In this document: piece by piece, positions 1-64,000 of the stretch | How the letters are laid out: every line of letters starts with the position of its first letter | How positions within the stretch are numbered: position 1 is the stretch's first letter | Source: Scylla paramamosain | Lineage: Eukaryota > Arthropoda > Malacostraca > Decapoda > Portunidae | Direction of reading: 5' to 3' | Assembly: GCF_035594125.1 (NCBI RefSeq) | Contig: NC_087166.1 | Coordinates: 18,291,266 to 18,355,265 of the forward strand | DNA length: 64,000 nucleotides | Notes under the pieces: generated by a model | The model's database searches: none | Told to the model about the DNA's origin: nothing | What the model saw: only the letters and a program-made list of their open reading frames with translations | Program-made: the position numbers and the translations under genes

Positions 1-1682
1 AAAAAAATAAATAAATAAAAAAAATCGGAAGATAGATAAGAGCTTACAAAAATTTTAGGAATACACAAATTCACAATCAACATATAACTAGTAGAACGTA
101 ACATCAAACTCAAACAAAGGGCGTATTGAAATTACAAAGTATCAATTACGGCTATAGCATTGATATTAATAGAATACTATTACAACAGACAACAACAGGA
201 CTCCCACTTGGCCTCTCCAACTCGGACTGCCGCTTCTTTTTCAATCCTCCTCCTACTCCTCCTTCCAGGCCCATCTCTGGCACTGCGCCAAGACCTGTAG
301 GTCTCCACAGTTCCACTGGTGTGCAAGTTTTTCTCCTGCAGGGCATCTTAGTCATCTTTGTTTTCCAGCAGCAACGGCTACTCCAACATCTCCTGTAACT
401 CTGGCTCCACCGTCTTCTCTGTTTTCTGAGTCTCTCGTCCCAGCAACTGCTTCCATGTGAAAGAAAAACATCTCTCATCATCCCCGATACGTTATCGCTT
501 CGAGGAAGCCGACATACATCAACACATGCTACACATCTCGGGCCCAACACCTGACAATCGATCAACAGCGTATCGGCCAACAGCATCCCCCCAGCAATAT
601 TGAGGGTGCTTCCCAAGCAGCAAGAAATACACTAGCACATACAGCCTCACTCGGCGCTGCCTCTCGACTCTGCGCCATAACGCTCACGTCAAATACATCA
701 TAAACTTCCCCCGGAAGGAGGAATCGGGCGAGTAACATCGCAAATCACCCCTATCCTGAGAAGAAACAACACTGGAGATAACACAACTGAGAAAAGCCCC
801 AGATGAGAGGTCATCAGGCTTGCCAACCTGACCCGTACGGTTACACCAAACAAACGTGGTCACACAAAACCAAGCTAAACGCTCCTGAGTCAACCTGATT
901 CCAAAATGGCCAAGCACCAGGCATGCTACGTGCTTTCCAGCTCCCGAGTCTCCTTAATTGCGGATGGCAACATCAGAATAGAGTTCCAAACCTCTGTCTT
1001 CCTCTCTCCGCTGGTTATTCACAAAAGTGTTATCTCAACACACACTGCCCGACCCTCTGCTTTCTTGCCATCCATTCTTGCCTTGGCAAGTAGTGGGACA
1101 ACACACACATGAGGGGCAGAAACCCTGCTTAACTACACTGACAACTGTTGCAGCAGCTGCCAGCAGGGGTGGCTCACCACGTGAGCAAATACCCACCGTG
1201 TCTGTCCCGGCAAGGTGAGTAGCCTGCTCCCTGCCCTTCCGGTACACTCAGCAGTGGAGAAAATCTCCATCCTCCCTAACAGAGTCAAGAGTCTCCCCGC
1301 CCTCGGTAGCGACCCCCTGACACACCACACACAACTGACTGGGGTGTGGACTGAGTACCGACGCCCACAGCCTCAACACCAGGCGACAACTCAACCTAAG
1401 TGCCTACCTCCGAGAGGCTCCACACGGTGAGACAAAGCCATCAAATACACAACCCAAACTCATCACTCCAGCCTCACCCTTGGCAACACTCTCACCAAAG
1501 TCAGGTAATTTTTGTGAGTGAGGCTTTTCGCTTTTGCAGTCACCCCCAGCACACTGACTCAAAGACAAGTCTAACTCTAGTTCAACTCAAAACCCTGACC
1601 AGCAACAGGAGAGGCATCTGGGCACTCTACCCCCACTGCAGTCTTGGTACTAAAACTGCGCTCCTTTTGTGGTGGCCCTGCC
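1..1682. other. Unassigned flank, no gene recognised
   Basis: I recognise no conserved domain here. The longest frame (152-616, - strand) is arginine/cysteine-rich and matches no family I know. Because protease and gag remains of an LTR element follow on the - strand at 1683-3240, this stretch could be its decayed downstream part, but no integrase or reverse-transcriptase motif is readable. Confidence 0.3.
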
Positions 1683-2277
1683 TTATAGCAGTCGACGCCC
1701 TGGAGTCACGGATCCAGCGGGCACCAGACACTGGGGAGCTCGTCTCTCCTTAGGGGGAGTAACAACATGAACAACTGAGTTAGCACTCCCAGCAATCTCC
1801 ACATCCGGATCGGTGTCCATAGACGGGAGCTGCACCCAAACTCTTGTACCTGCCAGGTCATTCCTTAGAGAGAAAGTCATCCCCGACACTGGCAGATCCT
1901 CAGTTAGTGCCACCCGCGCCTCCTCGGTCTCTAGGTGGCATGACAGCTTAATCTCCACCGTAGAGAAGTTCTCTGCGGCACTAATTTCCCGTCACCACAC
2001 AGGCTGACTGGAGACAACTCACCTTCCAGTCACATTCCTGCACAGCCACTGCTGTGCGGCGGGCTCTCAAAATTGTAACGAGATACATAACCACATCAAT
2101 CTCAACAATGCCTGACACAAATAAGGGCGGCATCAGTCCAAAATAAGACTTCACAGGGGACAGTGAGATAACAACAGATAAAGGGGCGGCCAAGTCGGCG
2201 TTTCCTTCCTCGTGACCAAATATAGTCTGGATCTCATCACTCTCCTGGTCCCAACGCTGGAACACAAGCAAGGCCAC
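1683..2277 (-). pseudogene. LTR-retrotransposon protease-region remnant
   Basis: Two broken frames (1981-2277 and 1683-1958) read on the - strand. The second contains LPVSGMTFSLRNDLAG, which resembles the LPV-G-x-LLGNDLAG signature just after the aspartic protease in Ty3/gypsy elements with SCAN-like Gag; a better copy lies at 60541-60605 on the + strand. No intact D-S/T-G-A motif was found. It lies downstream of the gag remnant at 2530-3240, the expected gag-then-protease order. A dead fragment; family assignment is inference. Confidence 0.5.
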
Positions 2278-2529
2278 CGGCTTCTGGGGCGTCTTTGAAG
2301 CTGTGACAGTTATTAATATGGAATAATTAAATTAGAAGTGTCCTGTACTTTTATAATAATATGTGGGCTGTACACCATACCTGGGAGTGTTGTGTTGTAT
2401 GCTCCCAGACTGTCTCTATTGCAGGCTGGGTGGAGACTTATTACCTACAGGGCTAACTCTCCCTGACTTGTTATTGTAGCCTCTATTACAACATGGACTC
2501 CAAGACAGATTGGGCGCCGGCCGCGCCAC

Positions 2530-3240
2530 CAGACACATCACCAGCCCCACCAAATGTACCACCAATCCACCATTCCGTCGTGCGCCAACACGTGGTCATC
2601 TGCCCACGTAGTTGCCTCCTTCAAGGTTTTAGACCTTTTCTTGCGAAGCAGTGGTACTAATTCTTTCTCGGCCACATTAAAAAATGGGTCCATTACCATG
2701 AGTTCTTTAAACTCACGGCCTGCTCGCTAGAAATCACTTTTCAAATGTCTCCTCAAGATAGTGAGCACACTTAAGGTAAAAGTCACTAAGCCTCTTCTTT
2801 CCTCCACGGAACTGCAGCCTGTACGCCTCCGGCAGCAGCTCATAAGGTCTTAGGATATCTGCCTTAAACTACTTATAATCTTTCAAGTCCTCATCTCACA
2901 TCTTGTCATAAACTTCCAAGGCTTTGCCTTTCAACATATTGGCAATAAGGCCAACCCATCTCTCCTAAGACCAATCAAATTCTGAGGCTTCCTTCTCAAA
3001 TCACCTAAGCCACTGTGTCACTTTCTTTTCATGAAACTCAGGAATCAACTTCAAACTTATCACCATCTGGCTTTCACTGTATTCTTCTTATATCTTCCTC
3101 TCCTCAAGCTTTGAGGTGAATTCACTTCTATTCGAGTCTTCTCCAACTAAAATATCCTTTTATTTATTTTATTTTATTTTTTCAGATTCCTCCCTCTCAT
3201 ACACCTTCGCCTCCTTCTCAGCCTCAAGACTATATAAGTA
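2530..3240 (-). pseudogene. Ty3/gypsy Gag remnant
   Basis: The - strand encodes a decayed SCAN-like Gag core. Readable pieces are LIANMLKGKALEVYDKM, then PYELLPEAYRLQFRGGKKR, then a run with VLAHDGMVD, matching the usual order G-K-A, L-P-E-A-Y-R-x-x-F-R and a closing A-D-x-x-x-x-A-H-x helix. At least three in-frame stops and a frameshift interrupt it. The upstream part (3050-3240) is rich in Glu and Lys codons like the coiled-coil Gag N-terminus at 44035-44498, suggesting the same family. Confidence 0.6.
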
Positions 3241-3746
3241 GGTTGGGACGTACGGCCAGTAATGATTCACTTATCCTCTTAAGACAACTGACCCAGCAAA
3301 CTTTTATCCAACCTTAGTTTGCTTTAAATATTATAGCGCATCTCAGTACGTCTCCTCCTTCCAATTGCTGAATAGTGACTGCATGAGAAGGCATTCCAAG
3401 GACTTTCCTCTGCTGCTATTAAGGGATGGGGTAAAAAGGAAAAAAGAGGGAGTGCGATTCACACACATACAGACACGCGACAACATCCGCTTCCCGCACG
3501 CTCTTTACCTGAATGAAACATTTTTACTTTCAAAAACTCTACCGACTAAACAAAGGGGGCTAAGTAAGTACCGACTTTTTCTTTGTCAAGGGCAACTCTT
3601 CTGCTGTAAACTACATGAGATTCAAACTGACTGAAGAATGGGAAATAAAGTAAATTAAATGTAGAAGGAGATTCTCTGGGCCCGGAAATGCTTATGGAAA
3701 GTTAATGGCAGCGAGCAGCCACTCTTAATCATGCTTCTGGCGTTTG

Positions 3747-3833
<87 letters not shown>

Positions 3834-3850
3834 ATTTACTAACATTCTTT
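3222..3850 (-). repeat. LTR-like repeat, partial copy (family R1)
   Basis: This stretch shares ordered blocks with 11154-12435, 18430-19776 and 44558-45820: the 'acggccagta...actca/cttatcc...ttaa...aactgaccc' block, the 'tcaagggcaactcttctgct' block and then a (CT)n tract. The outer half of the LTR is missing, so the repeat runs directly into the gag remnant at 3240. Confidence 0.55.
3749..3830. repeat. (TC)n microsatellite
   Basis: About 41 uninterrupted TC units, in the same relative place as the (CT)n blocks of the R1 LTR copies at 19626 and 45769. Confidence 0.95.
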
Positions 3851-3903
3851 CTCGTTCGTTCTTCATTTGTCACTTTATCTTACTATACATTATAGTACTC
3901 GTA

Positions 3904-4181
<278 letters not shown>

Positions 4182-4198
4182 TAGGCACTTGCCAAAAC

Positions 4199-5556
4199 GA
4201 TAATTACACCCAGTGAGGTCTAAGGCACTGGAATAAGGAGGCACTGTGAATAAGGTGATGTGAACTTATCATTAAGCCCAGGTGTGACCTCACTGAACGT
4301 TTCTCTTTGTGTCTCACAAAACAAGGGAGCAGTGACAGCCTGCCCTCTAAAGACAACCCTCTTCCTTCATACAAAACTACAAACACCTAATTACACACAC
4401 ACACACACACACACACACTTTACCCAAATTCAAAATTATCATGACACCAGCCTCACAATCTGTTCGGTGAGGGACCACAAATATTCCTTGGTCGGACTGC
4501 TCTTCTGGTATCGACCCTAATTATCTTGACACCCCCCGCCCTCAATTTTTTCTTCATTAACTTCTGCAATATTCGCGGTCTTAGATCTAATTTTCAACTT
4601 CAAGAACACCACCTCTCCTCTACTAAACCTCATTTTTTTTTCTCTCAGTGAAAAACACAGGCAACTGACATTAGCCCATTTTCTGTTTCATACTATTTTC
4701 TCTATCCTGATTTTTAATCAAAAGCTGGATGTTGCATTTATGTGCACAACAAGTTAACCTGCTCTCGTGCACATGTTCTGGAATCTCCCGAGTTTTCCAC
4801 TATCTGGCTACGACTACAGAGTCACTTATACTAAATTTTCATGTGCTGCTTACCTTTCTCCTAATTCCTCTGACCTTAAGAAATTCATAGTGGAACACAT
4901 TCTGACGCTCTTCCCTTTTGCGGAGATCTCCATTCTCGGAGAATTCTGTGTTCACCACTGGCTTTGGCTTTCCCTTTCACCGACCATCCTGATGAAATAG
5001 CCTTCAACTTTGCTATTCTCCATGACCTAGGGCAATTAGTGCAATACCCTACTCATATTCCTAACCGTCTTGGAGATACACTTAACATTCTTGACCTTTT
5101 CTAACCTTTAGTCTTTCTGCTGATGCTGTTACCTTCTCTTCTCCGTTGGGTTCCGCCAATCACAATACCATGTCTCTATCTTTTCCTATCGCTCCAAACT
5201 CTCCTCAGGATCCCCCTCATTGCAGGTGCCTCTGGTGTGTTGCCTATGCTCGTTGGGAGGACCTGAGGAGGTATTTTGCTGATATTTCTTGGAATGACTA
5301 TTGTTTCCTTGTCAGAGACCCGTGTTTGTGTGCCGAGCGCATGAACAGAGGTGATAATGTCTGGCATGGAGGCGTACATTCCTCATTCTTTTCCTATACC
5401 TAAACCTTCCAAACATTTGTTTAACACAGCCTGTTCTCGTGTTATACATGATAGGGAGGTGGCCCACATAAGGTACTTGAGCCTTCCATCACTAAAATAT
5501 CATGCACTTTATATTTCTGCCAGGAACCAAGCCAAGTCTGTTCTCCAGCTAGCCAA
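4199..5556 (+). mobile_element. LINE copy A, 5' part: 5' UTR, leader, endonuclease
   Basis: This is the 5' half of a near full-length Jockey/CR1-like non-LTR retrotransposon. The 5' UTR (4199-4440) matches the inverse of 26640-26990 and 51745-51850 and includes an (AC)n tract at 4393-4418. A short leader follows near 4440, then an APE-type endonuclease region in broken frames: the FFFINFCNI-GLRSNF start near 4545, the [11 protein letters not shown] block (4905-4940) and the SDHN-equivalent block near 5150. Several frameshifts make it non-functional. It stops abruptly at 5556, where a piggyBac-like element interrupts it, and resumes at 6999. Confidence 0.8.
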
Positions 5557-5574
5557 TGTTCCCATTTGGGAACA
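5557..5574. repeat. 18-nt near-palindrome, copy 1 of 3
   Basis: TGTTCCCATTTGGGAACA is self-complementary except for the central two bases. It overlaps the left terminal repeat of the piggyBac-like element. Other copies are at 5899-5916 (centre AA) and 6850-6867. Confidence 0.85.
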
Positions 5575-5898
5575 CATATTAATATGCTATTATTATCAAT
5601 GAAACATGCTTGTAGGGGGAGATCGTTCTTCCTCATGTTTGAACAGGATCATTTTGCACCAGTCATCGTGCGTAAACATGTCAGGCTGCCGCCTTCTGTG
5701 CTCAGTGGGAAGTTGAACTTCACTGAATTCACACCTCCCTCGGAGCTCTGTAAAACTTGTTGATATCGGTAAGTAATACTGAGTGCAGTTTACTGATGTA
5801 CATACAGAATTACTGATGAATATGCTATCTATTCATGAATATGCCCAAAAATATTTTATTTGTTTTTTAAAGTTAGAATATTACTGACTGAAACTAAT

Positions 5899-5916
5899 TG
5901 TTCCCAAATGGGAACA
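5899..5916. repeat. 18-nt near-palindrome, copy 2 of 3
   Basis: TGTTCCCAAATGGGAACA, the exact reverse complement of copies 1 and 3, inside the piggyBac-like element upstream of its reading frame. Confidence 0.85.
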
Positions 5917-6126
5917 ATGGCCAGATTTGGAGACACAGTCGTAGGGTTGTATACTCATAATCATCTAGAAAAACATGAAGCATTACTTTTGTACTGAGTA
6001 TTTCAGCTAACCTATTTTCTTCTGTTATACATTTTGTAAACAATAATTATATATTATATTCTGTGTGTGCATATTTTTTGTATTATTACAGATGTATGTT
6101 TTCATTCAGTTTTTTCATTTTTACAG

Positions 6127-6630
6127 ATGTCAAAGTTGCTCAGTCTCGCTGAGGCAGTGGCCTTAGTTTTAGAAGAGGATGGAGAGGAGATCAATATTCT
6201 TCCACCAGAAGAAGACCAGGCTCTTACTGATGAGGAGAATATTGATGATAACCTCCTTGAAGATTGCTCTGAAGGCCAAGATGCTGAGCAAATTCTCCCT
6301 CGTGATGTTTGTGGCAGGGTAGAAGTTGCTGATAAGCTTGATACAGATGAAAGACCAACTGTATCACAAGGAAATGACACAGGCAGTGATCAACTAGAAT
6401 TTACACGCAGCGTTGTAAGGTTCTTATTCTCTGAAGCACCTGCACGGAATCCTTCACTTGCAGGGCCAAGTGGTCACCATGTCCATATGAAAATGCAGAT
6501 GGAACATGTGTCTGTCTCAAGCACAAAACAGGGAAGATGCCGGTACTGTAAGAAAAATACTAGGATGATGTGCTCAGGTTGTAATGTGCTCCTTCATACA
6601 GGATGCCTAAAAATGTATCATGAAGCATAG
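6127..6630 (+). pseudogene. piggyBac transposase remnant, N- and C-termini only
   Basis: The frame begins at an ATG right after a consensus splice acceptor (tttttcatttttacag, ending at 6126); a possible donor, gtaagtaat, lies near 5770. The N-terminus has the acidic piggyBac block LPPEEDQALTDEENIDDN (about residues 25-43 from this ATG). The C-terminus has the cysteine-rich zinc-binding domain, CRYCKK...CSGCNVLLHTGC. The roughly 350-residue DDE (DDD) catalytic domain normally between them is absent, and the two ends are joined in one open frame of about 168 residues. It therefore cannot transpose itself but could bind DNA or ends. Start and intron are inferred. Confidence 0.75.
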
Positions 6631-6849
6631 GTGTTTCATCTGAGTAGAAAGGTTAAAAAATTTTCAATATGCCGTTTTTCTTTCTGAAAACAAGGTCTTT
6701 ATAATTATTTTCTTTAATTGTGTTACAGCATTCAAAGAAATATAATTTATGTTATTTTGTATTTTTGCATTATAAAGGAACAATAAATGTTAAAAAAAAA
6801 ATCATTTGTCGTTCTCTATTTAATGGATGTTATCATGGGATCCTGCCAA

Positions 6850-6867
6850 TGTTCCCATTTGGGAACA
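6850..6867. repeat. 18-nt near-palindrome, copy 3 of 3
   Basis: Same sequence as copy 1, located about 130 bp inside the right end of the piggyBac-like element, downstream of the reading frame. Confidence 0.85.
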
Positions 6868-6998
6868 TGTCATATCTTGCAAATTAATTTATACTTCAAT
6901 AAGTTTAGGTCATATATGACTTCAAGAACATCCCAAACCATCAAATTGAAAAAGGCAAGATGCTCATTTAATGATTAATATGGTTGGCACCAAATGGG

Positions 6999-9463
<2,465 letters not shown>

Positions 9464-9495
9464 TTTTTTCATTACACATTTTTATGAATTTACAG

Positions 9496-9714
9496 ACTAA
9501 AGAAAAAAACTACAAGGTGATGAAGAATCTGTTATACCAGAGAAGTGTATTAAGTCATGTGTTTAGTGTTTCTTCCCATCGAAATCGAAACGTTTACGCT
9601 TCACACACCGATGCCATGACTGAAAGATTTACCATGACAACAAATCTCAATGCAGCACTGTCTCATCGACTCTTCTCCGATAAACTAAATAATCTCAAAG
9701 GAACAGCTCTTAGG
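9496..9714 (+). CDS. Ionotropic receptor gene, exon 1 of 4 seen
   Basis: The acceptor 'tttttatgaatttacag' ends at 9495 and the donor 'agg|gtaagc' begins at 9715. The exon is 219 nt, enters and leaves in phase 0 and encodes 73 residues ending [15 protein letters not shown]. In ionotropic receptors (IRs) and kainate-type iGluRs, an 'L-F-P-D-K-L-x-N-L-x-G' motif just before the first strand of the ligand-binding domain (LBD) is typical, so this exon is the link between the N-terminal region and the LBD. It splices in frame to the exon at 22251. Upstream exons were not found. The product would be a cell-surface chemosensory-type channel subunit; which IR subfamily is unknown. Confidence 0.72.
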
Positions 9715-9734
9715 GTAAGCTCTCATTTGTTTAT

Positions 9735-9736
9735 TG

Positions 9737-9821
<85 letters not shown>

Positions 9822-9841
9822 CATTATTATTATTATTATTA
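9735..9841. repeat. (ATT)n microsatellite
   Basis: About 35 ATT units with scattered single-base changes, just inside the intron after the 9496-9714 exon. Confidence 0.95.
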
Positions 9842-9898
9842 CGGTAAGGTAGGGAAAATCGGACGATCGTTATAACAGAACTGCAATAAAGCCCTTAA

Positions 9899-9990
9899 AT
9901 TTTAATAAATATTTAATCGGAATAGCGAACCAAAATTGGGAAGACGAACTTCACTGATATTTTAATAAATATTTAATCAGAATAACAAAC
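9899..9990. repeat. Diverged tandem duplication, period about 61 bp
   Basis: 'ttttaataaatatttaatc' followed by similar 'gaata-c-aac-aaaa' sequence occurs at about 9899 and again at about 9960. No gene between 9842 and 10170. Confidence 0.6.
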
Positions 9991-10166
9991 AAAAAACTCG
10001 TAAGACTAATCCAGCTGTGAGAGTCTGCTCACCTATCCGCCGCCTGTCCTTTGCTCTTTTTTTTTTTTTTTTTTCCTTTCCTCTCCCTTCTTTTGTCTTG
10101 TCTGAAACCTCCTTCCTTCTCACTTCTCTTTCCCCTTATCTGTCAGTAATAAGGGACTAGGAAGTG

Positions 10167-10578
<412 letters not shown>

Positions 10579-10582
<4 letters not shown>

Positions 10583-11030
10583 TGCTTCTCTTACGTGTAC
10601 AAGCTATGGCCCAGAGATACCGTAACTTTAGTGTAAATTTAAAGTTAACCTTCCTCTTTTTTTAAATTAGCTCCCCTCCTTCTTTTTTTTTTTTAAGAGT
10701 TGAGACTACAAAGGTGTGTAGAGGAAGAGGTGCTCTACCCTATTTGGTGCTTTGTTTTGATTCAGCTAACCAAATAAAGCCTCTAGATTTAATTATTTTT
10801 TTTTACATTAATGATTTACTGTGATAGACAGCAGCGTAGAGTGATGGGTGTGCCGGTGTAGCATCAAACAGGGGACCTTTTGCAAATCTGGGAACAGAAG
10901 GGATCTCCGCATACGTGGGATGTTGCTTCCAGAAGATATCGTACAGCATCACACCGGAACCCCGCCTTCCAACCTCTAGCCAAACCTGCTTTATGCTTTG
11001 TAACAGCCATTTAAGTGAATTATGCGAATA

Positions 11031-11035
<5 letters not shown>
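10579..11035. other. Intronic stretch, nothing recognised
   Basis: No open frame with a conserved domain and no clear element ends were seen. It contains T-rich tracts at 10656-10695. Confidence 0.4.

Positions 11036-11107
<72 letters not shown>
11036..11107. repeat. (TC)n microsatellite
   Basis: About 36 TC units immediately before an R1 LTR copy. Confidence 0.95.
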
Positions 11108-11110
<3 letters not shown>

Positions 11111-11153
11111 GGTTCTTTGTACTTCTCATTATTTCGCGTGTGTAACAATATAT

Positions 11154-12435
11154 TGTTACAACCACAAACCCCTATCCTTTCCACAACTCCCTCAACTCCC
11201 TCAACTCCCTATGCGACACGGCCGGTCGTAACGTCAGGTCAGACTAATGAGGTCGCAAGCCTGTTTTTACCCACTCACAGGCTAAGGAATATAATACAAC
11301 AACTACAAGTTCCAACAGCTGGGAAACAGTTGACCGTCATGCACAATAAACATTTGAACACATATAAGGTCAAAATATAATAACCCGGGGGAAAATCACC
11401 CTCATAACGGATCGCCCCAATTCCGGCGAGGTATTACAACATTCTCCCTGCACCGTAATACAGTATCCCCTCGCCCCTTAGAAGGAAGAGAGATAAATTA
11501 CTACCGAGCAACATAATGTCAAAAAGGGAGTTGAGGATGCCGCTCCCCCCCCCACCGGATCGCAGTAGTATTAAACATGACACAAATACAGAGGAGTGCC
11601 CACGCACGAACAGGAGAGCAATTCAACTCTCACTGTAACAGAGCTCGGCCCCCTCACACACACACACGCAGTCGAGGGAGTTACTTCCCTGAATATGGAA
11701 TGCGTTTATTATTAATTACATTCCCTGGCTGAGTACAATGGAAACTCCTTTACTAACCCATATAGGACGTGGGATACGGGCCAGTACTTACTCAATTATC
11801 CCATTAAAAATAACTGACCCCGTCTAACTGTAAAAATCCCCACAACCTCCTCCAAACCATGTGGTATGGCTTCGTTCGTATGAGTGGTAGCTGAACTGTA
11901 ATCTGCCCGTAGGAATGCCTCGCACATTGATCTCTCTCAGTGGTCACGAGTGCAATGACTCATGCAAAAAGGAAGAAGGGTAGGGAGGGTGCACCCCACC
12001 CAACCGCGCTCGCCTCGCCTCCCACTCATGGGCTTCTAACTGAGATATATAAAACGCTTTGTTTTCTGAAAATTCTAGTTATTAAACTATGGAACCAGGA
12101 TGAATTTTAATCACTTTATCTTCAAGAGCAACCCTTCTGCTCTTAACTACATGAGGCTTAACAGGAGGAACGAAAGGGAAAGTACTGAAATTAATTTGAG
12201 AAGGAGGTGGGGTCAAGAGTATAAAACTGTTACTATTACTGGAAGCGAGGCAAAGACTCATCGCACAGCGTGCACCTTCTACCTCCCTCTTGCCCACTGG
12301 CTCACTTACTTGTCTATCTTTTATCGTCACTTGGCGTCTCTTTCTCTTCCTTCATTTTTTTTTTTTTTCCCTGTCTCGTACTCTCACTTCTTTCATTAGT
12401 TCTTACTTCTCTTCGTTTTACATCGTCGCTCACAA
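11154..12435 (-). repeat. R1 LTR copy (solo LTR-like)
   Basis: Begins TGTTACAACCACAAA on the + strand and ends near 'cgtcgctcacaa'. It shares in order with 18430-19776 and 44558-45820: the 'ggtcgtaacgtcaggtcagactaatgaggtcg' type block (about 11223), the 'gtg.atacgggccagtacttactcaattatcc' type block (about 11770), 'ttctgaaaattctagttattaaacta' (about 12063) and 'caagagcaacccttctgct' (about 12122). No retroviral-type genes lie beside it, so it is read as a solo LTR. The - orientation follows from the copy at 44558, where a primer-binding site adjoins. Confidence 0.6.
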
Positions 12436-12445
12436 AAAATAAATA

Positions 12446-12598
<153 letters not shown>

Positions 12599-12659
12599 CT
12601 TGAAGGCATACAAGATTGAAGGCTATAGCACATTTTATTTATTTTCTTCTGTGTGGTTT

Positions 12660-12935
12660 CTATTTGCCGTAGTGTTCCTAGACATCCTCGTCACGGCAAG
12701 CAACACTGGCTTCAAGACAAGTCTACACCAATTTCACAAATAATAGACTCTGTCTACACAGAAACAGGGAATGCCCCAGGCGCTACACTTCACCATCAGC
12801 CCCTATGCCAGAAGAGCCCTCACGCATTGTTTCAGCTGGAAAGAAACACACCAAGAACTACAACGTGTAATACAAGTTCTCATCAACAATGGTTACGCAG
12901 ACCCGGATGTATCCCATATCATAGAGATGCACTGA
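12660..12935 (+). pseudogene. Penelope-like element fragment
   Basis: In the frame starting at 12795 the translation contains YARRALTHCFSWKETHQEL and then [13 protein letters not shown]. This resembles the segment after the RT domain of Penelope-like elements (x-R-A-x-x-H-C-S-S-W-x-x-x-H-x-E-L...L-x-x-N-G-Y/F), which links the RT and GIY-YIG endonuclease domains. Upstream frames are shifted. It is a short fragment held between two (TA)n arrays. Confidence 0.5.
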
Positions 12936-12939
12936 AAAA

Positions 12940-13156
<217 letters not shown>

Positions 13157-13289
13157 ATGAAATGATAAAACGAGTAAGAGCGAAAAAAAAGTCTCTTCAG
13201 GAATGTTAATTAGGTGTTGTGTAATCTGGAAGGTAAAAGAGGAAAAAAAAATAAAATAAAGAACAGGTGAGGGTTGTAGGGAAGATTTA

Positions 13290-13745
13290 GGAATAACAAG
13301 TCGCTAGATGTCATTCTCGTGTGTGGTGCATTCTTTATGAGACACCAAAACCGGTTTATATTTATTTCCGGTATTGAAAAGAAGATACAAAGGATATTCA
13401 AATTTAAGTTTGGTTTGACATATAAAGTTTTATATGAGCACAATGTCACAAACACTAAAATAAAGGGGATTTGATATAACGAGTGGTAAGCCGAGTATTG
13501 AAAAAACTGAGATAGACAAGGATAGCTTGTCTATCCTAAGTTTTAAATTGTAACTTAGCATAGTCATCTAAATTATACAGAGGAAGCAAAACTTTGTAAG
13601 ACATGCGTTTCTCTTTGACAGAGAAGACGAAATGAGCTGACTCATTGATACTAGAGTTAAAGGAAAATTTATAGATAATGCAATATCAGAAAGCAAAACA
13701 TCCCACGTATGAAGAGAGCCGTCCCTGACATTAAAAGACATTCAT
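13290..13745 (-). pseudogene. Ty3-type integrase C-terminal remnant
   Basis: On the - strand, HTWDVLLSDIALSINF is followed, after a one-base shift, by FNSSINESAHFVFSVKEKRM and then LYNLDDYAKLQFKT. This follows the integrase pattern W-x-x-x-L-x-x-x-x-x-x-x-N-S-x-x-N-x-S-x-x-F-x-x-F-G-x-x-x-R between the catalytic core and the GPY/F-like tail. Farther on, NTGNKYKPVLVSHKECTTHE resembles the chromatin-facing C-terminal strand region. Stops and frameshifts show it is dead. The catalytic core upstream was not recognised, and a (GA)n array interrupts at 13962. Confidence 0.5.
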
Positions 13746-13961
13746 TTTCTTTTGTTTTTTTTTAGATTTTTTTTCTTTTACCGAGGTCATTAGAGGTAAA
13801 GTGATACATGTCTAATGATGAAAGACTGACAAATGTTGAAAGTTACACACGATTTTGGCAGCTCAAATATGGCAAATAAGATAATTTGTTATATGAACAT
13901 CAAGGTCGTGTGCCGTTGAGGACGGAGTGTTATATCCATCAAATGAACTAGTATGACGTAA

Positions 13962-20500
<6,539 letters not shown>

Positions 20501-20502
20501 GA

Positions 20503-21515
20503 CAAGCCCTCAGAAGGCTTATGATGGGATCCCTCCTATTATTCTCCGGAACTGTGCATTCGTGCTTGCACTTTGCCGAATGAAATATTTCCTGTCCTCT
20601 TTAAACTCTTCCAAATAATCTACCTTTCTTTCTTGCTGGAAGTTTGCCACAAATCAGCCCGTTTCTAAAAAGGGTGACCGTTCTAATTCCTTAAACTACC
20701 ATCCTATTCCTTTAATTTCCAGCCAATGTAAAGTTTTTTTTTTTTTTAATCTATCCTTAAAAGGAAGATTCATAAACATCTTTTGCTAGTATGGTTTCTA
20801 TCAAGACCGCTCTACTAGTGATCTCCTGTCATTTTCTACTGAATCTGCGTCATCCTCTTTTAGGTATTTTGGTGAAACTTTTCATGTTGCCTAAGACATG
20901 TCAAAAGCTTTTGATAAAGTCTGACACAAAGTTTTGATTTCCAAATTACCATCTTACGGTTTCTATCCTTCTTTGTGTAACTTCATCTCAAGTTTCCTTT
21001 CTGACCATTCTATTGTTACTGTATTAAACAATCACTGTTCTCCTAAATCTACTAACGGTGGTGTTCCTCAAGGACAAGGCGCTCCACTCTTTTAGCTCTT
21101 TTAGAAAGGGTGGAATCAAACGTTTTTCGTCTTATCAACTCCTCTCCTGTAACTGACTCTTCAGTCTCTCATCGCTGCAATGTTACATCTCCTGCTATCT
21201 TTTGCCACTATTTTAATGCTAACTGCTCTTCTGATTTTGCTAATTGCATGCCTCTCCTCTTCCCACGGCTTCAGTTCACAAGGCTCTTCTTTCTCTCACC
21301 CCTATTCTGCTCATCTCTCTGATAAACTCTGGAACTTCCATTCTGCTTCTGTATTTCCTCTTTCCTATGAATTGAACTCTTTCAGGAGGGAAGTTTCAAG
21401 GTACTTATCCTTTCATTTTTGACTACCGCTTTTGACTCTGTTTGGGGACCGGTACCTCAGTGTGCCTATTTTTTGTATTACAGTTATGTTGCTCTTGGCC
21501 TCTCCTACATAAAAT
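20503..21515 (+). mobile_element. LINE copy D, internally deleted RT to 3' end
   Basis: Starts at the RT block matching 'RKAYGPDGVPPIVLRNCA' in other copies, runs to GVPQG at 21060, then jumps directly to the THTALLDRVES block, so about 0.5 kb including the YADD region is deleted. It ends at the 'gttgctcttggcctctcctacat' 3' UTR block near 21510. Confidence 0.8.
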
Positions 21516-22220
<705 letters not shown>

Positions 22221-22250
22221 GTGTGTGAAATTTTATTATATAATTTTCAG

Positions 22251-22398
22251 GTAATAACCTTTGCTTTTCCTCCTGACGTCATGTATCGGAGGGGGAGTGA
22301 CGGGCAATTACTGGAGCGTTTTGGTCATAACATTCGCCTTGTGGAAACGATTGCTGAAGTTTTCAATTTCACCATTACTTTTTTGGAACCACCTAAAG
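22251..22398 (+). CDS. Ionotropic receptor gene, exon 2 of 4 seen
   Basis: The acceptor 'ttatataattttcag' ends at 22250; the donor 'aaag|gttaga' starts at 22399. Entry is phase 0 and exit phase 1, over 148 nt. It encodes VITFAFPPDVMYRRG, then LLERFGHNIRLVETIAEVFN and FTITFLEPPK. This is the start of the S1 half of the ligand-binding domain: a beta strand with the P-P motif, the G-x-x-x-x-x-I/L helix, and the A-x-x-x-N-F-x-x-x strand found in IRs. The donor gttaga is weaker than gtaagt but plausible. The phase-1 end pairs exactly with the exon at 31199 to give K-G-E-L-W-G. Confidence 0.82.
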
Positions 22399-22435
22399 GT
22401 TAGATTGTATAATTTTTTTTTTGAAGCACCTAAAG

Positions 22436-23248
22436 GTTTGATCGTATCAACATTGTCTGTCAACATCTACCTTTCCTTCTTGCTGGAAGTTTGCCTACAT
22501 TCGGCTTGTTCATAAAAAGGGTGACCGTTCTAATCCCTCAAACTACCGTCATATTCCTTTAATTTCCTGGCTATCTAAAGCTTTTGAATCTATATTCAAC
22601 ACGAAGATTCTTAAGCATCTATCACTTCACAACCTTCTATGTCATCACCAGTATGGGTTCCATCAAGGCCGCTCTACTGGTAATCTTCTGGCTTTCGTTA
22701 CTGAGTCTTGGTCATCCTCTTTTAGAGAATTTTGTGAAAGTTTTCCTATTACCTTGTATATATCAAAAGCTTTTGATAAAGTCTGGCTCAAAGCTTTGAT
22801 TTCAAAACTACCCTCCTACGGCTTCTATCCTTCTCTCTGTAACTTCATCTCAAGTTTCACTTATGACCGTTCTATTGCTGCTGTGGTACACGGTCACTGT
22901 TCTCCTAAATCAATTATCAGTGGTGTTCCTCAGTGGTCCTGTCACCCACTCTCTTCTTATTATTCATGAATGACCTTCTAACCCAAACTTCTTGTCCTAT
23001 CCACTCCTGTGCTAATGATACCACCCTGCACAATTTCCACGTCTTTTCATAGACGTTCGACACCTCATGAAGTAAAAATTTCACGCAGAGAAGCCACACA
23101 ACGCCTGACTTCTGATCTTTCTAAAATTTCTGATTGGGGCAGAGGAAACTGGGTATTGTTCAGTGCCTCGAAAACTCAATTCCTCCATCTATCAACTCAA
23201 CACAACCTTCCAGACAACTATCCAATCTTCTTCTCTGACACTCACCTT
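22436..23248 (+). mobile_element. LINE copy E, RT segment
   Basis: Truncated at both ends. It starts near LSTLSVNIYLSFLLEVCLHS, contains the palm blocks AFDKVWLKALISKLPSYGFYP and SGVPQ (22920), and ends at FFSDTHL, where the T-rich tail side of copy F begins. Confidence 0.85.
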
Positions 23249-24443
23249 TTTATTTATTTATTTATTTATTTATTTATTTTATGTAGGAAAGACACTGGCC
23301 AAGGGCAACAAAAATACAATAAAAAAAATGCCCACTGAAATACCAGTCCCATAAAAGGGTCAAAGCAGTAGTCAAAAACTGATGAATAAGTGTCTAGAAA
23401 CCTCCCTCTTGAAGGAATTTAAGTCATAGGAAGGTGAAAATACAGAAGCAGTCAGGGATTTCCAGAGTTTACCAGAGAAAGGAATGAATGATTGAGAATA
23501 CTGATTAACTCTTGCATTAGAGGGGTGGACAGAATAGGGGTGGGAGAAAGAAGAAAGTCTTGTGCAGCGAGGCTGCGGGAAGAGGGGTGGCATGCAGTTA
23601 GTAAGATCAGAAGAGCACTTAGCATGAAAATAGCGGTAGAAGACAGCTGGATATGCAACATTGCGGCGGTGAGAGAGAGAGGCTGAAGACAGTCAGTTAG
23701 AGGAGAGGAGTCGATGAGACGAAAAACTTTTGATTCCACCCTGTCTAGAAGAGCAGTATGAGTGGAACCCCCCAGACATGTGAAGCATACTCCATACATG
23801 GACGGATAAGGTCTTTGTACAGAGTTAGCAGCTGGGGGGGTGAGAAAAACTGGCGGAGACGTCTCAGAACACCTAACTTCATAGAAGCTGTTTTAGCTAG
23901 AGATAAGATGTGAAGTTTCCAGTTCAGATTATAAATAAAGGACAGACCGAGGATGTCCAGTGTAGAAGAGAGGGACAGTTGAGTGACATTGAAGAGGGGA
24001 TAGTTGTCTGGAAGGTTGTGTCGAGTTGATACATGGAGGAATTGAGTTTTTGAGGCAGTGAACAATACCATGTTTGCTCTGCCCCAATCAGAAATGTTAA
24101 AAAGATCAGAAGTCAAGCGTTCTGTGGCTTCCCTGCGTGAAATGTTTACCTCCTGAAGAGTTGGACGTCTATGAAAAGTGCAGGGTGGTATCATCAGCGT
24201 AGGAGTGGATAGGACAAGAAGTTGGGTTTAGATCATTTATGAATAATAAGAAGAGAGTATGTGACAGGACAGAACCCTGAGGAACACCACTGTTAATAGA
24301 TTTAGGAGAAGAACAGTGACTGTCTACCACAGCAGCAATAGAACGGTCAGAAAGGAAACTTGAAATGAAGTTACAGAGAGAAGGATAGAAGCCGTAGGAG
24401 GGTAGTTTTGAAATCAAAGCTTTGAGCCAGACTATCAAAAGCA
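23249..24443 (-). mobile_element. LINE copy F, RT palm to 3' tail
   Basis: Inverse of the LINE. The tail is (TTTA)n at 23249-23280 on the + strand, then the 3' UTR, the C-terminal domain (23372-23800), the thumb region (23745-24194) and the palm with an intact catalytic box in HSYADDTTLHFS near 24190 and SINSGVPQGSVLSHTLFLLF near 24270. It stops at LKALISKLP at 24443, where + strand LINE sequence begins. Frames 23452-24444 are only lightly broken, so this copy looks younger than A or C. Confidence 0.88.
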
Positions 24444-24763
24444 ATGTTGCATATCTAGATGTCTTCTACCGCTGTTTTCATGCTAACTGCTCTTCTCACC
24501 TCTATTCTGTCCACCTCTCAAATGCAAGAGTTAACCAGTATTCTCAATCATTCATTCCTTTCTCTAGTAAATTCTGGAACTCCCAGTCTGTTTCTGTATT
24601 TCCACATTTCTATGACTTGAATTCCTTCGTGAGGGAGGTTTCAAGACACTTATCCTTCAATTTTTTGACTTTGGACGCTTTTCAGGGACTGGCATCTCAG
24701 TAGGGCTTTTATTAATATTGGATTTTTGTTGCCCTTGGCCAGTGTCCCTCATTTATAAAAAAA

Positions 24764-24794
<31 letters not shown>

Positions 24795-24814
24795 AAAAAA
24801 ATAAAAAAAATAAA

Positions 24815-24860
<46 letters not shown>
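24444..24860 (+). mobile_element. LINE copy G, 3' end with microsatellite tail
   Basis: Starts at the NVAYLDVFYRCFHANC block, has a short deletion, then NARVNQYSQSFIPF and the 3' UTR with 'ttgcccttggccagtgtccctc' at 24728. The tail is (AAAT)n (24758-24800) followed by (AAT)n to 24860. Confidence 0.85.
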
Positions 24861-24861
24861 G

Positions 24862-24974
24862 AAAGCTTCAAAACCTTTCAAGATGTAACTCCTCTCTCCA
24901 GTTAATTTTCAATACCTTTACTTTTTCACCCTGATGGGACCACTGCCATATCACTTTATCTCTAAAAGCTGAAA
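24862..24974 (+). mobile_element. LINE fragment H
   Basis: A roughly 110-bp + strand piece from the linker between endonuclease and RT; it contains FHPDGTTAISLYL and precedes an inverted junction with copy I. Confidence 0.7.
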
Positions 24975-26654
24975 TCTGAGGAACACCACTGTTAATAGAT
25001 TTAGGAGAAGAACAGTGACTGTCTACCACAACAACAATAGAACGGTCAGAATGGACACTTCAGATGAAGTTACAGAAATAAATATAGAAGCTACAGGAGG
25101 GTAATTTAGAAATCAAAGCTTTGTGCCAGACTCTATCAAAAGCTTTTGATATATCCATCAAACATCAGCAAACGTTTCACCAAAATCTCTAAAAGAGGAT
25201 GACCAAGACTCAGTAAGGAAAGCCAGAAGATTACCAGTAGAGCGGCCTTGATGGTACCCATACTGTCGATCAGATAGAGGGTTGTAAAGTGGTAGATGTT
25301 TAAGAATCCTCCTATTCAGGATAGATTTAAAAATTTTAGATAGGCAGGAAATTAAAGCAACAGGACAGTAGTTTGAGGGATTATAAGGTTCACCTTTTTA
25401 GGAACAGGTTGAATGTAGGCAAACTTCTAGCTAAAAGGAAAGGTAAATGTTGACAGACAGTTGAAAGGGTTTGACTAGGCAAGATGCAAGCACGGAGGCA
25501 CAGTTTCGGAGAACAATAGGAGGAACCCCATCAGATCCATAAGCCTTCCGAGTGTTTAGGCCAGAGAGAGCATGGAAAACATCATTGCGAAGAATTTTAA
25601 TAGGTAGCATGAAGTAGTCAGAGGGTGGAGGAGAGGGAGGAAGAGGCCCTGAATCGTCCAAGGTAGCGTTTTTAGCAAAGGTTTGAGCGAAAAGTTCAGC
25701 TTTAGAAATAGATGTGATAGCAGTGGTGAAAGCAAAGTTATTGGATATATTTTTGGCTAGATGCCATAAGTCATGAGGGGAGTTAGATTTTGAAAGATTT
25801 TGACACTTTTTGTTAATGAAGGAGTTTTTGGCTACTTGGAGAACAGACCTGTCAAGGTTCTGAGCAGAAATATAAAGTGCATGAGATTCTGGTGATGGAA
25901 TATATGCGGTTGTGATCAGATTTATAAAAGAGAGAAGATAGGGTGATAACATAAGCTGAAACGTTTAGAGGTTAAGAAATTATCAAGAATATTTGGTGTA
26001 TCTCCAAGACGATCAGAAATATGAGTAGGGTGCTGCACCAGATGCCCCAGGTCGTAGAAGATTGCAAAGTTAAACGCTAATTCATCGTAAGAATCATTGA
26101 AGGGAGAGGAAATCCAACGCTGGTGTTGAGCATTGATATCTCCAAGAATGGAGATCTCTGCAAAAGGAAAGAAAGAATATGCTCCATTTTGGAAGTTACT
26201 CGTAAGTACTCAAAGAATTTTTGTTAATTTTTGTTTAGACAGAGGAGTTAAGTGAAATTTATACAACACAAATACAATTATTTTAAGAGTGACTGTGTAG
26301 TCGTACCCAAATGCTGGAAAATTCGGAAGATACAAGAGCGTCACCATAAGAACATGTTAAATCGTTCCAAGCATAGACGCGACATCCAGCTTTGGATTTA
26401 AAATGTGGACTTTAGACACCTGTGTTTTTATTATAAGATGCGGTTTAGAGGAGAGTTGGTGTTCTACAGACTGATCATTAGATATTAGACCGTGCATGTT
26501 ACATAAAAAGTTCATGAAGGAACAGTTGAGACACTTGATCGATCCAGATCCAGACACGTGATCGATACCAGAAGGGTATTTCTCGTTCCCTCCTTAAACG
26601 GAAAATCCGAGGCTGGTGTAGAGGTCGCCATGTTTAACTAGTTTTGAGTGAAGT

Positions 26655-26738
<84 letters not shown>

Positions 26739-26990
26739 GTGTGAGATAAGGTGCATGCAGTTTTGTGTGAAGGAAGAATTAGGTGCATGTGCTTTTGTGT
26801 GAAGAAAGAGAATTGTCTTCAGAGTGTAGGCTGTTCTCTTGAGCTGTGAGTCAGTGAGGTCACAGCTAGGTTATTGGCCAGTTCACAGTACCCCATGAGC
26901 TAGTGTTTCAGACTTCACTGGGAGTAATTATCTCTTAAGATAAGCTGGTCCATGTGGAACCGGATCTTGCACATATATATGCATAGATTT
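24975..26990 (-). mobile_element. LINE copy I, 5' UTR to RT
   Basis: Inverse copy covering the 5' UTR (26640-26990, with a (TG)n tract), the leader whose ATG lies at 26631 (MATSTPASDFPF), the endonuclease in broken frames (AEISILGD near 26150), the linker and RT frame 25431-25952 (KAYGSDGVPPIVLRNCASVLA at its end), down to SINSGVP at 24975. It shows that the short leader peptide precedes the endonuclease in a different frame. Confidence 0.82.
26656..26742. repeat. (TG)n microsatellite in LINE 5' UTR
   Basis: About 43 GT units with one change to GC; it occupies the same 5' UTR position as the (AC)n of copy A and the short (TG)n of copy L. Confidence 0.95.
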
Positions 26991-27004
26991 ATCTGTGCGG
27001 TATA

Positions 27005-29560
27005 CCTCTAACCTAACTTCTCTGGCTATAAGAAACTCTTTGACTACTTAACTTCCAAAGTGGAGCACATTCTGACTCTCTTCCCTTCTCCATTCTTGGA
27101 GACCTCAATGTTCAGCACCAGCTTTGGCTTTCCTCTCGCTTCACTGACCATCCTGGTGAATTAGCCTTCAACTTTGCTATCCACCACGACCTAGAGCAAT
27201 TGGTGCAATACCCTACTCGTATTCCTGACAGTCTTGGAGATAAGCCCAACATTCTTGACCTATTCCTGACCTCTAAACCCTCTGCTTATGCTGTCACCCT
27301 CTCTTCTCCGATCACAATCTCATATCTGTATTTTGTCCCATCGCTCCAATCCCTCCTCAGGATTCCCCTAAGCGAAGGTGTCTCTGGCGTTTTGCCTTTG
27401 CTAGTTAGAGGGACCTGAGGAGGTGTTTTGCTGATTTTTCTTGGAATGACTACTGCTTCCGTGTCAGAGACCCGTCTTTCTGTGCTGAGCGCATAACAGA
27501 GGTGATAGTGCCTAGCATGGACGCGTACATTCCTTACTCTTTTTCTCGACCTAAACCTTCCAAACCTTGGTTCAACGCAGCCTGTTTTCATGTTTATATG
27601 ATAGAGAGGTGGCCCACAAAAGGTACTTAAGCCTTCCATCACCAGAATCTCATGCACTTTATATTTCTGCCCGGAACCATGCCAAGTCCGTTCTCCAACT
27701 AGCCAAAAACTCCTTCACTAACAGAAAGTGTCAAAATCTTTCAAGATCTAACTCCCCTCGTGACTTTTGAGATTGAGCCAAAAAAAAGCTGAACTCTTCG
27801 TTCAAACCTTTGCTAAAAACTCTACCTTGAACGATCCTGGGCATGTTGCTCCCTCTCCTCCACCCTCTGAATACTTCATGCTACCTATTAAAATTCTTCA
27901 CAATGATGTTTCCCATGCCCTCGCTAGCCTAAACACTCGGAAGGCTTATGGACCTGATGGAGTCTTTACTATTGTTCTCCGAAACTGTGCCTCCGTGCAC
28001 GCACCTTGCCTAGTCAAACTCTTTCAGCTCTGTCTGTCAACATCTACCTTTCCTTCTTGCTGGAAGTTTCCTTACATTCAGCCTGTTCCTAAAAGGGATG
28101 ACCGTTCTAATCCCTCAAACTACTGTCCTATTCCTTTAATTTCCTGCCTATCTAAAGTTTTTGAATCTATCCTCAACAGGAAGATTCTTAAATATCTATC
28201 ACTTCACAACCTTCTATCTCATCGCCGGTAAGGGTTCCGTCAAGGCCGCTCCACTAATGATCTTCTGGCTTTCCTTACTGAGTCTTGATCATCCTCTTTT
28301 AGAGATTTTGGTGAAATCTTTGCTGTTGCATTGGATATATCAAAAGCTTTTGATAGAGTGTGGCACAAAGCTTGGATTTCCAAACTATCCGCCTACGGCT
28401 TCTATCCTTCTCTCTTTAACTTCATCTCAAGTTTCCTTTCTGACCGTTATATTGCTGCTGTGGTAGACGGTCACTGTTCTCCCAAGTCTATCAATAGTGG
28501 TGTGTTCCTCAGGATTCTGTCCTATCACCGACTCTCATCTTATTATTCATTAATGATCTTCTAAACCCAACTTCCTGTCCTATCCACTCCTACGCTGATA
28601 ATACCACCCTGCACTTTTCCACGTCTTTTCATAGACGTCCAACCCTTCAGGAAGTAAACATTTCACGCAGGGAAGCCACAGAACGCTTGACTTCTGATCT
28701 TTCTAAAATTTCTAATTGGGGCAACGCAAACTTGGTATTGTTCAATGCCTCAAAAACTCGATTCCTCCATCTATCAACTCAACACAACCTTCCAGACAAC
28801 TATCCCCTCCTCTTCAATGAAACTCAACTGTCCCCTTCTTCTACACATAACATCCTCGGTCTGTCCTTTACTTATAATCTGAACTGGTAATTTCAAACCT
28901 CATCTCTAGCTAAAACAGCTTCTATGAAGTTAGCCGTTCTGAGACGTCTCTGCCAGTTTTTTCTCACCCCCCCCTCCAGCTGCTAGTTCTGTACAAGGGC
29001 CTTATCCGTCTATGTATGGAGTATGTTTCACATGTCTGTGAGGGAGGGGTTCCACTCATATCGCTCTTCTAGACAGGGTGGAATCCAAAGCCTTTCGTCT
29101 CATCAACTCCTCTCTTCTAACTGACTGTCTTCAGCCTCTCTCTCATCGCCGCAATGTTGCATATCTAGCTGTCTTCTACCGCTATTTTCATGCTAACTGC
29201 TCCGCTGATCTTGCTAACTGCATGCCTCTTCTCCTCCTGCGGCCTCGCTGCACAAGACTTTCTTCTTTCTCTCACTCCTATTCTGTTGACCTCACTAATG
29301 CAAGAGTTAACCAGTATTCTCAATCATTCGTCCCTTTCTCTGGTAGACTCTGGAACCCCCTGCCTGCTTCTGTATTTCCACCTTCGTATGACTTGAATTC
29401 CTTCAAAAGCGAGGTTTAAGACCCTTATCGTTCAATTTTTGACTACCGCTTCGGAGCCTTTCATGAGACTGGCATGTCAGTGGGCATTTTGTTTTTTATT
29501 GTATTTTTGTTGCCCTTGGCCAGTGTCCTCCTACACACACACACAAAAAAAAAGAAAATA
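27005..29560 (+). mobile_element. LINE copy J, endonuclease to 3' end
   Basis: One of the most complete copies. Endonuclease blocks start near 27030, with HPTRIPD-type sequence at 27200. The linker frame 27567-27770, the RT frame 27767-28231 (LNTRKAYGPDGV, then SNYCPIPLISCLSKVFESIL), the palm frame 28331-28564, a catalytic box changed to YADN at 28590, the C-terminal frame 29078-29419 (LINSSLLTDCLQPLSHRRNVA) and the 3' UTR ending 'ccttggccagtgtcctcctac' then ACACAC and A-rich tail. A few frameshifts. Confidence 0.88.
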
Positions 29561-29642
29561 TCAAGGAGCAGTGCCAAAACGTAGGAAATAAACGTGTTTT
29601 ATGTTGCTATACTCGTGCTTTTATTCATCTGGAGTAATTATT

Positions 29643-31106
<1,464 letters not shown>

Positions 31107-31198
31107 TGTTTTATTCGCCAACGATATACCATCCTTGCATCATTGTACTGATCCTCTTCTTCATCACATGTATATGCACTTTCTTCTGACCATTGCAG

Positions 31199-31356
31199 GT
31201 GAGTTGTGGGGAGAACCATTGGAAGATGGGACCTGGAATGGCATGGTGGGGATGCTAGGCCGAGGCGTGGGTGATATCGGTGTTGCAAATTTTTATATTA
31301 CTGCTTTGGAGGGAAGAAGAGAGTTTACGGACTATTCTACTCCCTTTGGTCAAGAG
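31199..31356 (+). CDS. Ionotropic receptor gene, exon 3 of 4 seen
   Basis: The acceptor 'tcttctgaccattgcag' ends at 31198; the donor 'caagag|gtatgt' begins at 31357. Entry phase 1, exit phase 0, 158 nt. It encodes [19 protein letters not shown], then [20 protein letters not shown] and [13 protein letters not shown]. This is the core of S1: the W-G...G-x-W-N-G-M-V-G-x-L motif, the D-I-G-x-A strand and the R-x-x-x-x-D-x-S-x-P-F motif are hallmark features of IR/iGluR ligand-binding domains. The usual Thr and Arg contacts of true glutamate receptors are not evident, favouring an IR over a synaptic receptor. Confidence 0.9.
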
Positions 31357-31359
31357 GTA

Positions 31360-31509
<150 letters not shown>

Positions 31510-32087
31510 CACTTCTTTCAATGTTTTATTTATTTTTTTTTGCAAACAAGAGTTGTTCTTTATCTATAGTTTATGGATGATAGGTGCATTTGTTGGTTTG
31601 TTATAATAATAATAATAATAAGGAGAAGAAAGTAAGAAGAGGGAAAAGGTAACATAAGAGGGGAAAGGTACATACTGTGAATCACTGCAAACATACTCCA
31701 AGCTGTATTATCCAGTCAAATTTAATCCTACCAAATAGGCAGGAGTTGATCTCATATTTGGCATCATATGAATGTTGAACTGAATCAGTACATTTTATAG
31801 TATTGATATATTCTCATTATTGCTGTTTCTAAGGTCTCGCGGGAACTTTGTTCCTATCTTGATATCTTAGCAGGGAAACTAGAGATGATATTTTTTTAAT
31901 AAGAATAAAAAAAAAGAAATAAATAAATAAATAAAATATGACTAGGAAGATCGTTCAAATTGTCTTCTATTGTGAAGTTGAGGCAGGAAATTTCTTTAAG
32001 GCAACGCTAGAGCTGGTCACCGCCAATGCTGCTTCCAATATTGATGAATATGTCGTCAGTATAGCAGCAATGCACATCAGGCTTAAA

Positions 32088-32273
<186 letters not shown>

Positions 32274-32323
32274 TATATAATATATATATTATTGCTAATC
32301 ATAACTTGTATTATCTTTTCAAG

Positions 32324-32475
32324 GAATCTTGCTTCCTATTGCGTAAGGAGGCACCCTCACCTCGATGGCAGTCTTTGGCTCTGCCATTTACAGGTGATAC
32401 CTGGTTAGGTATACTAGTGGTGGTTTCTCTCATGGGACCAATATTCTACTGTTTAGCTTCATTTTCCACAACAAG
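32324..32475 (+). CDS. Ionotropic receptor gene, exon 4 of 4 seen
   Basis: The acceptor 'tgtattatcttttcaag' ends at 32323; the donor 'acaag|gtattt' begins at 32476. Entry phase 0, exit phase 2, 152 nt. It encodes [36 protein letters not shown] and [15 protein letters not shown]. This is the end of S1 (the R-K-E-x-P-x-P-R-W link) and the first transmembrane helix, beginning P-F-x-x-x-T-W-x-x-I-L as in IRs. The pore loop, M2, S2 and M3 must lie in later exons; none was found down to 64000. Confidence 0.85.
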
Positions 32476-32538
32476 GTATTTTAACAGTATATATAAATGA
32501 TGGAGCATATATGTTGAAACAAAAATAATAAATTATAT

Positions 32539-32679
<141 letters not shown>

Positions 32680-32829
32680 TGGGTAACAGTAATTGTGTTC
32701 AGGGAGACCCAATGAATTATGAAAACAGTTTATATTTCAATATTTATATCTAATACTTGAATTAAAGGTTGTCAGATAATTAGACACTTGTAGCTCAAAT
32801 ATCCATGACCCACCTATAAATACAATGTT

Positions 32830-33513
32830 TTTTTTTTTTCTCATGTAACAGGGAAACTGGCTAAGGGGAACAAAAAAAAAAAACACTGAGATGCCAGTCC
32901 CAGAAAAGGGACAAATGCGGTAATAAAAAATTGAAGGATAATTGTCTTAAACCTCCCTCTTGAAGGAATTCAAATCATAGGAAAGTGAAAATACAGAAGC
33001 AGACAGGGAGATCCAGAGTTTACCAGAGAAAGGGATGAATGACTGAGAATATTGGTTAACTCTTGTATTAGAGAGGTGGACAGAATATAGGGTGAGAGAA
33101 AGAAGAAAGTCTTCTGCACCAAGGCCGCTGGAGGGGAGGCATGCAGTTAGCAATATCAGGAGAGCAGTTAGCATGAAACTAGCGGTAAAAGACATCTAGA
33201 GATGCAATATTGCGGCAATGAGAGAGAGGCTGGAGACATTCAGTTAGAGGAGAGGAGTTAATGAGACGAAATACTTTTGATTCTACCCTGTCTAGAAGAG
33301 CGGTATCAGTGATACCCCCCAGACATGTGAAGAATACTCCATACATGGACGGATAAAGCCCTTCTACAGACCAAAACTGGCGGAGACATCTCAGAACACC
33401 TAACTTCATAGAAGCTGTTTTAGCTAATAGTGAGATGTGAGGTTTCCAATTCAGATTAAAAGTAAAGGACAGACTGAGAATGTTCAATGTAGAAGAGAAT
33501 AGTAGAGTAAGTG
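32830..33513 (-). mobile_element. LINE copy K, 3' part
   Basis: Inverse 3' fragment with a T-run tail at 32828-32840, the 3' UTR ('ggaaactggctaaggggaac'), and frames 32947-33195 and 33179-33541 carrying NTRVNQYSQSFIPFSGKLW and MKLGVLRCLRQFW blocks. It is truncated at the DT-LT block at 33513, beside the palindrome and LTR element. Confidence 0.85.
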
Positions 33514-33528
33514 TCACCAGGGTCGCCT

Positions 33529-33703
33529 TGTAGCGGGACACAAGTCACCGCTCCTAGCACTCCGTTTTCTGTTAATTTATCACCCTTCCGTTTTCACTCT
33601 CTATACTGCACAGACTTTTATCTTTCATATCTTTTTCATCACTTTATACACTTCTCGCTTGAGCAACTTCCGGGCGGCCAAGTAGCTCCTCATCTTCGCT
33701 ACA
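33529..33703 (+). repeat. 5' LTR
   Basis: 175 bp, TG...CA ends, two mismatches with the 3' LTR (a/c in 'ctctata/ctctcta' and t/c in 'catctt/cacctt'). Confidence 0.92.
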
Positions 33704-33705
33704 AT

Positions 33706-33719
33706 TGGTGACCCTGTTG
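33706..33719 (+). promoter_or_regulatory. Primer-binding site, tRNA-Trp type
   Basis: TGGTGACCCTGTTG lies two bases after the LTR. The first nine bases complement the CCA-ended acceptor stem of animal tRNA-Trp, the primer known for CsRn1-clade elements. Later bases diverge. Confidence 0.6.
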
Positions 33720-33729
33720 TTTTTCCGGA

Positions 33730-33790
33730 ATGAGCAGCCAAGTCCACCCTGCTGCTATCCTCCAACCACCTACAACCACAACTACAACCG
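33730..33790 (+). pseudogene. Gag N-terminal stub
   Basis: ATG at 33730 opens a frame MSSQVHPAAILQPPTTTTTT in the position and sense expected for gag. After about 17 codons it runs into sequence belonging to the RT (YNRFIPSCSLLLQPL), marking the rearrangement breakpoint; most of Gag is missing. Confidence 0.6.
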
Positions 33791-33910
33791 CTTCATCCCC
33801 AGCTGCTCACTACTTCTTCAGCCGCTCTGGACTGTCCTCTCTTGCAAGGCTTGATCATCGCGTAGAGCGGCTGAAGAAGTAGTGAGCAGCTGGGGATGAA
33901 GCGGTTGTAG
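33782..33910. repeat. Perfect 47-bp inverted repeat, 35-bp loop
   Basis: 33782-33828 and 33864-33910 are exact reverse complements, each encoding YNRFIPSCSLLLQPL on opposite strands. It marks the left breakpoint of the inverted segment and would form a strong hairpin. Confidence 0.92.
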
Positions 33911-35086
33911 TAGTTCAGCATCCCCAGGAATTGCTTGAGTTGGCGCTGTGTTGTAGGCTTGGGGAAGTTCTGGATGGACTCGCACTTTTCTTGCAGTGGA
34001 GTGATGCCTTCCAAGGAGACAGTGTGGCCAAGGAAGGTGATGGAGGGGACCCCAAACACAGACTTGTCGATGTTGACTTGCACCCCGTAGTCTTGCAAAC
34101 GGGTGAGTACTTGCTGGAGGTGCTGTTGGTGCGTCTCTGCGTCAGGACTGGCGATGAGGAGGTCGTCGATGTACGCGAAGCAGAAGGGGAGACCTCGAAG
34201 GACTTCGTTGGAAGGTTTGAGCGGCATTCCTCAAACCAAAGGGCATCCTGACGTACTCGAACAATCCGAAGGGTGTGATGAGAGCAGTCTTCGGAATGTC
34301 CGCTGGATGGACGGGGATGTGGTGAAAAGCTTTCACAAGGTCGATCCTCGAGAAGTAGGTGCATCCAGAGAGCTGAGAAGAGAACTCCTGGATGTTAGGC
34401 ACTGGGTACCTGTCCTCGACGGTGCGCGAGTTGAGAGCGCGGTAGTCTCCACATAGTCGTAGTTCGCCATTTTTCTTAGGCACGATGTGGAGAGCGGAAG
34501 ACCAGTTGCTGGAGCTGGGCCGTATGATGCCTTGCTGAATGAGGGACTCGAACTCTGCCTTGGCTTGTCTGGCGCGCTCTGGAGCTAGGCGGCGGGCCTT
34601 GGCGTGGGTAGGAGGTCCCTTGGTCTCGATGTGGTGCGAGACGTGGTGTGTGACCGGCTTGCTGGCTGAGTACGGCTGCGTCAGCGTAGGAAAGGACTTC
34701 AGCAGGGAGGAGAACTGGTGGTCTGCCTTGACGAGGGAGATCTGTGTGCTATCACCATGAGTGACCTGTCCCTTTGTTGTGACTGAGGTGAGAGGATCGA
34801 GCAGCTTCCGACCCTTGATGTCCACTAGGAGACCGAAGTGTCGGAGGAAGTCAGCACCTAGAATTGGTTGCGTGACAGCTGCTACGTAGAACGTCCACTC
34901 GAAGGTACGGCGGAGGTTCAGGTGAAGTTGCAAGGTGCGTCGCTTGTACACAGGAATCTCCGTACCACTGGCGGCGTGATGGTGAAGGATGGGAGGCAAC
35001 GTCCGGTCTACACCAGGGACAGGGAGAATACTGACGTCTGCACCAGAGTCGATGAGGAACTTGGTCCGGGAGAGAGGGTCATACAA
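33793..35086 (-). pseudogene. Inverted protease and reverse transcriptase
   Basis: Frame 34142-35086 carries an aspartic protease (FLIDSGADVSILP, catalytic DSGA at about 35039-35050) and RT blocks 1-4: EFESLIQQGIIRPSSSNWSS, HIVPKKNGELRLCGDYRALN and MPFGLRNAAQTFQR. A frameshift near 34220 passes to frame 33793-34227 with the catalytic box FAYIDDLLIASP (YIDD at about 34162-34173) and FLGHTVSLEGITPL, then LNYYNRFIPSCSLLLQPL. Beyond this the frame runs into the hairpin. RNase H, which should follow, is instead at 35439 on the other strand. Enzyme copies cDNA; here non-functional because of the frameshift and inversion. Confidence 0.9.
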
Positions 35087-35127
35087 CTTCAGTAGCGCAG
35101 ACGAGGTGTCGCGAACACTATGCGCCG

Positions 35128-35430
35128 CTAGTGCTCGCTGTTGGGGTTTAAAGACTTGGCGAAGGTACAGGGAGCCTTACAATTTCTTGTGTCTTTCCCG
35201 AACTCTTCATGGTAGTAGCAGAAACTAGAAGTCTCCGGCGTCTTACTCTTTGAACGCTGGCGGCGCCGGAAGTGGTGACTGGAGGAAGAACGCGAACGTG
35301 AGCATGAGCGTTCTCTGATCTCTCTCCGAAGATCACTCACTTCAAGTATAAGCTGTGAGACGAGCTCAACAAGTTGCTTGGTACTGTCTTCTGCTGAGAT
35401 GGAGGCTACGGAGTCGACGTCATCAGGCAT
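35128..35430 (-). pseudogene. Inverted Gag C-terminus with CHCC zinc motif
   Basis: A 100-residue frame with an Arg/Ser-rich tract (RERSCSRSRSSSSHHFRRRQ) followed by CYYHEEFGKDTRNCKAPC, spaced C-x2-H-x9-C-x3-C. This CHCC arrangement in place of the usual CCHC knuckle is typical of CsRn1-clade Gag. The frame ends just before the protease frame. Its N-terminal part is missing and the opposite strand starts RNase H only nine bases away at 35439, so this is the right breakpoint of the inversion. Confidence 0.8.
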
Positions 35431-35438
35431 TGTGCTGA

Positions 35439-37194
35439 GTGGACCACCAAGTGACTGGAGTCTTCTGGACTCCAGCCACTGAGGAAGCTTTCACAGCAGC
35501 AAAACAAGCTCTCAGCTCCGTCTCACCTCTCAGCTTCCCAGCCCCAGATGGCATCATCTCTATCGCCACAGACGCTTCTGACATCGGCATCGGAGCAGTT
35601 CTACAGCAGTATGTCGACGGAGGTTGGAAACCGCTCTCTTTCTTCTCAAAGAAATTTAACAAGGCGGAATCCAAGTACAGTACTTACGACAGGGAACTTC
35701 TCGCCGTCTACAAGGCCATCAAGCGTTTCCGGTACTTCGTGGAAGGTCGCAACTTCCATGTATACACCGACCACAAGCCACTCACTTCGAAGTCCCTGCA
35801 CATCAAGACCTCCTGTTCACCGCGACAACTGCGTCACATCGACTTCATCTCGCAGTTCACCACGGATTTGCGCTACGTCAAAGGTGAACACAACGCCCCA
35901 GCTGATGCTCTCTCGCGCAACATCTCTGCTGTGTCATCTTCTCCCATCGACTACACTGCCATCGCTGCTGACCAGGCCAACGATGAAGAGCTGTGGCAAC
36001 TCCAAGACAACCCCGCACTACAGATGAAGAAGATACAACTCCCAGGAACCACAGTGCACGTTTACGCTGACACTTCCACCGATTCCTGTCGGCCCTACTT
36101 GCCGAAGACTCACCGGTATCGTGTTTTTCGTCAGCTGCACGACCTCTCCCACCCTGGCATCCGAGCATCTCAGCAGATGATGACTTCACGCTTCATCTGG
36201 TCTGGCATCAACAAAGACGTCAGTCTGTGGACCCGCACATGTGTCAAGTGCCAAGCCTCCAAGGTGTGGCGACACACACGCTCTCCTGCGGCCGCCTTCA
36301 CTCCAGTCTCTTCACGGTTCGACCACGTGCATGTCGACCTCGTTGGACCACTACCCTACTCTGACGGTTACCGGTACCTTCTCACCTGCGTCGACCGCTT
36401 CACACGCTGGCCGGAAGCTGCACCTTTGGCTGACATCACAACGGACTCCGTCGCACGTGCCTTCATCACTACTTGGATCTCCAGGTTCGGTGTCTCTCTC
36501 AGCCTCACTTCTGACCGTGGCAGCCAGTTCGAGTCCAGTATGTGGAACAAGGTGATGTCACTACTAGGCATCCAACGCTTCAGGACAGCCAGTTACCACC
36601 CGCAGGCAAACGGCACCGTTGAGATTCCACCGTCAGCTGAAGTCTTCCTTAGCTGCCTCTGCCACACGTGCAGACTGGTTCCAGGCACTTCCTCTCGTCC
36701 TCCTTGGCATACGGACATCGCTAAAGGAAGACCTACACCACTCCTCCGCCGAGCTCGTTTATGGTACCAAGCTCAGGTTACCTGGCGAACTCCTAACTCC
36801 TGCACCTCGCTCTACTCCTTGCAGCGTTCAGGACTTTGCTGCCAACCTCTCTGACTTCATGCAGCGTCTGCAGCCTGTCCAGCCTCGCACGCCTCCCTCC
36901 AAGACTTTTGTCAGCCAGGATCTGGACACTTGCACGCACGTGTTCGTCAGGGTTGACGCTGTGAAGAAGCCCCTGCAGCAGCCCTACCAAGGCCCCTTCA
37001 AAGTCCTGAGCAGGAGGAGAAAGACGGTCACTGTGGACAAGGATGGTAAGGCTGACACCATCTCCATCGACCGAGTCAAGCCTGCCTACCTCCTTCACAG
37101 TGACCCGGCCGTCATCAACACCATCGGCCAGAACGTCGCCACCAACACCACTCGGCACCAGAAGAAGGTTACGTTCCTCCTCCCTCGTCACTAG
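35439..37194 (+). pseudogene. RNase H and integrase of the CsRn1-like element
   Basis: Frame 35439-36854: RNase H begins VTGVFWTPATEEAFTAAKQA, with catalytic-type ISIATDASDIGIGAVL, KYSTYDRELLAVYKAIKRF and YTDHKPLT. Integrase follows: zinc-binding HDLSHPGIRASQQMM...CVKCQ, then DDE residues in HVDLVGPLPYSDGY, TSDRGSQFES and ANGTVE. A small deletion near 36625 shifts the frame; frame 36619-37194 continues with WFQALPLVLLGIRTSLKED, SAELVYGTKLRLPGE and a GPF box in YQGPFKVLSRRRKTVTV, ending at a stop at 37192. Integrase inserts the cDNA; this copy is broken once. No start codon is needed because it is the distal part of a polyprotein. Confidence 0.9.
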
Positions 37195-37203
37195 GGGGGG
37201 AAT
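37194..37203 (+). promoter_or_regulatory. Polypurine tract
   Basis: A ggggggaa run ends three bases before the 3' LTR, the expected site for plus-strand priming. Confidence 0.7.
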
Positions 37204-37205
37204 AC

Positions 37206-37380
37206 TGTAGCGGGACACAAGTCACCGCTCCTAGCACTCCGTTTTCTGTTAATTTATCACCCTTCCGTTTTCACTCTCTCTACTGCACAGACTTTTATCT
37301 TTCATATCTTTTTCATCACTTTATACACTTCTCGCTTGAGCAACTTCCGGGCGGCCAAGTAGCTCCTCACCTTCGCTACA
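37206..37380 (+). repeat. 3' LTR
   Basis: 175 bp, 173 identical to the 5' LTR; followed by GCCT, the right copy of the target duplication. Confidence 0.92.
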
Positions 37381-37455
37381 GCCTATCCTAAAATAGCAAG
37401 CCATGGGGGTCACCATGAAATAAGGACCCCCATGGCTTGCCATTTTAGGATAGGC
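37381..37455. repeat. 31-bp inverted repeat at the insertion site
   Basis: 37381-37411 and 37425-37455 are reverse complements with one mismatch and a 13-base loop. The outer arm continues as 'gcgaccctggtggc' at 37455-37468, which is complementary to 'gtcaccagggtcgc' at 33514-33527 (one mismatch), on the other side of the LTR element, so the empty site was a palindrome with arms of about 43 bp. Confidence 0.85.
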
Positions 37456-37468
37456 GACCCTGGTGGCA

Positions 37469-38460
37469 TTTTTCCTGGGAACCTCAGTGGCAAGTCACGA
37501 TGGTGACCCTGGCGGTAAATTAACGTCAGGAGGGTGGGAATGGGTTGCCACTATGGTCCCCATCGCTCGCGCGGGTCCTGGGCTGCCAGGGTGCTTGAGT
37601 CTTGCTATTACGTGTTCCCTCCGACATCTCAGTACATTCCAATGTCTCCCACCACTCGATGGTCAAGGTCAGCGGAAGGAAAGGGGAGGAGGACTGAACA
37701 CATCAGAAAAGTGAATAGTGACGCCACCAGGGGACATGCGGCCTTTGTTTTGGGCGGGAACAGAAACTTGAGGACTATAGGATGGGACGCCACGCGGCCG
37801 ATACGCGCTAGCCAGGGTGGTCAAGGAAGCGTGGGCGGATCTGGCCGCCGCGGCTGTGATTCGGCGGGCGGTGGCATCAGCAACTCCGGAGATTCCGGCC
37901 GCGACTGCTGCTGCGGCTGCCGCTGCGGGTGTGGCTGCTGCTGCAACTGCTGCGGCTCCTGTCCTGGCGGGGCATCAGGAGGTGGGGTCGCTGGCAGCGG
38001 TCACATGTCGTCATTGCTAAAGATCAATTTCTTCTTTGCAGGCTCCGACATTCGACATCGACATCCTCATGGCCGGCACGGCTTCGCTTTCCCCCAATAT
38101 TGCCCAAATAGATATCAAAGCGGAAAGAGATACGTTCTGTAACAGACAAAAAAAAAATAAAAAGAACATAACAGACAAAAAAAAAAAAGATGAGAACAAT
38201 GGAATTTTTTTTTTTTTTCTCCCCTCTCTTCTTGTTCATTGGCAAAGAATGTTAATGTAATTTACAATGGCGAAGGTGCGTGATGACATGCATGGCAATG
38301 GCGTACTTACCCGCGGTCCTCAAGATGAAATGCTTGTCAGTTTGTTCCATTCTTAAAGATGAGTCCTCAACGTCCGACTGGGTTGAGAGGCGATGGCGAA
38401 GTGACGCTTATCCATCAGCAATTAGCCCATTTTGACACCCTTCCCCCCACCCCACCCCTT
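37469..38460. other. GC-rich stretch, no gene confirmed
   Basis: 37790-38030 is GC- and CpG-rich with GCN repeats that translate as an alanine run in one frame (AATAAAAAAAGVAAAAT) and a cysteine/glycine run in another. An acceptor-like 'tttcttctttgcag' ends at 38041. I see no conserved domain, so this may be a promoter-like island or a decayed exon. T/A runs follow at 38145-38220. Confidence 0.3.
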
Positions 38461-38467
38461 TCCCCAT

Positions 38468-38990
38468 CTACCTTCTTACCGCTTTACAAATGTTACAACA
38501 TCTCACACGGCTGCCAGCCAGACAAAACGTAGGAATACAATGTGGCGTTTTACGAAATATTACGTAAGCCATATGAGTAATTTTTTTGTCATTATATAAA
38601 TATTGATGCTTTTTGAAGGTGGCATGAATAATGCACATTGCACGTTTTAATGTATGCCAGCTCAATAGAAGGCAAAAGAACATGCAATAAATGCCACACA
38701 CGAGGGAGTTCAACCCCTGAAGTCGATAATTTATTGTACTAATTTTTCATATGTGGACAAGTTTGCATAAAATTATGTAAAACGGCAGAATTGTATTTGG
38801 GATGTAAGTTATAGCTATCGTAATAGCCTATGGTCTGACTTTGAAAATTAAAATAAACAGTAATCCAGTGACCCATGGTCTTCGACCCACTCAATGTATT
38901 TAGAATGAAAACACATGGCTTCGTCTGTTTTCTGGCAAGATTTATCAGCTCTCACACGACGTTGGTCGTGACATCCTAAAAATTAAACTC
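38468..38990 (-). pseudogene. Adenain-like maturation protease remnant (virus-like element)
   Basis: The first part (about 38990-38739) reads CVFILNTLSGSKTMGHWITV then YYDSYNLHPKYN, the G-H-W catalytic-His and D-S-Y/F block of the adenovirus/Polinton cysteine protease. After a stop and frame change, 38468-38713 continues with SLVCGIYCMFFCLLLSW, containing the catalytic Cys in a C-G-x-Y-C setting, and an N-D-K-x-I-T motif. Such proteases cleave capsid precursors in adenoviruses and Polinton/adintovirus-like elements. The break between the His and Cys parts makes it non-functional. It is the most 3' gene of the module. Confidence 0.7.
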
Positions 38991-39299
38991 GATCGCCCAA
39001 GATACCTGCTAGACCGGCTTGTATTTCACGTGCATTCATGACGGCTTATGCGCGGAAAACACAGCGAACATGACAATAATGATCAATTTATATGATGCCA
39101 GTAGTGTCGGCGAAAAACATGATGACGCGGTTGTGATTACATCCCTTAACAAAAGACAGATTAATTCTTAGATTCCCTGATTTATCCAGAAGGATGGCAT
39201 TGTGCACGTCCTCCGTGGACAAAGCATTGTGCACAAACCTCCGTCACAAAGTTAAAGAAACATACTGTCCGAACTTTATTAAAAGTATCAAATGTTAGG

Positions 39300-40347
39300 G
39301 AATTACGCATGTCCAATCCTAGTGACTGAAGGGTCGTGTAAAATAATTTTCATGCGTGATGCGGGAAAGAGCTACGAACATTATAAATGGCCGCCCCATC
39401 CACGGTGATATATACATGTAACGGATCGGTGTGATGAGAATATAAACCATTCTTATCAATTACGCCTTGTAAGCTGTCCATATCAATTATTGCCAGGGTC
39501 AAATTTTGAGGCATGATTTGCACGAAAGGTAATTTGGGAATTAAAGACGTTTGATTGGCGCCTAACACATATGTCTTATTGAGTGTCCTATTGAAAGTGT
39601 ATTGCACTGGATTTAGAGTCAGGTACTTGTTAATGATTCTAAGGCGGGCTGCTACGGAGTGACATAACCCATAACTTAGACATCTCGAGCTTAAATTTGA
39701 AACTGCTGGCGTCCTAGTGTGAATTAAGAATCCATGTTTTGTTAGCCAATTATAATCGAATTCTCACAAGTAGGTAAGCGTCCACACTTGATATATCCGA
39801 AAACAAAGCCGCAGTAATCAAAAGGCCGTGCGTTTTACAATCCTTTATCATTTGTTTCTCATCTTTATTCCCACCCGTGAAATAGTCTTCATCATATTTT
39901 TTTTTATTATGCCTTTTGATCCATCATAATCGCGGTGGTAGAAGGCGACGCGACCAATAGAGTCAATTTTATCCTGAGGGATTGTTGTATATCATTTTAA
40001 TGGAGGCGTGATAGTTGAACAAAGAGGATGACTCCATAAGCTGTTCATTAAAATAACAAGCGCATCGTATTCTTCAAGTCATTACTAAAGATTACGTGAT
40101 CGTCGTCGTCTAGTGGCGTGCCATCCGCCTTCGCCACGCTAACTCGCAATTCTATAGAGAGCGTTGATAAATCCGAAAATTGTCCTGGAATGCCAGGCAG
40201 TCTAAATTCAATGTAGGGGTAGTTAATTCCCCCATAATTATTAGCATTAGCGTCTAAATTAACGGATAATACGTCCAACTTTCGCCTCGCAGCGACTGAC
40301 GATTCGATGGTAAGCAGGCGATTCACCCGCGGGAAATTCTCACTCAT
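39300..40347 (-). pseudogene. F54H12.2-like structural protein remnant (virus-like element)
   Basis: Frame 40048-40347 carries YPYIEFRLPGIPGQFSDLST and LRVSVAKADGTPLDDDDHV, the N-terminal signature (I-E-F...G-x-x-x-Y/F-x-D-L...V-x-x-x-x-A-D-G-T) of the F54H12.2-like family that recurs in animal genomes beside virus-like genes. Farther along, 39350-39607 has LPFVQIMPQNLTLAIIDMDS and a G-x-x-x-K-N block as in the family's later part. At least three frameshifts/stops separate these. Based on its genomic company in other animals it is probably a capsid protein; its exact role is inference. Confidence 0.62.
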
Positions 40348-40416
40348 GCCATCAAGGGCGAGGAGGTCGCTCCTCCCTGTACATCCAGCCCGTAATGAGT
40401 CATCTTCGCGACTAAG

Positions 40417-40854
40417 CTAAATATTGAAGATATCTGCCTTACAGCAAGTCTTTCTTTTCAGTTGCCTGGTTGGTTGTCTTCTCTTTTTTTTTTTTCTGAC
40501 TCCAACTTTCCTCTTTCTCATTACTCGTCCACCTCGAACTATCCTTTCGCCCACATCCTTCACGGCGGCGACGCTTCTATTTCTTAATGATTCACGAAGT
40601 CCTTTCCCCTCTAAAACATCTGATAATAAACCTTTTCCCATTTGGAGCACTTTGGGTGCCACAGTGCGCATGAGAAAGGGAATTGCTCTTTTAGCAAAGC
40701 TGCTCTGCACGGAAAATAGACCGCCACCTCTTCTTGAATGGGGTGGAATAAAAACCCGGATGTCATCTAACTCCCCGCCTTTGCTTTGCGTAAAAAGCAA
40801 GTCATATTCCGCTCGAGTGGGAGGTGTGAACGCTCTCGTCATAATGACCGCCAC
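40417..40854 (-). CDS. Basic core/pX-like protein of virus-like element
   Basis: An uninterrupted 145-residue frame. It has a GGELDDIRVFIPPHSRRGGG segment, a hydrophobic stretch PFLMRTVAPKVLQMGKGLLS, DVLEGKGLRESLRNRSVAA, and a very basic tail with KRKVGVRKKKKRRQP. The glycine-rich entry, the G-K-x-x-L-x-D-V-x-x-G-x-x-x-x-x-S-L pattern and the basic tail resemble minor core/pVI-pX-type proteins of adenovirus-like and Polinton-like elements, which bind DNA or membrane. It is the only member of the module still open across its length. Start chosen at the MAVIMTR ATG, the first in frame. Confidence 0.58.
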   Translation of the reverse strand: MAVIMTRAFTPPTRAEYDLLFTQSKGGELDDIRVFIPPHSRRGGGLFSVQSSFAKRAIPFLMRTVAPKVLQMGKGLLSDVLEGKGLRESLRNRSVAAVKDVGERIVRGGRVMRKRKVGVRKKKKRRQPTRQLKRKTCCKADIFNI

Positions 40855-40899
40855 GTCACGAATAAGACACCGAGCATAATCACTGGCTATTTATTTCTG

Positions 40900-41763
40900 T
40901 CTGAAATGCAGTAAGAGTGTAATTGATTTATCCCTCCTAAAGTGAATGGGCCGGCCAACTTCTTCCGCGAATTGAATCACAATCGAATCGATAATAGTTT
41001 TACTGAGCGATTTATATGCATTCTAATGAATTTTTTTACCACCGGCGGACTCCATGCTAATGACTTCTAATAAGTTGACATGCTGACCGCCATATATCGT
41101 CGGTGACACACAGTCCGCGTAAAATAGTGCGAAATGTATTCCCCCATCAATTCGAGGCGGGAAAGGGGCGGGAATGAAGGTGGAGTTGTTTTCAGCGTAT
41201 GAACTCTATAAATTATACTTGGCGTGATAATGAAAGCCCAAGATATGAGCCATCCTGGATCCAAATTTCGCAGTCAAGTAGCAGAAATGGCCATTGTTGT
41301 CGCACTGTGGCGCATTCCGAAGGACGCGCTCCACCCTTCGCTTTTTTTCATTATAGTAAAAAAAATTGATCACCCTCAAAATACTGGTCATACTCAGTCT
41401 TCATATTGTTCATATTGTTCATATTGTTAATTCTTCGGCCAATTCGATATTAATGACGTCAACCATATACCCAGTATCGCCCACCTCCGTGCTCGTTCTA
41501 GGTGTGTATGTATGAAGTTTATACATATGTGTTTCATCGACGTGGGCTACAGCCCAAATCTCAATCCTGCAAGCATAATCACCCGCCACTAGACCCAAGA
41601 ACTGTTCTGGATAAAAGCAGTTTATCAGACCTACTTCATATTCCTTATTTGGATCAAGATGGATGGGGAGTGATTCTATTTTCAAAGCGATGGGGCTGGT
41701 TATGGGGGTAGAGGTCGGTGTTGCCCAGACTCGTCAAATACAGATAATGCTCCGCTCCCGCCA
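40900..41763 (-). pseudogene. Penton-like protein remnant (virus-like element)
   Basis: An ATG at 41763 opens MAGAEHYLYLTSLGNTDLYP, then a frameshift near 41690. Frame 41419-41685 carries IHLDPNKEYEVGLINCFYPE, the 'L...W/Y-E-V-x-L-x-x-x-x-Y-P' signature. Frame 41206-41391 has AKFGSRMAHILGFHYHAKY, and another frame around 41060-41150 reads GIHFALFYADCVSPTIYGGQ, matching the family's Y-x-D-x-V-x-x-x-x-x-G block. The order and spacing agree with the penton/spike-like gene that accompanies F54H12.2-type genes. Several frame breaks; dead. Role is inference from context. Confidence 0.55.
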
Positions 41764-41907
41764 TGATCAAAATAAATAATAATGACCATCCCAGTTAAGG
41801 AATACATTTATACTCGGTTCGTCACACACACATCAAATTTATTTTAAAATTTTACATGATATAGTTTATTCAGACTTCCTCACCAGAATAGTTTCAACTC
41901 CAAAAGG

Positions 41908-42204
41908 TTAAAGTCGCTCCGGCAACCCTTCCACCACAGGCAGGTAATTATTCATCCACTCATCCTGGCAGCGACCTCTGTACCCCATTCCTTCCTGGAT
42001 GAAAATCTGCTCCATTTCAGTGTTCGCCATGGCTAGCAGTGCAATCTTTTTCAGGCAATTCTGGCAGTAAAGACGTCGGTTCACGCTTGTATCCATCTTG
42101 AGGCCTTCCATGTAAGGCAAATCCTTCGATGTCGCAATTGCCTGTCGTGCCTTCTCGTTATCCTCGACAGCCTCGCCCCAACCATACTGAGTCACGCAGG
42201 CCAC
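41908..42204 (-). CDS. Hypothetical protein of virus-like element
   Basis: A 98-residue open frame with one C-x2-C (LYCQNCLKKIALLAMANTE) and a second Cys later in GRCQDEW. I do not recognise it. It lies between the penton-like and the upstream genes of the module, in the same orientation, so it may be a module gene or its fragment. Confidence 0.3.
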   Translation of the reverse strand: MACVTQYGWGEAVEDNEKARQAIATSKDLPYMEGLKMDTSVNRRLYCQNCLKKIALLAMANTEMEQIFIQEGMGYRGRCQDEWMNNYLPVVEGLPERL

Positions 42205-42817
42205 CAGGTGGGGGAGATTTATGCTTCCTGTGGGAGACGTGTGGATAATGATACATCCTGGTTCATCTCTTGTGTCCGCAGTGGCCCAATGAGGCTAGTA
42301 GAGTCTCTTTCTAGCAACATGCATATTCTCGTATGGATAAATCGTTTTATCGAGGTCCCATGCAATCCCGCACGGTTCGGTGGAGACCGCATTTACCGCG
42401 TAATATAACAATAACGATCAAGGAACGCGCTGTCGGTCAGCTTGCCCTCGACCACCTTCATCTTGACGACTAATTGGAGGATAGATCCACACGTCGAACC
42501 CTCTGTGCGGGGAGTGAGGGGCGAATCTGACATCGCGGGCTTTTATTCGCACGTATTGGCCAATATTACTCCTTTTGCGTAATAGAATTATTAATTCAAA
42601 CTGATGCAGGTGTTATATTTTTTGCTTTGTTGGTGGGAAGGGATGGGGGACGGGGAACATATTACTTATTAGGGGATGTGGGTGATGGGACGAACCTTTT
42701 TGACCATAACCCTTATTAATTATCCATCCATGGTTCTGCACCCCTAACGCACCTAACACGTTCACGTCAATGACTCATGACGGAGACCCAAATGACTCAA
42801 AGACGGAGCCTTTCATC
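42205..42817. other. Unassigned stretch within virus-like module
   Basis: No conserved motif seen on either strand; the module's polymerase, ATPase and integrase were specifically looked for and not found here. Confidence 0.35.
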
Positions 42818-43319
42818 TTAATATGCTTCCCAGATGTGTCCAATCCCGCCGCCTATCAGATTACTTCGTTGAGCCGTATTTCTGATGGCGCTGGCGGGGA
42901 GTTGTGCCAAGAGAAGCAGCAGTGATAATAATGGACGCTTATCGGCCAAAAGTCTTTTCGCGTCTCCTTTTCCGTCGCCGAGTACTCGTATGAGATCAAA
43001 CACACTTATACCCGAAAATGGCGGAAGTAAGTTACCGCGATCATCCCATGAAATCCCAGGTTTACCCTCCAGTTATTTTAAGAGATAAACCGTATTCTCT
43101 AAAGGAAGGTGGAACACCAACATCCAAGGGCGGATTAACAGGCGCGCGTGACGGCGGAGATGCGGTGGATGCGGCGGTGGTGGAGGTGACCAGCGGAGTA
43201 AATGAAGTATTTTTTTTCTTGACTTGTTTTGACGTGAATCGGTGCGGAGTTGCGACTTCGGCCGGTTTAAACTTATACCTCTCGGCAACTGAGACGGGAA
43301 CTAAACAATATTCTTTCAT
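42818..43319 (-). pseudogene. Conserved accessory protein remnant of virus-like element
   Basis: From an ATG near 43319, EYCLVPVSVAERYKF opens the gene in the style of the module's 'L-V-P-x-x-x-x-x-R' protein, followed by a Ser/Thr/Pro-rich linker to a stop at 43062. In a second frame, 42818-43003 has VFDLIRVLGDGKGDAKR and QLPASAIRNTAQR, like the family's C-terminal D-L-I/L...V-P...I-x-N block. Frameshifted; function unknown. Confidence 0.45.
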
Positions 43320-43397
43320 CTCTGTAGTAAACTTGTTATTGCCGACACGGCTATCGGGAGTAACGCGGCCAATATGGTGCCACCTCGTTTGGAGATG

Positions 43398-43644
43398 AGA
43401 ATAGCTTTTTTCCTTGTACACGGGCTACAGTGCGAATATCACTCTTGAATTTTTTCAGGCGGTTAATGATGATATCGTCGTCCGTCAGGCGTTTCTTCAA
43501 AAAGTTGGCGAATATTTACGAGATGCAATTGACTTTCCGCTTATTCAAACTCTGCAAGACCTTGTTCCGCAGTTTAGGGGAGACGTGAGACAAAAAGAAA
43601 ATCAAATCCTTGTACTGCAATATCAATGGTTTTTCCTCATCCAT
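43398..43644 (-). pseudogene. Small helical protein remnant of virus-like element
   Basis: An ATG at 43644 opens a frame with DLIFFLSHVSPKLRNKVL, then a stop at 43516-43518, then in the same frame IFANFLKKRLTDDDIIINRL and KKFKSDIRTVARVQGKK. The L-x-x-L...R-x-x-x-L...E/I-x-x-N-x-L-x-x-x...L-x-x-x-K pattern is that of the short helical protein that usually begins this gene cluster. One nonsense change; role unknown. Confidence 0.45.
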
Positions 43645-43734
43645 ATCTTGCTAAGTCGTCCGCATCTATCCAGCTGTCAAATTTATTTGGATATCCACGC
43701 CAGTGGACGAAATACTCTCTCTTACCTCGCTCGA

Positions 43735-43778
43735 CCTTCGATCGATCTTCGATCTTTGATCGATCTTCGATCGATCCT
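43735..43778. repeat. GATC-rich short tandem repeat
   Basis: 'gatcgatcttcgatc' units repeat imperfectly about three times; they lie at the upstream edge of the virus-like module. Confidence 0.7.
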
Positions 43779-43885
43779 TGTAGAATGCACTGGTCACGTC
43801 ATCACCCGCCAAATGCTTTATGTAATAAATAGAGATTTTATGTGAGTAATCCACACGACTTATCTTAAAAAGCTCCTCGGTATTG

Positions 43886-43987
<102 letters not shown>

Positions 43988-44034
43988 TCGTATTCTCCAA
44001 CTTCTCGTCTTCCAATAACCCTGTCTTCTGCCTG

Positions 44035-44498
44035 GCCTAAAGCCTCTTGGCTTCGTTCTTGGCTTGAAGCCTTCTGGCTTCTCTATATTCCTTATTCCTC
44101 AGTCTCTTTTCCTTAACTTCAGCTTCCAACTGGAGCCTTCTCAATTCTTTCTCTCTTCCTTTTCTGCCTCTAGCTCAAACCTCTTGTTATTTTCTAGCCT
44201 CCTCCAACTCCATTCTTCGTATTTCCAACTTAAATATCATCTCCTCAGACATGCCTTCAGTCTGAGAGACACCACCAACACTGCGGACTGAGGTTACACG
44301 TCCGTTTGCGCTACGGGTGGGACTATGCACCTTCACACCGAACTGAGTTAAAACTATGCTGTCACTTCCAGCAGAGGCAAGGGACTCAGGTCGCGAGTCA
44401 TCCCTGCTACCAGCCTTGCCCTCCAGGGGCAAGGATGGTAGCATGTCGGCAAGGCAGGTAGCATGTCGGCACACAAAAGACAACGATACAAGTAACAA
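44035..44498 (-). pseudogene. Coiled-coil Gag N-terminus of R1 LTR element
   Basis: Frame 44187-44498 ends with MSEEMIFKLEIRRMELEEAR, and the - strand continues through 44035 in Glu/Lys/Arg/Leu-rich codons with breaks, typical of the charged helical N-terminus of Ty3-type Gag. It lies directly downstream (- strand) of a primer-binding site and the LTR at 44558. The rest of the element is missing beyond the (TA)n at 43985. A related gag core may be the one at 2530-3240. Confidence 0.5.
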
Positions 44499-44534
44499 AC
44501 AACTGTCTCCCCCACGTGGCTACGAAACTACAAG

Positions 44535-44555
44535 CAATCCCGACGAAGTCGCCAA
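44535..44555 (-). promoter_or_regulatory. Primer-binding site of R1 LTR element
   Basis: On the - strand TTGGCGACTTCGTCGGGATTG follows the LTR; the TGGCGAC...CGGGATT form is typical of Ty3-type primer-binding sites. It fixes the LTR's - orientation. Confidence 0.5.
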
Positions 44556-44557
44556 CT

Positions 44558-46065
<1,508 letters not shown>

Positions 46066-46155
46066 CTTCTGAAATTTTTGTTGTTTATAATGGGGCATGT
46101 TGTGCACAGCGATGTAGAGTAGTATAGAAAGAAGAAAGAATAGATAAGAAGTAAG

Positions 46156-46634
<479 letters not shown>

Positions 46635-46719
46635 TGAATACACATCTCACGAGCTACGTTACCAAGTCTCTAAAGAAACAATTATCGGTTCAACACCTAG
46701 GTGGAAAGGATAGACAACC

Positions 46720-46720
<1 letters not shown>

Positions 46721-46791
<71 letters not shown>
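46721..46791. repeat. (TC)n microsatellite
   Basis: About 35 units. Confidence 0.95.
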
Positions 46792-46795
<4 letters not shown>

Positions 46796-47160
46796 TATTG
46801 TATGATATTGTGTGTATAATTATTCTATAATTTATTTGTTTGTGGCAAATATGTTGCATAATATCAGTTGTGGGCAGAGCAGATTTGTCGCACCGTTGTC
46901 TCACTCACATTAGTGTAGAAATAATTTAGATTCTGATTATAAGTAATAAGAAATGCATCAATCGTTATATGTTGATGCCTAGAATACGAAATCGGTATTT
47001 TTTGACCGTCACTAATCATTAACAAAAATTCCGTGTAGGAAAATTCTCTTTAAATTTCCCTATATTCAAGAAACTTTTCTGGAAATTTCTCTATGTATAG
47101 GGAATTTTTCAGAGAGCTTTTTTCGTTTCATAGGTATCAAAATAGAGCGGTTGAATTATT
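46792..47160. other. AT-rich stretch, nothing recognised
   Basis: No domain or element end seen. 'aattt..tatgtatagggaattttt' pieces near 47080-47110 are weakly repetitive. Confidence 0.35.
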
Positions 47161-47163
47161 TCT

Positions 47164-47290
47164 ATCCTAACCTAACCTAACTAAACCAAATCTGAACTAA
47201 CCTAACCTAAACTAATATAACCTTCCTAAACTAACTAAACCTAATCTGACCTAACATAACTAAACTAACTTAACGTACCTTAACCAAATT
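47164..47290. repeat. Degenerate (CCTAA)n telomere-like tract
   Basis: About 125 bases of imperfect CCTAA/CTAA units, for example 'cctaacctaacctaacta'. (TTAGG)n is the usual arthropod telomere repeat, so this may be an old interstitial telomeric tract. Confidence 0.6.
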
Positions 47291-47320
47291 TAAAACGTAT
47301 GTGCACCTTTACTCGTCGTC

Positions 47321-48268
47321 TCAAGCCTCTTCCTCGATGGTATTAGTACGTTGGTGAGTACTCCCACGAGGATAGATTTGTCTAGCGTAAAGTAAGAAGT
47401 GGTGGAGGGACCGATCTCCATGGGCCTTAATGAAGAGATACCTGGCCAGGTACTGGTATAGCAGATTATTCCTAATTTCAGGTCTCTTCACCCATTCTTT
47501 AAGGTCCCACCACAACCGCTCAATGCACTGTTCTGGATCAACAAAGTTTTCAGAGTGGTTTATCATGTAGTGCGTAAATCCATGTTCACTTAACTTGTGG
47601 TACGCACTCTACCGATAACTTATGATCACTGAGTCAGCCCAAATGCATTTTTTTTTTATCAGTGGCAACAGTGTCCCTGTGTCATGCTTCTCCCCAACAG
47701 GTCCAACCAGAGGCACCACATTTTTTTTTCTTGCTAGCTGTCTCAATGTCACTGAAGAGCCAGACAGCGCAAATCCTCTCTCACATTTCCTCCCCACAAT
47801 GAGAGTTTCGTCGATTTCCACGACACCATCATCACCAATGTTGTTTTGCTCTCCAAACCAAAAATCTATCACCTCACTGCAGAAAGATCGCCAACCAATG
47901 AACGTTCTGATGTTGATTTGAAGACACTTGGTTCTAGTGTTTACTGAGCCAGTGGTTAATGAAAAGTAGAATCTTCCAAGAGAAACTAAACGTACAATAG
48001 CGCCGTTTCTTTGTCTTCTGAAATACGTGGCTGCCGGTGCACCGCCACACGCGTTCTCTATTGAATGAATACTGCCAGCGGCAAGTCTGGCACTCAACAA
48101 CAGTCGGGAGAACAAGTGAGCTCTTAAGAAGTCGCAACTTGCATCATTATTTTCAAAATATTGTGCAATACACTTGAAATATTTATCCTTGCATCCAGTG
48201 CAATCCACCATGTTAAAGACAACAGAGACTGATCCTACCAGGACCAAAAAATAATCAACTGCAACCAC
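47321..48268 (-). pseudogene. Merlin-type (IS1595-like) transposase
   Basis: Frame 47609-48268 has a cysteine pair (DCTGCKD), then an ISXO2-like DDE domain: GVVEIDETLIVGRKCERG (first Asp) and LPLIKKKCIWADSVIISYR (second Asp). After a frame break of about 40 bases, 47321-47566 continues with MINHSENFVDPEQCIERLWW, which holds the catalytic Glu in Q-x-I-E-R, and WDLKEWVKRPEIRNN. This domain cuts and pastes the Merlin DNA transposon in animals. The frameshift between the second Asp and the Glu makes it inactive. The true N-terminus probably starts farther upstream. Terminal repeats were not resolved. Confidence 0.75.
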
Positions 48269-48429
48269 TGTCGCATGCAGCAGTATCCATCTGTGCGAAA
48301 GTGTCCCCTGTGCTCCAGGTCCCTCTATTATCTATGCTCAAACTCTTGTAAGAAAGGGTCTATAGGGCTGATATCCCAGAGCAAGCACGATAACCAGTTG
48401 TCACTAGAGTGTACATAATGTGTCATCAG

Positions 48430-48607
48430 TAGTCTTGTAGTCTATTATTTATCGAATACTTGAAAACTCTGAGTACCTTCGATCCGCACAATTCGGCACG
48501 GTATGGACATATCATCCTGCTCTTTCACGTTTTTTTTTTTTTTTTTTTTAACAAATACTCCGAATTCCACTTGTTTTTATTTTTTTTATTTTATTTTATT
48601 TATTTAC

Positions 48608-48638
<31 letters not shown>

Positions 48639-48796
48639 TTATTTTTTGCTAGTGTAGAGAAAAGAATGACTCGCTATGTTCCGGGTAATATTTCAATGAG
48701 ATATATTCATTTATTGGTCAAAGTAGGTCGGTCCTTCACTTCCGATGCGACAATGTTCATGTCCGCTTCGTAAATCTTAATGAAATGTCGTGTTTT
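48430..48796. other. T-rich intergenic stretch
   Basis: Contains T runs at 48530-48549 and (TTTA)n at 48596-48640. No gene seen. Confidence 0.5.
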
Positions 48797-51700
48797 TTTT
48801 TTTTTTTTTTTTATGTAGGAGGGAAACTGGCCAAGGGCAACAAAAAAAAAATGCCCATTGAAATGCCAGTACCATAAAAGGGTCCAAAAAGGTAGTCAAA
48901 AATTAAAGGATAAGTGTCTTGAAACCTCCCTCTTGAAGGAATGCAAGTCATAGGAAGGTTGAAATACAGAAGCAGGCAGGGAGTTCCAGAGTTTACCAGA
49001 GAAAGGGATGAATGATTGAGAATACTGGTTAACTCTTGTGTTAGAGAGGTTGACAGATTAGGGGTGAGAGAAAGAAGAAAGTCTTGTGCAGCAAGGCCGC
49101 GGGAGGAGGGGAGGCATGCAGTTAGGAAGATCAGAAGAGCAGTTAGCATGAAAATAGCGGTAGAAGACAGCTAGAGATGCAACATTGTGGTGATGAGAGA
49201 GAGGCTGAAGATAGTTAGAGAAGAGGAGTTGATGAGATGAAAGGCTTTGGATTCCACCCTGTCTAGCAGTATGAGTGGAACCCAACCACACATGTGAAGC
49301 ATACTCCATAAATGGATGGATAAGGCCCTTGTACATAGTTAGCAGCTGCGGAGGGCGGGAGTGAGAAAAACTGGCTGAGACGTCTCAGAACACCTAACTT
49401 CATAGAAGCTGTTTTAGTTAGAGATGAGATGGAAAGTTTCCAGTTCAGATTATAAATAAAGAACAGAACGAGGATGTTATGTGTAGAAGAAGAGAGGGCA
49501 GTTGAGTGTTACTGAAGAAGAGGGAATAGTTGTCTGGAACGCTGTGTCCAGTTGATAGATAGAGGCATTTGATAGATTTGAGACATTGAACAATACCAAG
49601 TTTGCTCTGCCCCAATCAGAAATTTTTGAAAGATCAGAAGTCATGCGTTCGGTGGCTTCCCTGCGTGAAATGTTTACTTCCTGAAGGGTTGGACGTCTAT
49701 GAAAAGACGTGGAAAAGTGCAGGGTGGTATCATCAGCGTAGGAGTGGATAGGACAACACGTTTGGTTTAGAACATTATTAATGAATAGTAAGAAGAGAGT
49801 GGGTGGCAGGACAGAACCCTGAGGAACATCACTGTTAATAGATTTAGGAGGAGAACAGTAACCGCCTACCATAGCAGCAGTAGAACGCTCAGAAAGGAAA
49901 CTTGAGATGAAGTTACAGAGAGAAGGATATAAGTCGTAGGAGGGTAGTTTGGAAATCAAAGCTTTGTGCCATATCAAAAGCTTTTGATATGTCCAAGGCA
50001 ACAGCATAAGTTTCACCAAAATCTCTAAAAGAGGATGACCAAGACTCAGTAACGAAAGCCAGAAGATCACCAGTAGAGCGGCCTTGACGGAACCCATACT
50101 GGCGATCAGATAGAAGGTTGTGAAGTGATAGATGTTTAATAATCTTCCTGTTGAGGATAGATTCAAACACCTTAGAATTTAAAAGCAATAGGACGGTAGT
50201 TTGAGGGATTAGAACGGTCACCCTTTTTAGGAACAGGCTGATTGTAGGCGAACTTCCAGCAAGAAGGAAAGGTGCAAGCACGGAGGCACAGTTTCGGAGA
50301 ACAATGGACCCCATCAGGTCCATAAGCCTTCCGAGGGTTTAAGCCAGCAAGAGCATGGAAAACATCATTGCGAAGATAGGTAGCATGAAGTAGTCAGCGG
50401 GTGGAGGAGAGGGAGGAACAAACCCTGAATCGTACAAGGTAGAGTTTTTAGCAAAGGTTTGACCGAAGAGTTCAGCTTTAGAAATAGATGTGATAGCAGT
50501 GGTGCCATCTGGTTGAAATAAAGGAGGGAAAGAAGAAGAAGCAAAGTTATTGGAGATATTTTTGGCTAGATGCCAGAAGTCACGAGGGAAGTTAGATCTT
50601 GAAAAGTTTTGACACTTTCTGTTAATGAAGGCGTTTTTGGCTAGTTGGAGAACAGACTTGGCATGGTTCCGGGCAGAAATATAAAGTAAATGAGATTCTG
50701 GTGATGGATGGCTTAAATACCTTTACTGGGCCAACTCTCTATCATGTATACCACGAGAACAAGCTGTCTTAAACCAAAGTTTGGAAGGTTTAGGTCGAGA
50801 AAAAGAGTGAGGAATGTACGCCTCCATGCCAGACACTATCACCTGTTATGCGCTCAGCACACAAAGACGGGTCTCGGACATGGAAGCAGTAGTCATTCCA
50901 AGAAAAATCAGCGAAACGACAGAGGCACCTTCGTTTAGGGAGATCCTGAGGACGGATTGGAGCGATAGGACAAGATACAGATATGAGATTATGATCGAGG
51001 AACCCAACGGAGAAGAAAGGGTGACAGCATAAGCAGAAGGATTAGAGGTCAGGAAAAGGTCAAGAATGTTGGGCGTATCTCCAAGACGGTCAGGAATACG
51101 AGTAGGGTGTTGCACCAAATGCTCTAGGTCATGGAGGATAGCAAAGTTCTAGGCTAGTTCACCAGGATGGTCAGTGAAGGGAGAGGAAAGCCAAAGCTGG
51201 TGGTGAACAGTGAAGTCTCCAAGAATGGAGATCTCTGCAAAAGGGAAGATGGTCAGAATGTGCTCCACTTTGGAAGTTAAACAGTCAAATATTTTTTTTT
51301 ATAGTCAGAGGAGTTAGGTGAAAGGTATAAAACAGATAAATTAAATTTGAGAGTGACTCTGTAGTCGTAGCCAGATGGTGAAAAACTCGGAAGATTCAAG
51401 AGCATGGGCACGAGAGCAGGTTAAGTCATTGCGCACATAAATGCAACATCCAGCTTTGTATCGAAAATGAGGATAGAGAGTAGGAGGAACAGAAAAGGGG
51501 CTACTGTCAGTTACCTCAGACACCTGAGTTTCAGTGAGGAAAGGATGAGGTTTAGAAGAGGAGAGGTGGTGTTCTACAGATTGAAAATTAGATCTTAGAC
51601 CGCTAATGTTGCAGAAGTTAATGAAGAAAAAGTTAAGGGGGGGGTGTTAAGACACAGGGTCGTCGACAGAAAGGTAGTCCGACCTGGGGACATTTATGGT

Positions 51701-51850
51701 CATCTCCCCAGATAGGGACTCCGAGGCTGGTGTAGGAGTCGCCATGATAATTTTGAAATTTTTGAGTGAAGTGTGTGTGTGTTATTAGGTGCTTGTAGTT
51801 TTGTGTGGAGGATGAGAGTTGTCTTTAGAGGGCAGGCTGTGATTGGGGAT
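48797..51850 (-). mobile_element. LINE copy L, near full length
   Basis: The best-covered copy. Its tail is the T run at 48794-48812; then 3' UTR, C-terminal domain (48811-49336), RT frame 49477-50166 with HSYADDTTLHFSTSFHRRP and SDVPQGSVLPPTLFLLFI, earlier RT frame 49913-50323 (DRQYGFRQGRSTGDLLAF), linker to 50760, and endonuclease frames 50846-51118 ([20 protein letters not shown]) and 51341-51523 (AGCCIYVRNDLTCSRAHA). The leader starts at an ATG at 51745 (MATPTPASESLSGEM) and stops before the endonuclease. The 5' UTR reaches 51850. Length about 3.05 kb. Frameshifts and a small RT deletion; APE endonuclease plus RT, no RNase H seen. Confidence 0.9.
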
Positions 51851-51975
51851 ACATATATCAATAAAATAAGATCTACAATTTTAACTGGAAGGAAAACATA
51901 TACTTACACTAAATAAACTTGTAATAATGCAAAATATGATGCGCAGCCGATCGTAGCAAACAAACTAAAAATGTG

Positions 51976-52990
<1,015 letters not shown>

Positions 52991-53094
52991 GTCTTGGCTA
53001 ACCACAAATTTTAACCACAGAATGAATGAAATGGTGATAGTGTAAAAGAGTAAAATTTTACATTTCTCAATTTCGTGTTATAATGGTGTGCAAT

Positions 53095-53864
<770 letters not shown>

Positions 53865-53866
53865 CT

Positions 53867-54103
53867 TTTTTTTATGTTGCCCTTGCCAAGGGCAACAAAA
53901 TAAATGAATAAAACAAAATAAATATATACGAGTTCTAACAGCAATACTAATTGGAATGATCAAATAGAAGAAGAACCTTCTTGCACCCTACCTCATGAAA
54001 TAGTCAAAGTCATAGGAAGGATGACATGCAGAAAGAGACAGGGATTTCCAGAATTTACCAGAAATAGGGATGAACATTTGAAAATACTATTAACTCTTGC
54101 ATT
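53867..54103 (-). mobile_element. LINE fragment O, 3' end
   Basis: Inverse 3' UTR ('gttgcccttgccaagggcaacaaa') and the last C-terminal blocks, in diverged form, up to 'aactcttgcatta', where a Harbinger-like end begins. Confidence 0.75.
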
Positions 54104-54334
54104 AAGGGCCCCATAGACGTTATAACCACCGGATCCCCTTGCCGGAATCATAAGCAAATCTCACCGTGTATGAAGTGATCTTACGACCAAAAGTGGGCGG
54201 AGTCAGCGGCCGGATCGGAACCTGCCACCACCAGGTTCATGGCTTCCATTTCAGTTCTGGCGGCCAGAAGTCTGAACGTCTATGGCATTATCTTACAATC
54301 TACTTCAGTTTTGAAGCAACATTCCAAGCGTGAA

Positions 54335-54530
54335 GATGACGGCGACGTCAACTGATAGGGAGTTCTGGCACGGTTTCATTGAACTTTATGAAGAACAACC
54401 TTGTATATGAAAGATGAAAAGTAAGGATCTTAGCGACAAAGTAAAAGGAATGCAGCATATGACATTTTTTTAAAGACGCTACAAGAAAAGGATGCAGGAG
54501 CCAAACGAGACTGTATTGATGAAGAAAAAA
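54335..54530 (+). pseudogene. MADF-domain remnant, copy 1
   Basis: Reads STDREFWHGFIELYEEQPC then KMKSKDLSDKVKGMQHMTFF and further pieces after a stop; W...F-I-x-L-Y...P-C-x-x-K and D-K are MADF (Myb/SANT-like) features. The second Harbinger gene often encodes such a DNA-binding protein. Dead. Confidence 0.5.
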
Positions 54531-54756
54531 TAATAATAAATAAATAAATAAACAGCTCCAGCAATTCCTTCCGTCTCGGGAGAACTGAAGTAAAACTGAA
54601 CGTCTATGGGCAACGCTGAGACCGGAGTTAGAACAGAATTGGAGCGGAACCTGATCTGCGGCCGGATCTTTTCAGTTCAGGTGGCCGTAAGTCGTTGAAC
54701 GTCTATGGCATTGTTGTACAATCTACTTCAGTTCTGAAAGCAACAATCATATTGAG

Positions 54757-54960
54757 AAGATGACGGCAACGTCCTATGATAAGGAGTTTTGGGCCGATTT
54801 CATTAAATTATATAAAGAAAAAACCTATGAAAAATCTAACGAAAGTGTGAACTAAAAAATTATAGAGACAAAGTAAAAGGAATCCATCATGTGAAATTTT
54901 ATAAGAGATACTACAAGAAAAGGATGCAACGACCATTCGAGACTATATTGATAAATAAAT
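54757..54960 (+). pseudogene. MADF-domain remnant, copy 2
   Basis: Homologous to copy 1 about 430 bp away: TSYDKEFWADFIKLYKEK followed by frame breaks; ends in an A-rich (TAAA)n tract as copy 1 does. Confidence 0.5.
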
Positions 54961-55260
54961 AAAAATAAATTAATTAATAACCCCAGGAATTGCTGCGAAA
55001 AAAAAAATGCAGTTCATGGTCAGGCGCTTCAGCTGATGACGTCTACACGCCAAGTCTATGTACAATGACTTGCTCTTAATTATTTATCCCGAGTTTTTCT
55101 TCGGCGCTTCGATCTCTCCAATTCTGCAGCGATATAAACCACAGCAATGGCTCCAAGAGCACAGGATATTTCACTGGATACTCATTGCTGAGTAGAGAGG
55201 CCATGTCTTCACTCTGTCACATCTCAGGAGAACTGAAGTAAAATTGAAATAAAATTGCGG

Positions 55261-55262
<2 letters not shown>

Positions 55263-55346
<84 letters not shown>
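55263..55346. repeat. (GA)n microsatellite within LINE sequence
   Basis: Flanked by 'attgcggtgat' and 'ctggagagtcaatta', which match the inverse LINE 'ttgcggcggtgagagagaggctg...cagtta'. The array has grown from the GAGAGAGAG of the LINE itself. Confidence 0.85.
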
Positions 55347-55349
<3 letters not shown>

Positions 55350-55373
55350 GAGAGTCAATTAAAGGAAAGTGGT

Positions 55374-55564
<191 letters not shown>

Positions 55565-55565
55565 G

Positions 55566-56380
55566 TGCACCTGCCAAGGGTAAGAAGATTATAAGAAAAA
55601 AATGAAGGCCAACTGAGGTACCGGTCAACAAAGTCAAAAGCGACTGTCAAAATTTAAAGGGTAATTGTCTTGAAATATCCCTTTTGAAAGAGTTCAAGTC
55701 TTAGGAAAGAGGAAATACACAAACAGGCAGGAAGTTTCAGAGTTTATCAGAGAAAGGGATGAATTATTGAGTATGCTGGTTAACTCTTGCATTAAAGAGG
55801 TGGACAAAATAGGGGTGAGAGAAAGGAGAATAACTTATGGAGTGAGGCCGAGCTCGGAGGCTAGGCTTGCAGTCAGGAAGATCAAAAGAGCAGTTAGCAT
55901 GAAAATAACGATAGAAGATAGCAGGAGATGCTACAGTGCGGCGATGATACGGAGGCTAAAGAGGCTGTCAGTTACAAGAATTTTTCATTCCACCCTGTCT
56001 AAAAGAGCAGTATGAGTGGAAGCACCCCATACATATGAAGGATGCTCCATACAGGGATGGAAAAGGACTCCGTACAAAGTTTGCAACTGTAATAGTGAGG
56101 AAAACTGGCGGAGACTGATCAGACAACCTAACTTCATAGAAGCCGTTTTAGCTAGAGATGATATGTGAAGTTTCCAGTTTAGATAATAAGTAAAAGACAA
56201 ACTAAGGATGTTCAGTGAAGAAGACGGGGACAGTAGAATGTCATTGAAGAATAGAGGATCTGGAAGGTTGTGTCGAGTTGATAGAAGGAGGAATTGAGTT
56301 TTTGAGGCATTGAACAATACTGCTCTGAGCCAGTCAGAAATATTAGAGAGATAAAAAGTCAGGCATCTGACTCTTTTCTC
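55566..56380 (-). mobile_element. LINE copy P, 3' part
   Basis: Inverse 3' half: 3' UTR at 55570-55600 ('cctgccaagggtaag'), C-terminal blocks, and frame 55985-56413 with TQFLLLSTRHNLPD and MKLGCLISLRQFS. It is truncated at the ISDW block, where + strand endonuclease sequence (copy Q) starts. Confidence 0.82.
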
Positions 56381-58372
56381 TTTTGCGGAAATCTCAATTC
56401 TTGGAGACTTCAACGTTCACCGCCAGCTTTGGCTTTTCTCTCCCTTCAATGACCATCCTTGTGAACTAGCCTTCAACTTTGCTATCCTCCACGACCTAGG
56501 ACAACTGGTGCAACACCCTACTCGTATGCCTGACCATCTTGAAGGTACCCCACTATTCTTGACCTTTTCCTAACCTATAATCCCTCTGGTTATGCTGTTA
56601 CCCTGTCTTCTCGTTGGGTTCCTCCGATCACAATCTCATATCTGTATCATGGCCCATCATTCCAATCCCTCCTCAGGATTCCCCTAAGTGGAGGTGCCTC
56701 TGGCGTTCTGCCTCTGCTTGTTGAGGGACCCCTTAGGAGGTATTTTGCTGATTTTCTTTGGAATGACTACTACTTCCGTTTCAGACTCATCTCTGTGTGC
56801 CGACCGCATTACAGAGGTGATAGTGCCTGGCATGGAGGCGTACACTCTTTTTCTCGACCTAAACCGTACAAACCTTGGCTTAACACAACCTGTTCTCGTG
56901 CTATACATGATAGAGAGGTGGCCCACAAAATGTACTTAAGCCTTCCATCACCAGAATCTCATATGCTTTACATTTCTGCCCGGAACCATGCCAAGTCTGT
57001 TCCCCAACTAGCCAAAAACTCCTTCATTAATAAAAAGTTTCAAAATTTTTCTTCTTTCCCTCTTTTATTTCAACCAGATGGCACCATTTCCATGACATCT
57101 ATCTCTGAAGCTGAACTCTTCGTTCAAATCTTTGCTAAAAACTCTACCTTGGACGATTCATGGCTTCTTCCTCCCTCTCCCCATCCTCTGATTACTTCAT
57201 GCTTTGATAAAGTCTGACATAAAGTTTTAATTTTCAAACAACCTAATGGTTCTATCCTCCTCTTTGTAACTTCGTCTCAAGTTTCCTTTCTAGTTTCCGT
57301 TCTATTGCTGCTGCAGTAGACGGTCACTGTTCTTCTCCTAAATCTATTAAGAGTGGAGTCCTGTCACTCACTCTCTTTCTTCTATTCATCAATGATCTTC
57401 TAAAGATCCATACTTCTTGTCCTATCCACTCCTATGCGAATGATGCCACCCTGCACTTTTCCATGTCTTTTCATAGACATCCAACTCTTCAGGAAGTAAA
57501 AAGTTCACACTGGGAAGCCACAGAACACCTGACATCTGATCTCTCTATTTTTATATATATATATTTTTTTTTTTTTATTGGGGCACAGCAAACTTGGATT
57601 GCTGTGCCTTAAAAACTCAATTCCTCCATCTGTCAACTCCACACATTCTTCTAGACAACTACTCCCTCTTCTTCAGTGACACTCAACTGGCCCCTTCTTC
57701 TAAAATCCTTGGTCTGTCTTTTTCTTATAATCTAAACTTGAAACTTCACATCTCATCTCTAGCTAAAACAGCTTCTATGAAGTTAGGTGTTCTGAGACAT
57801 CTCCGCCAGCTTTTCTAACCCCCTCTAACTGCTAACTCTGTACAAGGGCCTTATCCGTCCATGTGTATTGTATGCTTCACATGCCTGGGGAGTTCCACTC
57901 ATACCGCTCTTATAGGCGGGTTGGAGTCAAATTATTTTCGCCTCATCAACTCCTCTTCTGTAACTAACTGTCTTCAGCCTCTTTCTGATCGCCGCAATGT
58001 AGCATCTCTAGCTATCGTGTACCGCTGCTTTCATGCTAACCGCTCTTTTGACTTGCTAGCTGTATGCCTCCACTCCTCCCGGGTCCTTGCTTCACAAGAC
58101 TTTCTTCTTTCTCTCACCCCTATTCAGTCCACCTATCTAACACAAGAGTTAACCAGTATTCTCAATCATTCATCCCTTTTTCTGGTAAACTCTCCCTGCC
58201 TGCTTCTGTATTTCAACCTGCCTATGACCTGAATTTCTTCTCGAGAGGCTTCAAGACACTTATCCTTCGATTTTTGGCTACAGTTTTTGACCCTGGTTGA
58301 GGACCGGCATCTTTCTGGGCTTTTTTATTGGATTTTTGTTGCCCTTGGCCGGTGACCCTCCTACACACAAAA
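56381..58372 (+). mobile_element. LINE copy Q, endonuclease to 3' end with deletion
   Basis: Endonuclease from about 56385 ([20 protein letters not shown]), linker frame 56795-57217, then a jump from the linker end (PLITSCFDKV) to the RT palm, deleting the early RT. Palm at 57240-57530, a T/TA expansion at 57548-57578 in the 'tctaaaatttc' site, thumb frame 57594-57818, C-terminus 57861-58232 and the 3' UTR 'ttgcccttggccggtgaccctcctac' at 58340. Confidence 0.85.
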
Positions 58373-58384
58373 AAAGAGACACTC

Positions 58385-59335
<951 letters not shown>

Positions 59336-59599
59336 TGCCTACCACACCCAATAATAATTAGGCTAAAATGCTGTTTTCCATTCATATACTATATTTAAGA
59401 CCTCCATAGATGTATAGGTGGAAGTGGATAAGCATATTTTATAAAATGTGGATATGAATAAAATTGCGGATGTCAAAGTATTTTCGGATGCCGATGCGAT
59501 TGTGGATTTCTTTTACCTCCGTAGTCGCGGTTGTGTCTGCGGTTGCGGATGCGGATAAATTTTACACGTATTACAGTAATACAAAGTGCGTCGTATCTG

Positions 59600-60351
59600 T
59601 CACGCAGATGTATCGTGACATCGTACTTGGGCAAGGCCAGTGGGTACTGCTGGCGGACACTACGTTTGTGGGAAGAGCGCAAGAAGTCTTTTCTGCCATC
59701 GATGAATCACGTGTTACCGATCATAATTATGTCAAAGCAGCTGTACTGAATGTGTACAAAAAGGTTCCAGAGGCGTACAGACAGGAATTTCGCACTGCGC
59801 ACAAAACTAATAAGCAATCTTGGATTGAATTCATACGCCAGAAGCAACTTTCGTTCCGAAAATGGACTGAAAGTGCCCTCACAACCTCAGACTTGATCAT
59901 TCTCGAAGATGTTAAAAATGCTATGCCTCCTAGAATTCGTGTTCATATTGAAGAGAGACAGCTACAATGCCTGTCTGAAGTTGGCCCTGCCAGAGACAAC
60001 ATTGTTCTCACTAATCCATATATCCTTACAAGATCTTGTGAATTCACCAACTCCCAGACCGCTCGTGGAGGTGTAAGTGATGAGACCAACAGTCCCTGTG
60101 CCAGGAAAGTCTTCTGTCGGTATTGTAAGAGAAATGATCATGAACTTAATCAGTGTCCTAAATTGGCAAACAGACGCCCAGGTGAGCCTATACTCCATGT
60201 TGGTATAGCTAGTGACTTCACCCCTCTCACTCCCCCTAAAGATTCTAACATCAAAATTCCCTCTAGTCTCCCCAATTCATCTGATTCTCTTGAGTGCATA
60301 CACCCTTTGTTCAGACCTTTTGCTTTCACAGGTCCCATCATTTTTAGCTGA
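59600..60351 (+). pseudogene. Gag, 5'-truncated, CCHC knuckle
   Basis: Reads WVLLADTTFVGRAQEVFSAI, VPEAYRQEFRTAHKTNKQSW and EFIRQKQLSFRKWTESALTT, the SCAN-like Gag core (G-x-A...L-P/V-P-E-A-Y-R-x-x-F-R...F-x-R/K-W). The CCHC zinc knuckle CRYCKRNDHELNQC is at about 60115-60156. The frame is open from 59464, but its first ~45 codons come from unrelated sequence including a GCGGAT repeat, so the true Gag start is lost. Ends at a stop at 60349. Confidence 0.8.
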
Positions 60352-60364
60352 GCATGTCTGACAA

Positions 60365-60684
60365 GTCAATATTCTACGTGATTGTGGTGCCCTTGTCTCC
60401 CTGGTGTTACGTGAAGCAGTGCCCTCATCAGACTGTTACACAGGCGAGACAGTTTTCATTGATGGTGTGAGTGGATCGCTAACGGTGTGCATGTATGTGC
60501 AGCTTACTTGCCATGTGAGTTGGTAACCGGGTATGTTACATTGGCTGTGGTTGATAAGTTGCCAGCTTCGGGGATTTCTCTATTGCTGGGGAATGATCTG
60601 GCAGGGGACCTGATGCGTCCTTACCTTGTTGTCTCGCCTCATCCCACAGGTGAGAACAATACTAAGGAGCTAGAGCTTGAGTAA
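60365..60684 (+). pseudogene. Aspartic protease remnant
   Basis: Starts VNILRDCGALVSLVLREA; the catalytic D-T/S-G-A has become D-C-G-A. A frameshift near 60485 passes to frame 60487-60684 with VVDKLPASGISLLLGNDLAG. Normally cleaves the polyprotein. The changed active-site residue and frameshift suggest loss of function. Confidence 0.7.
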
Positions 60685-60720
60685 CTTTCTCTCTTTCCTG
60701 CATGTGCAGTCACACGCAGC

Positions 60721-61768
60721 TTGAGTTATCAAAACAGTACTAGCAAATCTGACACTTCTGCGCCTTCGAGCGCTCTAGATTCTGAAGACAATTTTCCAGG
60801 GGAATTTTCCCTAAAAGACTTCTTTGATAATTCCTTGATTCAAGAGATTAAAATTACACACACACCTAGTTCAGACACTTGGCACACCATACATCAAGTT
60901 GTCTTGCCTCAAGCCCTTCGTAACCATGCCCTTGCCATTGCTCATGCTAACATTGCTGGTCATTTAGGGGTAACTAAGACATATCACAAGATTTTTGAAC
61001 ACTACTATTGGCTGAGGATGAAACATGATGTGGGTAGATATTGCCGCACTTGTCACACATGTAAGGTTAAAGGTAAACCAGGCCCTGGCGTTCCACTCTA
61101 TCCACTCATCCCTATTCCAGTTGTTGACGAGCCTTTTAGTAGGATTGTGATTGACTGTGTCGGACCTCTGCCCAGATCAAAGCGTGAGAATAAGGATCTT
61201 TTAACTATCATGGATATAGCTACTTGATACCCTGAGGCTATCCCTTTGAGAAACGATACTACAAAGAATATTGTGAAGGCCCTCATCAAGTTTTTCACCC
61301 AAGTCGGATTGCCGACTGAAGTCCAATCAGACCAGGGTTCTAATTTCACTTCTGGTTTGTTTGAAAAGGTGATGAAATCATTAGGGATTAAACAATACCG
61401 GTCCACTGCTTCCCATCCACCAGGGGGTTGTGGATAGATTCCACAATACTCTGAAAACCATGATAAGAGGATTTTGTCTGGATACGGGTTCTGAATGGGA
61501 TGACGGAATCGATCACCTTTTGTTCTCAGTGAGAGATAGTGTACGAAAGAGCCTCGGGTATTCCCCTTTTCAGCTTGTATATGGTCAAGTTAGGGGTCCC
61601 CTTAAAGTCTTAAAGGAGTGTTGGCTGGACGAAGAAGACGAAATTCCAGTGGCCACGTATGTGGAATCTTTTAAAAACAGGTTAAAAGTTGCTATCTCTT
61701 ATTCCTATGCTCACCTTGGTAACGCTCAGAGTAAAATGAAACGGTACTATGATGAAGCTCATAAGTAA
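60721..61768 (+). pseudogene. Integrase of Gmr1-like element
   Basis: Zinc-binding HHCC: AHANIAGHLGVTKTYHKI...YCRTCHTC (about 60945-61065). Core: RIVIDCVGPLPRSKR (first Asp), a stop at 61225-61227 replacing the Arg of T-R-Y-P-E-A, then in the same frame VQSDQGSNFTSGLFEK (second Asp) and SLGIKQYRSTASHPPGG. A frameshift near 61430 leads to frame 61430-61768, VDRFHNTLKTMIRGFC, where the catalytic Glu position reads Asp, then LGYSPFQLVYGQVRGPL. A decayed integrase placed upstream of RT. Confidence 0.82.
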
Positions 61769-61806
61769 AGTTAAGGGAATTCAAGAAGGGAGATTTAGTT
61801 CTTGTT

Positions 61807-62397
61807 TTGCTTCCTATGCCCAGTCAACCACTCAAGTGGAGATTCTCTGGTCCTTATAAAGTATTGAAAAGAATGTTCAGTGTGAATAATGTTCTTGCTA
61901 CTCCTGACAGACGTAAGAAACGTCTTGTTCATGGAAATCTATTGAAAGCATACCATACAAGGGATAGGTTGACAGAGGATGTTGCAGTGTTGGGTGACAC
62001 AAAGGAGGTAGCAATGGTTGTGCCGTGTGATACTAGTTGTGGGGAGAATGGGCAACAGGCGTTGATGACTGATCCACGTTTAACTAACACAGTCATCTTG
62101 GAAAACATAGAACAAAAAGTAAAACATCTCTCTGATTTTCATGCAGCCAGTATTAACTCTCTTCTGAAGGAGCATTCGGAACTCTTTAACGACGTATCAG
62201 GTGCCTGCCCTCTCTTATCCCACGATGTCCTACTGAGCGACCATGCTCTCTTTCGTCAGGGGCCATATCGCATCAACAGCGAAAAGCGGGAGTTTCTGGA
62301 GGGCGAGTTGCGTCGCTTGAAGGAGCAGGGCATGATTCGGCCAAGCCTGATTCCTTGGGCTTCTCTAGTGGTGCTGGTACTCAAAGGTGAGAGTTAA
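61807..62397 (+). pseudogene. Integrase GPY tail joined to RT N-terminus
   Basis: One frame holds KWRFSGPYKVLKRMFSVNNV, the integrase GPY/F module, and about 110 codons later the start of RT: HDVLLSDHALFRQGPYRINS, EFLEGELRRLKEQGMIRPS and PWASLVVLVLKGES, ending at a stop (62395) where W-R-L-C-I-D-Y-R should follow. The physical continuity of integrase tail and RT start in one frame is direct evidence for the IN-RT order. Confidence 0.85.
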
Positions 62398-63178
62398 CGC
62401 CTGTGCATCGACTACAGAAAGGTTAATAGAGTCACCGTGCCTGACTCATACCCTCTACCATGCGTGGACGACATCATCGACGACCTTGGACAAGCCCGGT
62501 ACTTGACGAAGCTGGATCTCCTTCAGGGATACAATCAGGTACCCCTGACAACCCGCGCCATCCCTGTCTCTAACTTTACTACGCCGTCTGGGTTGTGGGA
62601 GTGAAGTGCTCCCCTTTGGTTTCCGAAATGCTCCAGTGACCTTTCAGAGGCTGATGGCGTTTGTGACCCGTGATCTGGTAGGCGTAACGTGCTACCTGGA
62701 CGACATAGTGGTGTGGAGCGAGACCTGGGAGGACCATGTGACCTGTCTACGTTTGCTGTTCCAGGCCCTGTCCAAGGCAAACCTCACCATCAAGTTGAAA
62801 AAGTCCGAATTTGGTCACGCCCACGTCACATTCCTGGGTCACGTTGTCGGTCATGGTCATGTCGCGGCAGTTGAAGCCAAAGTCGAAGCCATTCTCCAGT
62901 ACTCAGTCCCTGAGGAAAGGAAGGTCCTAATGATGTTTATTGGTATGATTGGTTACTACAGGCGGTTTTGTGAGAACTTTGCCCAAGTCTCAGCTCCTCT
63001 CACCGATCTACTAAGTACCAAACACGCTTATCATTGGTCAAGTGAGTGCCAACATTCGTTTAAGAGGCTGAAGGGGATGTTAGCCAGCGCTCCTGTGTTA
63101 CAAGATCCTGACATGAGGAAACCATTTACAATTAGTGTTGATGCAAGTGGTAGCGGTGTTGATGCTGTTCTCTTCTAA
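62398..63178 (+). pseudogene. Reverse transcriptase and RNase H start
   Basis: RLCIDYRKVNRVTVPDSYPL and ARYLTKLDLLQGYNQVPL (catalytic-type K-x-D) precede a frameshift near 62600; frame 62606-63178 has LPFGFRNAPVTFQRLM, the YLDD box at 62693-62704, FLGHVVGHGHV and YYRRFCENFAQVSAPLTDLL. RNase H begins KPFTISVDASGSGVDAVLF (catalytic Asp) and meets a stop at 63176. Confidence 0.88.
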
Positions 63179-63474
63179 CCATATTTTAATGAAATGCTGC
63201 TTCACGTGTGCTATTACTCATATAAATTTAAACCCTACCAAAAGTCGTATGCCACCGTGAAGGCGGCGGCTTTAGGAATACTACATTGGATAAATTCAGA
63301 ATATATTCAACCTGCACTGCACATCCTATAACTGTCAAAACTGACCATAATCCTCTGGTATTCATTGAACGTGTCAAGTTTAGTAACATGCGCATCCTCC
63401 GGTGGGCTCTTACGCTCCAACCATTTAGTTTCAATATTGTACATGTCAAGGCAGATGCTTTGTCGATAATTTAG
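63179..63474 (+). pseudogene. RNase H remainder
   Basis: After frame breaks, frame 63286-63474 contains ITVKTDHNPLVFIERVKFSN and RILRWALTLQPFSFNIVHVK ending ADALS, the last RNase H catalytic Asp region (T-D-H-x-P-L) and the closing A-D-A-L-S. The pol gene ends here with no integrase after it. Confidence 0.8.
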
Positions 63475-63535
63475 AATGTGTACTTGTATTTAGTAAATTA
63501 TTCCAACTTTTATATTCTTAATAAAAGTTTCTTTT

Positions 63536-63550
63536 TGGAGGGAGGTTTTA
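63536..63550 (+). promoter_or_regulatory. Polypurine tract
   Basis: 'ggagggagg' followed by a short T-rich end, directly before TGTACAC. Confidence 0.5.
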
Positions 63551-63959
63551 TGTACACATAGCCGTATAGTTGCCATGTTGGCGTTTTCAGTGGTTCACTG
63601 TCTCTCACCAGCGTGAGACCGGGGTTTGGGAGTGTTGGCCTGGCTTACGGGAAGGCGGTGAGGAGTCATTCTCTCTACCGGCGTCCTGGGCTTTGGTTCT
63701 CAGTCCTTCATGGACTTATTTTGTGTTACGTGGTTGTGCTACGATGTAAGGTTGGTGACTGTTAGTTAGGGACCTGTAGCTTGTGGTAAAGCTATAGTTC
63801 TAGGTAGGAATTTACTAATGTTTGGCATGTGAATTAAATATGGTGTTCTAAAACTTCATAATTCGTTTGTATCACCTTCGCGGACCCGAGTGTTTACCTT
63901 GACTGCCTGATGACTTCAGTAATGAAGTCACTTCACAGGGGGTACCACTTATTGTTACA
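63551..63959 (+). repeat. 3' LTR of Gmr1-like element (putative)
   Basis: TGTACACATAG...ATTGTTACA, 409 bp, with TGTA/TACA ends. A polyadenylation-like attaaa lies near 63833. No second copy is in the window, so ends are inferred from the TG...CA rule and the polypurine tract. Confidence 0.5.
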
Positions 63960-64000
63960 GTTGGATATCGGGCCAACTGATGATCACAGGATACACTAAC

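What the first reader, a model, noticed from the sequence alone, without database searches (positions are those of the whole stretch)
38468..43644. Endogenous DNA-virus-like module (Polinton/adintovirus-related) in a crustacean genome
In one orientation lie remains of an adenain-like cysteine protease (GHW, DSY and VCGIYC blocks), an F54H12.2-like protein, a basic core/pX-like protein, a penton-like protein and two small conserved companions. This order fits virus-like elements known beside F54H12.2-type genes in other animals. No polymerase, packaging ATPase or integrase was seen, so it is a structural-gene half. Most genes are frameshifted, but the basic core-like frame is intact.
Basis: partly seen in the sequence, partly recalled or inferred. 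Interest (0 to 1): 0.85.

Follow-up and report, generated by a model that had tools for sequence, protein, structure and literature searches.

The report
Fossil Polinton virus in crustacean genome
The window holds the broken tail half of an old virus-like mobile element (a Polinton, also called Maverick), and the same genome carries dozens of nearly identical younger copies that seem to have lost one of two related capsid genes.

Summary
The module is real: a decayed Polinton/Maverick (adintovirus-like) element at about 33501-43888, minus strand. A gypsy retrotransposon (33529-37380) sits inside that TIR. Polymerase, ATPase and integrase core were not found in the window; homology stops at a (TA)n tract.

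The host assembly (1.21 Gb) holds relatives with the full gene set, about 15.5 kb long, with (AGT)2 ends; 8 of 8 copies with both ends found (11 examined) have perfect 6-bp target duplications. They carry a second penton-like gene, B, identical in 28 of 128 matches. Five young copies (99.4-99.98% identical) lack penton A with the same breakpoints; the window copy keeps A. Duplicates on contig C1 look mostly neutral, so domestication is unlikely.

Verdict: new member of a known kind. The interesting part is the loss of penton A before a burst. 'Penton' itself rests on position, not on a fold or profile match.

The parts
33501..33528 (-). Outer end of the Polinton 3' TIR, cut off by the gypsy insertion (inferred)
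   Evidence: Begins AGTAG and, read across the gypsy element, continues the TIR text that follows at 37381; compared by eye with the C8 TIR end. Similarity of the left neighbour to a LINE-like repeat ends at about 33497.
33529..37380 (+). Gypsy-type LTR retrotransposon nested in the TIR (not part of the Polinton)
   Evidence: LTRs 33529-33703 and 37206-37380, 98.9% identical over 175 bases, flanked by GCCT on both sides.
37381..37811 (-). Inner part of the 3' TIR
   Evidence: blastn matches in both orientations to the two TIRs of the C8 copy.
38042..38149 (-). Remnant of ORF199 (last gene before the 3' TIR)
   Evidence: tblastn 83% over 36 aa, E 7e-15.
38471..39045 (-). Adenain-like cysteine protease, three frames, with the GHW, DSY and LQGLNSLVCGIYC blocks
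   Evidence: tblastn covers all 192 aa, E 6e-93; blocks read; the C8 protein has Peptidase_C48 9.6e-4, below the curated cut-off, and adenain 1avp as best PDB match, E 0.016.
39049..40457 (-). Major capsid protein, several frames
   Evidence: tblastn E 8e-152 and 3e-58 with L001; the relative P0012 folds as a double jelly roll.
40417..40842 (-). Basic core (pX-like) protein, open frame of 141 aa
   Evidence: Eight database relatives, 49-89% identical; frame read.
40894..41746 (-). Penton-like gene A, with stops; absent from the young copies
   Evidence: E 3e-36 with the L001 protein; gap 40909-41747 in L027-L031.
41869..42542 (-). ORF225, lineage gene of unknown function, two frames
   Evidence: tblastn E 5e-100; not between companion and penton in L001.
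42821..43319 (-). Companion gene, two frames
   Evidence: tblastn with L001 and with the C8 protein.
43649..43887 (-). Integrase C-terminus with chromodomain, two frames
   Evidence: Pfam Chromo 6.9e-9; integrase residues 286-344, E 4e-17.
43889..43985 (.). (TA)n tract where homology to the other copies ends
   Evidence: Tandem repeat; alignments end at 43888 in five copies and 43896 in a sixth; a seventh stretch ends there itself.

Best explanation
This is a decayed insertion of a Polinton/Maverick element, an integrating DNA virus or self-synthesising transposon, in a crustacean (probably decapod) genome. Shown for relatives in the same genome: genes in one direction (penton-like B, polymerase B, ATPase, integrase, companion, ORF225, with or without penton-like A, core, MCP, protease, ORF199), TIRs, and 6-bp target duplications. 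Inferred from that anatomy: the polymerase copies the linear element, MCP and a vertex protein form a shell that the ATPase fills and the protease matures, and the integrase inserts the DNA. The window copy inserted next to or into a LINE-like repeat, lost its 5' half, gathered stops and frameshifts, and later took a gypsy element into its 3' TIR; as it stands it can make no virion. The lineage that spread most recently had lost penton A, probably in one deletion, and carries only penton-like B.
For: Every gene piece collinear with relatives. Chromodomain remnant. Relatives: DNA_pol_B_2 3e-23, rve 1e-8, weaker Pox_A32 3.6e-4 and Peptidase_C48 9.6e-4; PHROG DNA polymerase 3e-11 and terminase 5e-4; about 40 of 93 polymerase rows list an open frame over 1,300 aa. 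MCP fold: pLDDT 84.4, double-jelly-roll capsid proteins as best PDB matches. TIRs and 6-bp duplications in 8 of 8 copies with both ends found, of 11 examined. Gypsy insertion inside the TIR with its own duplication. MCP dN/dS 0.15-0.44 between lineages.
Against: The window copy alone lacks polymerase, ATPase, integrase core and one end, so its own target duplication cannot be checked. Penton identity is untested: structure model pLDDT 36, no PDB, Pfam or PHROG match. ATPase and protease Pfam scores lie below curated cut-offs. The C8 integrase frame shows rve but no Chromo match. In the C8 copy itself the polymerase is split over three frames. Four scans of viral contigs found no relative.
Confidence: 0.92

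Rival explanations
1. The capsid module has been domesticated: the host keeps the MCP and core genes for its own use.
For: Some C1 copies keep an MCP frame of 459-503 aa in a cluster of 25 of 86 penton-A places within 3.75 Mb; the window core frame is open, with dN/dS 0.30 against the C8 copy; four of ten C1 MCP pairs give 0.45-0.52.
Against: Five of ten C1 MCP pairs give dN/dS 0.90-1.11 and one has no synonymous change; C1 copies lie in a satellite that was amplified with them; window MCP, protease and penton frames are broken.
Confidence: 0.04
2. The window piece is a direct integration of an exogenous adintovirus-like virus that never moved as a transposon inside this host.
For: MCP constraint between lineages fits passage through virions; a relative stands alone on a metagenome contig (L001).
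Against: Many near-identical copies with target duplications show multiplication linked to this genome, though repeated germline reinfection would look alike. The two readings differ in route, not in kind.
Confidence: 0.3
3. Contamination or an assembly artefact.
For: One relative is filed under an archaeal MAG (L001), so stray contigs of this kind exist.
Against: The window element has a host repeat at its side and a nested gypsy element with its own duplication; copies lie on many contigs at different target sites.
Confidence: 0.01

Closest known systems
Polinton/Maverick elements of animals (PMC4028283, one section read; PMC8097293, passages)
   Same: Gene set, double-jelly-roll MCP, size near 15-20 kb, (AGT)2//(ACT)2 ends, 6-bp target duplications.
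   Different: Two penton-like genes in part of the copies, and loss of the one beside the MCP in the youngest ones.
Adintoviruses (PMC11071296, passages)
   Same: rve integrase with C-terminal chromodomain; a few adintoviruses have duplicate pentons or none.
   Different: The Alpha/Beta reference sequences were not fetched, so clade membership was not tested.
L001, DQSV01000027.1, 3,291-bp contig filed under a Methanothermococcus MAG
   Same: Companion, penton-like, core and MCP frames in the same order; MCP about 42% identical to the C8 copy.
   Different: No ORF225 between companion and penton; the rest of the element is not on the contig.
Penaeus japonicus LOC122242213 (P0040)
   Same: MCP relative, 59% identical to the C8 copy over 449 aligned columns.
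   Different: Only the protein was seen; its genome context was not.

Membership tests
Polinton/Maverick | Polymerase B in the element | tested here: met
   DNA_pol_B_2 3e-23 in the C8 copy, 93 places in the genome; absent from the window copy. Protein priming was not tested.
Polinton/Maverick | rve integrase (with chromodomain in adintoviruses) | tested here: met
   rve 1e-8 in the C8 copy; Chromo 7e-9 in the window remnant. The C8 frame gave no Chromo match.
Polinton/Maverick | Packaging ATPase | tested here: inconclusive
   Pox_A32 3.6e-4 (below the curated cut-off), terminase PHROG 5e-4, P-loop text GYTNSGKT; only unrelated P-loop proteins in PDB.
Polinton/Maverick | Double-jelly-roll MCP | tested here: met
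   Model of relative P0012 and PDB/BFVD matches; the window MCP is homologous.
Polinton/Maverick | Penton (single jelly roll) | tested here: inconclusive
   Right position, but model pLDDT 36 and no profile match.
Polinton/Maverick | Adenain-like protease | tested here: met
   Peptidase_C48 9.6e-4 (just below the cut-off); best PDB match adenain 1avp, E 0.016, residues 13-130 against 12-136.
Polinton/Maverick | TIRs and 6-bp target duplication | tested here: met
   Relatives: 8 of 8 with both ends found, of 11 examined. The window copy has one TIR only and cannot be tested.
Adintoviridae (Alpha or Beta clade) | MCP and polymerase group with the clade references | not tested
   No reference sequences were fetched; the Starrett paper is not held.
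Virus with virions | Particles observed | not testable with these tools
   Only indirect: MCP dN/dS 0.15-0.44 between lineages.
Domesticated host gene | Purifying selection after insertion | tested here: not met
   C1 duplicates: five of ten MCP pairs 0.90-1.11, four 0.45-0.52, one undefined.

The most novel reading that the evidence does not exclude
The ancestral virus carried two divergent vertex proteins. One deletion removed the penton beside the MCP, the distant 5' paralogue B took over as the only vertex protein, and this switch came just before a burst that left dozens of almost identical proviruses in a living decapod. It would be a vertex-protein replacement caught inside one host genome, in a lineage that may still be circulating.
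Probability: 0.3. Interest if true: 0.7.

Novelty: new member of a known kind. Interest (0 to 1): 0.45.

Why it matters
Whether animal Polintons travel as virions is still argued from sequence, chiefly in vertebrates (PMC8097293, passages). Here a crustacean genome holds an old and a very young branch side by side, with target duplications and an MCP kept by selection between lineages. That gives a comparison of what the element kept and what it dropped (penton A) before spreading. It also shows that such genes sit unlabelled in crustacean protein sets and in a microbial genome bin.

Tried and rejected
Led nowhere: four scans of viral contigs found no relative. The penton structure model was too poor to use. 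PDB searches with window pieces of protease and penton gave nothing significant, nor did penton profiles. What lies beyond the (TA)n tract stayed open: the genome search for it did not complete.

Rejected: (1) satellite targeting. The C8 copy and five of six C1 stretches lie in one satellite, but none of the 20 flank stretches from ten other young copies matched it (the C19 5' stretch is all N and its 3' stretch holds 272 N). (2) Domestication of the C1 cluster, see rivals. (3) Penton B as mark of a separate element: B, polymerase, ATPase, integrase and the late genes lie between the two TIRs at C8. (4) The integrase match at 36357-36608 is in the gypsy element.
Full report
WHAT IS THERE. On the minus strand, from 43888 down to about 37381, the window carries a collinear but broken gene set. 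Frame lists and three-frame readings show open pieces in different frames. The basic core gene keeps an open frame of 141 aa from its ATG and has eight database relatives, 49-89% identical. A chromodomain at 43637-43798 (Pfam 7e-9) straddles the stated end of the finding and was missed.

AN OUTSIDE RELATIVE. A profile of the core protein found one relative among genomes of 84,980 prokaryote species: a 3,291-bp contig filed under a methanogen MAG, probably misplaced (L001). It encodes companion, penton-like, core and MCP frames without stops, in the same order, with the MCP running off the contig. tblastn against the window gives 8e-8 and 8e-6, 3e-36, 7e-29 and 3e-58 at the expected places. The MCP has 75 relatives; the three with an organism name are Penaeus japonicus, Palaemon carinicauda and Procambarus clarkii. 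A model of P0012 (61 sequences, pLDDT 84.4, pTM 0.84) matches double-jelly-roll capsid proteins of an iridovirus, PBCV-1, mavirus and Sputnik in the PDB. In the viral library the best match is an uncharacterised bracovirus protein, followed among others by virophage and adomavirus capsid proteins and an adintovirus protein labelled penton.

THE HOST GENOME. The window is G000:C16:18291266-18355265 in an assembly of 1.21 Gb and 234 contigs. There the penton-A piece has 151 matches, polymerase B 93, MCP 103, penton-like B 128; only the best candidates are scored, so these are lower bounds. The C8 copy, read in two separate stretches, has in one orientation penton-like B, polymerase (split over three frames in this copy), ATPase, integrase, companion, ORF225, core, MCP, protease and ORF199. 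Elsewhere about 40 of 93 polymerase rows list an open frame over 1,300 aa. The C8 TIRs begin AGTAGTTGGG and lie about 15.5 kb apart. Of 11 young copies examined, both ends were found in 8, and 8 of 8 have a perfect 6-bp target duplication. PMC8097293 (passages) gives (AGT)2//(ACT)2 ends and 6-bp duplications for vertebrate Mavericks.

BOUNDARIES. Alignments with other copies end at 43888 in five copies and 43896 in a sixth; a seventh stretch ends there itself. A (TA)n tract starts at 43889. With C8 proteins, no ATPase, polymerase or integrase core was found in the 64 kb; the B query matches only the place of penton A. On the other side a gypsy element (LTRs 98.9% identical, GCCT on both sides) sits inside the 3' TIR. 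The outer TIR piece 33501-33528 is inferred by eye. Its left neighbour is a repeat that I read as LINE-like. So the likely order is repeat, Polinton, gypsy.

TWO PENTON-LIKE GENES. Window and L001 have penton-like A beside the core gene. Elements such as C44 carry B at the 5' end as well. A, B and the L001 protein are 34-38% identical to one another, so the split is old. All five young copies with the junction in hand (L027-L031) lack window 40909-41747 with the same breakpoints. Eleven copies besides the window keep A, ten wholly and one in part; these had been fetched because they have A. By position, A lies 3-16 kb downstream of 0 of 37 B rows printed at 100% identity, 0 of 27 at 97-99%, 0 of 40 at 93-96%, and 9 of 24 below 93%. 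Among 103 MCP rows, 81 have B upstream and no A, 7 have A and no B, 15 neither. The A list comes from a 104-aa piece of the window copy, so strongly diverged A genes could be missed. The simplest reading is one deletion before the burst. Duplicate pentons are already known in a few adintoviruses (PMC11071296, passages).

AGE AND SELECTION. Five young copies are 99.41-99.98% identical over about 4.2 kb. The window copy is 90.9% identical to the C8 copy in protease-MCP-core and 85.8% in ORF225-companion. MCP dN/dS between lineages is 0.15-0.44. Penton A between old copies gives 0.25-0.6 in 18 of 24 comparisons and 0.76-1.24 in 6; two further rows compared pieces that do not correspond and are left out. 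Core, window against C8: 0.30. So these genes were under constraint while the element spread. On contig C1, 25 of 86 A places lie within 3.75 Mb. MCP pairs there give 0.90-1.11 in five of ten, 0.45-0.52 in four (all with L062, few changes) and no synonymous change in one. Flanks there are satellite, and two copies share 97.5% identity over 2.5 kb of mostly flank. I read this cluster as dead copies amplified with the satellite.

WHAT IS NOT SHOWN. Penton function, protein priming, virion formation and present activity are inferences, and so is the host group. Paper searches were seen as listings; none listed a study of a decapod Polinton family of this kind, though some crustacean repeat papers mention Mavericks or Polintons (PMC7859515, PMC9107163, PMC13130569, not opened; PMC10454600, one passage). 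Also seen: one section of PMC4028283 in part, the outline of PMC11071308, passages of PMC2836005, and a term search of PMC3671162 without matches.

Noticed in passing
G000 contig C1, 20.5-24.3 Mb: 25 of 86 penton-A places lie in 3.75 Mb, in a divergent satellite; some of the copies were duplicated together with their flanks.
   Followed up: partly
L001 (DQSV01000027.1): A Polinton-type virion gene cluster without stops is filed in a methanogen metagenome bin, probably a misplaced contig.
   Followed up: partly
window 33529-37380: Gypsy element with 98.9% identical LTRs and GCCT on both sides, nested in the Polinton TIR; likely a fairly recent insertion.
   Followed up: yes
G000 C34:1997251, C41:3481070, C23:19797702, C43:2893613: Penton-A relatives only 35-47% identical: perhaps further Polinton lineages in the same genome.
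   Followed up: no
window 48801-51845 and 33000-33497: Copies of one LINE-like repeat, also found beside four other Polinton copies.
   Followed up: no
window 45166-45285: A 62-base unit repeated twice, 100% alike.
   Followed up: no
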